Assembly: GCF_002142155.1 (NCBI RefSeq)
Contig: NZ_NASD01000020.1
Coordinates: 1 to 46,703 of the forward strand
Length of the DNA: 46,703 nt
Reading direction: 5' to 3'
DNA from: Gilliamella apis
GTDB lineage: Bacteria; Pseudomonadota; Gammaproteobacteria; Enterobacterales; Orbaceae
Part shown: piece after piece, positions 1-46,703 of the stretch
Position numbering within the stretch: position 1 is the stretch's first letter
How the letters are laid out: each line of letters opens with the position of its first letter
The notes under the pieces: model-generated
What the model was told of the DNA's origin: nothing
The model's database searches: none
Seen by the model: only the letters and a program-made list of their open reading frames with translations
Program-made: the position numbers and the translations under genes

Positions 1-604
1 TTATGTAACTGATCGTTGAAATCTTTTTATTTTTCTAATATGGAATACGTCAGAATGAAAAAATAAAAAACATAATTTCAATAGTAAGTATTTTGTTTTC
101 TTATGTTTTTTTATCTATTTAATGTTTGAGAGTCGAGGCGGATTATTAAATCCATACAATTATGGAGAGATTAATCATAAAATAATTTGGTAGATCTATT
201 TTACGGATTCAATCTTGTTATCGTATAAATTAAAGCATTTTTAATAACAGATAGCTTGAAAACAATAAATCAAATCGAAAAAAGGTTATTAGCCTTATTA
301 TTAGAGTAAAAACTTTATGTTTGTACAATCTAAAAAGGCACTACTAAACCACTAAATTTTAGGTATAATAACTTAGTCATATAGAAATAACTGACTTTTT
401 GTATTTATTTTTGTAAATAGTGGCAAATTGCTATTCATATTAATTGATTATTAATAGTTATCGTAAAGCCACCATTTAACACATGTAATATTTCATAAAT
501 TATTAACGATTTAACTCGCTTAATTATCTCAATTGTTCACAAAATATATCATTACAAGTCTATATTCTATTTATAAAAATTTTAACCAATTTGAGAGTAA
601 AACT
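1..604. other. Gene-free AT-rich stretch
   Basis: I see no credible protein-coding gene or RNA gene here. There are isolated AT-rich words, including a TATAAT at about 363 and a weak 5-bp hairpin followed by a T run near 376-400. They do not make a convincing promoter-terminator pair. The last bases before 605 contain a GAGAG ribosome-binding site for the SMR gene. Confidence 0.5.
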
Positions 605-937
605 ATGAACGCATATCTGCTACTTTTCGCTGCAATTATCTGTGAAGTGATTGCAACATCTTCACTCAAATTATCTAATGGATTTACTAATCTTACTTTT
701 TCAATAATTACCATAGTTGGTTATAGTGCTTCTTTCTATATTTTATCTTTAGCTTTAAAAACGATACCTGTCGGTATTGCTTATGCGATTTGGTCGGGAA
801 TAGGGATTATCATTATTAGTTTAATCGCTTGGATTTTTTTAAAACAATCATTGGATCTTGCTGCGTTGATTGGTATGGGATTTATTATTTTTGGAGTGGT
901 AATTATTAATCTTTTTTCAAATATTTCAGGGCATTGA
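605..937 (+). CDS. SMR-family multidrug efflux transporter (EmrE-like)
   Basis: A 110-residue, four-helix inner-membrane protein of the small multidrug resistance family. These work as antiparallel dimers that exchange protons for cationic hydrophobic drugs. It keeps the residues known to matter in EmrE at the same positions: the essential membrane glutamate Glu14, Tyr40, Tyr60 and Trp63. The IWSGIG signature of helix 3 is also present. An upstream in-frame ATG at 533 would add 24 polar residues that the family lacks. The ATG at 605 has GAGAG eight bases upstream and gives exactly the family length, so I chose it. It stands alone, convergent with the peroxiredoxin gene. The substrate (drug, guanidinium or polyamine) cannot be told from sequence alone. 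Confidence 0.9.
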
Positions 938-989
938 GATTGATTTAAAGTCTAATGATAAAATCTATTATAAAATTTGGAGTTTTTAT

Positions 990-1020
990 TAAAATAAAAA
1001 AACCGGAGTAAAACTCCGGT
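990..1020 (-). terminator. Intrinsic terminator of the peroxiredoxin gene
   Basis: A 7-bp G+C-rich stem (ACCGGAG at 1002-1008 with CTCCGGT at 1014-1020) and a 5-nt loop. On the minus strand it is followed by a run of seven T then ATTTT. It lies 46 bases past the end of the peroxiredoxin gene. On the plus strand there is no T run, so it serves the minus-strand gene. Confidence 0.85.
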
Positions 1021-1065
1021 AAAAGTTAGAAGAAAGGTATGTAAAAATATCAACTTTGAATAAAA

Positions 1066-1668
1066 TTAGATTTCACTTGCGTGTTGTTTTAAGTAGCTAG
1101 CAACACCATTTGGATTTGCTTGCATACCTTGCTTACCTTTAGTCCATTGAGCAGGACAAACTTCACCATGTTCTTCATGGAATTGGAAAGCATCAACAAT
1201 ACGTAGCATTTCATCTACGTTACGTCCAATTGGAAGATCATTGATAGTTTCATGACGAACAACGCCTGATTTATCAATAAAGAATGAAGCACGAAGTGCA
1301 ACGCCTGCTTCAGGATGTTCAACACCGTAAGCTTGCATAATGCTATGTTTGATATCAGCAACGATCGGGAATTTTACTTCGCCAATACCACCTTTATCTT
1401 GTGGAGTATTGCGCCATGCATTATGGACATATTCGGAATCCATTGAAACACCAATAACTTCTACACCACGTTTTTTGAATTCTTCAAGACGGTGATCAAA
1501 AGCAATGATTTCTGATGGACATACAAAAGTAAAATCCATAGGCCAAAAGAATACTACTGCATATTTACCTTTGATATGTTCGGCTAAATTAAAATTATTT
1601 ACTATTTCACCAGAACCAAGCACTGCAGATGAAGTAAAGTCTGGTGCCTTACGAGTTACTAATGTCAT
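1066..1668 (-). CDS. Typical 2-Cys peroxiredoxin (AhpC/TsaA family)
   Basis: A thiol peroxidase that reduces hydrogen peroxide, organic hydroperoxides and peroxynitrite in the cytoplasm. The peroxidatic cysteine is Cys50 in the FTFVCPSE motif, with Thr47 and Arg126 completing the active site. The resolving cysteine is Cys171 in EVCPAQW. The GGIG motif near residue 93 resembles the GGLG loop of the Prx1 subgroup. The product is 200 residues, normal for the family. The reading frame extends 28 residues upstream, but the ATG at 1668 is preceded by a strong AGGAGA and matches the family N-terminus. The gene is monocistronic with its own terminator. No AhpF is nearby, so the reductant could be thioredoxin or an AhpF encoded elsewhere. 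Confidence 0.93.
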   Translation of the reverse strand: MTLVTRKAPDFTSSAVLGSGEIVNNFNLAEHIKGKYAVVFFWPMDFTFVCPSEIIAFDHRLEEFKKRGVEVIGVSMDSEYVHNAWRNTPQDKGGIGEVKFPIVADIKHSIMQAYGVEHPEAGVALRASFFIDKSGVVRHETINDLPIGRNVDEMLRIVDAFQFHEEHGEVCPAQWTKGKQGMQANPNGVASYLKQHASEI

Positions 1669-1791
1669 AAGATATCTCCTTGTGTAACTGAATTTGTAAT
1701 TTGTTTGCGTTGAATTATAGCAGTATGTATCAATACGCCAAGTTGTTATCAACGATTGATTTCATAAGTTTAAACTATGATAAACAAATTA

Positions 1792-3102
1792 TTATTCGGT
1801 TTTAATTATCGTTTTCTTTGGTTTACCCTTGTTTTTAGTATCTCGATGACGCTGTTTTACTTTTTTCTTTTTCGTATCTTCTTGTTTTTTAGCTACACTT
1901 TTTTGTTTAGCTTTCTGTGATGGTTTCTTTTTAGTCACTGGTTTTGGTGCTTTGGTTTTTGGTCGTAATTCATCAATGGTTCTTAATTTAATCGGTTCAC
2001 GTATATAACGTTCAATTTTTAGTAATAACTCATTATCGTGAGCTTCAACTAACATTATTGCGGTACCTTTTTTTCCAGCACGAGCAGTACGGCCAATGCG
2101 ATGTAAGTAAACATCGGCGGTTTTAGGTGCATCGAAATTGATGACATGACTTATATCGTCAATATCTATTCCTCTAGCGGCAACATCTGTTGCAACCAAC
2201 ACATTAACTGTGTCATTACTAATTCTTTTGATTGCTTCATTTCTTTTGGCTTGAACCATTTCGCCTTCTAGATAACAACTTTGAATACCTGCTTGATGAA
2301 GTAATGTTACTAATTCATGCACTCTTTCCCGTTTACGAACAAATACAATCGTTTTTTTCACTTCATCTTGTTTCAATAAATACGTTAATAATGCAACTTT
2401 ATGGGCAAAATCATCAGCGCGATAATAAAATTGCAGAATTTTTTTTCGTTCTTTTCGCGAAGGGTCGGCATTGATTTCGACTGGTTCTTTAAGAATACGA
2501 TTAGCAAAGCTATGTAATCCGTCACCTTCAAGCGTAGCTGAAAATAATAACGTCTGTTTGCGCCAACGGGTTTCAGCAGAGATAGTTTCTACATCCTGAG
2601 CAAATCCCATATCTAACATACGGTCTGCTTCGTCCAATATTAACATTTCAACTGCACGACAATCGAAGTTTTCTTCTTTAATATACTGTAATAATCGACC
2701 AGTAGTGGCTATGACAATATCTTGATTTTTACTAAATACTTCAGCATGGTTCATATAAGCAACTCCACCAGTAATCGTAGCGATACTTAAGTGAGTTGAC
2801 TGCGTAAGTAATTTTGCTTGCTCAGCTATTTGGATTGCGAGTTCTCGAGTAGGGGTTAGTATCAAAACTCGTGGTGGTCCTGGTTTTCGACGAGGAAAAT
2901 CAAGTAAATGTTGTACCGCTGGAATCAAAAAAGCTAAGGTTTTACCAGTTCCGGTTGGCGCCGATCCTAAAACATCCTTACCATCTAATGCTACTGGTAT
3001 AGTTTGTGCTTGGATCACCGTTGGTGTATTAATATTTTGTGCTTGTAGATTGTCAATTAGGATATCGTCTAACTGTAAATCGGAAAAAGTTTGTGTAGTC
3101 AT
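1792..3102 (-). CDS. srmB: ATP-dependent RNA helicase SrmB (DEAD box)
   Basis: A DEAD-box RNA helicase that helps early assembly of the 50S ribosomal subunit. At 436 residues it is close to the E. coli length (444). It shows the full set of motifs: a Q motif near residue 31, Walker A APTGTGKT at 48-55, PTREL near 84, DEAD at 157-160, SAT, and HRIGRTARAG. Stretches such as the CRAVE-LILDEADRMLDMGFAQD region and the RWRKQTLLFSATLEGD region are SrmB-specific rather than generic. A lysine-rich tail covers the last 55 or so residues, as expected for RNA binding. It is divergent from trmA across 249 bases. Confidence 0.96.
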   Translation of the reverse strand: MTTQTFSDLQLDDILIDNLQAQNINTPTVIQAQTIPVALDGKDVLGSAPTGTGKTLAFLIPAVQHLLDFPRRKPGPPRVLILTPTRELAIQIAEQAKLLTQSTHLSIATITGGVAYMNHAEVFSKNQDIVIATTGRLLQYIKEENFDCRAVEMLILDEADRMLDMGFAQDVETISAETRWRKQTLLFSATLEGDGLHSFANRILKEPVEINADPSRKERKKILQFYYRADDFAHKVALLTYLLKQDEVKKTIVFVRKRERVHELVTLLHQAGIQSCYLEGEMVQAKRNEAIKRISNDTVNVLVATDVAARGIDIDDISHVINFDAPKTADVYLHRIGRTARAGKKGTAIMLVEAHDNELLLKIERYIREPIKLRTIDELRPKTKAPKPVTKKKPSQKAKQKSVAKKQEDTKKKKVKQRHRDTKNKGKPKKTIIKTE

Positions 3103-3258
3103 AATGCTCTTTTATCTATCATTTTGTCCCACATTATAACGGCAATCGCTATAACTACAATCTTTATCGACACGCAACTGATTTAGCTTTAAACAAGCAT
3201 AAAACTGGTTTTGACGACAAATGCGGTAGATAATAAAGTCGTTACTCGCCTATAACCT

Positions 3259-3282
3259 TATCATAGGTTAGGGATTATGATA
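3259..3282 (+). promoter_or_regulatory. Probable trmA promoter with a dyad over the -10
   Basis: TATGAT at 3276-3281 is a good -10 element about 70 bases upstream of trmA. It forms the right half of an inverted repeat, TATCATA (3259-3265) with TATGATA (3276-3282). A dyad overlapping a -10 could be an operator, or chance in AT-rich DNA. I see no clear -35. Confidence 0.35.
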
Positions 3283-3351
3283 GAATTAAACACTTTATAA
3301 GATAGCGAGTACTATTCACACTTTATCTAAATTGATGATCGAATTATAAAT

Positions 3352-4449
3352 ATGACAGAATCTTTTTCTAACGACAAATATAACCAGCAGTTACAAAATA
3401 AAATAACCAATTTAAAAATATTATTATCTGATTTTTCATTACCCGATTTACAGGTTTTCTCTTCACCAATTAGTCACTATCGTATCCGAGCTGAATTTAG
3501 AATTTGGCACAACGGTGAGGAGCTTTATCATATTATGTATGATAAAAAAACTAAAAAAAGAGTAAGAATTGACAGTTTCCCAATTGCATCACAATTAATT
3601 AATCGTGCCATGCAAACAATTTTACCGTTACTTCAATATAATGATAAGTTGCGCCTTCAACTTTTTCAGATTGATTATTTTTCCACGTTGAGCGGCCAGT
3701 TATTAATAACACTTTTATATCATAAAAAATTAGATGACCAATGGATAATAGAAGCTGAGCGTTTAAAACAACAATTAGCTGAGCAGGGTATTATTGCCAA
3801 TTTGGTAGGTCGAGCTAGTAATCAAAAAATTGCTGTAAATGTTGATTATGTCGATGAGGTTTTACCCATATTTGATAAGAACTTTAGTTATCGACAAGTA
3901 GAAAATAGTTTTACTCAACCTAATGCTGCTATCAACATTAAAATGTTGGAGTGGGCAATATCGGTTACTAAAGATTCTAAAGGTGATCTTCTAGAATTTT
4001 ATTGTGGTAACGGTAATTTTTCGATTGCCTTGGCACAAAATTTTCGTAAGGTGTTAGCGACCGAGATTGCCAAAGCATCGGTCTATTCAGCGCAACATAA
4101 TATCAAAATCAATAATATTGATAACTTAATTATTGCCAGATTATCGGCCGAAGAATTTACCAGTGCAATTAAAAAAGAACGACAATTTAATCGATTGCAG
4201 GGCATTAATTTAGATGATTATCAATGTCAAACCGTATTAGTCGATCCACCAAGAGCAGGATTAGATGATAATACGCTTGAGATTATCCAAAGTTATCAAA
4301 GGATTATCTATATTTCTTGTAATCCGAATACGTTAAAAAATAATTTAGAACAACTTACCAAAACGCATCATATTGAACATTTTGCCATGTTCGATCAATT
4401 TCCTTATACCGATCATATTGAAACTGGTATTGTTCTTCGTAAAAACTAA
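3352..4449 (+). CDS. trmA: tRNA (uracil-54-C5)-methyltransferase TrmA
   Basis: Makes m5U54 (ribothymidine) in the T loop of nearly all tRNAs using S-adenosylmethionine. The product is 365 residues (E. coli 366) and aligns along its whole length with the TrmA family. The N-terminal half has [13 protein letters not shown]. The [14 protein letters not shown] motif and the SAM site [12 protein letters not shown] follow. The VDPPRAGLD motif comes next, and the catalytic nucleophile is Cys323 in YISCNP. The general-base region [10 protein letters not shown] is near the C-terminus. It is transcribed away from srmB, and neither neighbour suggests an operon. Confidence 0.96.
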
Positions 4450-4553
4450 TATCAAACATATTCAATTACGGTTAAATTTGCTAAAATAAAATTAGTTTTA
4501 TAGTGAATTAGCCGTAATCCATAAATAAATTTACGTCAGTAAGTATTAAAGGC

Positions 4554-4655
4554 AAAAAAAAACCCTAGATCAACTAGGGCTGCATTAAATTGCAAGGAAT
4601 GGATGAAAGGAAATAAAACAATGAAACAATACTGTCTAGCCTCATGAATCATTGT
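4554..4655 (-). ncRNA. Candidate small RNA of about 100 nt, divergent from the CusR-type operon
   Basis: The minus strand has a textbook intrinsic terminator: a 6-bp stem (CCCTAG 4563-4568 with CTAGGG 4574-4579), then nine T. No gene on that strand ends here; trmA ends on the plus strand at 4449. About 100 bases upstream on the same strand is an extended -10, TGTTATAGT (core 4662-4667), with a weak TTAATC -35 at 4685-4690. This puts the start at about 4655. The predicted transcript begins with a possible stem-loop (CAATGA pairing with TCATTG). An unpaired C/U-rich stretch follows (TTTATTTCCTTTC at roughly 4604-4616 and ATTCCTT at 4594-4600), then the terminator. That layout is typical of Hfq-dependent small RNAs. 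I do not recognise the RNA; the identity and the existence of the transcript are inferences. Confidence 0.55.
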
Positions 4656-4661
4656 GGCGAT

Positions 4662-4690
4662 ACTATAACAAATCAAAACCGACTGATTAA
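4662..4690 (-). promoter_or_regulatory. Extended -10 promoter of the candidate small RNA
   Basis: On the minus strand TGTTATAGT is an extended -10, with the core hexamer at 4662-4667. TTAATC at 4685-4690 with a 17-base spacer is a poor -35. The promoter would lean on the extended -10 or an activator. Confidence 0.45.
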
Positions 4691-4700
4691 TGACGTTGAG

Positions 4701-4735
4701 GTTACAAAATAGTCATTAAATTGTCATGATGTCAT
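4701..4735. promoter_or_regulatory. Repeat block, possible response-regulator binding site
   Basis: GTCAT occurs three times in the same direction, at 4712, 4723 and 4731; the first two are 11 bases apart. GTTACAAAATAGTCAT at 4701-4716 resembles the palindromic copper box known for CusR/PcoR/CopR regulators (ATTACAAAATTGTAAT, 12 of 16 by eye). The block sits between the minus-strand small RNA promoter and the CusR-type gene. A possible plus-strand -35 (TTGTCA 4721-4726) lies inside it. Autoregulation by the neighbouring OmpR-family regulator is an inference. Confidence 0.35.
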
Positions 4736-4809
4736 TTCCCTTTTTCATATATCCTATTACTGCATTATGCAATTTCGATAACCTGATAGAACATTAAGGA
4801 ATATTCAAT

Positions 4810-5496
4810 ATGAAATTGTTAGTTGTTGAAGATGAACAAAAAACAGGTGAATATCTACGCCAAGGATTAGTTGAGTCAGGATTTATTGTTGATCTCACAG
4901 ATAATGGCTTAGATGGCTATCATCGCGCAATGACTGAAGATTATGATTTAATTATTCTAGATGTAATGCTCCCTGATATTGTTGGTTGGAAAATAGTTCA
5001 GTCTTTACGTGAAGCAGGTAAAGACACGCAAATTATTCTTTTAACTGCAATGGGAAGTGTTGAAGATAAAGTTAAAGGGCTCAATTTAGGCGCTGATGAT
5101 TATTTAGTTAAACCATTTTCTTTTGCCGAACTATTAGCAAGAGTTAAGTCATTATTAAGACGAAATGTACCACAAGTTAATAATTATCAATTAAGTATCG
5201 CAGATCTTGTTATGGACTTACCTAAACGAACCGTAACCAGAGGTGATAAAAGAATTGATTTAACCAATAAAGAGTTTTTATTACTGGAATATTTTTTACG
5301 TTATCCTGGTGAAGTGCTCCCTAGATCACTCATCGCTTCCCAAGTATGGGATATGAATTTTGACAGTGATACCAATGTTATTGATGTAGCAATTAGGCGT
5401 TTGCGTAACAAGATCGATGCTGATTTTGAACCAAAATTGATTCATACGGTCCGAGGAATGGGATATAAATTAGATGTATTGGATGAAGAAAACTAA
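4810..5496 (+). CDS. cusR: OmpR-family response regulator, CusR/PcoR type
   Basis: A two-component response regulator of 228 residues. The receiver domain covers about 1-115, with acidic residues Glu7-Asp8, phosphorylation site Asp51 in [10 protein letters not shown], and the conserved lysine in VKPFSF. A winged-helix DNA-binding domain covers about 125-225. Long stretches match the heavy-metal regulator subgroup (CusR, PcoR, CopR), including [20 protein letters not shown]. The start has AAGGAAT nine bases upstream. The histidine kinase gene overlaps its 3' end by 23 bases, so the two are translationally coupled. No cusCFBA or other copper/silver efflux genes are in the window. The true signal and targets are therefore unknown, and the symbol reflects family only. 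Confidence 0.85.
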
Positions 5497-6886
5497 CATC
5501 ATATCATTTCGTATACCACTTATTGTATGCCTACTGACATGTGGGCTACTTTATTGTTTTAGCTATCTTATTGAACATACCTTTGAAAAAATTTCGATTC
5601 AACAAAATGTCACAGAACTGAATTCTGTCATCACCTCAATCGAGCGTGAGCTTACCTATTATTCGCCCGATGAAAACCGTGATGAATTTTTTCAAAATCT
5701 TTTACTTATTTTAACCGGTCATCATCACTTATTTGTTTATATTATTGATGATTCAGGAAAAATTGTCTATCGTACCCGAGGGCCAAATCTATCTATTGCT
5801 TTATCTCAAGAAGATTTTGATCGTTTAATTACTGAAAATAGTACTGCAATTTGGAATATTGATAAATCGTCTTATCGTATCGGAGCCTCTAGAGTACTGT
5901 TGGAGGAAGGTCGCCAATATACGACTATAGTTGCAGTAGCGCGTGATTTACAACTTGAATTTATTAAGCGATTGAGAAATGGTTTAGGTTTACTTATTGT
6001 TATTTCTTGTGTTTTGGCTTTAATAGGGTCATTAATTTCAATATATTTTACGCAAAAACCGATCAATCGTTTAATTAAAAAGATTGAAGGCATTAATATG
6101 AAAAGTTTAAATTATCGTATTTCAACCAAATCAGTACCGGTGAAATATGTTAGTTTGGTTAAAGCTTTTAATAATATGCTTCATCGAATGGAAGATGTTT
6201 TTGATCGGCAACGCAATTTTACTGCTGATATCGCTCATGAAATGCGCACGCCAATTACTAATTTAACCACACAAACGCAAATAGTATTGAATAATGCGAG
6301 GTCAACCGATGAATACCGAGAAATTTTATATTCTAATTTAGAAGAGTATGAAAAAATGTCTCAGATGATTTCTGATATGTTGTTTTTGGCTCAAGCAGAT
6401 AATCATCAATTGGTTCCTAACCTCATCGATATTGATTTGCACTCGATGATCAGTTTGATGTGTGAATATTTTGAACCTCTAGCGGATGAAAAAAATATTA
6501 CTTTTGATATCGAAGGTAGTTGTTCTCATATTGAAGGCGATAAAATGATGTTAGGACGAGCGATAAGTAATATCTTATCCAATGCCATTCGTTATACCCC
6601 TACAAATAAGACAATCAAAATTAGCTTGAGTCAAGTGAATCAAAAACGAATTCAAATTATTATTGCAAACCCAGGTAAAAAGATTGAAAGTCGCCATTTA
6701 CCACATCTTTTTGATCGTTTCTATCGAGTCGATGAATCTCGGCATCGTAATGGTAAAGATAGCTCAGGAACAGGGATTGGTTTAGCAATCGTTAAATCTA
6801 TTATCGACACGCATAAAGGTCATATTCATGTCGAATCTGATGATTTATCAACTCGATTTATTATCAAACTTCCTACCGTTATTTAA
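5474..6886 (+). CDS. cusS: Heavy-metal-type sensor histidine kinase, CusS-like
   Basis: The membrane sensor kinase partner of the regulator upstream, 470 residues. A membrane helix at about 13-30 and a second at about 172-195 flank a periplasmic sensing domain of about 140 residues. A HAMP linker, the phosphoacceptor His255 in DIAHEMRTP, the N box [11 protein letters not shown] and the G box [11 protein letters not shown] follow. The IIIANPG sequence in place of the usual G1-box aspartate motif is also typical of CusS/PcoS kinases. An alternative start is the ATG at 5483. The periplasmic domain has several histidines (a HHH cluster near residue 86) that could bind metal, but the ligand is not shown by sequence. 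The last 8 bases overlap the convergent yaeP gene. Confidence 0.85.
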
Positions 6887-7079
6887 CGTCAAAATCACTT
6901 ATTAGTAGATTAGCTGCCGCATAGGCAGCTTTTTCTCGTAATTCAGCAGGTACTTGTTGATTATCAACTATCTCATTGAGAACTGTCATTACCGCACCTA
7001 AAGCATCATCAATATAACCTAAATCATTACTACCAATTTGTGCATATTTTTCCCGAATTAGCTCACTATATTTGTTCAT
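6879..7079 (-). CDS. yaeP: YaeP (UPF0253) family protein
   Basis: A 66-residue cytoplasmic protein of unknown function. It matches E. coli YaeP in length and across the sequence, notably the start [15 protein letters not shown], the [10 protein letters not shown] segment and the [14 protein letters not shown] tail. The start has GGAT about 6 bases upstream. Its stop region overlaps the end of the convergent sensor kinase gene by 8 bases. No enzyme motif or membrane segment is visible. Confidence 0.9.
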
Positions 7080-7116
7080 TTTAATATCCTATCGATTCAA
7101 AAAATTTAAATATGAT

Positions 7117-8079
7117 TTAAATAAATGTTATTAACTGTTGATAAACTTCGTCAGCAGTTATGGATTGCATCGTTTTATCTGTGGAAATGATGCTATGCTG
7201 GTTTTTGCCATATCCGCCAATAAGTTTCGGGTCGGTATTACCAAATAAAGTAATATTAGGTCTATCTAATGCTGCTGTTAAATGGCTTAATCCAGTATCG
7301 ACGGATACTACAGCTTTGGCACCGGCAATAACCGTTGCAATTTCATTAAGAGATAATTTAGGTAATACTTCAACATGTTTGAACCCTTGAGCTAAACGTA
7401 ATGCACGTTCTTGTTCATGTGGAGCTCCCCATGGAAGTTTAACTTTTAGACCAGTAGGTTCAATCAGCTCAATTAAATTACGCCATGCCGATTCAGTCCA
7501 ATGTTTTTCATCACGGGTAGTTGCATGTAGGAAAATCAAATATTTTTGGTTATCAGGTGGTAATGATGTTAAAAAATGATCAGCAATAGCATAGTCACCA
7601 ATCGAATCTGGTTGTGAGTAGCTAAGACTTTTAGCAAATAACATACGGACACGTTCAATGGCATGCATCTGTTTAGGAACATGATGTTTTACGTCATAAA
7701 ACCAACTTGCAATTGGTTCTTTTATGCTTTGGCGATCCAAACCATGTTTGATACCTTTCGCTTTACGAGTGATTAAAAATGCACTTTTAATTAGCCCTTG
7801 AGCATCAATAATGCAATCATACTGTTGACGCTGTAAGTGTTCTATAAATTGATGGCGTTCTTGACGGATATTCTTAGCGAACCAGTTTTTTCGCCAACGT
7901 CTAATTGCAACCGGAATGACGTCATTTACTGCAAAATGCCAACTGGGAATTTGACAAAAGTTTTCTTCAACAACCCAATCAAATGTTATATCAGGTATGC
8001 AGTTAGCTGCATCAGTTAAAGCAGGTAAAGTATGCAATACATCACCCATAGATGAAGTTTTAACAATTAACACGCGCAT
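7117..8079 (-). CDS. waaC: Lipopolysaccharide heptosyltransferase I (WaaC/RfaC)
   Basis: Adds the first L-glycero-D-manno-heptose to Kdo2-lipid A in LPS core synthesis, at the cytoplasmic face of the inner membrane. At 320 residues it is close to E. coli WaaC (319). It is a GT-B glycosyltransferase of family GT9: the N-terminal KTSSMGDVLHTLPAL motif binds the acceptor, and VSVDTGLSHLTAALDRPNITLFGNTDP forms the ADP-heptose site. It is the last gene of hldD-waaF-waaC, starting 2 bases past the waaF stop codon. No O-antigen ligase follows it; the next gene, yaeP, is unrelated. Confidence 0.95.
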   Translation of the reverse strand: MRVLIVKTSSMGDVLHTLPALTDAANCIPDITFDWVVEENFCQIPSWHFAVNDVIPVAIRRWRKNWFAKNIRQERHQFIEHLQRQQYDCIIDAQGLIKSAFLITRKAKGIKHGLDRQSIKEPIASWFYDVKHHVPKQMHAIERVRMLFAKSLSYSQPDSIGDYAIADHFLTSLPPDNQKYLIFLHATTRDEKHWTESAWRNLIELIEPTGLKVKLPWGAPHEQERALRLAQGFKHVEVLPKLSLNEIATVIAGAKAVVSVDTGLSHLTAALDRPNITLFGNTDPKLIGGYGKNQHSIISTDKTMQSITADEVYQQLITFI

Positions 8080-8081
8080 AA

Positions 8082-9128
8082 TTAACGGCTCTTTTCGCAG
8101 CGAACAATAAGTTTCATTAATGTTTCAAATACTAAATCTGGTTTTATATCAATAAGGCTTTGATGATATCCTTGTTCTGCATCACCTTTACGAACGCGAT
8201 GATAGCCAGTGATTAAACGGATCACTTCAGCTTTATCGGATAGTGGCGGGGTAAAATCAGGACTACTTGGCCCATAAAGTGCCACTAAAGGTTTATCTAG
8301 AGCTGCAGCTACATGCATAAGCCCTGAGTCATTGGTGACGACAGCTTTACATGCTGCAATCAGATTTATTGCTTGTCCTAATTCAGTTTGTCCAGCAAGG
8401 TTAATACATTGTTGTCCATGATTCATTTTAGTAATGATTTGTTCGCCGACTATTTTATCTTTTGCTGAACCGAAAATAATAATTTTAGCATGCTGTTTTA
8501 CGATTAAATCAGCTAACGCGGCATAGTGATAATCAGGCCAACGTTTGGCTGGACCAAATTCAGCACCAGGACAGAAACCGATTAAAGGCACGTCACTAGG
8601 AATATTAAACGTTGCTAATGCTTGATCTACTTCATCTTTTTCAACACTAAGCTTTGGCCACAAAATTGGTTGAGGCAGATCTTTAGCTGAATGAATATCT
8701 TGTTTAGGGTAGGCGAGAGCGACATAGCGTTCTACCATTAATGGAAAGGCTTGTTTATCCAGCACTCTTAAATCATTTAATAAGCCATAACGCATCTCAC
8801 CTTTCCAACCTGTACGTTTAGCAATTTTAGCAAAAAAAGGAATAAGTGCCGATTTAAATGAATTAGGTAAGATGATTGCTTGGTCGTATTGATTATTGCG
8901 TAATTCCTTTCCTAACTGATAACGTTTGCTTAAAGCAAACTCACCATGGCTAATAGGCATAGCAATTGATTGATTTACTTCAGGCATTTTATCTAACAAA
9001 GCTCGGCACCAAGTTGGTGCCATCACATCAATTTCAATAGATGGATCTAATTGTTTTAATGTGCGATATAAGCTTTGTGACATCATCATGTCACCAACCC
9101 ATGAAGGACCAATAATCAACGTTTTCAT
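8082..9128 (-). CDS. waaF: ADP-heptose:LPS heptosyltransferase II (WaaF/RfaF)
   Basis: Adds the second heptose of the LPS inner core. At 348 residues it equals E. coli WaaF in length. It shows the GT9 N-terminal motif IIGPSWVGDMMMSQSLYR and the C-terminal nucleotide-sugar site with TNDSGLMHVAAALDKPLVALYGPSSP. It lies between hldD (10-base gap) and waaC (2-base gap), so the three are surely one transcript. This ties synthesis of ADP-heptose to its two first uses. Confidence 0.96.
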   Translation of the reverse strand: MKTLIIGPSWVGDMMMSQSLYRTLKQLDPSIEIDVMAPTWCRALLDKMPEVNQSIAMPISHGEFALSKRYQLGKELRNNQYDQAIILPNSFKSALIPFFAKIAKRTGWKGEMRYGLLNDLRVLDKQAFPLMVERYVALAYPKQDIHSAKDLPQPILWPKLSVEKDEVDQALATFNIPSDVPLIGFCPGAEFGPAKRWPDYHYAALADLIVKQHAKIIIFGSAKDKIVGEQIITKMNHGQQCINLAGQTELGQAINLIAACKAVVTNDSGLMHVAAALDKPLVALYGPSSPDFTPPLSDKAEVIRLITGYHRVRKGDAEQGYHQSLIDIKPDLVFETLMKLIVRCEKSR

Positions 9129-9138
9129 TGCGGTTCCT

Positions 9139-10065
9139 TTATTGTTGGTTTAACCATTGCATATATTCAGTTGTTCCTTGAGACACTGTTTTGAACTCAA
9201 TAGGACAACCTGTTTTCCTGAATTTAGTTAGATCAGCTTGAGTAAAGCTTTGATAGCGTCCTTTTAAGTGTTCAGGGAATGGAATATAATCGATTTCGCC
9301 TTTGTGATGATAGTCTAATACTGCATCAGCGACCGATTGGAATGATTCAGCACGACCAGTTCCACAATTAAAAATGCCAGAAACTTTGTTTTTCCAGAAC
9401 CATAAATTAACTTCAACCACATCACCAACGTAAATGAAATCACGTTTAAAATTATCACTGCCAGCAAATAATTTAGGCTTTTCTCCTTTAATTATTTGTT
9501 CATTCAAGTGGTAAGCAACGCTAGCCATGCTACCTTTATGGTTTTCACGAGGTCCATAGACATTGAAATAACGAAAACCACAAATTTGTGAACTTGCATT
9601 AGGTAAAATTTCTCGTACGTACTGGTCGAATAAAAACTTTGAATAACCATATACATTCAAAGGTTTTTCATAAACTCTATCTTCAATAAAATTGTCACTA
9701 CGTCCTCCATAAGTTGCGGCGGAAGAAGCGTATAAAAAAGGAATATCAAAATCTAAACAATAATGCAGCAAATCTTTTGAATAGTTGTAATTATTTTCCA
9801 TCATAAATTTGCCATCCCATTCAGTAGTAGATGAACAAGCTCCTTGATGAAAAATAACTTCAATATCCAGATTTTCACCGGAGACTATTGCTGAAATAAA
9901 CTCATCTTTATCCATATAATCAGCAATATCTAAATCTGCTAAGTTGGCAAATTTAGTACCATCGGTTAAATCGTCTACTACTAAAATATCTTTTCGGCCT
10001 AACTCATTCAAACCTTTTACAATATTACTTCCAATAAAACCTGCACCGCCAGTAACAACTATCAT
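9139..10065 (-). CDS. hldD: ADP-L-glycero-D-manno-heptose 6-epimerase (HldD/RfaD)
   Basis: Epimerises ADP-D-glycero-D-manno-heptose to the L form, the last step in making the activated heptose for the LPS core. It is a short-chain dehydrogenase fold with the NAD(P)-binding [11 protein letters not shown] at the N-terminus. The catalytic pair Tyr139 and Lys143 lies in VYGYSKF. The product is 308 residues (E. coli 310). The frame opens 11 codons upstream, but the ATG at 10065 has AAAGG about 8 bases before it and matches the family start. It is the first gene of the waaF-waaC operon. Confidence 0.96.
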
Positions 10066-10214
10066 AATGACACCTTTAACTAATAAAATTAATGGCACTA
10101 TAATAACGATTTATTGGCAAATTTTCGAGTGCTCTTTTAGTTATCTTAATTTTGTTTGTTGTTACTTGATGATCATAAAATTTGATTTAGTGATATATAT
10201 CTGTGATATGAATC

Positions 10215-10589
10215 ATGCCAATAAATTGTTTTTTATTATCAATCACAGGTAAAACGGTTATTGGTTTGCCTGGTATTTTGTTACCATTGACGATTTCAAC
10301 TTTGATTCGCTTAATTCAAGGTTCTGGTGTAGTTGCCATGATTACCGCAGCCAGTATTACTGCACCAATGATTGGAACATTGGGTGTAAATCCGATTATG
10401 GCAGGATTAGGCTGCTCGATTGGTTCATTTATGTTTTCTCATTTCAATGATGCTTATTTTTGGGTGGTTAATCGCTCACTAGGTGTTACTGAGGTTAAAG
10501 AACAAATTAAAGTTTGGAGTATGACAACTACCGTACTTTGGGCTGCAGGAACAGTGACATTATTAATTGTTAATGCCATTTTCTTCTAA
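10215..10589 (+). pseudogene. 3' remnant of a GntP-family gluconate/sugar-acid permease
   Basis: The frame encodes only about the last 110 residues of a GntP/GntT-type permease. The diagnostic part is the segment with LIRLIQGSGVVAMITAASI and the following SHFNDAYFWVV, which match the final transmembrane repeat of gluconate/gluconate-like symporters. The family is normally about 440 residues, so roughly three quarters of the gene is missing. Nothing recognisable as permease is left between 10066 and 10215. There is no ribosome-binding site at the apparent start. The first ten or so residues look like out-of-frame filler. Most likely the product of a large deletion next to hldD. Confidence 0.8.
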
Positions 10590-10592
10590 GAA

Positions 10593-10634
10593 AATAGGGG
10601 AGTGTAAAGGAATATGCTTCCCCTAATCTTTTCT
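10593..10634. terminator. Probable hairpin terminator after the permease remnant
   Basis: TAGGGGAG and CTTCCCCTA can pair around a loop of about 13 bases. On the plus strand AATCTTTTCT follows, and on the minus strand TTTTCTT follows. It lies between the convergent permease remnant and cmoM, so it may act in both directions. Confidence 0.5.
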
Positions 10635-10639
10635 CTAAA

Positions 10640-11416
10640 TTAGTTATTATTAATTTTTGCGGTAACTAAAATATACCTTGCCAAACTGAGATAGGGTTCA
10701 GTTTGGCAAAACTGTTTTTCAATTTCTAATAATTGTTCAAAATGCGTTTCGGCTTTTGACTTATTGGTTAAATAATCATGGAATATCCGAATTCCTGTTT
10801 TATTGGTGATCTCAAAATTTTGTTGGTTCAACCATTGATATACTTGATTTGGATCACGAGGATAATCGGGAGATAAGGTTTTCTTTTTACGTTTATTAAG
10901 ACCGGCTTGAGTATATCCAAAATTACCTAAAGTCACTGTTTTAAATAATAGGCCGTGATAATTATAGAACATTAATGACAAATAACCATCTTGCTTAAGG
11001 TATTGTCTTAGCGACTGTATTATTTGGATTGGATCAGCTACCCATTCTAAAACGGCATGACAAATCACAATATCAAATTGTGTTTCAATAAATTGATTCA
11101 GATCTTGAATAGGGCAATGAATAAAATTTAAGCTTAGATTTTCTTGATCGGCTTGCTTTTTTGCTAATTCGAGCATTTGCTCAGAAATATCACAAACAGT
11201 AATATTATGGCCTAATCTTGCTAATCGACAAGCAATCTGACCTTGTCCACCGCCTGCATCTAAAATAGTCAATGGTTTATTTGTTGGATACCTAGCTAAT
11301 ATATTTTCTAGCTCTTGCCAAACGATAGCTTCTCGAATCTTGCCTTTGTTTGTGCCATAAATATTTTTAGCGAATTTATGGCTGATATCATCAAAATTAC
11401 GATCGATTTTAGTCAT
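10640..11416 (-). CDS. cmoM: tRNA 5-carboxymethoxyuridine methyltransferase CmoM
   Basis: Methylates cmo5U34 to mcmo5U34 in the wobble position of some tRNAs, using S-adenosylmethionine. Formerly called SmtA. At 258 residues it aligns from end to end with E. coli CmoM (261). Matching points are the N-terminus with RNFDDISHKFAKNIYG, the SAM motif LDAGGGQGQ near residue 54, HAVLEWVADP, and the late KKKTLSPDYPRDPNQVYQWL. It is 12 bases downstream of plsC on the same strand and probably cotranscribed with it. Confidence 0.94.
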   Translation of the reverse strand: MTKIDRNFDDISHKFAKNIYGTNKGKIREAIVWQELENILARYPTNKPLTILDAGGGQGQIACRLARLGHNITVCDISEQMLELAKKQADQENLSLNFIHCPIQDLNQFIETQFDIVICHAVLEWVADPIQIIQSLRQYLKQDGYLSLMFYNYHGLLFKTVTLGNFGYTQAGLNKRKKKTLSPDYPRDPNQVYQWLNQQNFEITNKTGIRIFHDYLTNKSKAETHFEQLLEIEKQFCQTEPYLSLARYILVTAKINNN

Positions 11417-11428
11417 AGTAGATAATTA

Positions 11429-12166
11429 TTATTTTAATAATTTTTTATTTAATTTAGTCGCTTCTAAATTAATTTGGGCAATTTTTTCTGACATCAGTTG
11501 ATAGCACTCTTCCATTAATATTCTAGCATCTTCTTTACGTAGATTCTTAGTTTCAATTGGCGGAAGCATTTCAACGATCATATGGCCATTATTAAGGCGG
11601 TTAAGTTTTATATTATTGGTATCTGATACGCAAATCGGCACAATAGGAACGCCAGCGGCAATAGCAGCTTTAAAAGCACCAGTTTTAAATGGTAATAATC
11701 CTCGCCCACGACTTCGGGTACCTTCGGGGAACATCCATATTGATATCCCACGTTTTTTTATTTCGTTAACAACTAGGTTAATGGTATCTCGAGCTTTTGA
11801 TTTATTATTACGATCAATCAAAATATTGCCAGTGAGGTAATAAAGTTGTCCAAAAAAGGGAATAAAAGCAAGGCTTTTTTTACCCACCGTAACGGTTTTT
11901 GGTTGTACAATATCAGCGGCTACCACCATATCATAATTATTTTGGTGATTGGCGATAAATACACAACTACCTAGTTTTTCAATTTCAGGATATTTACGAG
12001 TATCAACTTTTACCCCTAATAATGGTTTAAAGAAAAAACTAAAAAGATGAGCAAATCTAGCCACATTTTTGGGATTGCGAGGATTGAATAAGCAAAATAT
12101 AACCCCTAGTACACAAGTTATAATGCCAATAAATAACACAAAGATTAAACGAAAAAGAAAAACCAT
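11429..12166 (-). CDS. plsC: 1-acyl-sn-glycerol-3-phosphate acyltransferase PlsC
   Basis: Converts lysophosphatidic acid to phosphatidic acid in phospholipid synthesis at the inner membrane. 245 residues, the same as E. coli PlsC. The catalytic HX4D motif is His74 to Asp79 in NHQNNYD. The second substrate motif is FPEGTRSRGRG, followed by KTGAFKAAIAAGVPIVPICVS. A hydrophobic N-terminal segment (about 1-28) anchors it. It is upstream of cmoM with 12 bases between them. Confidence 0.95.
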   Translation of the reverse strand: MVFLFRLIFVLFIGIITCVLGVIFCLFNPRNPKNVARFAHLFSFFFKPLLGVKVDTRKYPEIEKLGSCVFIANHQNNYDMVVAADIVQPKTVTVGKKSLAFIPFFGQLYYLTGNILIDRNNKSKARDTINLVVNEIKKRGISIWMFPEGTRSRGRGLLPFKTGAFKAAIAAGVPIVPICVSDTNNIKLNRLNNGHMIVEMLPPIETKNLRKEDARILMEECYQLMSEKIAQINLEATKLNKKLLK

Positions 12167-12252
12167 AATTTACCTCACAAGTTAACTTAGCGTATTATAT
12201 ACGTAATCTATATGAATATACAGTTTGTTAAATATCGCTTTAAAGGATGTTT

Positions 12253-12966
12253 ATGCACGAATCAACTATCATTTGGAATGATAATCAAATTCCAATTTCC
12301 CGTTACTTTGATGATGTTTATTTTAATACTGACGGTGCAGTAGATGAAACTCGTTATGTTTTTATTGAAGGGAATTGTTTATATGACAGATTTTTACAAC
12401 ATCAGCAAGAGACGTTTACTATTGGTGAAACTGGTTTTGGTTCAGGTTTAAGTTTTTTAATTACTTGGCAAACGTTTAAACAATTTAGACAAAAAAATCC
12501 AAATAGTAATTTGAAAAAATTAAATTTTTTTAGTGTTGAAAAATATCCTCTATCTGCCAGCGAGATGTCAAAAATTCATAATAAAGTCATTAATCACAAT
12601 GATGCATTATGGCCTCTAGCTAAGCAATTACAAGACTCTTTAAAAAGATCTGATGTTGATAGCTTAGAAGAAGCGAATTTGTTGATATGCTATGACGATA
12701 TAAGCTGCTTTGCCGATTTCTTGGTTCAACAAAATAGTTTTATTGATGCATGGTTTTTTGATGGTTTTTCGCCAGCCAAAAATCCAGATATGTGGAATGA
12801 ATCCCTATTTAAACATTGTTATCAATTAACAAGAGAAAAAGGAACCTTTGCAACATTTACTGCAGCAGGTTTTGTCCGACGTAATTTAATCAATGCTGGA
12901 TTTAATGTCGAAAAACGTAAAGGATTTGGTCTAAAACGTGAAATGTTAATCGGCCAAAAAATCTAA
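12253..12966 (+). CDS. mnmD: tRNA 5-methylaminomethyl-2-thiouridine methyltransferase, stand-alone MnmD
   Basis: Corresponds to only the N-terminal methyltransferase half of the bifunctional MnmC (about 660 residues in E. coli). This half methylates nm5(s2)U34 to mnm5(s2)U34 in tRNA. The SAM loop GETGFGSGLSF and the core WFFDGFSPAKNPDMW are intact. The protein ends right after the conserved KRKGFGLKREML segment, where the FAD-oxidase domain would begin. Only 49 bases separate the stop from the next gene, with no oxidase remnant. The frame has ATG codons at 12247 and 12253. AAAGG lies directly against the first but six bases from the second, so 12253 is the likelier start (237 residues). Without the oxidase, nm5U must come directly from the ammonium route of MnmEG. 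Confidence 0.88.
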   Translation: MHESTIIWNDNQIPISRYFDDVYFNTDGAVDETRYVFIEGNCLYDRFLQHQQETFTIGETGFGSGLSFLITWQTFKQFRQKNPNSNLKKLNFFSVEKYPLSASEMSKIHNKVINHNDALWPLAKQLQDSLKRSDVDSLEEANLLICYDDISCFADFLVQQNSFIDAWFFDGFSPAKNPDMWNESLFKHCYQLTREKGTFATFTAAGFVRRNLINAGFNVEKRKGFGLKREMLIGQKI

Positions 12967-12967
12967 A

Positions 12968-12999
12968 TTAGTTCGCCAATTTAACTTTTGGCGAACTAA
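12968..12999. terminator. Long perfect hairpin between convergent mnmD and tamB
   Basis: A perfect 12-bp stem, TTAGTTCGCCAA (12968-12979) with TTGGCGAACTAA (12988-12999), around an 8-base loop. Neither side has a classic T run directly attached; the minus side reads TTTAGATTTTTT. It sits exactly in the 49-base gap between two convergent genes, so a two-way terminator or transcript end stabiliser is likely. Confidence 0.65.
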
Positions 13000-13015
13000 T
13001 AAGAATTAACTAATA

Positions 13016-16000
13016 TTAATTAAACTCGAATTGGTAGATTAGATCTAATGTTTGCGCAATACCAGAGGCTGCTTCGACATATAAATTTGGCAATAAACGA
13101 TAGCGCAAGGTAAATGTTGCTAGTGAGTCGAATATACCTACACCATATTTTAATTGTAAATGAGGTAATATATAACCACTTACAACCACTTTTGAATTAT
13201 TACCTGCCCCTTGAGTGTCTAAAGAAAGATTCTTGATGCCAAATGCATTACCAATATCACCGATGAATTGTCCTGTTTTGGCGGTTCCAACACCAACTAA
13301 AAAGGCGGTCATCATATCATTATCGCTTTGATCAGAACTATCAAGACCTTGGCCTCGAATTAGGTAAGAAAGCGCTTCTTGTTGTGACATAGCTGGATCA
13401 GAGAAAATCTCAATTTTAGGATCTGTTGATGACCCCTTAACTCGAATACCTGCTGTAATATTACTGTTATCCATGGAATCAGGATTACGAATGGCTTCTA
13501 TATCTAACATAGCTTGATCTGTTGGACCAGAAAAAGTGATAATCCCTTTGTTAATGATTAGGTCTTGCCCATAAGCATGAAATCGTCCGTTAGGAATTAA
13601 TATTTCACCATGTAAATCTAGTCCTTTATTTGTCTGTGTCGCAATAAGTTTACCTTTTAATGAGGCTTGCAAACCAAAGGCATCTACCGTTACTTTATCA
13701 CCAATATTGATTTCAATATGACTATTTATTTTCATGCCAAATTTTTGAGCTTGAATCTGTTTGTGGTTTTGATCCAACATGACTTCATCAGGTGACACGT
13801 CAATACTTGATGGCGGAAGTGAATCAACGGTGATTTTGCCTTTAGGTATTGAAACTTTACCAAGAATTGTCAGTTCATCTTGGGTTGCTTCTATTTTAAT
13901 ATCTGGAATGACTGACATGACAATCATTGGCGGTACAGAGACATCCATGGCAGCACCATTAACATTTAATGTTGCTTGCCATTTTTCAAAATTATTCCAG
14001 CTAGCTTGACCATTAATATTAATGTTTCCTGATTTAGTGGCCAAAATTCCTTTCATTGTCGAAGTTTTACCATTGAATTTAATATCAACCATAGCCGATT
14101 TGATATCGATTGGTAATTGGTTAGATTTTATGTCGCTATGTTTTAAATTGATACCGCCGGTTAAGCTAGGATCCATTAATGAACCAGAAAATTTAACCAT
14201 TCCATTGATGGCGCCATTAGCATATTCATCTTTACTCAATAGCGGATTAATAATTGCTAGGGCTAAATTATCAATATTGAGTTGACCACTTAAATCTTTT
14301 TTTCCAGTTGGATCATTTATGGATAGATCGCCATTTATTTTGCCTAATTTATTTAAACCAAAACGCCAATTTAATTTAGCCTGTTGTTCATTAAATTCAG
14401 CATTGATATTAAACAGGTCAAATGGAATTGGTAAAGCTTGATTGGTGATCATCTGTTTAACAAAAACTTTATTGCTAGTTATATTGGCTTTAATACTCGG
14501 AATTTTGCTAGCATCGTCGAATTTAATATCTGCTTTGCCATTAATAAAACCATCAATTTTAGTTTCACCATCATTGGGAATAGGTAATTTGGCAAGATCA
14601 ATATCTTTTAATGTAATAGATGTCTGGTTATTGTTAGCTATTGATAATGATTTATCTAAACAGATACTAGAATTATTGCTACGCCAACAATGTGCCCCTA
14701 TAGTTGGAACCTGGTTAGTTAAATCATATGATAGAGAAATAGGTTTAGCTAATTGCCAACGATTATTATTAGCTAATGTAAGTAAACTATGCGGTATACT
14801 TGCGGTCCAATTATTATGTTGTTTATCTAATTGTCCATTTAATGATGTAGCCATCGATAATGGACTACCTTCAAAATTTATATTTAAAGAGTGACGAGCT
14901 TCATTGCCTGATAGTTCAATATTAGCTTTTTTAATACTTTGGTTAGCGATATCGATATTTTGACCAATTAGCTTCAATTGTCCACTAAGTTGATCTGTGT
15001 ATTGGATTTTGCCTGATAGATTGGCTTTCGCGATTGAAATATTTTCATAAGTTAAGTTGCCGATATTGATATTACTTTCGATAACTGGTGAAGTTTTACT
15101 ACCTGTCATCTTGACATTACCAATAATTGTGCCACTTAGATTATCAACCAATAATGATAAAGTCGTTAAATTAAGTTGGCTATTTAAATTTCCTTTATCC
15201 GTTGATCCATTAATATTTAATTGATTTTTACCCCAAAGTAGAGATAAATTTTTTGCTGATAGCGTACGATTAGAATCAACAAATAGGTCACCATTAGCTG
15301 AAAAATTAGCTTGCTTAATGTTACCTTTCAACTGTATCTCAGGAATATTTAATTGCCATAAATCACCTTCGAGCATACCCGAAGTTTTTAGTTGGCCGGC
15401 TAAGCGAATAGGGAAGGTTGGTAACTCTTTAATAATATCGACATTATTAAGGTTAATACTCGCATCCCATTTAAGTGCTGTTTGCCAATCTAGTTGGCCA
15501 GTAAGATTAATATCGCCTTGCGGAAACTTGATATTGGCATGGTCGAAAGAGGCAGATTGGTTGGTCCCAGCACCAACAATATCAACAGACGTATCAGGTA
15601 AGCCATCTCCCTTAATCAAACCTTTAGCTAGCATATTATATTTTTGCGCATTACCATTTAAGCTTATAGCAAAATTATCTAACTGATATTGTGGATCTCC
15701 TTCAATTGGCCATTGAATATGTTTACCGTCTAATTTTGTTATTAAAGGCAAATATTTCTCAATAAAATTGATTTGTCCCTCAATGGTAATTTGATTCAGA
15801 CCAGCAATATTAGTATAAGTAAATAATTTACCTAATAAGTTTCCTGAAAACTGTCCATTAAGATGATTTTTTTCTGTATCGACCTTAACTGAAGCTAAAA
15901 TAGGCCAATTATCGCCAAGTGTAATTTCACCAGATAAATAGGCATGTCCATTGACATAAGGCGTTGTTGCATTAGTGTCGACATGTTTGACCATAATATG

Positions 16001-16816
16001 ATTATTAATCATCTCGGTTTTTATATTCACTTGGTTAAAATGATAATCTTGCCCAGCTATGTGTAATAACCAATTGTTACCCGTTAAACTTGTGACATTA
16101 ATATCAAGTGGAATACTAACCTGTGGTAGTGAATTTATCAAAGGTTGATTAAATAGTTGCTTAATTTTTTGGTCAAGTGCTAAATTATCTTCTAATTTGT
16201 TGTTAGAGTTTTTTGCAGGGTGATCTGCAAATATTGCCTGTAAGTCCATAGCAATAGCCGGGAATACATAGATTTTTTCGTTGACCCAGTTAGCTTTTCC
16301 TGTAAAGTTTGACATACCAAATTGCATATCATTAACTTTTACATTGACATCGGAAATATGGGTTTGTTTTAACTCAATAGGTAATGGCGTTTTAATTATT
16401 CGTCGTTTTTCTGATGTTGGTTCATCAGGTGAAAGTTGCAATTCATTAGTATTGATTACAACATTAACTCCATCAGCATCAAATTGTTTAACACAAATTT
16501 TTGTTTGTATTAAACATAAACCAGACAATTTGAATGTTGCATCTTTTACCTGTACATTGACACCAGGTAGTTCAAGTGACAACCCTTTAATATGTAAATC
16601 ATGGAAGGTACCTTCAACTTGAGCTATTTTTAATTCAGGTAAAAATTTATTAAGAACATAGGTAGTTAGCTTTACACCTAAAGATGTGTAAATCATTAAG
16701 ATTGTAAAAGTGATAAGGAAAACAAAAATGGAAAGCACTACAATGCTGCGTTTTTTCCATTTACGTATTCGTTTTATTTTTTCAACCTTTTTTGCTCTTA
16801 TTGGATTTTTTGCCAT
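13016..16816 (-). CDS. tamB: Translocation and assembly module subunit TamB
   Basis: A very large inner-membrane-anchored periplasmic protein that bridges to the outer-membrane partner TamA. It acts in outer-membrane protein assembly and phospholipid transport between membranes. At 1266 residues it is close to E. coli TamB (1259). A basic N-terminus is followed by one membrane helix at about 22-48. A long run of beta-rich AsmA-like repeats makes the hydrophobic groove. The conserved C-terminal DUF490 region contains IKGSSTDPKIEIFSDPAMS-type sequence and SYLIRGQGLD. It starts one base after tamA ends and is certainly cotranscribed with it. Confidence 0.95.
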   Translation of the reverse strand: MAKNPIRAKKVEKIKRIRKWKKRSIVVLSIFVFLITFTILMIYTSLGVKLTTYVLNKFLPELKIAQVEGTFHDLHIKGLSLELPGVNVQVKDATFKLSGLCLIQTKICVKQFDADGVNVVINTNELQLSPDEPTSEKRRIIKTPLPIELKQTHISDVNVKVNDMQFGMSNFTGKANWVNEKIYVFPAIAMDLQAIFADHPAKNSNNKLEDNLALDQKIKQLFNQPLINSLPQVSIPLDINVTSLTGNNWLLHIAGQDYHFNQVNIKTEMINNHIMVKHVDTNATTPYVNGHAYLSGEITLGDNWPILASVKVDTEKNHLNGQFSGNLLGKLFTYTNIAGLNQITIEGQINFIEKYLPLITKLDGKHIQWPIEGDPQYQLDNFAISLNGNAQKYNMLAKGLIKGDGLPDTSVDIVGAGTNQSASFDHANIKFPQGDINLTGQLDWQTALKWDASINLNNVDIIKELPTFPIRLAGQLKTSGMLEGDLWQLNIPEIQLKGNIKQANFSANGDLFVDSNRTLSAKNLSLLWGKNQLNINGSTDKGNLNSQLNLTTLSLLVDNLSGTIIGNVKMTGSKTSPVIESNINIGNLTYENISIAKANLSGKIQYTDQLSGQLKLIGQNIDIANQSIKKANIELSGNEARHSLNINFEGSPLSMATSLNGQLDKQHNNWTASIPHSLLTLANNNRWQLAKPISLSYDLTNQVPTIGAHCWRSNNSSICLDKSLSIANNNQTSITLKDIDLAKLPIPNDGETKIDGFINGKADIKFDDASKIPSIKANITSNKVFVKQMITNQALPIPFDLFNINAEFNEQQAKLNWRFGLNKLGKINGDLSINDPTGKKDLSGQLNIDNLALAIINPLLSKDEYANGAINGMVKFSGSLMDPSLTGGINLKHSDIKSNQLPIDIKSAMVDIKFNGKTSTMKGILATKSGNININGQASWNNFEKWQATLNVNGAAMDVSVPPMIVMSVIPDIKIEATQDELTILGKVSIPKGKITVDSLPPSSIDVSPDEVMLDQNHKQIQAQKFGMKINSHIEINIGDKVTVDAFGLQASLKGKLIATQTNKGLDLHGEILIPNGRFHAYGQDLIINKGIITFSGPTDQAMLDIEAIRNPDSMDNSNITAGIRVKGSSTDPKIEIFSDPAMSQQEALSYLIRGQGLDSSDQSDNDMMTAFLVGVGTAKTGQFIGDIGNAFGIKNLSLDTQGAGNNSKVVVSGYILPHLQLKYGVGIFDSLATFTLRYRLLPNLYVEAASGIAQTLDLIYQFEFN

Positions 16817-16817
16817 T

Positions 16818-18536
16818 TTATAATTCGCTTCCTAAACCAATATATAGATGTATTGAGCCTTTATCTTTTCTATTTAGTGGTGTTGCTAAATCAAACTTAA
16901 TTGGACCGACAGGCGAAGCCCATCGAATACCCAAGCCGGTACCAGTATAAAATTTAGCTGTATCGACTTTATCTATTGCTTCACCAGTATCAACAAAAGC
17001 AGCACCCCACCAAGAGCCAGTTAAGTTATATTGATATTCGGCTGAGCCTGTGATCATTTTTGAAGCACCTTTAAGCTTACCTTTTTTATCTTTAGGTGAA
17101 ATAGATTGATAACTGTATCCTCGAATACTGCGATCGCCACCAGCAAAAAATCTAAAAGAAGGTGGCACTCGATCAAAGTTACTAGCTTGGATAATGCCAA
17201 AATTACCTCTGGCTATAAAACGATGTGATTGTTTTATTGAACGAATCCAAGTTTGTTGAGCTTGAAAACGGACTAAATTAATATCAGAGCCTAACGATTC
17301 CGCTGCCCCTTCAACTGAATAACGTTGAGAATCACCCCACATCGATAATAGCTTACCGTCATTACGAATACGTGAAATACTTAGTGATGGATAGTATAAA
17401 AAGGTCTTAAACTTTGCATCCCCTTGAGTAAAGTCATCACGCAACATATTAAAACCAAGAGCAGTTTGCCAACCGTCAAAATTATCCCAATTACGCAAAG
17501 CACCTAAAGTATACGAACGTGAATAAGTATCGTTATTATCAATTTTTTTATAACCACCTTGAATGGTATAATACTGTTCAATAGGCGATTTTTTTAAAGG
17601 TATTTTGTAGCTCATTGTAATAATTTGCTCTGGTGATGAGAGCGATAAACTACTTTGAAAACTATGTCCTTTACTATTGATCCAAGGTTTATTCCAGCCA
17701 ATTTTGCCATGCACGCCATTATCTGTTGAAAAACCTAAACCCAGATCCATAGCATTTTTTTTACGAGGAGTGGTAACAACATCAATTGGTAGAGCTTTAT
17801 CTGCAGTTAGATGTGGAAAATCTGGTGTAACAACTACAGAGTTAAACCAGTTTGTCGAACTTAGTCGTCGATTTAATAATGACAACTGTTCAGCCGAATA
17901 TTCATCACCTTCTTTAAAAGGTACGATATTGGCAAGATAATCTTGACGAATTTTAGCCTCAGGAAATTTAACCATACTAAACTTATAGCGTTTACCAGTA
18001 TCAAAATCGATATTCCAAAATGCTTGATGGTCGTATTTAGATACGGCTAATTGATGGGTTGGCATTACTGCATCAAAATAGCCTTTTTTTAATGACAAGC
18101 TTTCTAAGCCTTTTTTAAATGCTTCATAAGTGCCGTGATTTAAAATTTCACCAATTTTAGGTAGTTGTTTAGCTAGTAACTCTTGAAAATCTTTATCTTG
18201 TTTACCTTCGCCATTGATATTGATATTTAATTGTTTAATTCTAACCGGTTCACCAGGCGATATTTTAACAACGAGGACTTTAGGATCACTTTCGTCATAA
18301 TTAAAACTAGGAGAATAATAACCTAATGCTCGAAGTGCTTTTTGTGCTTCACTTTCAAAATATCGCTTAAAATTAGGCGAATTATTAATTTTATCTGATG
18401 TGATTAACGAAATGCGTGCATCGACATTTTCCGCAAGTTCTCCCGATAATCCTTTAATTGATAACTTCATATCAGCATAACTTGATGCAGTCGTTACCAT
18501 TAAAAGTACGCATAATGAGCGAGAAAATCGTGACAC
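16818..18536 (-). CDS. tamA: Outer-membrane assembly protein TamA (Omp85 family)
   Basis: A BamA paralogue in the outer membrane, partner of TamB. A signal peptide of about 22 residues ends at SSYA. POTRA domains fill roughly residues 23-265. A 16-strand Omp85 barrel follows, with the conserved lid-lock motif in the GGDRSIRGY segment and a C-terminus with PIKFDLATPLN and a terminal leucine. At about 572 residues it matches E. coli TamA (577). There is no ATG start. The frame has GTG at 18542 and GTG at 18536. GAGG overlaps the first and lies 5 bases before the second, so I prefer 18536. It lies between hpt and tamB. Confidence 0.94.
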   Translation of the reverse strand: MSRFSRSLCVLLMVTTASSYADMKLSIKGLSGELAENVDARISLITSDKINNSPNFKRYFESEAQKALRALGYYSPSFNYDESDPKVLVVKISPGEPVRIKQLNININGEGKQDKDFQELLAKQLPKIGEILNHGTYEAFKKGLESLSLKKGYFDAVMPTHQLAVSKYDHQAFWNIDFDTGKRYKFSMVKFPEAKIRQDYLANIVPFKEGDEYSAEQLSLLNRRLSSTNWFNSVVVTPDFPHLTADKALPIDVVTTPRKKNAMDLGLGFSTDNGVHGKIGWNKPWINSKGHSFQSSLSLSSPEQIITMSYKIPLKKSPIEQYYTIQGGYKKIDNNDTYSRSYTLGALRNWDNFDGWQTALGFNMLRDDFTQGDAKFKTFLYYPSLSISRIRNDGKLLSMWGDSQRYSVEGAAESLGSDINLVRFQAQQTWIRSIKQSHRFIARGNFGIIQASNFDRVPPSFRFFAGGDRSIRGYSYQSISPKDKKGKLKGASKMITGSAEYQYNLTGSWWGAAFVDTGEAIDKVDTAKFYTGTGLGIRWASPVGPIKFDLATPLNRKDKGSIHLYIGLGSEL

Positions 18537-18553
18537 ATACACCTCGATAAAGT

Positions 18554-19093
18554 TTAGGATTCAAGTAATTTTACATGTCCAATATATGGTAAATGTCGAT
18601 AATGCTGAGCATAATCTATACCATAACCCACTACAAACTCGTCAGGAATTGAAAAACCGATATATTTCACTGGTACTGCAACTTCACGACGTGAAGGTTT
18701 ATCTAATAATGTACAAATCTCGATACTACGAGGATGACGTAGTTTTAAAATAGCCATTACCTTGCTAAGAGTATTACCGGTATCAATAATATCTTCAACA
18801 ATCAGCACATCTTTGTCACGAATATCTTCGTCTAAATCTTTTAAAATTTTGACATCTCTATTACTTACCACGGCATTGCCATAACTTGAGGCCGTCATAA
18901 AGTCGACTTCGTGACCAACACTAATTGCTCGGCTTAGATCAGCCATAAAGATAAAAGAACCTCTTAACAAACCAACTAAAATAAGCTCATTTTGACTGCT
19001 TGCATAATCTTTATTTATCTGTTGACCTATTTCATTTACCCGTTTTTGGATATCTTTGGCAGATATCATGGTTTCTAATGTATGTTTTTTCAT
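18554..19093 (-). CDS. hpt: Hypoxanthine phosphoribosyltransferase
   Basis: Purine salvage enzyme converting hypoxanthine (and guanine) plus PRPP to IMP (GMP) in the cytoplasm. 179 residues against 178 in E. coli. The PRPP-binding loop is in [39 protein letters not shown] and the C-terminal [24 protein letters not shown] match the bacterial family closely. The start codon at 19093 is followed by MKKHTLETM. It lies upstream of tamA with a gap of under 20 bases, so the salvage gene and the TamAB genes are probably one transcript. Confidence 0.95.
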
Positions 19094-19225
19094 TAATAAT
19101 GCTCAGTATATATCTTAAAAAATCAGAACAGATTTTAGCAATTTTCACAGGTAAAAAGAATAACTAAGCAAATTTTTTATCAAAAATTAAAAAATGATTT
19201 ATAGAATACATTTTTAAATATTAAG

Positions 19226-19726
<501 letters not shown>

Positions 19727-19732
19727 TTAACA

Positions 19733-20569
<837 letters not shown>

Positions 20570-20687
20570 TTATTACCTAATACACATAAACAAATATTAT
20601 AGCGGAAAACTATTAAGTTATATACCGACTAAAAAGCAAAATGTTATACTTTGCTGGTGATTTTTTATAATAAATATAGGATACCTT

Positions 20688-21881
20688 ATGCGTTGTAAAT
20701 GGTATTTTGGATGGAACATTGTGATTGCAGCAGCGTTGTTAACGCTGCTATCTAGCGGATTACGGATGAGTATGGGGGTATTCTTTTTACCTATCGCCAA
20801 CGACCTACAGTTTAGTCGTAGTACTTTATCAAGTATTATTGCTATTGGTATGCTATTTTCTGGAATCGCGATGCCAATAGCCGGTTATTTAGTTAGCAAA
20901 TATGGAACACGCTTTGTATTATTATTAGGTTCACTAATTATTATTATTTCGTCTGTTTGGGCCGCTAATATAACTGATTATTGGAATTTTTTATTATCCT
21001 TTGGTATAGCGTTATCTTTTGGTACCTCGTTTGTTGGTTCGGTAAGTTTTACGCCGATTGTTGTTCGTTGGTTTAGCAAACATCGTGGCTTGGCTTTATT
21101 TATCTTATCAAGTGGTAGTATGGCTGGCATTGCGGTTATGCTACCTGTATTTGCTTATTTTATTCCACTTTATGGATGGCAAACTACATTGATAGCATTT
21201 TCACTATTTTTTATGCTGTTAGCTTTACCGATAGCGCTCTTTATTATGAAAGATAAAAAAAGTGATACTGATACAACTGAGAATAATCATGATTTAAAAC
21301 CTGAAATGACGTTAGGTCAAGTCTTAAAAACGCGACCTTTTTGGCTACTTAGTTTTGGTTTGTTTACTTGTGGATTTAGCATGAATTTACTTGGGACTCA
21401 CGGTGTTCCTATGTTAATGGATCATGGGTTTGATTCAATAACCAGTTCTTCTGGACTAGGCTTAATTGGTCTGGTGGCAATATTTAGCACATTACTGCTT
21501 GGCTATATTTCAGATATTGTGCCACGAAAGTTTGTTTTAGCTATGATCTATTTTGTTCGAGGGATAGGATTTATAGCATTAGTTATTGCAGCAACGCAAT
21601 GGCAACTCTATACCATAGCCTTATTAGGTGGGTTAGTCTGGGCTGGCGCTTTATCTTTATCAAGTGCCATATCTGCTGATATTTATGGTGTAAAAATTGT
21701 TGGTTTACTTTCTGGTTTAACTTACCTTGGTCACCAAATTGGTGCGATGATTGGTTCGTGGTTAGGAGGGTGGGCATATGACACATGGCATAACCACTTT
21801 ATTGCCTTTGGCATAGCTAGCGCTCTATTGTTGTTAGCTGCGCTATGTACCTGCTTATTACCTAAAATTTACAATAGTTAA
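20688..21881 (+). CDS. Major facilitator superfamily transporter, oxalate/formate-antiporter-like
   Basis: A 397-residue inner-membrane protein with about 12 predicted membrane helices and a short charged loop (about 190-210) between the two six-helix halves. The N-terminal WYFGWNIVIAAALLTLLSSG, the loop after helix 2 (YLVSKYGTRFVLL) and VVRWFSKHRGLALF fit the monocarboxylate/OFA-type branch of MFS. Substrate is unknown; a small carboxylate is a guess from the subfamily. The start at 20688 has TAGGA about 6 bases upstream. A clear terminator follows. It stands alone, divergent from dapB. Confidence 0.85.
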   Translation: MRCKWYFGWNIVIAAALLTLLSSGLRMSMGVFFLPIANDLQFSRSTLSSIIAIGMLFSGIAMPIAGYLVSKYGTRFVLLLGSLIIIISSVWAANITDYWNFLLSFGIALSFGTSFVGSVSFTPIVVRWFSKHRGLALFILSSGSMAGIAVMLPVFAYFIPLYGWQTTLIAFSLFFMLLALPIALFIMKDKKSDTDTTENNHDLKPEMTLGQVLKTRPFWLLSFGLFTCGFSMNLLGTHGVPMLMDHGFDSITSSSGLGLIGLVAIFSTLLLGYISDIVPRKFVLAMIYFVRGIGFIALVIAATQWQLYTIALLGGLVWAGALSLSSAISADIYGVKIVGLLSGLTYLGHQIGAMIGSWLGGWAYDTWHNHFIAFGIASALLLLAALCTCLLPKIYNS

Positions 21882-21894
21882 TTCTGACAATAAT

Positions 21895-21920
21895 GGACGC
21901 AAGGGCGTCCATATTTTTTT
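21895..21920 (+). terminator. Intrinsic terminator of the MFS gene
   Basis: GGACGC (21895-21900) pairs with GCGTCC (21905-21910) around AAGG, then ATA and seven T. Its T run overlaps the stop codon of the convergent fklB gene. Confidence 0.88.
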
Positions 21921-22530
21921 ATAGAACTTTTAATAATTCAACATCGAAAATTAAAGTACTATATGGGGGGATTGACGCGCCAGCACCTTGAGATCCATAA
22001 GCTAATTCTTGAGGAATATATAATCGCCATTTTGAGCCTTCTGGCATTAATTGTAACGCTTCAACCCAGCCTCGAATAACACCATTAACAGGGAATTCAG
22101 CTGGTTGACCTCGTTCAACAGAGCTATCAAATACAGTACCATCAATTAGCTGTCCAGTATAATGAACTTGCACTCGGTCAGTTGCTTTTGGATATGCACC
22201 AGTACCTTGTTTAAGTACTTCGTATTGTAAACCTGATTCAGTTGATTTTATGTTATCTTTTTTAAGATTTTCAGTTAAAAAGTCTTTTCCTGCTTGGGCA
22301 ATTTTTTCTGCTTGCTTTGCTTTTTCTTTAGAGGCTTGTTCATGAACGTGGCGAAGAGCATCATGCAATTCTTGTAAAGGTAAAGCTGGTTGGTTACCAC
22401 TTAATACATCTTCCATAGCTAATTTTAATGCATTAAGTTCTAAATTGCTTAATCCTGACTCTTTTAGTTGTTGGCCAATTTGTAATCCAATTGCGTAACT
22501 TGCTTTTTGCTCAATGGTATCTAATTTCAT
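21919..22530 (-). CDS. fklB: FKBP-type peptidyl-prolyl isomerase FklB (FKBP22)
   Basis: Prolyl cis-trans isomerase and chaperone, a dimer in relatives. 203 residues (E. coli 206). An N-terminal helical dimerisation region (about 1-90, with [14 protein letters not shown]) precedes the FKBP domain. The domain shows [37 protein letters not shown] and a tail ending FDVELLKVL. No signal peptide is visible, so it is cytoplasmic like FklB rather than periplasmic like FkpA. Confidence 0.93.
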
Positions 22531-22739
22531 TTTTTACCCGTCATTTGTTGATATAAAGTTGCTTATTATAGTGCATTACGATTAAAGATAATAAGAAAAA
22601 TATCAGCTCTTGTTAATTATCATCAAGATAACAATGCTTTTAAGTATAAATTTATAGAAGAATTTATTATTTTTTCTAGCGCTTAGTTAAAATATCAGCG
22701 ATAATATATTCTATTGTATTTTTGAATGGATGATTTTAA

Positions 22740-23201
22740 ATGCCGTTTCGTAAATCTATTTCGCTTGCTATTGTGGCCGGTATGTTACTAACTGGTTGTT
22801 CTCTTGTTGATCGTTGGGTTTATCGACCTGATATCAATCAAGGTAATTATGTAACAAAAGATGCAATAGAATTATTACAAGTTGGTCAAAGCAAAGAGCA
22901 GGTGGTATTTATTATGGGATCACCAATGTTAACCTCTTCTTTTGGGGGTAATGTTTGGTATTATGTTTTCCGCCAACAGCCACAACATGGTAATGTAAGT
23001 CAGATTACTTATGCCGTTTATTTTGATGAGATGGGCATAGTGAAAGATATTAAAACCTCTACATTAGAAGGCTCTTTATCATTAGAAGAAATGAACCAAC
23101 AAGAAATTTCAGATCCTATTGAAATAAAATCAGAAGACGATAATGATCATTTACCTACTCAACAATCGTCTGAAGTTTCATCAGAAGGTGAATCAGAATA
23201 A
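22740..23201 (+). CDS. bamE: Outer-membrane assembly lipoprotein BamE (SmpA)
   Basis: Small lipoprotein of the BAM complex that inserts beta-barrel proteins in the outer membrane. A signal peptide ends in the lipobox LTGC, with lipidated Cys20. The SmpA/OmlA fold follows: VDRWVYRPDINQGNY, QVGQSKEQVVFIMGSPM and VWYYVFRQ. The product is 153 residues, longer than E. coli BamE (113). The extra 35-40 residues are an acidic, serine-rich C-terminal tail that looks unstructured. The gene stands alone with its own terminator. Confidence 0.93.
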   Translation: MPFRKSISLAIVAGMLLTGCSLVDRWVYRPDINQGNYVTKDAIELLQVGQSKEQVVFIMGSPMLTSSFGGNVWYYVFRQQPQHGNVSQITYAVYFDEMGIVKDIKTSTLEGSLSLEEMNQQEISDPIEIKSEDDNDHLPTQQSSEVSSEGESE

Positions 23202-23207
23202 AATTCA

Positions 23208-23240
23208 AAAAAAACCTCGTTATAATAACGAGGTTTTTTA
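23208..23240. terminator. Bidirectional intrinsic terminator between bamE and the DUF5362-like gene
   Basis: An 8-bp stem, CCTCGTTA (23216-23223) with TAACGAGG (23227-23234), flanked by eight A on the left and six T on the right. It therefore has a T run in both directions and serves both convergent genes. Confidence 0.88.
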
Positions 23241-23282
23241 TATCTATGTTTAATCAATATTAAATTCGATTAAATCGGTCTA

Positions 23283-23657
23283 TTAGTAGTGACCACCAAT
23301 AGAAGAAATAAGAGCTACTATAAGAATCATATAAATAATGAAAAATACAATTGAACAAATAAAAGCAATTAAAGAAAACTTCCAATAGCCATGTAAATTT
23401 TCAATAGCTTCAATAAGATTTCGTTCATTATCAAAATTTGCAGCCATACTAAATGTGCTGCCTGATTTGAATAGTTTTACGCCAGCTAAAATTACCGGAA
23501 TACCGACGATAGCAGATATGATCCCTAAACAAGATAAGGCGCCGATAATTATCATTATAACTCCATAGATTTGTTGCATTATTGCTATAAATCTCATCTG
23601 TTTTTTTAATAATTCAGTTGAAGTAATGGTAATACTTTTCGGTTGGTTAAAATCCAT
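23283..23657 (-). CDS. Small membrane protein, DUF5362-like
   Basis: A 124-residue protein with two close hydrophobic helices at about 24-65 and a third at about 92-118. A charged loop with NERNLIEAIENLHGYWKF lies between. The pattern (helical pair, KLFKSGS, an amphipathic loop, and a final helix) fits the DUF5362 family, but I recognise it only by general likeness. No enzymatic motif is present. It stands alone between convergent bamE and divergent dusA. Confidence 0.65.
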   Translation of the reverse strand: MDFNQPKSITITSTELLKKQMRFIAIMQQIYGVIMIIIGALSCLGIISAIVGIPVILAGVKLFKSGSTFSMAANFDNERNLIEAIENLHGYWKFSLIAFICSIVFFIIYMILIVALISSIGGHY

Positions 23658-23740
23658 ATTTATTCCCTATATTATATATTGTTGTACTATTAAAAAATGG
23701 CAGATAGAATAACATTTTATTTTTTTATGTCGAGGCTAAT

Positions 23741-24709
23741 TTGCAAAAAAAATCTCTATTAAATCGTTTTTCTATAGCTCCTATGTTGGATTGGACAGAT
23801 AAACATTGTCGTTATTTTCATCGTATTTTGACCAAACAAACGTTACTTTATAGCGAAATGGTCACTACTGGAGCAATTTTATTTGGTAAAGGCGATTATT
23901 TAGCTTTTAATAGCCAAGAACATCCTTTAAGTTTACAACTGGGTGGAAGTGATCCTATTGCATTGGCTGAATGTGCAAAATTAGCTGAAGAACGAGGATA
24001 TGATGAGATTAATCTTAATGTCGGTTGTCCTTCTGATCGTGTACAAAATGGCATGTTTGGTGCCTGTTTAATGGCAAAAGCTGATTTAGTCGCAAATTGT
24101 ATTGATGCCATGCAAAATGCTGTCAATATTCCTATAACGGTAAAAACACGTATTGGTATTGATAATCAAGATAGTTATGGCTTTTTAGGTGAATTTATTG
24201 AAAAAGTCATGCCTCATACGGAAACATTTATTGTACATGCTCGTAAAGCTTGGCTTTCCGGACTCAGTCCAAAAGAAAATCGCGAAGTGCCACCACTTGA
24301 TTATGAGCGAGTTTATCAATTAAAACGTGATTATCCTCATCTAACTATCGCCATAAATGGCGGAATTAAAACCATTGATGAAATCAAACAACATTTAACT
24401 TTTGTCGATGGTGTTATGGTTGGTCGTGAAGCTTATCAAAATCCTATTTTACTGACGCAAATTGATCAACAAATCTTTGGTTCTGATGTTCCAAGTCCTG
24501 ACCCAATTGCGGCAATACAAGCACTTTATCCTTATATTGAAACCCAGTTAACTCAAGGCGCTCAACTCAACCATATTATGCGTCATACCTTAGGTATCTT
24601 TAACGGTAGAAAAGGGGCTAAACAGTGGCGACGCTATTTGAGTGAAAACGCCCATAAAAAAGGGGTAGGAATAGAAGTTGTTGAACAGGCATTAACTTTT
24701 ATTCAATAG
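23741..24709 (+). CDS. dusA: tRNA-dihydrouridine(20/20a) synthase DusA
   Basis: FMN-dependent enzyme that reduces U20/U20a in the D loop of tRNA. 322 residues. It begins with the DusA-specific [19 protein letters not shown]. The catalytic cysteine lies in [14 protein letters not shown], the FMN-binding KTRIG motif follows, and the C-terminal helical domain has [18 protein letters not shown]. The start is TTG at 23741, supported by GAGG five bases upstream. No in-frame ATG lies nearby on that side. Confidence 0.94.
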
Positions 24710-24806
24710 CAACAAATGTTATGAAATGTTTCGAAGTATGGCTGGATTGCGCATGCTTGATAGTTCAGTATATACTAGCGAACAATTTTACTTAGGGTTC
24801 TCTTTT

Positions 24807-26822
24807 GTGCGTTTAAATTCAAGTCAACAACAAGCTGTCGAATATGTTTCAGGGCCTTGTCTGGTACTAGCTGGTGCAGGTTCAGGTAAAACTCGAGTAA
24901 TTATTAATAAAATCGCTTATTTAATTCGGGTAAAAGAATATTTGCCTCGACATATTGTTGCTGTGACTTTTACTAATAAAGCTGCTAGGGAAATGAAAGA
25001 ACGCATAGCCCAATCCTTGAGTAAACCAGAGGCAAGAGGGCTAAAAATTTCAACCTTCCATACCTTAGGATTAGATATTGTACGCCGAGAATATAAACAT
25101 CTTGGTATTAAAGCTAATTTTTCACTATTTGATGATCATGATCAATTCGCTTTGCTCAAAGAGCTTACCCAGCAATGGTTAGATGGTGATAAAGATCTTA
25201 TTAATCAGTTACGTTCAACTATTTCGAATTGGAAGAATGATATTGTTGATTCAACCATTGCAATGGCGAGAGCGCAGACGAATAAAGAAAAGCTATTTGC
25301 TCACTGTTATCAACTTTACGAAAAACAACTTAAAGCATGTAGTATATTAGATTTTGACGATCTTATTTTATTACCGACATTGCTGTTAAAAACTAATGAT
25401 GAAGTTAGAGAAAAATGGCAAAACCGTATTCGTTATCTATTAATCGATGAATATCAAGATACCAATACCAGTCAATATGAATTTATTAAATTATTGGTAG
25501 GTAGCCGAGCTAAATTTACGGTGGTTGGTGATGATGATCAGTCAATTTACTCCTGGCGTGGTGCTCGTCCGAAAAATTTAGTTTTACTCAAGCAAGACTT
25601 TCCTCAACTAGAAGTGATTAAATTAGAACAAAATTACCGATCATCAGGAAGAATATTAAAAGTTGCTAATATTTTAATTGAAAATAATCCTCATATCTTT
25701 GAAAAGAAATTATTTTCCGAACTCGGTTATGGAGAGCATCTAAAAGTCATTTCAGCCGATAATGAAGAACATGAAGCGGAAAAAGTGGTTAACGACTTAA
25801 TCGGACATCGATTTGCTAATAATAGCCAATATGGTCAATATGCCATTTTGTATCGAGGTAATCATCAATCTCGCTTAATTGAAAAAATGCTAATGCAATA
25901 TCGAATTCCTTATCGAATTTCAGGTGGTACATCATTCTTTGCTCGAATTGAAATCAAAGATTTAATGGCCTATCTCCGTTTATTAACTAATCCTGACGAT
26001 GATAATGCATTTATTCGGATTATTAATACCCCAAAACGTGAAATTGGACCAGTAACTATCCAAAAATTGGGAGAGTGGGCAAATCATCGCGGCGTTAGCT
26101 TATATCAAGCGAGTCATGATATGGGATTAACGGAATTACTATCAGGTAAACGAATGGAAACATTGCATACCTTTATTCACTGGTTTGATTCATTGATTGA
26201 AAAATCACATCTAGAGCCGATGGCTGCCATTCATGAACTCTTACATGGTATTCATTATGAAAGTTGGATCTACGAAACTTCATCTTCGCCAACTGCTGGG
26301 CAAATGCGCATGCGTAATGTAGAACAGTTGGTGAGCTGGTTAAATGATATGTTACAGGGTGATGATATCGATGAGGGATTAACTTTAGAGCAGGCTGTAG
26401 CTAGATTTACCTTGCGTGATATGTTAGAGCGTAATGAAACAGAAGAAGAACTGGATCAAGTACAATTAATGACGTTACATGCCTCTAAGGGGCTTGAGTT
26501 TCCTTATGTATATTTAATCGGCATGTCAGAAGGGTTATTGCCACATCAAACCAGTATAGATGAAGACAATATTGAAGAAGAACGACGGCTTGCGTATGTA
26601 GGAATCACTCGAGCACAACGGGAATTAACTTTTTCATTTAGTCGACAGAGAAAACAATTTGGTGAAACAGTTTATGTAGAACCTAGCCGTTTTTTACTTG
26701 AACTTCCTCAAGACGATTTAGCATGGCAAGATCAGCGTCATGAATTATCACCTGAGAAAAAGATGCAACAAGGGCAAAGTCGTTTAGCTTTGTTAAAAGC
26801 ACAAATAGCCAATGCTAAATAA
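24807..26822 (+). CDS. rep: ATP-dependent DNA helicase Rep
   Basis: Superfamily 1A 3'-5' helicase that helps the replisome through protein blocks. From the GTG at 24807 the product is 671 residues (E. coli 673). It starts like the family with [12 protein letters not shown] longer frame opens at 24726 but adds 27 residues the family lacks. AGGG lies 9 bases before the GTG. Motifs: Walker A in [66 protein letters not shown], and VGITRAQ. It is on the same strand as dusA with a gap of about 97 bases. Confidence 0.95.
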
Positions 26823-27131
26823 AAGACCAATATTTCAATTGAGATAAGAAGACAGCCATCGAACTGCTATCATAGTTTATTATTAAATCCGACCAATCAG
26901 CAATAATATAAAAAAGTTGAGGAAAGGGGTTTTTTAGGCTTAATAATAAATAAATTTTTATTTATTTTTAACAAAATACCCGATTTTTAATTAGAAAAAT
27001 TTTGAACATATCAATTATGTCATTAAATTGATGATATTTTGACTATATAATCTAATAATCCATTAAAAAGCATTGACGGATCAAAATAGCTTTATATAAT
27101 ACTCTGCGTTATATCAATTCTGCTACTCCAT
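26823..27131. other. Intergenic stretch before tRNA-Arg
   Basis: No gene is visible. It holds an all-AT perfect inverted repeat (ATAAATAAA, TT, TTTATTTAT near 26946-26966) followed by TTT, a weak possible rep terminator, and the tRNA promoter near its right end. Confidence 0.5.
27073..27100 (+). promoter_or_regulatory. tRNA-Arg promoter
   Basis: TTGACG (27073-27078) and TATAAT (27095-27100) with a 16-base spacer: a near-consensus sigma-70 promoter about 30 bases before the mature tRNA. Confidence 0.8.
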
Positions 27132-27208
27132 GTCTCCTTAGCTCAGCTGGATAGAGCAACGGCCTTCTAAGCCGTAGGTCACAGGTTCGAATCCTGTAGG
27201 GGACGCCA
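27132..27208 (+). tRNA. tRNA-Arg, anticodon UCU
   Basis: A full cloverleaf of 77 bases with the 3' CCA encoded. The acceptor stem GTCTCCT pairs with AGGGGAC (one G-U pair). The D arm has AGCTCAGCTGGATAGAGC. The anticodon stem ACGGC/GCCGT holds the loop CTTCTAA, so the anticodon is TCT at 27166-27168. The T arm has CAGGTTCGAATCCTG. It reads AGA/AGG. A decayed integrase lies 17 bases downstream pointing back to it, so its 3' end is the likely attachment site of the element that follows. Confidence 0.96.
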
Positions 27209-27224
27209 TAAAAACCTATGATAA

Positions 27225-28003
27225 TCAATTATTTACCGCCGCCAAGCTTAACCGTTGATTATCCTTGTTTTCATCTTGTGACCAAATTGTGACCGCATTT
27301 GAAAATTGACTTAAATGTCCTGCGTTCAAATGAGCATATTTTTGTACCATTTCTAAAGTTTCCCAACCTCCCAATTCCTTTAAAGTGAATAATGGAGTTC
27401 CTCTTTGAACGTGCCAGCTCGCCCATGTGTGGCGCAAATCATGAAACGTAAAATCATTAATGGCGCACGATTCAGTAGCTTGGTTAAATACACGGCGATC
27501 GATATCTTTCATTGAGTTGCCATTTGAATTAACAAAAACATATGTTTTATTAATTAATCGTCTGCTTTTTAATAATTCGATAGCCTCATCATTTAACAAC
27601 AATGATCTTGCTTTCTCATTTTTAGCTATATCATTACTAACTATTGCTATTTTATTTTGAAAGTCTATTTTATCCCTCGTCATGGATAGAATTTCCGTTC
27701 TTCTCGCTCCTGTTAATAAAGCAAACAAACAGACATCACGCAACCAAGCAATAGATATGTTATTTAATAACTCTTGCGCTTCTTGTTTGTAGCACATCTA
27801 ATCCTGATTTTTGGTTCTTTTAACTTTCCAACGTAAGGTATTGAGTTGATCCAGTTGTTTTTGTAAGCCAAGCTTAATGCTCTAAGAATTGTTTTTCTAT
27901 ACTTATTAATCGTCGCTGGAGCTAAAGGCTCTTTGCTTTTGGCTTGGAGTTGTTCGACGTCTGAGTGTTCAACAAATTCAGTTTTCGCGTTAAGCGTCTT
28001 CAC
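27225..28003 (-). pseudogene. Tyrosine-recombinase integrase, frameshifted and 5' truncated
   Basis: The catalytic part lies in one frame (27225-27797). It has all the catalytic residues: Arg in GARRTEI, the His-x-x-Arg pair in FHDLRHTW, GGWETLE and the tyrosine nucleophile in VQKYAHL. Part of the core-binding domain, with PATINKYRKTILRALSLAYKNN, is in a second frame (27764-28003). The two overlap around 27764-27797, where a frameshift breaks the gene. The N-terminal 60-100 residues that such integrases have are absent. The gene ends next to the 3' end of tRNA-Arg and points at it, the classical arrangement for a tRNA-targeted phage or genomic island. Confidence 0.88.
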
Positions 28004-28062
28004 CTAACGAAGCGTTAAAGTTCCATTATTAAATGCGTTTAATTTATACCTTCTTATCTCTT

Positions 28063-28308
28063 TCACTTAACCACCTCTATCAACATAATTACGTAATTTG
28101 ACTTGGTGTATCGTTCATCATTCAAAATATAGATCACTTTGCACTCTAATTCAGATGAATAGACCTCTATCACAGGGTGATAACATCTTAAAATTAATGT
28201 GTCTCCAACTTGATAATCTCGAACATTGATTCTGACCTCAAATTTCTTTTTGCCGCTTTCGATTGGTTCAAAATATTCAGGTAGTATTTTTAGTTCATGT
28301 ATAGTCAT
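28063..28308 (-). CDS. DUF3850 (ASCH/PUA-like) domain protein
   Basis: An 81-residue cytoplasmic protein starting MTIHELKILPEYFEPI. The pattern HELKI, then FEPI-SGKKKFEVRINVRDYQVGD, then a C-terminal strand YVIMLIEV is typical of DUF3850 proteins, small ASCH-like domains common in phages and islands. Their substrate is unknown; RNA or nucleotide binding is inferred from the fold class. The start at 28308 has AGGA at suitable distance; two upstream in-frame ATGs fit the ribosome-binding site less well. It looks intact, unlike most of its neighbours in this element. Confidence 0.75.
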   Translation of the reverse strand: MTIHELKILPEYFEPIESGKKKFEVRINVRDYQVGDTLILRCYHPVIEVYSSELECKVIYILNDERYTKSNYVIMLIEVVK

Positions 28309-28431
28309 ATTCATTTCCTTTAGATAATAGCAATGCACACCGAATGAACAGTGTTATAAGGTTGTTTGTTTATAGATTAGTTATATAATTAGTAAAAATT
28401 ATGTATAAATGATTCCCATATGGAATGAGCA

Positions 28432-28842
28432 ATGAAGAAGTGTTTCTGCTTTATTTGTGTATGTTTTTTTATTAATTACGTGGCTAATGTTTTTGCTGGT
28501 GAGCAAAGCAGTAATGACCCAGCACAACAACTTTTAGTTCGAAACATCAAATCAAGGTTACCTTTGAAATTTGATGAATATACAACCCTAGTGGATGTAT
28601 CTATAAAAAATGGGATGCTGGACTTTATACATGAAATAAAAGGTATTTCTGCAGAAAAATTCAATGATCCTCAGCGTGAAAAAATATTACATGATTTGTC
28701 AATAGTAAAATATTGTAAATATGATCCAAACGATGCAATGCTTAAAGGCTTTTTTCCTAAAGGCTTCAATTAAAATTATTATGTTGAAGGTAAGCAAGTT
28801 TTACAGATACATGTTGATAAAGTAGACTGCAAACCTAATTAA
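28432..28842 (+). pseudogene. Secreted small protein interrupted by an in-frame TAA
   Basis: The open part (28432-28773) encodes 113 residues. They start with a signal peptide (basic MKKC, then a hydrophobic run, cut near VFA-GEQSS) and continue as a charged periplasmic domain. After the TAA at 28771 the same frame stays open for 22 more codons, reading NYYVEGKQVLQIHVDKVDC, to a TAA at 28840. This extension looks like the missing C-terminal strands of the same domain, so a nonsense change is likely. A shorter functional protein cannot be ruled out. I do not recognise the family. It is the only gene of the element on the plus strand. Confidence 0.55.
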
Positions 28843-28937
28843 GTTAATCATATTTTCACCAGTGTTATAGGTTATTTAAATTAGTGGGATAGGGGGGGTA
28901 TTAACAGATTTATTCAGAGATTTGGGGGGTAATAGCG

Positions 28938-29384
28938 CTAAGGGTTTAATTTTTTCAAAGCATAATTTATATTATTTAATGCGTTTTCGTATATACTCTT
29001 TTTACCCTTAGGTATGCCACTATCACGGGATAGTGATAAGTTATGCAATAAATCAGCTCGTTTAACTAGTAGCGCGTCTTTATCATTAGATAATATGATT
29101 CTAATAATATAGTCAACATACCGCTCATTTTTTAACTTAGTTAAAATCTCTACACTTTTTATAATATGAACGGGAACATCAGAATATTTAAGAGCGACAC
29201 TATCTATCTCCGTATCCTAAATGACATCGTGAAGCAAAGCCACACACATAGCGGAATAACCATGGCATATTACATTTTGCATAACCACCGATAACGGGTG
29301 AAGAATATAAGTATTTCCTAATTTATCTTTTTGTCCTTGATGCGCGATGAGGGCTATTCTTAAGCATTTATCTATTAAATCCAT
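28938..29384 (-). pseudogene. HD-domain phosphohydrolase (RelA/SpoT hydrolase-like) with an in-frame amber stop
   Basis: Read through the stop, the frame gives a 148-residue HD protein. AHQGQKDKLGNTYILHP and ALLHDVI-DTEID at the N-terminal side, with VKRADLLHNLSLSRDS near residue 112, match the small HD_4/Mesh1-type hydrolases that split nucleotides such as ppGpp. Codon 56 is TAG (29217-29219), exactly where the family has the catalytic glutamate of HDxxED. A single G-to-T change from GAG would explain it. The start at 29384 has a perfect AGGAGG. It is 9 bases downstream of the SSB gene and probably was cotranscribed. Confidence 0.75.
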
Positions 29385-29393
29385 AATTACCTC

Positions 29394-29789
29394 CTAAAAC
29401 GGAATATTTAGGTCATTATCAAAATCAACTGGCGGTTCAGTCGCTTTGGGCTGAGTTGGTGCTGCTTGACCTTGCTTATCTCCTGACTTTTTGGCCAATT
29501 GAATTTGATTAACTATAATTGTGGGCTGTAATCGCTTGCCACTATCGCTTACCCATTCTTCGACATAAAACTCACCACTAACAACTAGTAAATCGCCTTT
29601 TTTGATGTTTGGAGCATATGCTTCTGCTACTTTTCCCCATAGTACGCATTTAATACACGATGTTTTTTGATTCTCTCCATAGCCTTGCTTAACTGGTAAA
29701 TTAAATTCACCAATTGCTGTACCTTGTTGTGTGTAAAGTAATTCAGCATTTGCACCAAATGCTCTTGTTCTGCATTCTGTAGTATTAAT
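29394..29789 (-). pseudogene. Phage-type single-stranded DNA-binding protein lacking a normal start codon
   Basis: A 131-codon frame encodes an OB-fold SSB. It has FGANAELLYTQQGTAIGEF, NLPVKQGYGENQKTS, CVLWGKVAEAYAPNIKKGDL, a short Gln/Pro-rich linker and the acidic tip DFDNDLNIPF that recruits partner proteins. The frame opens at ATT (29789) where the family has ATG. The preceding codons hold a TGA, and no ATG, GTG or TTG lies near. Either the start codon has mutated from ATG to ATT, or ATT is used weakly. The body shows no other lesion. An overlapping reading frame on the same strand (29627-29911) is not the SSB frame. Confidence 0.72.
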
Positions 29790-29940
29790 TCACTGTCATT
29801 ACTAATCATTGTTTCGCCCTTTAACCATTCTTGTCGCTCACCTTTACCACAATAAAAATCAATAATATCTAATAGGCGAGGGTAAAATTTAAGCGAGTCC
29901 TCACCGTCCATATCAAGAATGTCTTGTTTGCTAAATTGAC
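29790..29940 (-). other. Unassigned coding-like fragment upstream of the SSB remnant
   Basis: The minus strand has an open frame from ATG at 29911 with DGEDSLKFYPRLLDIIDFY and KGERQEWLKGE. The composition looks like protein, but I recognise no family. It runs on into the SSB region out of frame. It may be the tail of a lost gene between the pentapeptide protein and SSB. No ribosome-binding site stands out. Confidence 0.25.
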
Positions 29941-29941
29941 G

Positions 29942-30321
29942 CTATTCACTAGCTAAATGATTCTGATAATCTGTATTAGTCCAACTACTAGCTCTGACAT
30001 AATCACCATATATTGAAATAATATATTTTTCACCTGATATAATAAATGTTGATTCAGGTAATATAGTACGATTAAGGTTTGGCCAGCTAAGATCTACATC
30101 TCTCAGATTGACACCTCTCAAGTTTGCATATCTTAGGTCTGCACCTCAGGTTTGCGAATTACAAGAGCACGCTTCAGATCTGCGTGACTCAGGTCGGCAC
30201 CTACTATTTTGCTATAACTCAGGTCAGCATCAAGTTCTATTTGACATCCATTCATGCCATTAGAGGTAAGCAAAATTTTATGCTTTTTCAATATTTCATT
30301 TATTTCATTACTGTTCATCAA
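29942..30321 (-). pseudogene. Pentapeptide-repeat protein, frameshifted
   Basis: From ATG at 30321 the frame encodes a short leader (EINEILKKHKILLTSNG) and then pentapeptide repeats (ADLSY, SKIVG, ADLSH, ADLKR). It then shifts out of frame near 30150. In another frame the repeats resume at once (ADLRY, ANLRG, VNLRD, VDLSW, PNLNR), followed by a C-terminal segment ending at TAG 29942. Together they give one right-handed beta-helix protein of about 125 residues broken by an indel. Such proteins are common phage and island cargo; function unknown. Confidence 0.75.
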
Positions 30322-30747
30322 TTCTCCACGTTTTAGTTATTCATTAGTTAATTCGATGATAAAATTATAAAAGTGATTTTTTTTAACATTCGCGCTGTTT
30401 TATATCTTAAATAAAAAGCTCTAAATATTTTGTACCTAACTGCTGATTACCCTTGCTTTAATTCTATAATGCAAATTGTGACAACATTTGAAAATTAGTT
30501 TAAGTGTTGTGTATTTTAAGACACTTTTTATCATCTCTAACGTTTGTTGTTATTTAATTCCTTTTGGCAAGTCCTCTGTTTTGATATTAATAATGCTGTT
30601 TGGATATTAGTAAGACAATTATAATTTTCGATCTGTTTTATATAGTGATTTATTTGCAATATCCATTTTGAATATGCTTTTAAATTTTCCTAACAATGAT
30701 AGAATCTATGACATACAGAGATAAAACAATTTAAAAAGGAATTAAAT
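30322..30747. other. Non-coding stretch holding a decayed integrase end
   Basis: There is no intact gene. Its middle (about 30440-30590) carries the eroded 3' end of a second integrase, listed separately. The right part holds only AT-rich DNA and the AAAAAGGA ribosome-binding site of the small membrane protein at 30748. Confidence 0.55.
30440..30590 (-). pseudogene. Eroded second copy of the integrase 3' end
   Basis: On the same strand as the integrase at 27225, the sequence aligns with that gene's last 130 or so bases. GATTACCCTTG, CAAATTGTGACAACATTTG and AAAATTAGTTTAAGTGTTG near 30444-30512 correspond to GATTATCCTTG, CAAATTGTGACCGCATTTG and AAAATTGACTTAAATGTCC near 27257-27319. AATTCCTTT further on also aligns. 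Translated, FSNVVTI matches FSNAVTI of the intact 3' end. Many small indels and no frame remain. The copy marks the far edge of the decayed element or a second element inserted in tandem. Confidence 0.7.
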
Positions 30748-30957
30748 ATGGCGTTAAATGGATGGGGAGTGTTTTTACTTACTTTGATTATTTATTGGTG
30801 GGTTTATTTAGCTGTTTTAGTTGTTGGTATATTTCTTTTATTCTCATCTCATAAATTTTTAAGAATTACTGGGATATTTTTTATAATTGTTCCTATATGT
30901 TGTTATCTCTTCATGTTTCTCTTCTTAATTTTTGCACCTAGATTTTCAGTTGGATAA
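30748..30957 (+). CDS. Small membrane protein of unknown function
   Basis: A 69-residue, strongly hydrophobic protein with two or three membrane helices (about 8-30 and 37-63) and the aromatic motif YWWVY near residue 16. The start has AAAAAGGA seven bases upstream, a good site. A strong terminator lies 150 bases beyond. I recognise no family. It sits between the decayed element and the heme receptor gene. Confidence 0.6.
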   Translation: MALNGWGVFLLTLIIYWWVYLAVLVVGIFLLFSSHKFLRITGIFFIIVPICCYLFMFLFLIFAPRFSVG

Positions 30958-31109
30958 AAAGAGCATAACATAACCAAGATTATAATAATTAAATGGTTTA
31001 TTGTTGATTAAAATTAAAGCATAGTTAAAAAGATTAAAGTGATTTTGCTATATTCTCCTATTATTCAAAAAATAAAATTAATCAATAGTTATATCAGTTA
31101 TGCTAAACA

Positions 31110-31137
31110 AATAACCCGCAAAAGCGGGTTATTTTTT
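31110..31137. terminator. Intrinsic terminator between the small membrane protein and the heme receptor
   Basis: A 10-bp stem, AATAACCCGC (31110-31119) with GCGGGTTATT (31124-31133), around AAAA and followed by T-rich sequence on the plus strand. The minus side has TTATTTGTTT, so it probably also ends the receptor transcript. Confidence 0.85.
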
Positions 31138-31156
31138 ATTCTGTGATTATTTAATT

Positions 31157-33460
31157 TTAGAAATCAATATCTAAACCTATTTGGAAAGTACGGCCTGGAG
31201 CAGTAAACATATCTAGATATTTATGATCTGATGTACTATATAATTTATTATTACTTAGATAATCCCAATATTTTTGATCAGTAAGATTGTAGATTCCACC
31301 ATTAAGCTTCACATTTTTGGTGATATTGATATAACCAGTTAAATCAACAATACCATGACCAGCGATTCTAAAGTAATCATCTTTAGATTTATCAATTGGT
31401 TTACCATCATTACCATAAGTTTCACGAGATGTTGCTTCAGCCTTTTTGCCTTTTTGGAAGGTTGCAGTAATCGCTACACCGTAAAACTTGTTTGGATCGT
31501 CCCATGCTAAGCCGATAGTGCTTTTCATTGGTGCAATGGAATCCATCTCAATATATTTATCACCTAAATAACTCGATTTTGATTTGCCTTGGTTATAACC
31601 AATTGCGAATCTGGCGCTCAAACCATTAACCGGTTCAATCCATTTTCCGATATTGAATTCACTGCTTAGTTCAGCACCATAAATATAAGCCTTATCACGG
31701 TTCTCTGCTTGATAAACAATACGGTTACCAATGCCTAAAAAATCTTTTTTATAGCGAGTATAAGCAATGAAATTATTATATTTATTATAAAAAGCTGATG
31801 ATGAAAGTGTCACCCCCGATACAGGTTGTCCTTTTAAACCTAATTCAAAGTTGTCACTGGTTTCAGTTTTAAGATTTGAATCACCCACTAATAAAGCTAT
31901 ACTACTATGGGCTAAATAAGAGCCATAAAGTTGGTTCTGATTTGGCATTTGTGCTGCACGCTTATATTGCAAATAGGCAGTGAAATCAGGGGTAATGTCA
32001 TACATAAATGCCATCGAAGGTAATACTTTAAAATCACTATTACCATTGTATTGTTTACCTAATTGACTACTACTTATTTTTGATAATGACATATTTTCAA
32101 GGTTACGCGGTTTAGTATTTTGGTAAACAGCTCTGACACCAGGAACTAAATAAAAATTATTACTGTCATTAACATTAAAGCTTATCCGATCTTCGAAGAA
32201 GCCACCAAGTTGATAACTACGGCTATCGGCTTGTGGTTTACTGTAATCGCCATCAGGGAATACTCTAGTATTTGGTGATTTAGCTGATGAGAAGAATGGT
32301 GATTCATCTTCACTCCATTTACCATTTAAACCAGCACTAATGCGTTGGTTATCGTAACTTTTGATTAAAGTTGTAATAAAGTTATAAGCTTTGGTATTGT
32401 AGTTCGTTTGGGTATTAAAATTACCTTTAGTTTTATTACGGATGTCGGTATTGTCATAAACATTAGTACGTTGATAATTCAATTGTGTGGTTAAACTATC
32501 AATCCAACTGATATTTGTCGGTTTCCATTGATCTTTAATTGCAAGATTGAAACGATTATTTTTGCTTCTTTGTTTATCAAATGATTCAACCTTTTTACCA
32601 TATTTATCCCAAGTATCATAATGAGAGTTTTTAGTTTTATTATTGTAATCAACAGTAGTGTTGATTAAATGTTCATCCGTCATTTGCCAACCAAAACCAG
32701 CTAAGATTGAATTAGAGTGCCAATTTTCTGGATAACTATTGATTGAATCACCATAATTACGAGTTTGTTGACCATCGCGTCGACTTAATACCAAAATACC
32801 ATTTAGATACTCATCACCACCCGCCATAGTTAAACCTTGGTGATAACTTCGGTCGGCACTGTCATAATTGTTTTGGAAACCGAAATAGCTGGTTTTACCC
32901 GGATAGAGGTAATAACTTGCGGTTTTAGTTTTAAATGATACTGAACCACCTAAAGCATTGTTAGCGTTACTAACCGAGGTTGCGCCAGATTGAATATCAA
33001 CTTTATTGTACATATAAGTATCAATATAATCTCGGCCAATACCATAAGAACCAAATCCGGCCCGACCAACACCATTAACCCGACCCTGGGCGATGGGTAA
33101 TGGCATACCATCAATATCGATTGAAACTCGGTTAGCATTTAAGCCACGAATGTTATAACCAGTAAATCCACCACGGTCCCAACTGCTTTTACCACTACCT
33201 GAGCCAGAAATGCTACCAGAAGCAGATATCAGCGGTTGATAACGCATAATAGTACCAAAGTTAGTTCCTCCATCACGGCGAATATCTTGCTCCGAAATTT
33301 CGGTATTTGTTCCGGGTTTTTTTGTTGCTTCATGAGCGGTAACGGTAATAGTATCAATATCGTTTTGATCATTATGTTTATCAGCAGCAATAGCAGGTAA
33401 CGCCAATGTTAAACCTAATGCTAATGAGCTGGTATTTTTTAAATATTTAAACTTCAACAT
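31157..33460 (-). CDS. TonB-dependent outer-membrane heme/hemoglobin receptor
   Basis: A 767-residue TonB-dependent receptor. A signal peptide ends at LPAIA. The TonB box DTITVTA lies near residue 35. The plug domain has GGTNFGTIMRYQPL and NIRGLNANRVSIDIDGMPLP. A 22-strand barrel ends in GLDIDF with a C-terminal phenylalanine. NLTDQKYWDYL near the end is typical of the hemoglobin/transferrin/lactoferrin receptor group. The usual heme FRAP/NPNL motif is not clear. The heme assignment rests partly on the adjacent ChuT and ChuWXYUV genes. The frame opens 15 codons upstream, but the ATG at 33460 has AAAGGA at ideal distance. Confidence 0.85.
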   Translation of the reverse strand: MLKFKYLKNTSSLALGLTLALPAIAADKHNDQNDIDTITVTAHEATKKPGTNTEISEQDIRRDGGTNFGTIMRYQPLISASGSISGSGSGKSSWDRGGFTGYNIRGLNANRVSIDIDGMPLPIAQGRVNGVGRAGFGSYGIGRDYIDTYMYNKVDIQSGATSVSNANNALGGSVSFKTKTASYYLYPGKTSYFGFQNNYDSADRSYHQGLTMAGGDEYLNGILVLSRRDGQQTRNYGDSINSYPENWHSNSILAGFGWQMTDEHLINTTVDYNNKTKNSHYDTWDKYGKKVESFDKQRSKNNRFNLAIKDQWKPTNISWIDSLTTQLNYQRTNVYDNTDIRNKTKGNFNTQTNYNTKAYNFITTLIKSYDNQRISAGLNGKWSEDESPFFSSAKSPNTRVFPDGDYSKPQADSRSYQLGGFFEDRISFNVNDSNNFYLVPGVRAVYQNTKPRNLENMSLSKISSSQLGKQYNGNSDFKVLPSMAFMYDITPDFTAYLQYKRAAQMPNQNQLYGSYLAHSSIALLVGDSNLKTETSDNFELGLKGQPVSGVTLSSSAFYNKYNNFIAYTRYKKDFLGIGNRIVYQAENRDKAYIYGAELSSEFNIGKWIEPVNGLSARFAIGYNQGKSKSSYLGDKYIEMDSIAPMKSTIGLAWDDPNKFYGVAITATFQKGKKAEATSRETYGNDGKPIDKSKDDYFRIAGHGIVDLTGYINITKNVKLNGGIYNLTDQKYWDYLSNNKLYSTSDHKYLDMFTAPGRTFQIGLDIDF

Positions 33461-33564
33461 GTTAGTCCTTTCATAGATAATGTAATAAATAACAATCGTG
33501 CTCATTTATTGCTTCAAATGATAAAAATATTATTAAAAATTATAAAAATAGTTATTCTAAAAAT

Positions 33565-34416
33565 TTATTGAGGGTAAAAACCTTGAAAGAGTATTTTCAC
33601 AGCTTCATCTACTCTCGGTCCAATACCAAATAAATAGCTATCATCAATAATGATAATTCGGTTATTTTTAAATGCCGCTGTCTCTGAGATACCCGGAATG
33701 GTATTAATTTTATCTAAACCACCTAATTCATTGATTGAATGTGTGGTTAAAATAATAGCTTCTGGATTCATAGCAATTAATGATTCAGTTGTATAAGTTT
33801 TAACACTGTTATGGGTAGCAAGATTTTCACCACCAGCAATAGTGATTAGTGCGTCTGTAGTCGTATTTTTTCCTGTAATTAAAATGCTTCCTCCCATATT
33901 CATGATGCACAACACTTTTGTTTTATGTGGTTTAGTCGCTATTTGATTTTCGATGTTAGAAAGATTATTTTTGATTCGATTGATTAGTTCTTGACCTTTT
34001 TCTTGTTTATCCAATTTTATGGCAATCTTATTAATATTTTCATAAAGTAAATCAATTGTTGCTGGCACACGTTTCAACGCTAGAACATTAACTTTTGCTT
34101 GTGTTATTTGCTTAAGAATATTATCGGTTTCAGTATCATTGAAACTAATAACTAGTGAAGGATTAAGAGATAGTATTGACTCAATATTTAGTAATTTTAA
34201 ATAACCAATTTGAGGGAGTTGTCTTACTGTTTTAGGATATTGACTAGTGCTATCAACACCAACAACCTGATCACCTGCCCCCAGAGTAAACACAATTTCA
34301 GTCAGTGCTCCTCCGGCTATAACAATTCTCTCATTTGCATAACTGAAATTAATAAAGCTATTAATACTAAAAATGAATATGAATAGTACAATATTTGCCA
34401 TAAATTTCTTTTTCAT
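33565..34416 (-). CDS. chuT: Periplasmic heme-binding protein of the heme ABC importer (ChuT/HutB/HmuT)
   Basis: Cluster A-III substrate-binding protein, about 283 residues. It delivers heme across the periplasm to the permease ChuU. A signal peptide ends near SYA-NERIV. The domain opens with IVIAGGALTEIVFTLGAG and VGVDSTSQYP, where the tyrosine after STS is a known heme ligand in ShuT/PhuT. It ends with FGIGPRVDEAVKILFQGFYP. The frame has ATG at 34431 and at 34416; GAGA upstream suits the second better. It is downstream of a Fur box and 104 bases upstream of the receptor on the same strand. Confidence 0.9.
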   Translation of the reverse strand: MKKKFMANIVLFIFIFSINSFINFSYANERIVIAGGALTEIVFTLGAGDQVVGVDSTSQYPKTVRQLPQIGYLKLLNIESILSLNPSLVISFNDTETDNILKQITQAKVNVLALKRVPATIDLLYENINKIAIKLDKQEKGQELINRIKNNLSNIENQIATKPHKTKVLCIMNMGGSILITGKNTTTDALITIAGGENLATHNSVKTYTTESLIAMNPEAIILTTHSINELGGLDKINTIPGISETAAFKNNRIIIIDDSYLFGIGPRVDEAVKILFQGFYPQ

Positions 34417-34464
34417 TTTGTATTTTCTCATTTAAAAGTTTAAAAATAGAACAAACAATATATT

Positions 34465-34483
34465 GAAAATGATAATCATTATC
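34465..34483. promoter_or_regulatory. Fur box in the chuT-chuW divergent region
   Basis: The 19-base site matches the consensus GATAATGATAATCATTATC at 18 of 19 positions; only the third base differs. It is about 50 bases upstream of the chuT start. Iron-loaded Fur should repress here. Confidence 0.92.
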
Positions 34484-34617
34484 AAATTAATATTTATATT
34501 AATTTACTCGAAGTTTTATAAAAAATAGTAAATACAGTTAAAATGGTTTTATTATTCAAATAAATAATAAATTTATATTGCATAACAAATAAATTAATAA
34601 TGAAAAAAACATTGATA

Positions 34618-34636
34618 AATGAGAATAATTATTATT
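34618..34636. promoter_or_regulatory. Second, weaker Fur-like box before chuW
   Basis: AATGAGAATAATTATTATT fits the Fur consensus at 13 of 19 positions and is an imperfect inverted repeat. It lies 26 bases upstream of the chuW start. Fur binding here is likely because of the strong box 135 bases away. Confidence 0.6.
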
Positions 34637-34661
34637 TAATTCAGCAAGATTATTTTTATGA

Positions 34662-36086
34662 ATGGAAGTTATGAAATCATTTGATGTAAGTACCTATTAC
34701 GCTTTAAATTCGGTTTTACCTTTTAAAGATCGTTGGGCTGTGATGCCATTACAAGCAAGTTTACCTGTTCCGCCTCAAGAATTAGAGCAACAATGGAATA
34801 ACCTACAAAATTCAAATTTAGCTGGCAAAAAAAGGCTAATTTATTTACATATTCCTTTTTGCGACATTCATTGTCAGTTTTGTGGTTTTTATCAAAATCC
34901 ATTACGTAAGTTTGATACCAAAACTTATATAGACTATTTGCTACAAGAAATATCTTTAGAAATCAATAGTAAAGCAATGCAGTCGGCCCCAATTCATGCT
35001 ATCTATTTTGGTGGTGGAACACCTTCTGCATTGGCCTCTGGACAGTTAGCACGAGTAATTAGTTATTTTAAACAACATGCTCCTTTAGCGCCTGATTGTG
35101 AGATTACCATAGAAGGGCGAATTTCTGATTTTGATGATGAAAAAATTGATAGTTATATTGAAGCTGGCGCAAATCGTTTTTCAATAGGTATTCAAACCTT
35201 CAATACCACAATTAGACAACGATTAGGACGCCAATCATCAGAAAAAGAGATTATTCAAGGTTTTGAACGCATTGCTGCGCGTGATAGTGTTGCATTAGTT
35301 TGTGACTTGATGTTTGGCTTACCTAACCAAACAACCGCTACTTGGCAAAGAGATTTAGAAATTGCTGATCAACTTCCGCTTGATGGCGTTGATCTTTACT
35401 CTTTAAATCTTTTACCAACGACTCCTTTAGCGAAAGGAGTTGAAAATAGAAGAATTGAATTACCATCGGTTATTGATAAATGTGGTTTTTACCATCAAGG
35501 TGCTGAGTATTTAGCTAAACAAGGTTGGACACATCTAACTAATGCGCATTGGGCTAAAACCAGTCGTGAACGGAATTTATATAATTTTCTCATAAAGCAA
35601 GGCTCGCATTTTTTTGGATTTGGTTCTTGTGCTGGTGGTAAATTAAATGGTCAATCCTATATGATCCATCGTGATTTAAATCAGTATTATGCATTATTAG
35701 ATCAAGGTAAAAAACCGTTGATGATGTTAACCGGTAAACCTTTAGTTGGGGACTGGTTGCACAAATTACAAGCTGGTATAGAAAAAGGGCGCGTAGATTT
35801 AACGCAACTAACCAATCAAGCTGAGCTCTTTGATCCACTTATCAAGCAATGGCATGAAGTCGGTTTGCTGCAAAATGAAGATCGTTGTTTACGATTAACT
35901 TTATCAGGACGTTTTTGGTCGAGTAATATAGTTCAAGCATTGCAGCAATTGTTATTGCAACTTAATAATCCAGAACATATCGAATTACAACAGAAGATGG
36001 CTCAAGCCAGACAAGCCATGCAACAAGGTAATGGTATGCCTAAAGCTCATCCACATATGCAAAACATCCATTTAAAAAATAAATAA
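34662..36086 (+). CDS. chuW: Anaerobic heme-degrading radical SAM methyltransferase (ChuW/HutW)
   Basis: Opens the heme ring without oxygen by a radical SAM methyl transfer, releasing iron and giving the tetrapyrrole anaerobilin. 474 residues. The HemN-like radical SAM core has the iron-sulfur motif CDIHCQFC (Cx3CxxC) after LIYLHIPF. GGGTPSAL follows, then IGIQTFN, LMFGLPNQT, LNLLPTTPLAKG and FGFGSCAGGKLNGQSY. The last two and the C-terminal domain mark the HutW/ChuW group rather than HemN. Start choice is uncertain: ATG at 34662 or at 34671. First gene of chuWXYUV, preceded by Fur-like sites. ChuS-type heme oxygenase is not in the window. Confidence 0.92.
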   Translation: MEVMKSFDVSTYYALNSVLPFKDRWAVMPLQASLPVPPQELEQQWNNLQNSNLAGKKRLIYLHIPFCDIHCQFCGFYQNPLRKFDTKTYIDYLLQEISLEINSKAMQSAPIHAIYFGGGTPSALASGQLARVISYFKQHAPLAPDCEITIEGRISDFDDEKIDSYIEAGANRFSIGIQTFNTTIRQRLGRQSSEKEIIQGFERIAARDSVALVCDLMFGLPNQTTATWQRDLEIADQLPLDGVDLYSLNLLPTTPLAKGVENRRIELPSVIDKCGFYHQGAEYLAKQGWTHLTNAHWAKTSRERNLYNFLIKQGSHFFGFGSCAGGKLNGQSYMIHRDLNQYYALLDQGKKPLMMLTGKPLVGDWLHKLQAGIEKGRVDLTQLTNQAELFDPLIKQWHEVGLLQNEDRCLRLTLSGRFWSSNIVQALQQLLLQLNNPEHIELQQKMAQARQAMQQGNGMPKAHPHMQNIHLKNK

Positions 36087-36101
36087 TTAAGGAAAATTAC
36101 T

Positions 36102-36602
36102 ATGGTAGATAAACCAACTGTTTTAAATAATCTTGCAACTTATATGCAATCAAACCCAGAAGAATTATTAGAAAAAATAGCGCAAGATTATAAAGTGACA
36201 CTTACACAAGTAATCCAAGCAATACCAGATGTTAAAGTTGTTGATGGTAGCAATTTTGATATGATTTGGGAGGAGGTAACAACTTGGGGTGACGTATTAT
36301 TTTTAATTCATACCGGAGATATTATTGCCGAGATTTCAGGAGAACTTCCTCCAGGAACGCATAGCCAAAAATACTTTAATTTACGTCATCAAAAAGGTTT
36401 GAGTGGTCATATTAAAGCGGAACATTGTCTACATATTGCATTTATCGAACGAAAATTTATGAAAATGTCGACTGCATCGATAATTTTCCTTAATCATTTA
36501 GGCCAATCAATGTTTAAAATTTTTGTTGGTCGTGATGAAAAACATCAATTAAAAGCCGATCAGCTTGAAAAATTCCGAGCATTAGCCGAAAAAATCAATT
36601 AA
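36102..36602 (+). CDS. chuX: Heme utilisation protein ChuX/HutX
   Basis: A cytoplasmic heme-binding protein of 166 residues, thought to pass heme to or from the degrading enzyme. It matches the HutX/ChuX family: an N-terminal helical part (MQSNPEELLEKIAQDYKVTL), then a beta fold with FDMIWEEVTTWGDVLFLIHT, and the C-terminal FIERKFMKMSTASIIFLN and GQSMFKIFVGRDE. The start has AAGGA about 10 bases upstream. It begins 15 bases after chuW and ends 16 bases before chuY. Confidence 0.92.
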   Translation: MVDKPTVLNNLATYMQSNPEELLEKIAQDYKVTLTQVIQAIPDVKVVDGSNFDMIWEEVTTWGDVLFLIHTGDIIAEISGELPPGTHSQKYFNLRHQKGLSGHIKAEHCLHIAFIERKFMKMSTASIIFLNHLGQSMFKIFVGRDEKHQLKADQLEKFRALAEKIN

Positions 36603-36618
36603 TTTGAAGAATAATAAC

Positions 36619-37257
36619 ATGAAAACAGTAATTATTTTTGGTGTTAGCGCCAAGTTAGGAACTGGTTATCAAGTATCGCAATTAATCAAACAATGCCACC
36701 CAGAGTGGCGTTGTATTGCTTTAGTCCGCAATGCTGACTTTGCAAAACAATTAGCTCAACAAAATATTGAAACCTATGTAGGTGATGCAACCGACGTTGA
36801 ATTAGTCAAGGAAATCGGTAAGCAAGCTGGTTGTGATGCAACCATTATTTCAACTTTGGGTGGCGAAACCGGCAATTATATTGCGCAACGTAATATCATT
36901 GATTGTGCAGAACAAGTAGGAATCAAACAAATGGTATTGGTGACCTCACTTGGTTGTGGTGATTCATGGTCAACCTTATCCTTACGAGCTAAACAAGCAT
37001 TTGGTAATGCGGTGCGCGAAAAATCCTTGGCTGAAGTTTGGTTACAAACGAGTACCTTGAATTATGTGATCTTAAGACCCGGCGGTTTACGCGATGGTGA
37101 ATTAACCAATAATGGTCAATGCTATTTTGCTCAAGAAGTTCACGGTTTCGTATATCGTAAAGAATTAGCCAAAATAATCATGGATAAAATTGCAAATCAA
37201 CAATTTGATAATCGTGCATATAGTGTTGTCGACCCAAATCTAACAGTAAATTATTAG
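36619..37257 (+). CDS. chuY: Anaerobilin reductase ChuY (NAD(P)H-binding, SDR-like)
   Basis: A 212-residue Rossmann-fold protein resembling biliverdin reductase B. In E. coli O157 the equivalent reduces anaerobilin, the product of ChuW. The nucleotide loop is IIFGVSAKLGTGYQ at the N-terminus. VGDATDVE, IISTLGG, LVTSLGCGDSW and YVILRPGGLRDG follow the family order. An in-frame TTG at 36604 exists, but the ATG at 36619 fits both the family N-terminus and a GAAGA site. Its place after chuW and chuX fixes the role better than sequence alone. Confidence 0.88.
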   Translation: MKTVIIFGVSAKLGTGYQVSQLIKQCHPEWRCIALVRNADFAKQLAQQNIETYVGDATDVELVKEIGKQAGCDATIISTLGGETGNYIAQRNIIDCAEQVGIKQMVLVTSLGCGDSWSTLSLRAKQAFGNAVREKSLAEVWLQTSTLNYVILRPGGLRDGELTNNGQCYFAQEVHGFVYRKELAKIIMDKIANQQFDNRAYSVVDPNLTVNY

Positions 37258-37280
37258 TATTAAATATATGAGGTTAATTG

Positions 37281-38267
37281 GTGCGCAAATCTAGCCAACC
37301 AATATTATTATTGGGATTATTTATTTTGCTATTAATTTTAATGATCTATTCTGCAAATTCAGGGGCATTAAAATTATCATTTACACAACTAATGAATATG
37401 TCATTTGATGATCCTTTATGGAATATCTGGTGCAATATTCGTTTACCAAGAATTATTTTAGCGATAATTGTTGGTATGGCATTAGCAAGTGCAGGTGCTG
37501 TGATGCAAGGATTATTCAGAAATCCTTTAGCTGATCCTGGCTTGCTAGGTATTAGTAGTGGGGCGAGTCTAATGGTCGGTATAACAATTTTATTTCCTGC
37601 TGTTTTCCCGCCAATTATGATGCTTTACGGCAAAATGGTTGCCGCATTTGCTGGTAGCTTATTTATTTGTGCACTTATTTACCTTTATAGTCTTAATGAA
37701 CAATGTAATCTAGCTAAAATGATTTTACTTGGCGTTGCTATTAATGCCATCATTGGGGCAGTAATGGGCGGCTTGAGTTATATCAGTGATGAATCACAAC
37801 TAAGACAAATTTCTTTATGGTCAATGGGCCATTTAGGTAAAGGTTCATGGGATCTGGTGATTGTGTCGCTATCGTTAATTTTTCCAGCATTATTGTGCTT
37901 AATCAAATTGGCTCATCAGCTTAACATATTACAATTAGGTGATGAAGATGCCCATTATTTAGGCATTAATGTTGAACGTACGAAACGCTATCTGTTATTG
38001 CTTTGTGCTGTGTTAATTGGTGCATCAGTGGCGGTGAGTGGCATTATTGCTTTTGTTGGTTTAGTTGTTCCTCATATGATTCGTTTGCAAATTGGAGCAA
38101 ATCATAAATGGTTAATTCCTGGTTCTGCGTTAGGAGGTGCATGTTTACTTCTGTTAGCAGATACCTTAGCTAGAACATTAGTTGCCCCGACAGAAATTCC
38201 TGTTGGTCTCTTAACTAGCCTAATTGGTGGTCCATATTTTCTTTGGCTTATTTTAAGACATAAATAA
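37281..38267 (+). CDS. chuU: Heme ABC transporter permease (ChuU/HmuU/HutC)
   Basis: FecCD-family inner-membrane permease, 328 residues with about ten helices. It imports heme with ChuT and ChuV. The diagnostic stretches include [44 protein letters not shown] and [12 protein letters not shown] (the coupling region for the ATPase). TTG at 37278 and GTG at 37281 are adjacent; GAGG is 7 bases before the GTG, so I use that. It follows chuY by 23 bases. Confidence 0.92.
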
Positions 38268-38283
38268 TTGGTGGAACTTTATA

Positions 38284-39057
38284 GTGTTAATTGCTAAAAA
38301 TCTGACATTTGCTTATAGCAGTCGAATGATAATTAACGATGTTTCTTTATCGATAAAATCTGGTGAAATTGTTATTATTATTGGTCCTAATGGTGCTGGT
38401 AAATCAACCTTGTTACGCCTATTAACAGGTTATCAAAAACCATCTTCTGGAGAATGTTATTTACTCGACCGTCCTTTGTCCCAATGGCCACAAAAACAAT
38501 TGGCTAAAACTAGAACCGTGATGTTACAACAAAGCCAACTTACTTTTCCATTCAAGGTAAAAGAAGTTATTGCTATGGGGCGAGCTCCTTATGGTAAAGT
38601 CCATTTTAATAAAGCAATTGATGAAGTCATGTTACAAACAGATTGTTTACAATTTGCTGAACGCGATTATCGAGGATTATCTGGCGGAGAACAACAAAGG
38701 GTGCAATTAGCAAGAGTTTTAGCGCAATTATGGCAACCGCAACCTAGTGAAAAATTATTATTTTTAGATGAGCCAACATCAGCTCTCGATCTCTATCATC
38801 AACAACATACCTTACGATTATTAAAGCAATTAGCAGTCAAACAAAAATTGGCAGTTTGTTGTGTTTTACATGATCTCAATCTAGCAGCCTTATATGCGGA
38901 TAAAATAATTTTGCTTAATAAAGGTAAAATTGTTGAACAAGGCACCCCTTCACAAGTATTGACGGTAGAAAATATTCAACGCTGGTATGGGGTTGATTTG
39001 GGTATTTTTGCTCATCCTAGCGAATCATCAATACCGCAAATTTATTTAAATCCTTAA
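38284..39057 (+). CDS. hmuV: Heme ABC transporter ATPase (ChuV/HmuV/HutD)
   Basis: ATPase of the heme importer, 257 residues. Walker A is GPNGAGKST near residue 37, the signature [13 protein letters not shown], Walker [13 protein letters not shown] and the switch histidine in VLHDLNLAA. The [17 protein letters not shown] segment is typical of the heme/siderophore branch. It starts with GTG at 38284, with GGTGG about 9 bases before. Last gene of the chuWXYUV run. Confidence 0.93.
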
Positions 39058-39087
39058 TAGTAAAAAATATCAATAGTAAAAAATATC
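39056..39087 (+). repeat. Perfect tandem duplication of 16 bases
   Basis: AATAGTAAAAAATATC occurs twice head to tail (39056-39071 and 39072-39087). The first copy takes in the last two bases of the hmuV stop codon. It looks like a replication-slippage duplication with no obvious role. Confidence 0.9.
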
Positions 39088-39161
39088 GATTATTAATCAT
39101 TCGCTGCATTTTAGCGCAAAATCAGTATATAATTAAGCAAACTTAATAAATGGGGCTGATG

Positions 39162-40163
39162 ATGACTAACGAAAATAGCGATAACTCTATTCTGGTTTCA
39201 GATCTACTTGCAGCACAACCTGTTTTTAGTTGCCAATTGGATGGTAAAGGAAAAGCAAATCCTTTGAATGATGGATCTAAAGCTTCTATTAAGCAACCAT
39301 ATTGGATACATCTGGATTTTGCTAAAAGTGAAACTATTAATTGGATTAATCAAACAAATTTAATACCTGATCTTGTTAAAAATGAGTTGATTAAAGCTAA
39401 TCAATTTCCAAAGGAGATCCGTTGTGATTCAGGTATTTTAGTGGTCTTGAAAGGGGTAAACTTTACTCCAAATGAACTACCTGATCCTATTGTTACTTTT
39501 CGTTTTTATATTACCGATAATTTGATCATTTCAACCAGACATCAAAAAATAGATGCAATCGTTAAATTAAAAGAAAATTTAGAAAAAGGTATTGGCCCTG
39601 TTGATGTTGCCGATTGGCTGATACAGCTTTCAGAATTAATATGTGATCAAGTGAATTTATCTTTTGATGGTGTTCACAATAAGATAATAAAATTAGAAGA
39701 TTTATTACTAAATCAGCGGATTTTTTCCCATAAAGAGATCGGCAGAGTGCGCAAACAACTTTTCATACTGCGTCGTCTACTTTCACCACAGCGTGATATT
39801 TTTGTCAAAATTTCGACCGAAAGAATATCTTGGATTGATGACAACGATCGTCAACGGCTTCATGATATCTCTAATCAACAAAATCATTATGTTTCTGAAA
39901 TTGATAGTTGCCTAATCAGGATTGGTTCAGTTATGGAACAAATAAATAGTATTCTAGCTGAATCGACTAATAAGCGTATCTATTTAATGTCACTATTTAC
40001 CATTATTTTTACGCCAATTACATTTATAACAAGTTTACTTGGGGTTAATTTAGCCGGTATTCCTTTTAATGAAAAAGAGTGGTCTTTCATTGGCTTAATC
40101 GTACTATTAATTGTGATTAGCATAGTATCTGTTTTATGGCTTAAGCTAAAAAAATGGTGGTAA
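39162..40163 (+). CDS. zntB: Zinc transporter ZntB (CorA superfamily)
   Basis: Inner-membrane metal transporter of the CorA/MIT superfamily; ZntB proteins carry zinc. Large soluble N-terminal funnel domain, long helices (about 150-275) and two C-terminal membrane helices. The pore motif GVN lies in LLGVNLAGIPF. The GIP after it points to ZntB rather than Mg-specific CorA (GMN with a different loop). About 333 residues from the ATG at 39162 (E. coli 327). ATGs at 39150 and 39159 are also in frame, but GGGG at 39152-39155 is best placed for 39162. Confidence 0.87.
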   Translation: MTNENSDNSILVSDLLAAQPVFSCQLDGKGKANPLNDGSKASIKQPYWIHLDFAKSETINWINQTNLIPDLVKNELIKANQFPKEIRCDSGILVVLKGVNFTPNELPDPIVTFRFYITDNLIISTRHQKIDAIVKLKENLEKGIGPVDVADWLIQLSELICDQVNLSFDGVHNKIIKLEDLLLNQRIFSHKEIGRVRKQLFILRRLLSPQRDIFVKISTERISWIDDNDRQRLHDISNQQNHYVSEIDSCLIRIGSVMEQINSILAESTNKRIYLMSLFTIIFTPITFITSLLGVNLAGIPFNEKEWSFIGLIVLLIVISIVSVLWLKLKKWW

Positions 40164-40197
40164 AGGCATTAACTTTTAAAATAAATATAAATAAAAT

Positions 40198-40461
40198 ATG
40201 ATAAATATTCATGAGATTAGGAGTAAACAGAATATCAAATCGTTATTTGCAAGCGTACCACAATCACTTTTAATCGCCGATAGGCAAAGCGATCCACGCA
40301 ATGCTTATACAGATAACGCATTACAAGCTAATTCGATAGCAATCAATATTGGTTGCTTGTTTTTTTTAGTTGTTAAACCGAAATCTGAACAGATTAGTTA
40401 TATTTCACAAAGATATTCTAAGGATGATACTAACATTGTTCTAATTAAAATTTATGATTAA
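40198..40461 (+). CDS. Possible small protein, 87 residues, unrecognised
   Basis: The 309-base gap between zntB and topB is almost filled by this frame. The product is mixed polar, with one hydrophobic run ([14 protein letters not shown]) near residue 50, and I recognise no family. There is no good ribosome-binding site before its ATG; an AGGAG at about 40217 points to no standard start codon. It may be a real small gene, a decayed one, or chance. Confidence 0.25.
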
Positions 40462-40472
40462 TAATAATTATT

Positions 40473-42389
40473 ATGCAGTCTAATCAATCTTTTCGCTTAT
40501 TTATTGCCGAAAAACCCAGCTTAGCTAGGGCTATTGCTGATGTTTTGCCAAAACCTCATCAAAAAGGGAATGGGTTTATAAAAGCCAGTAATGGTGATGT
40601 TGTTAGTTGGTGTATTGGCCATTTATTAGAACAAGCCACGCCTGAAGTATATGATGAACGATATAAAAAATGGGCAATTGATGATTTGCCTATAGTACCT
40701 GATAAATGGATATTGATGCCTAAAAGTAGTACTGAAAAGCAATTCAATATTTTAGTGGATTTGATTAAATCTGCAGATCAGATTGTTCATGCTGGTGACC
40801 CAGATCGCGAAGGGCAGTTATTGGTGGACGAAGTGCTAAACTATTGTCAGCTAACACCAGAAAAACGTAAAACTATTCAGCGTTGCTTGATTAGTGATTT
40901 AAATGCCAGTGCTGTTGAAAAGTCACTTGAACAGTTACGTAGTAACCAAGACTTTATTCCTTTGTCTACTTCGGCATTAGCTCGAGCGAGGGCTGATTGG
41001 CTGTATGGCATGAATATGAGCCGAGTCTGTACTCTGGTTGGTCAACGTAATGGTTATCGAGGCGTTTTATCTATTGGCCGAGTTCAAACTCCTATTTTAG
41101 GCTTAGTCGTTAGACGTGATTTAGAGATAACTCAATTTGTTCCTAAACCATTCTATGAAGTATTTGCAATATTACAAACCAAACATAACGAAATATTTAA
41201 AGCCAAATGGCAACCAAGTGAAGCTTGTGCACCTTATCAGGATGAAGAAGGTCGTGTCTTGGTTAAACGGTTGGCTGAAAATGTTTGCCAACGAATAAAA
41301 AATCAGTCGGGCATCATTGATAAAGTCAGCAACAAAAAGAAAGAATTAGCACCACCAATGCCGTTTAATTTATCAGCTCTACAAATTGAAATGGCAAAAA
41401 GGAATGGTTTAAGTGCGCAAGAAGTGCTTGATATCTGCCAATCTTTATATGAAAAACATAAATTAATTACTTATCCTCGTTCCGATTGTCGTTTTTTACC
41501 AGAAGAACATTTAAAACAGATTAATGGTGTAAAAGCTGCCATCGAAAACAATTGTTCAGAACTGCAAACTGCGATTAATGATGCTGATTTCACTTTACGT
41601 TCTAAAGCGTGGAATGATAAAAAAGTTGAAGCTCACCATGCCATTATTCCAACTTTACGTAAAACCAAAATGGATAATTTATCGACTAACGAGCAAGCAG
41701 TATATCAAGTGATAGCAACACAATATTTGGCACAATTTTATCCTGTTTATAAATATGCCGAATTACAAATAGATGTTGATATTGGTGGTGGTAAGTTCAC
41801 TTCTAAAGCCAATCAAATGTTAGATGAAGGTTGGAAAGTTCTATTTAGAAGTAAAAATTATCAAGCCGAGAGTGATAAAGATAGTGATGAGAACAATGGT
41901 TTATTAACCAAATTAGTTAAAAAAGGCGAATTAGTACAATGTATTGATACAGAGTTACTCAGTAAAGAAACACAACCGCCACGACCTTTTACCGATGCAA
42001 CTTTACTTTCAGCAATGACGGGTATAGCAAGATTTGTTAAAGACCCTGAGATAAAAAAAATCTTACGCGAAACTGATGGGTTGGGCACTGAAGCGACACG
42101 AGCAGGAATAATTGAACTTTTATTCAAACGGCAATTTTTGACCAGACAAGGTAAATCAATACGTTCAACACCAATTGGTCAGAATTTAATTCTATCATTA
42201 CCCGAAAGTGTTTCAATGCCAGATATGACAGCGCATTGGGAGTTACAACTAGAAGAAATTAGTAAGAAGGAGTTTAGCTATCAGCAGTTTATGTATCAAT
42301 TAAATTCATCTTTGCTGAGTCTAGTTGAACAACTAAAACATTCACGATTGAAAATTCAATCTGCATCCCCAAATATGAAAAAAGGATAA
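40473..42389 (+). CDS. topB: DNA topoisomerase III
   Basis: Type IA topoisomerase that decatenates DNA and works with RecQ-like helicases. 638 residues (E. coli 653). The TOPRIM domain opens with [18 protein letters not shown] and has the acidic triad region [17 protein letters not shown]. The catalytic tyrosine is Tyr334 in [11 protein letters not shown]. The C-terminal part carries [16 protein letters not shown] conserved ATEATRAG-like motif ([13 protein letters not shown]) is present. No zinc-finger tail is visible. It ends in a hairpin terminator. Confidence 0.95.
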
Positions 42390-42421
42390 TCGATAATATC
42401 GCAATTATTGATTATCCTTTT
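42380..42421. terminator. Hairpin between convergent topB and the membrane protein gene
   Basis: AAAAGGATAATC (42380-42391) pairs fully with GATTATCCTTTT (42410-42421) over 12 bp around an 18-base loop. The left arm overlaps the topB stop codon. T-rich arms on each side allow termination in both directions. Confidence 0.65.
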
Positions 42422-42446
42422 AATTGATAAATCTAAACAATTTTAG

Positions 42447-43133
42447 TTACTCTGTTGATTCTTCATTTACAACTTCTTGTGAAACGATAGACTCATTTAG
42501 TTCCTGATTTTCAGCAAGTATATTCGTAAATTCTTGATTTGCTCTGTTTAAAAAGTCACTATCCTTCAAAATTAATCGATAAGTATTTAATCTTTTTAAT
42601 GGTCCTTTAGCAAATTGACTAACTATAAAAATCATAATAAAAATTGTTAATAGAGAAATAATCACATTAATAATCCAAGCTGATTTAAAGATAGTATGCA
42701 AATTGGTTATTAACATAATAAATGTAAACAGACAAACAGCGGCACTTAAAATTACCTCTTTAATTAAAAAAGGTTTTAGTAGCGTAATTCGATTTTGTTT
42801 GATAGCAAAATATTGAGTGAATTGATTTAATTGTAATAGTTCAATAATGTTATGTTTATCTGCATTAACCAATGAGATAGCAATTCTCTCTTTATTAATA
42901 TTACCTGATTTATAGAAGCAGACTTTTTCCCAAATTAGTTTCTTCTTAATGTTATTTAAATAATCTTTTTGATAATTTGGTTGTGGTGTTTTTTCTAAAA
43001 TATCTGCATATTTAATAATGTTGTCAAAGTAGTTTTTTGGCGTGTTTTTTTTATAAATAAAGCCAACAAAAGAGAGTGTAAAAATAAGAAATAAATTAAA
43101 CCAATTATCTTGTAATAGTTGTGTAAGATCCAT
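42447..43133 (-). CDS. Membrane protein of unknown function, 228 residues
   Basis: One N-terminal helix (about 10-27), a soluble region of about 95 residues rich in Lys, Asn and Ile, two more helices (about 126-148 and 153-172) and a polar, glutamate-rich tail. I recognise no family and see no catalytic motif. The arrangement could suit a membrane-anchored regulator or assembly factor, but nothing shows it. A dyad (ACAATTG GG CAATTGT) lies about 20 bases upstream of its start. It stands alone, convergent with topB. Confidence 0.6.
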   Translation of the reverse strand: MDLTQLLQDNWFNLFLIFTLSFVGFIYKKNTPKNYFDNIIKYADILEKTPQPNYQKDYLNNIKKKLIWEKVCFYKSGNINKERIAISLVNADKHNIIELLQLNQFTQYFAIKQNRITLLKPFLIKEVILSAAVCLFTFIMLITNLHTIFKSAWIINVIISLLTIFIMIFIVSQFAKGPLKRLNTYRLILKDSDFLNRANQEFTNILAENQELNESIVSQEVVNEESTE

Positions 43134-43154
43134 TCAGATTAACCAATGTTGATG

Positions 43155-43170
43155 ACAATTGGGCAATTGT
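43155..43170. promoter_or_regulatory. Perfect dyad upstream of the unknown membrane protein
   Basis: ACAATTG (43155-43161) and CAATTGT (43164-43170) flank GG. It lies 22 bases upstream of the minus-strand start at 43133, where an operator or a -10 region would be. No regulator can be named. Confidence 0.35.
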
Positions 43171-43275
43171 AACTGATATTATATAAAACAGGTATTAATT
43201 CTATACAATATTTTCTAATAACGGCATTATTAGTGCTGTTTTTAGGCAGTTATAAGTCTAATTTTACATATTATG

Positions 43276-43304
43276 TTGACTTCTCAAATTTAAAAGCGTA
43301 TAAA
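43276..43304 (+). promoter_or_regulatory. Strong sigma-70-type promoter of the mgtA leader
   Basis: TTGACT (43276-43281) and TATAAA (43299-43304) with an ideal 17-base spacer. The expected start is about 43311. The mgtA start codon is at 43832, so the leader would be about 520 bases. A TGTTTTTAGGCAGTTAT stretch just upstream is at best a poor PhoP-box match. Confidence 0.7.
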
Positions 43305-43354
43305 GTGCTCGCCTTTGAGCTTTTCTTACTTTTTTAATTATAAGGTGGTTAAAA

Positions 43355-43375
43355 ATGATGGTTAAGAAAAGTTGA
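43355..43375 (+). CDS. Tiny leader ORF of six codons (MMVKKS)
   Basis: ATG ATG GTT AAG AAA AGT TGA, preceded by AAGGTGG at 43342-43348, a very strong ribosome-binding site 6 bases away. It would be the first translated element of the mgtA leader. So strong a site before a six-codon frame suggests a regulatory act of translation, but it is unproven. Confidence 0.35.
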   Translation: MMVKKS

Positions 43376-43410
43376 AATACAAAGTGATGAGTTCAATTTA
43401 CAGGAGAAAT

Positions 43411-43476
43411 ATGGACACTCAATCGGGTCACCCCAACATGTGGGGAGATAAATTAAAACACATCATTATCGGTTAA
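43411..43476 (+). CDS. Candidate mgtA leader peptide, 21 residues
   Basis: Starts at ATG 43411 with AGGAG 5 bases upstream and ends at TAA 43474. It reads MDTQSGHPNMWGDKLKHII and two more residues. It lies about 355 bases before mgtA and contains the CCCCA/TGGGG hairpin within its codons. Ribosome stalling or slow passage here could change how the leader folds. It has only one proline and no acidic-proline run like MgtL. Confidence 0.45.
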   Translation: MDTQSGHPNMWGDKLKHIIIG

Positions 43477-43546
43477 TGAACCTGTCTAAATAGTAATTTT
43501 TTCAGTTCACGAGCCGAAATTGATAAAAACGGTAACGGTGAACGAT

Positions 43547-43660
43547 ATGCAATTTTCTACACGCTATCACACAAACTCAAAACATCATTGTGCTCATAAA
43601 GTACTTTTACGAGTATTGTATCTTACTGATAAACATTTAGAGCCACCTAGTTGTATCTAA
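43547..43660 (+). CDS. Second candidate leader ORF, 37 residues
   Basis: ATG at 43547 to TAA at 43658. The peptide is rich in His, Cys and Arg/Lys (two Cys, four His in YHTNSKHHCAH-like sequence and one near the end). A weak GGTG lies 6 bases upstream. It might bind a metal or be chance. Confidence 0.3.
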   Translation: MQFSTRYHTNSKHHCAHKVLLRVLYLTDKHLEPPSCI

Positions 43661-43831
43661 TTCTTAATTAAATTTATTTTTCAATAATTTTATTTCGTGC
43701 CAAGCATTAGCTTTATTGGCTACTTATTGCTTTGCATTTAAATTTTGGTCAATTAAAACTTATTAATGCCTTGTTATGTTTAACTAAGGAATAGGTTTCT
43801 TTTGTCTAAAAAATATAGATAGGTACCAACT

Positions 43832-46540
43832 ATGATTAAAAACAAATTTAAAGTAAAGACAGAAAATACTTTAACTATAAAAGCACTTGAGGAAGCTCAA
43901 AACAGTCTAGATAACATTTTATCTAAATTTCAATCAAGCCTTTCTGGTTTAACCCAAGAAAATGCCAAATCAAGATTGGAACAATATGGTAAAAATGAAG
44001 TAGCTCGGGAAAAAGTTCCTTCGGCTTTTGTTCAGTTGTTACTAGCATTCAAAAATCCATTTATTTTTGTCTTGTTGACATTAGCTATAGTTAGTTTTGT
44101 GACTGACTATTGGTTACCACTACAAAGTGGTGAAGAGACTGATCTAACAGGCATTATTATCATTTTAACCATGGTAACATTAAGTGGCTTACTCCGTTTT
44201 TGGCAGGAGTTTCGCTCAAATAGAGCTGCTGAGGCACTCAAATCGATGATTCGAACCACAGCTACAGTTCTACGTCGGCCAAATAAAAATATGCCAGCTG
44301 AACATATCGAAGTGCCTCTAAGTGATATTGTCCCCGGTGATATTGTATTGTTATCTGCCGGCGATATGATTCCAGCGGATATTCGTTTAATCGAATCAAG
44401 AGATCTATTTGTCAGCCAAGCAGTATTAACTGGTGAATCAATTCCAGTTGAGAAATACGATACTTTAGGTGCGGTATCGCAAAAAACAACTGAAGAGATC
44501 AATCCGGCCGATATTGATAAAGATAATGTTCTTGATGTCAATAATATCTGTTTTATGGGTACCAATGTAGTTAGTGGCACTGCAAAAGCGATTGTTGTTG
44601 CTACCGGTGCAGATACACATTTTGGCTCGTTAGCAAAATCTATTGTAGGTTCCAGAGCTGAAACTTCCTTCGATCGGGGCGTAAATAGCGTGAGTTGGTT
44701 ATTGATTCGCTTCATGTTAGTAATGGTTCCAATTGTATTATTGATAAATGGTTTTACTAAAGGTGATTGGGGAGAAGCTGTATTATTTGCCTTAGCAGTG
44801 GCGGTTGGTTTAACGCCTGAAATGTTACCGATGATTGTTAGCGCCAACCTAGCCAAAGGTGCGGTAGGAATGGCAAAACGCAAAGTGGTGGTTAAAAGGT
44901 TAAACGCAATACAAAATTTTGGTGCGATGGATATTTTATGTACTGATAAAACCGGTACCTTAACCCAAGATAAAATTATTTTAGAACATCACTTAGACAT
45001 TAACGGCCAAGTTGATCCAGCTGTGTTACAACTAGCGTGGCTCAATAGTTACTATCAAAGCGGAATGAAAAACTTGATGGATAAAGCAATCATCCGTTTT
45101 GCTGAAGAAAAAACCAGTGTTAAAAAAGTCGGCGTTGGTCTTTATCGTAAGATAGATGAATTACCGTTTGATTTTGTTCGTCGTCGTTTATCTGTAGTTG
45201 TGCAAGGCAATGATGATAATCACTTAATGATCTGTAAAGGTGCCGTTGAAGAAATGCTATCTATTTCGGATTTCGTTTATGAAAATGGTGAATATTTACC
45301 GTTGGATGAAAATCGCAAACAAGCATTAATTGAACTGGCTCATAATTATAATAAAGACGGTTTTAGAGTATTAGCTGTTGGTGTCAAAGAGATTTCAGCA
45401 GAACAAACTAAAACGCAATACAATGTCCAAGATGAGAAAGCATTGGCTATTCGTGGTTTCTTAACCTTCTTAGATCCACCAAAAGAGAGTGCTTATGAGG
45501 CTATTTCAGCATTAAGTGAACATGGTGTTGCGGTTAAAGTTTTAACTGGTGACAACGAAATTATCACTATTAAAGTGTGTCGTGAAGTTGGCTTAGAGCC
45601 TGGTATTCCTTTATTAGGTACTGAAATTGAAACAATGGATGATGCAGAGCTAAAAGTAGAAATTGAACAACGTACTATTTTTGCTAAGTTAACTCCGTTA
45701 CAAAAATCTCGCATAATTCGATTATTACAAGATAACGGTCATACAGTTGGTTTTTTAGGCGATGGTATTAATGATGCTCCAGCGTTACGCGATGCCGATG
45801 TTGGTATTTCGGTGGATACCGCAACGGATATTGCTAAAGAATCAGCCGATATTATTTTGCTGGAAAAAAGCTTAATGGTATTAGAAGAGGGGGTAATATG
45901 TGGTCGTGAAACCTTTGGTAATATCATGAAATACCTTAATATGACGGCAAGTTCTAATTTCGGTAATATCTTCTCTGTATTAGTGGCAAGCGCGTTTTTA
46001 CCGTTTTTACCAATGCTTGCGATTCATCTGCTTATCCAAAATTTATTATATGATATTTCACAACTATCATTACCTTGGGATAAAATGGATGAAGAGTTTT
46101 TACAAAAACCACGTAAATGGGATGCACCAAATATTGGACGCTTTATGATCTGGATCGGCCCAACCTCTTCCATTTTTGACATAACAACTTATGCATTAAT
46201 GTGGTTTGTCTTTGGTGCTAATAGTGTAGCAGCTGAATCGCTGTTCCATTCAGGTTGGTTTATCGAAGGATTGTTATCCCAAACCTTAGTGGTACATATG
46301 CTAAGAACACAAAAAATTCCATTTATTCAAAGCACAGCAGCATTCCCAGTGATTGTCATGACAATGCTAATAATGGCGGTAGGAATTTATATTCCATTCT
46401 CACCAATTGGCAGCTTAATTGGTCTACAACCATTACCATGGTCCTATTTCCCATGGTTGGTTGCAACATTATTGAGTTACTGTGTTGTTGCCCAAATAAT
46501 GAAAAAGATTTACATCAAACGCTTTGGACAATGGTTCTAA
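43832..46540 (+). CDS. mgtA: Magnesium-importing P-type ATPase MgtA
   Basis: P3B-type ATPase that imports Mg2+ across the inner membrane. 902 residues (E. coli 898). A polar N-terminal tail of about 40 residues precedes the ten-helix core. Motifs in order: actuator TGES in VLTGESIPVEKY, the GLTPEMLPMIV segment of helix 4, the phosphorylated Asp372 in CTDKTGTLTQ, the nucleotide-domain KGAVEEML, and GDGINDAPALRDADVGISV in the P domain. MgtA/MgtB-specific segments include NFGNIFSVLVASAFLPFLPM. It lies behind a long structured leader, which suggests post-initiation control by Mg2+. Confidence 0.95.
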   Translation: MIKNKFKVKTENTLTIKALEEAQNSLDNILSKFQSSLSGLTQENAKSRLEQYGKNEVAREKVPSAFVQLLLAFKNPFIFVLLTLAIVSFVTDYWLPLQSGEETDLTGIIIILTMVTLSGLLRFWQEFRSNRAAEALKSMIRTTATVLRRPNKNMPAEHIEVPLSDIVPGDIVLLSAGDMIPADIRLIESRDLFVSQAVLTGESIPVEKYDTLGAVSQKTTEEINPADIDKDNVLDVNNICFMGTNVVSGTAKAIVVATGADTHFGSLAKSIVGSRAETSFDRGVNSVSWLLIRFMLVMVPIVLLINGFTKGDWGEAVLFALAVAVGLTPEMLPMIVSANLAKGAVGMAKRKVVVKRLNAIQNFGAMDILCTDKTGTLTQDKIILEHHLDINGQVDPAVLQLAWLNSYYQSGMKNLMDKAIIRFAEEKTSVKKVGVGLYRKIDELPFDFVRRRLSVVVQGNDDNHLMICKGAVEEMLSISDFVYENGEYLPLDENRKQALIELAHNYNKDGFRVLAVGVKEISAEQTKTQYNVQDEKALAIRGFLTFLDPPKESAYEAISALSEHGVAVKVLTGDNEIITIKVCREVGLEPGIPLLGTEIETMDDAELKVEIEQRTIFAKLTPLQKSRIIRLLQDNGHTVGFLGDGINDAPALRDADVGISVDTATDIAKESADIILLEKSLMVLEEGVICGRETFGNIMKYLNMTASSNFGNIFSVLVASAFLPFLPMLAIHLLIQNLLYDISQLSLPWDKMDEEFLQKPRKWDAPNIGRFMIWIGPTSSIFDITTYALMWFVFGANSVAAESLFHSGWFIEGLLSQTLVVHMLRTQKIPFIQSTAAFPVIVMTMLIMAVGIYIPFSPIGSLIGLQPLPWSYFPWLVATLLSYCVVAQIMKKIYIKRFGQWF

Positions 46541-46552
46541 AATAATAATCTT

Positions 46553-46573
46553 GATGTAAGTTATGCTTACATC
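46553..46573 (+). terminator. Possible hairpin after mgtA
   Basis: GATGTAAG (46553-46560) and CTTACATC (46566-46573) pair perfectly around TTATG, 13 bases past the mgtA stop. No T run follows (ATTAACTAAAAAATG), so it may only protect the transcript end or need Rho. Confidence 0.4.
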
Positions 46574-46703
46574 ATTAACTAAAAAATGTATAAATATCGA
46601 ACTATTATGTTATAGTAATGACATCATTGAAAAAGCGATTAAATATTATTATTAATAAACTAATATTTATACATTTAATCAGCATCTTTAAAATATTTTA
46701 AGG

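Follow-up and report, generated by a model that had tools for sequence, protein, structure and literature searches.

A predicted small RNA divergent from a CusRS-type two-component operon in the family Orbaceae

What stands opposite a CusRS-type two-component operon where the efflux operon that occupies this place in E. coli is not found? The question arises from a 46,703-nucleotide stretch of the Gilliamella apis genome (contig NZ_NASD01000020.1; hereafter, the window), for which a first-pass annotation made from the letters alone had proposed a small RNA reading away from the regulator gene, with the layout of an Hfq-type RNA and in the position of cusCFBA. Our analysis, as far as sequence comparison reaches, supports this reading. 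The features of the locus are listed in Table 1.

Table 1. Predicted and annotated features of the locus, in window coordinates.
Feature	Position	Strand	Basis
Small RNA gene, ~105 nt	4554..4658, 5' end predicted 4655-4658	(-)	fold, family-wide matches, covariance model
Intrinsic terminator with nine T	4554..4581	(-)	stem scan, alignment, stem comparison
Unpaired C/U-rich core UUUAUUUCCUUUCAUCCAUUCCU, presumed seed	4595..4617	(-)	fold and near-invariance
5' hairpin ACAATGA...TCATTGT	4618..4655	(-)	predicted fold; sequence differs between genera
Extended -10 TGTTATAGT of the small RNA	4670-4662	(-)	sequence scan, promoter pattern across copies
Direct repeats, 11-bp period, GTAAC-N6-GTCAT-N6-GT	4682..4705	(-)	presumed response-regulator box upstream of the RNA -10
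GTCAT-N6-GTCAT and a third GTCAT, regulator side	4712..4735	(+)	presumed autoregulatory box
trmA, conserved neighbour on the other side of the RNA	3352..4449	(+)	profile match and synteny
CusR-like response regulator gene	4810..5496	(+)	TIGR01387 above cut-off
CusS-like sensor kinase gene	5474..6886	(+)	TIGR01386 above cut-off

The minus strand carries the perfect terminator that the first-pass annotation had described. Its stem, CCCTAG-TTGAT-CTAGGG, is followed by nine T at 4562-4554 and is the longest among three terminator-like sites in a 3-kb scan, where shuffled sequences gave 1.2 sites. As had also been claimed, no minus-strand gene ends there: the sole overlapping minus-strand open reading frame of at least 40 aa is a 46-aa frame with a TTG start (4536-4676), which crosses the terminator and runs on. 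The clean extended -10 expected about 100 bases upstream on the same strand is present. A simple scan did not place it in a two-hexamer promoter, and because promoter-like sites in the scanned region are no commoner than chance (17 found, 15.9 expected), the promoter is weak evidence when judged from this single sequence. Between the two elements lies a predicted transcript of about 105 nt (about 4658 to 4554). Its predicted fold (z = -2.46) opens with a 5' hairpin, leaves the next 23 nt unpaired and closes with a small hairpin followed by the terminator, in keeping with the earlier description of about 100 nt with a C/U-rich unpaired centre.

At the sequence level the candidate has what an Hfq-type small RNA has: its own promoter and a Rho-independent terminator with a long U run. 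Predicted folds and conservation together place a conserved single-stranded seed between its hairpins. Hfq itself (TIGR02383) was found in 43 of 44 Orbaceae genomes, and the one miss is an 81% complete assembly. A search of the whole window with Rfam 15 returned no small RNA family at the gathering score, the sole match being a tRNA at 27132; a laxer Rfam search at this locus and two related loci gave nothing near a family threshold.

We then compared the locus across the family. A query covering 4545-4700 of the window matched all 44 Orbaceae genomes, which represent five genera (Gilliamella, Frischella, Orbus, Schmidhempelia and Zophobihabitans). One locus, in genome G025, is split across two contig ends and was excluded from the alignment and from all counts of 44 copies given below; these copies come from 43 genomes, with two in tandem contributed by G035. 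The order trmA-RNA-regulator-kinase was kept in each of the 41 genomes where all four were tested; two further genomes were read for the RNA and regulator alone, and G025 stood outside the test. A covariance search, which the first-pass annotation had proposed, was run with a model (R1) that places the RNA at 4554-4633 in the window. It matched 33 of 394 Enterobacterales genomes, all 33 of them Orbaceae, and no Orbaceae appeared among the misses listed by name (341 misses were not named). In the GTDB collection, 30 records contained the core pattern; 29 are from Orbaceae, and the thirtieth, in a Christensenella bin, lies inside a long opposite-strand open frame and looks like a chance match. 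The E. coli genomes searched for the RNA gave no match. Judged by these matches, the predicted RNA is specific to the family Orbaceae and is a hallmark of it.

Fifteen of the 43 loci were compared with the window over the 35 nt around the core, and 10 of these relatives showed 100% identity to it. Among the 10 are both genomes of Frischella, both of Schmidhempelia and two of the four of Orbus; identity in these genomes is down to 65-69% for trmA and 75-79% for the regulator gene. The Orbus genome G064 gave the lowest value over these 35 nt, 85%. The terminator, by comparison of 43 of the 44 copies, exists as 11 stem sequences, all paired when G-U pairs are counted; these are the stems as cut by a script, and some differ by one base or in cut length alone. 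L064, left out by the automatic terminator picker, folds with a 5-bp stem. In a 22-row alignment, two-sided changes were seen in 4 of 11 consensus pairs. The RNAalifold covariation term was -0.04, close to zero. Five rows have the outermost stem pair broken or gapped, and two Schmidhempelia rows are misaligned there.

Folding of nine further copies gave a 5' hairpin in eight of the minimum-energy folds (L066 was without one), and the hairpin predicted for the first copy of L069 was unstable. Shuffle z values ranged from -1.83 to -5.48, and the 5' hairpin, unpaired core and terminator occurred together in eight of the nine. In the other genera the 5' hairpin sequences differ and the same core is left unpaired. 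Because of its conservation in 44 of 44 genomes, its near-invariant core, terminators that change and stay paired, and the fixed promoter spacing described below, the candidate is raised above chance, and the support for the predicted RNA now goes far beyond what one sequence by itself could give.

Some genomes hold additional copies or possible relatives of the RNA. In Zophobihabitans entericus (L069) two copies lie in tandem at G035:C1:1572910-1572988 and 1573181-1573253, each with its own promoter box and the same core, and their 5' parts differ. At a different locus of Orbaceae bacterium ESL0721 (G004; L080, about 501-519, minus strand), 19 nt of the core (TTTTATTTCCTTTCATCCA) recur exactly and directly precede another terminator shortly past an apparent gene end; this may be a sibling RNA. 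A similar C/U-rich stretch followed by a terminator-like hairpin in Gilliamella G007 (L083, 501-572, minus strand) is possibly a distant sibling or a chance resemblance.

Across copies, the promoter has a fixed geometry. An offset of exactly 24 nt separates the start of GTCAY-N6-GT from the downstream extended -10 in 40 of 44 copies, a variant box stands at the same offset in three more (L056, L061 and L062), and in the last (L070) a GTCAT is visible by eye at 24 nt with the second GT missing. Despite this fixed offset, the distance from box to core ranges between 51 and 95 nt. A strict promoter pattern of the Gilliamella type was found at 35 places in the 44 genomes, 34 of them at the RNA locus (the reversed control gave 6), and it misses the RNA in 10 of the 44. 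The block of three GTCAT repeats noted earlier between the RNA and the regulator gene was found on the plus strand, with repeats starting at 4712, 4723 and 4731. In Orbus, Schmidhempelia and Zophobihabitans both sets of boxes meet in palindromes resembling ATGACAA-NN-TTGTCAT. These palindromes (AAATGACAATTTTGTCATTT in L067) appear similar to the E. coli copper box, and the Gilliamella boxes are degenerate relative to those of Orbus and Schmidhempelia. The simplest reading of this arrangement is that the regulator would drive both the RNA and itself, as CusR does with cusC and itself. GTCAT-N6-GTCAT occurs at six sites in the genome of the window, four of them inside or overlapping genes. An intergenic occurrence (L207, about 1501-1516) lies 326 nt upstream of an OprD-like porin gene, which may be a second target of the regulator.

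The two-component system belongs to the heavy-metal subfamily. The regulator scored 329.1 bits against the TIGR01387 cut-off of 279.2, and the kinase 398.0 bits against the TIGR01386 cut-off of 292.55. Both fell below the models for CusR proper (365.7 bits, NF007346 cut-off 420) and CusS proper (406.2 bits, NF007345 cut-off 423), which leaves the signal uncertain: it may be copper, silver or an oxidant. Comparison of the kinase with solved structures gave matches spanning the kinase core and no usable match to the sensor domain. The response regulator protein (window 4810-5496) is unusually conserved across genera, with about 87-91% identity at L061-L069; at the same loci the kinase proteins are about 50-58% and TrmA about 61-65% identical.

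The efflux pump was sought with the CusA-type model TIGR00914, which found none above its cut-off in 42 of 44 Orbaceae genomes; in the genome of the window there was a weaker RND match, also below the cut-off. The two genomes with CusA are both Orbus, and in these the gene lies on a different contig from the RNA (G062) or about 1.2 Mb away from it (G064). The divergent cusCFBA operon that belongs to the CusRS-cusCFBA system was not found here. Given these 42 genomes, the predicted RNA therefore stands where E. coli has cusCFBA, and together with the conserved gene order this upholds the earlier proposal that it takes the place of that operon.

The locus is like E. coli CusR-CusS in its regulator subfamily (TIGR01387/TIGR01386), its divergent layout and its shared boxes. 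PMC10920338 describes activation of both divergent operons by E. coli CusR through an intergenic box, and according to PMC9302797 induction by E. coli CusSR in the presence of copper extends to the methionine sulfoxide reductase MsrPQ. Unlike the case of cusCFBA, the divergent transcript in Orbaceae is a predicted small RNA. What is unusual is that a CusRS-type system here has this RNA, in place of the efflux operon, as its conserved divergent partner.

Enterobacterial small RNAs driven by two-component systems include OmrA/OmrB and MgrR. The Orbaceae RNA shares with these an Hfq-type layout and boxes fit for an OmpR-type regulator, and its tandem copies in Zophobihabitans are arranged as in OmrA/OmrB. 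Unlike them it adjoins its presumed regulator, and searches of Rfam, E. coli and with the covariance model revealed no sequence relation. FnrS, an E. coli small RNA that represses metE among other genes, is similar in having a C/U-rich seed and metE as a candidate target; unlike FnrS, the Orbaceae RNA is not recognised by Rfam models and has a promoter with GTCAT boxes. The lowest E-value among sub-threshold Rfam matches was to Spot 42 (RF00021), for one Zophobihabitans copy (24.1 bits, E 0.34). We rejected membership in that family, the score being far under the gathering score of 80 and the window copy having no match. Among the papers on Gilliamella and Orbaceae in the library searched, titles and abstract openings yielded no RNA regulator, and the small RNA is apparently undescribed. 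Its kind is known, a small RNA under a two-component system; the Orbaceae-specific RNA is new.

Taking the evidence as a whole, the best explanation is an Orbaceae-specific trans-acting RNA that is driven by the CusR-like regulator and pairs with ribosome-binding regions, to which we assign a probability of about 0.8. The phosphorylated regulator would bind the GTCAT direct repeats in the shared intergenic region and activate transcription in both directions, towards its own operon and towards the small RNA, the latter in the position of the cusCFBA operon that CusR activates in E. coli. The resulting transcript of about 105 nt would act in trans, probably with the help of Hfq. Its single-stranded core would pair with the ribosome-binding regions of mRNAs, so that translation is blocked or the mRNA destabilised. 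The core holds two CCUU motifs, which are complementary to ribosome-binding sites of the AAGGAA type.

One such site lies next to the RNA itself. The first-pass annotation had pointed out that ATTCCTT in the RNA is complementary to the AAGGAAT ribosome-binding site of the regulator and had suggested feedback. The complementarity is real, but feedback is unsupported in the genome of the window, where the duplex reaches -13.2 kcal/mol against a median of -12.15 kcal/mol for 368 gene starts, and we set this candidate aside there. Over 43 loci the duplex had a median of -16.1 and a lowest value of -21.5 kcal/mol, and in nine of them it fell within the best tenth of the sample (-18.4 or lower). In those relatives the regulator may be subject to feedback. 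The kinase start gave low duplex energies in several species; the stretch tested there was longer (100 vs 57 nt), and the pairing sequence, GGAATGGG, lies in a conserved coding motif. A search for an 18-nt complement with up to two mismatches found scattered places besides the RNA itself, and the 20 that we examined were mostly intragenic or unrepeated between genomes. A pattern allowing wobble pairs and one mismatch found little beyond the RNA itself in the 44 genomes.

In Gilliamella the proposed targets are metE and metF, which serve the last steps of methionine synthesis; the predicted pairing of the RNA with their leaders joins AAUGGAUG with the matching CAUCCAUU. In two Gilliamella genomes the RNA query also matched weakly at the start of metE, where 20 of 21 nt are complementary. 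metE was picked before the target scan, and the neighbouring metF was noticed afterwards. The scan covered 368 gene starts, predicted with a crude gene caller in 387 kb of the 2.52-Mb genome of the window, and by duplex energy metF ranked third and metE fourth. None of 150 shuffled cores placed both genes in the top four, and one equalled their rank sum; taken singly, a rank as good was obtained for metE in 5 and for metF in 8 of the 150 shuffles. Among 25 genes with orthologues in three Gilliamella genomes, metE and metF took ranks 1 and 2, with weakness in individual genomes (metE at percentile 0.349 in one of the three, metF at 0.32 in another).

At 30 Gilliamella loci, duplex energies ranged from -13.9 to -27.9 kcal/mol for metE and from -16.0 to -27.0 kcal/mol for metF. 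The motif AATGGAT precedes the metF start in 29 of the 30 (L272-L301), with variable flanking columns, and was found at 4 of the 368 sampled gene starts in the genome of the window. In those 29 loci it occupies the expected Shine-Dalgarno position of metF. No AATGGAT was found ahead of metF in G004 or G011, two genomes of the same GTDB genus that lie outside the 30 loci, or at the Frischella and Orbus metF starts examined. Outside the main Gilliamella group, metE duplexes had energies of -10.0 to -18.6 in nine of ten genomes and -22.2 in one Schmidhempelia; metF duplexes had -7.1 to -18.7 in 9 of 11 and -20.9 and -21.4 in the other two, in a comparison where the metF start of L302 is doubtful. 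Schmidhempelia G067 showed good pairing for both genes. Neither gene stood out in the target comparison for Frischella, and Zophobihabitans, which has two RNA copies, gave no metE match. We regard metE and metF as good candidates and, by these predicted duplexes, as the best targets proposed so far, mainly in Gilliamella. According to PMC4360819, MetE is known to undergo oxidative thiol modification, which results in a shortage of methionine. This is a sensible context for the pairing and not a proof of it.

Because metE and metF pair for the most part weakly with the RNA beyond the main Gilliamella group, they cannot explain why the core is invariant across the family; judging from that conservation, other targets or binding of a protein by the core must be needed. 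This leads to an alternative that is compatible with most of our best explanation rather than exclusive of it, namely that the small RNA is real and does its main work elsewhere, through other family-wide targets or through protein binding, for example as an Hfq sponge. It would account for an invariant core in genera with mostly poor metE and metF pairing, and long near-perfect complements are few in the genomes, which implies that targets must pair over short stretches. The standing of metE and metF, first and second of the 25 comparable genes and both in the top four of 368, tells against it, and U-rich Hfq binding alone is not expected to fix nearly every base. We give this alternative a little less than an even chance. 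The more specific proposal, that a copper or oxidant system lacking its efflux pump has been rewired so that the small RNA is its dedicated family-wide output and controls metE and metF in Gilliamella, is tentative, and we would wager somewhat against it in this complete form.

The readings that dispense with a functional RNA are all far less probable. The terminator and -10 could be remnants of a lost cusCFBA leader, lying as they do where cusC starts in E. coli, in a family where CusA is mostly below its cut-off; such a remnant would hardly keep 35 nt fully identical while trmA drops to 65-69%. Nor would one expect of it a terminator stem that stays paired as its sequence changes, or a tandem duplication that includes the promoter box, as in L069, and we consider a remnant very improbable. 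The same low probability applies to the view that an antisense or read-through transcript stops at the terminator, whose sole role is to insulate trmA, the conserved stretch being a DNA element. The RNA does point at the 3' end of trmA from the opposite strand, but no larger minus-strand gene lies just upstream, a promoter of fixed geometry directly precedes the RNA, and conservation tracks the predicted RNA structure. Slighter still is the chance that the 46-aa frame is the product: it is open through the core, but it also runs through the terminator, is broken in relatives by 8-nt insertions (L070, L072) and smaller indels, and overlaps a core that is invariant at all three codon positions.

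A trans-acting small RNA under the CusR-like regulator is the reading we retain, and through it the system would probably adjust other genes once its sensor is on. With it, a regulatory RNA family would be described for a major group of bee gut symbionts. The two-component system, with a pump apparently exchanged for an RNA as its divergent output, would offer a clear case for the study of regulon rewiring, and the prediction is sharp, with two promoters, one seed and two candidate targets. Should the more specific proposal of a rewired system be true, one envelope signal would be turned directly into post-transcriptional control, in Gilliamella that of methionine synthesis, by way of metE and metF, and the oxidation or shortage of their enzymes matters under copper or hypochlorite stress.
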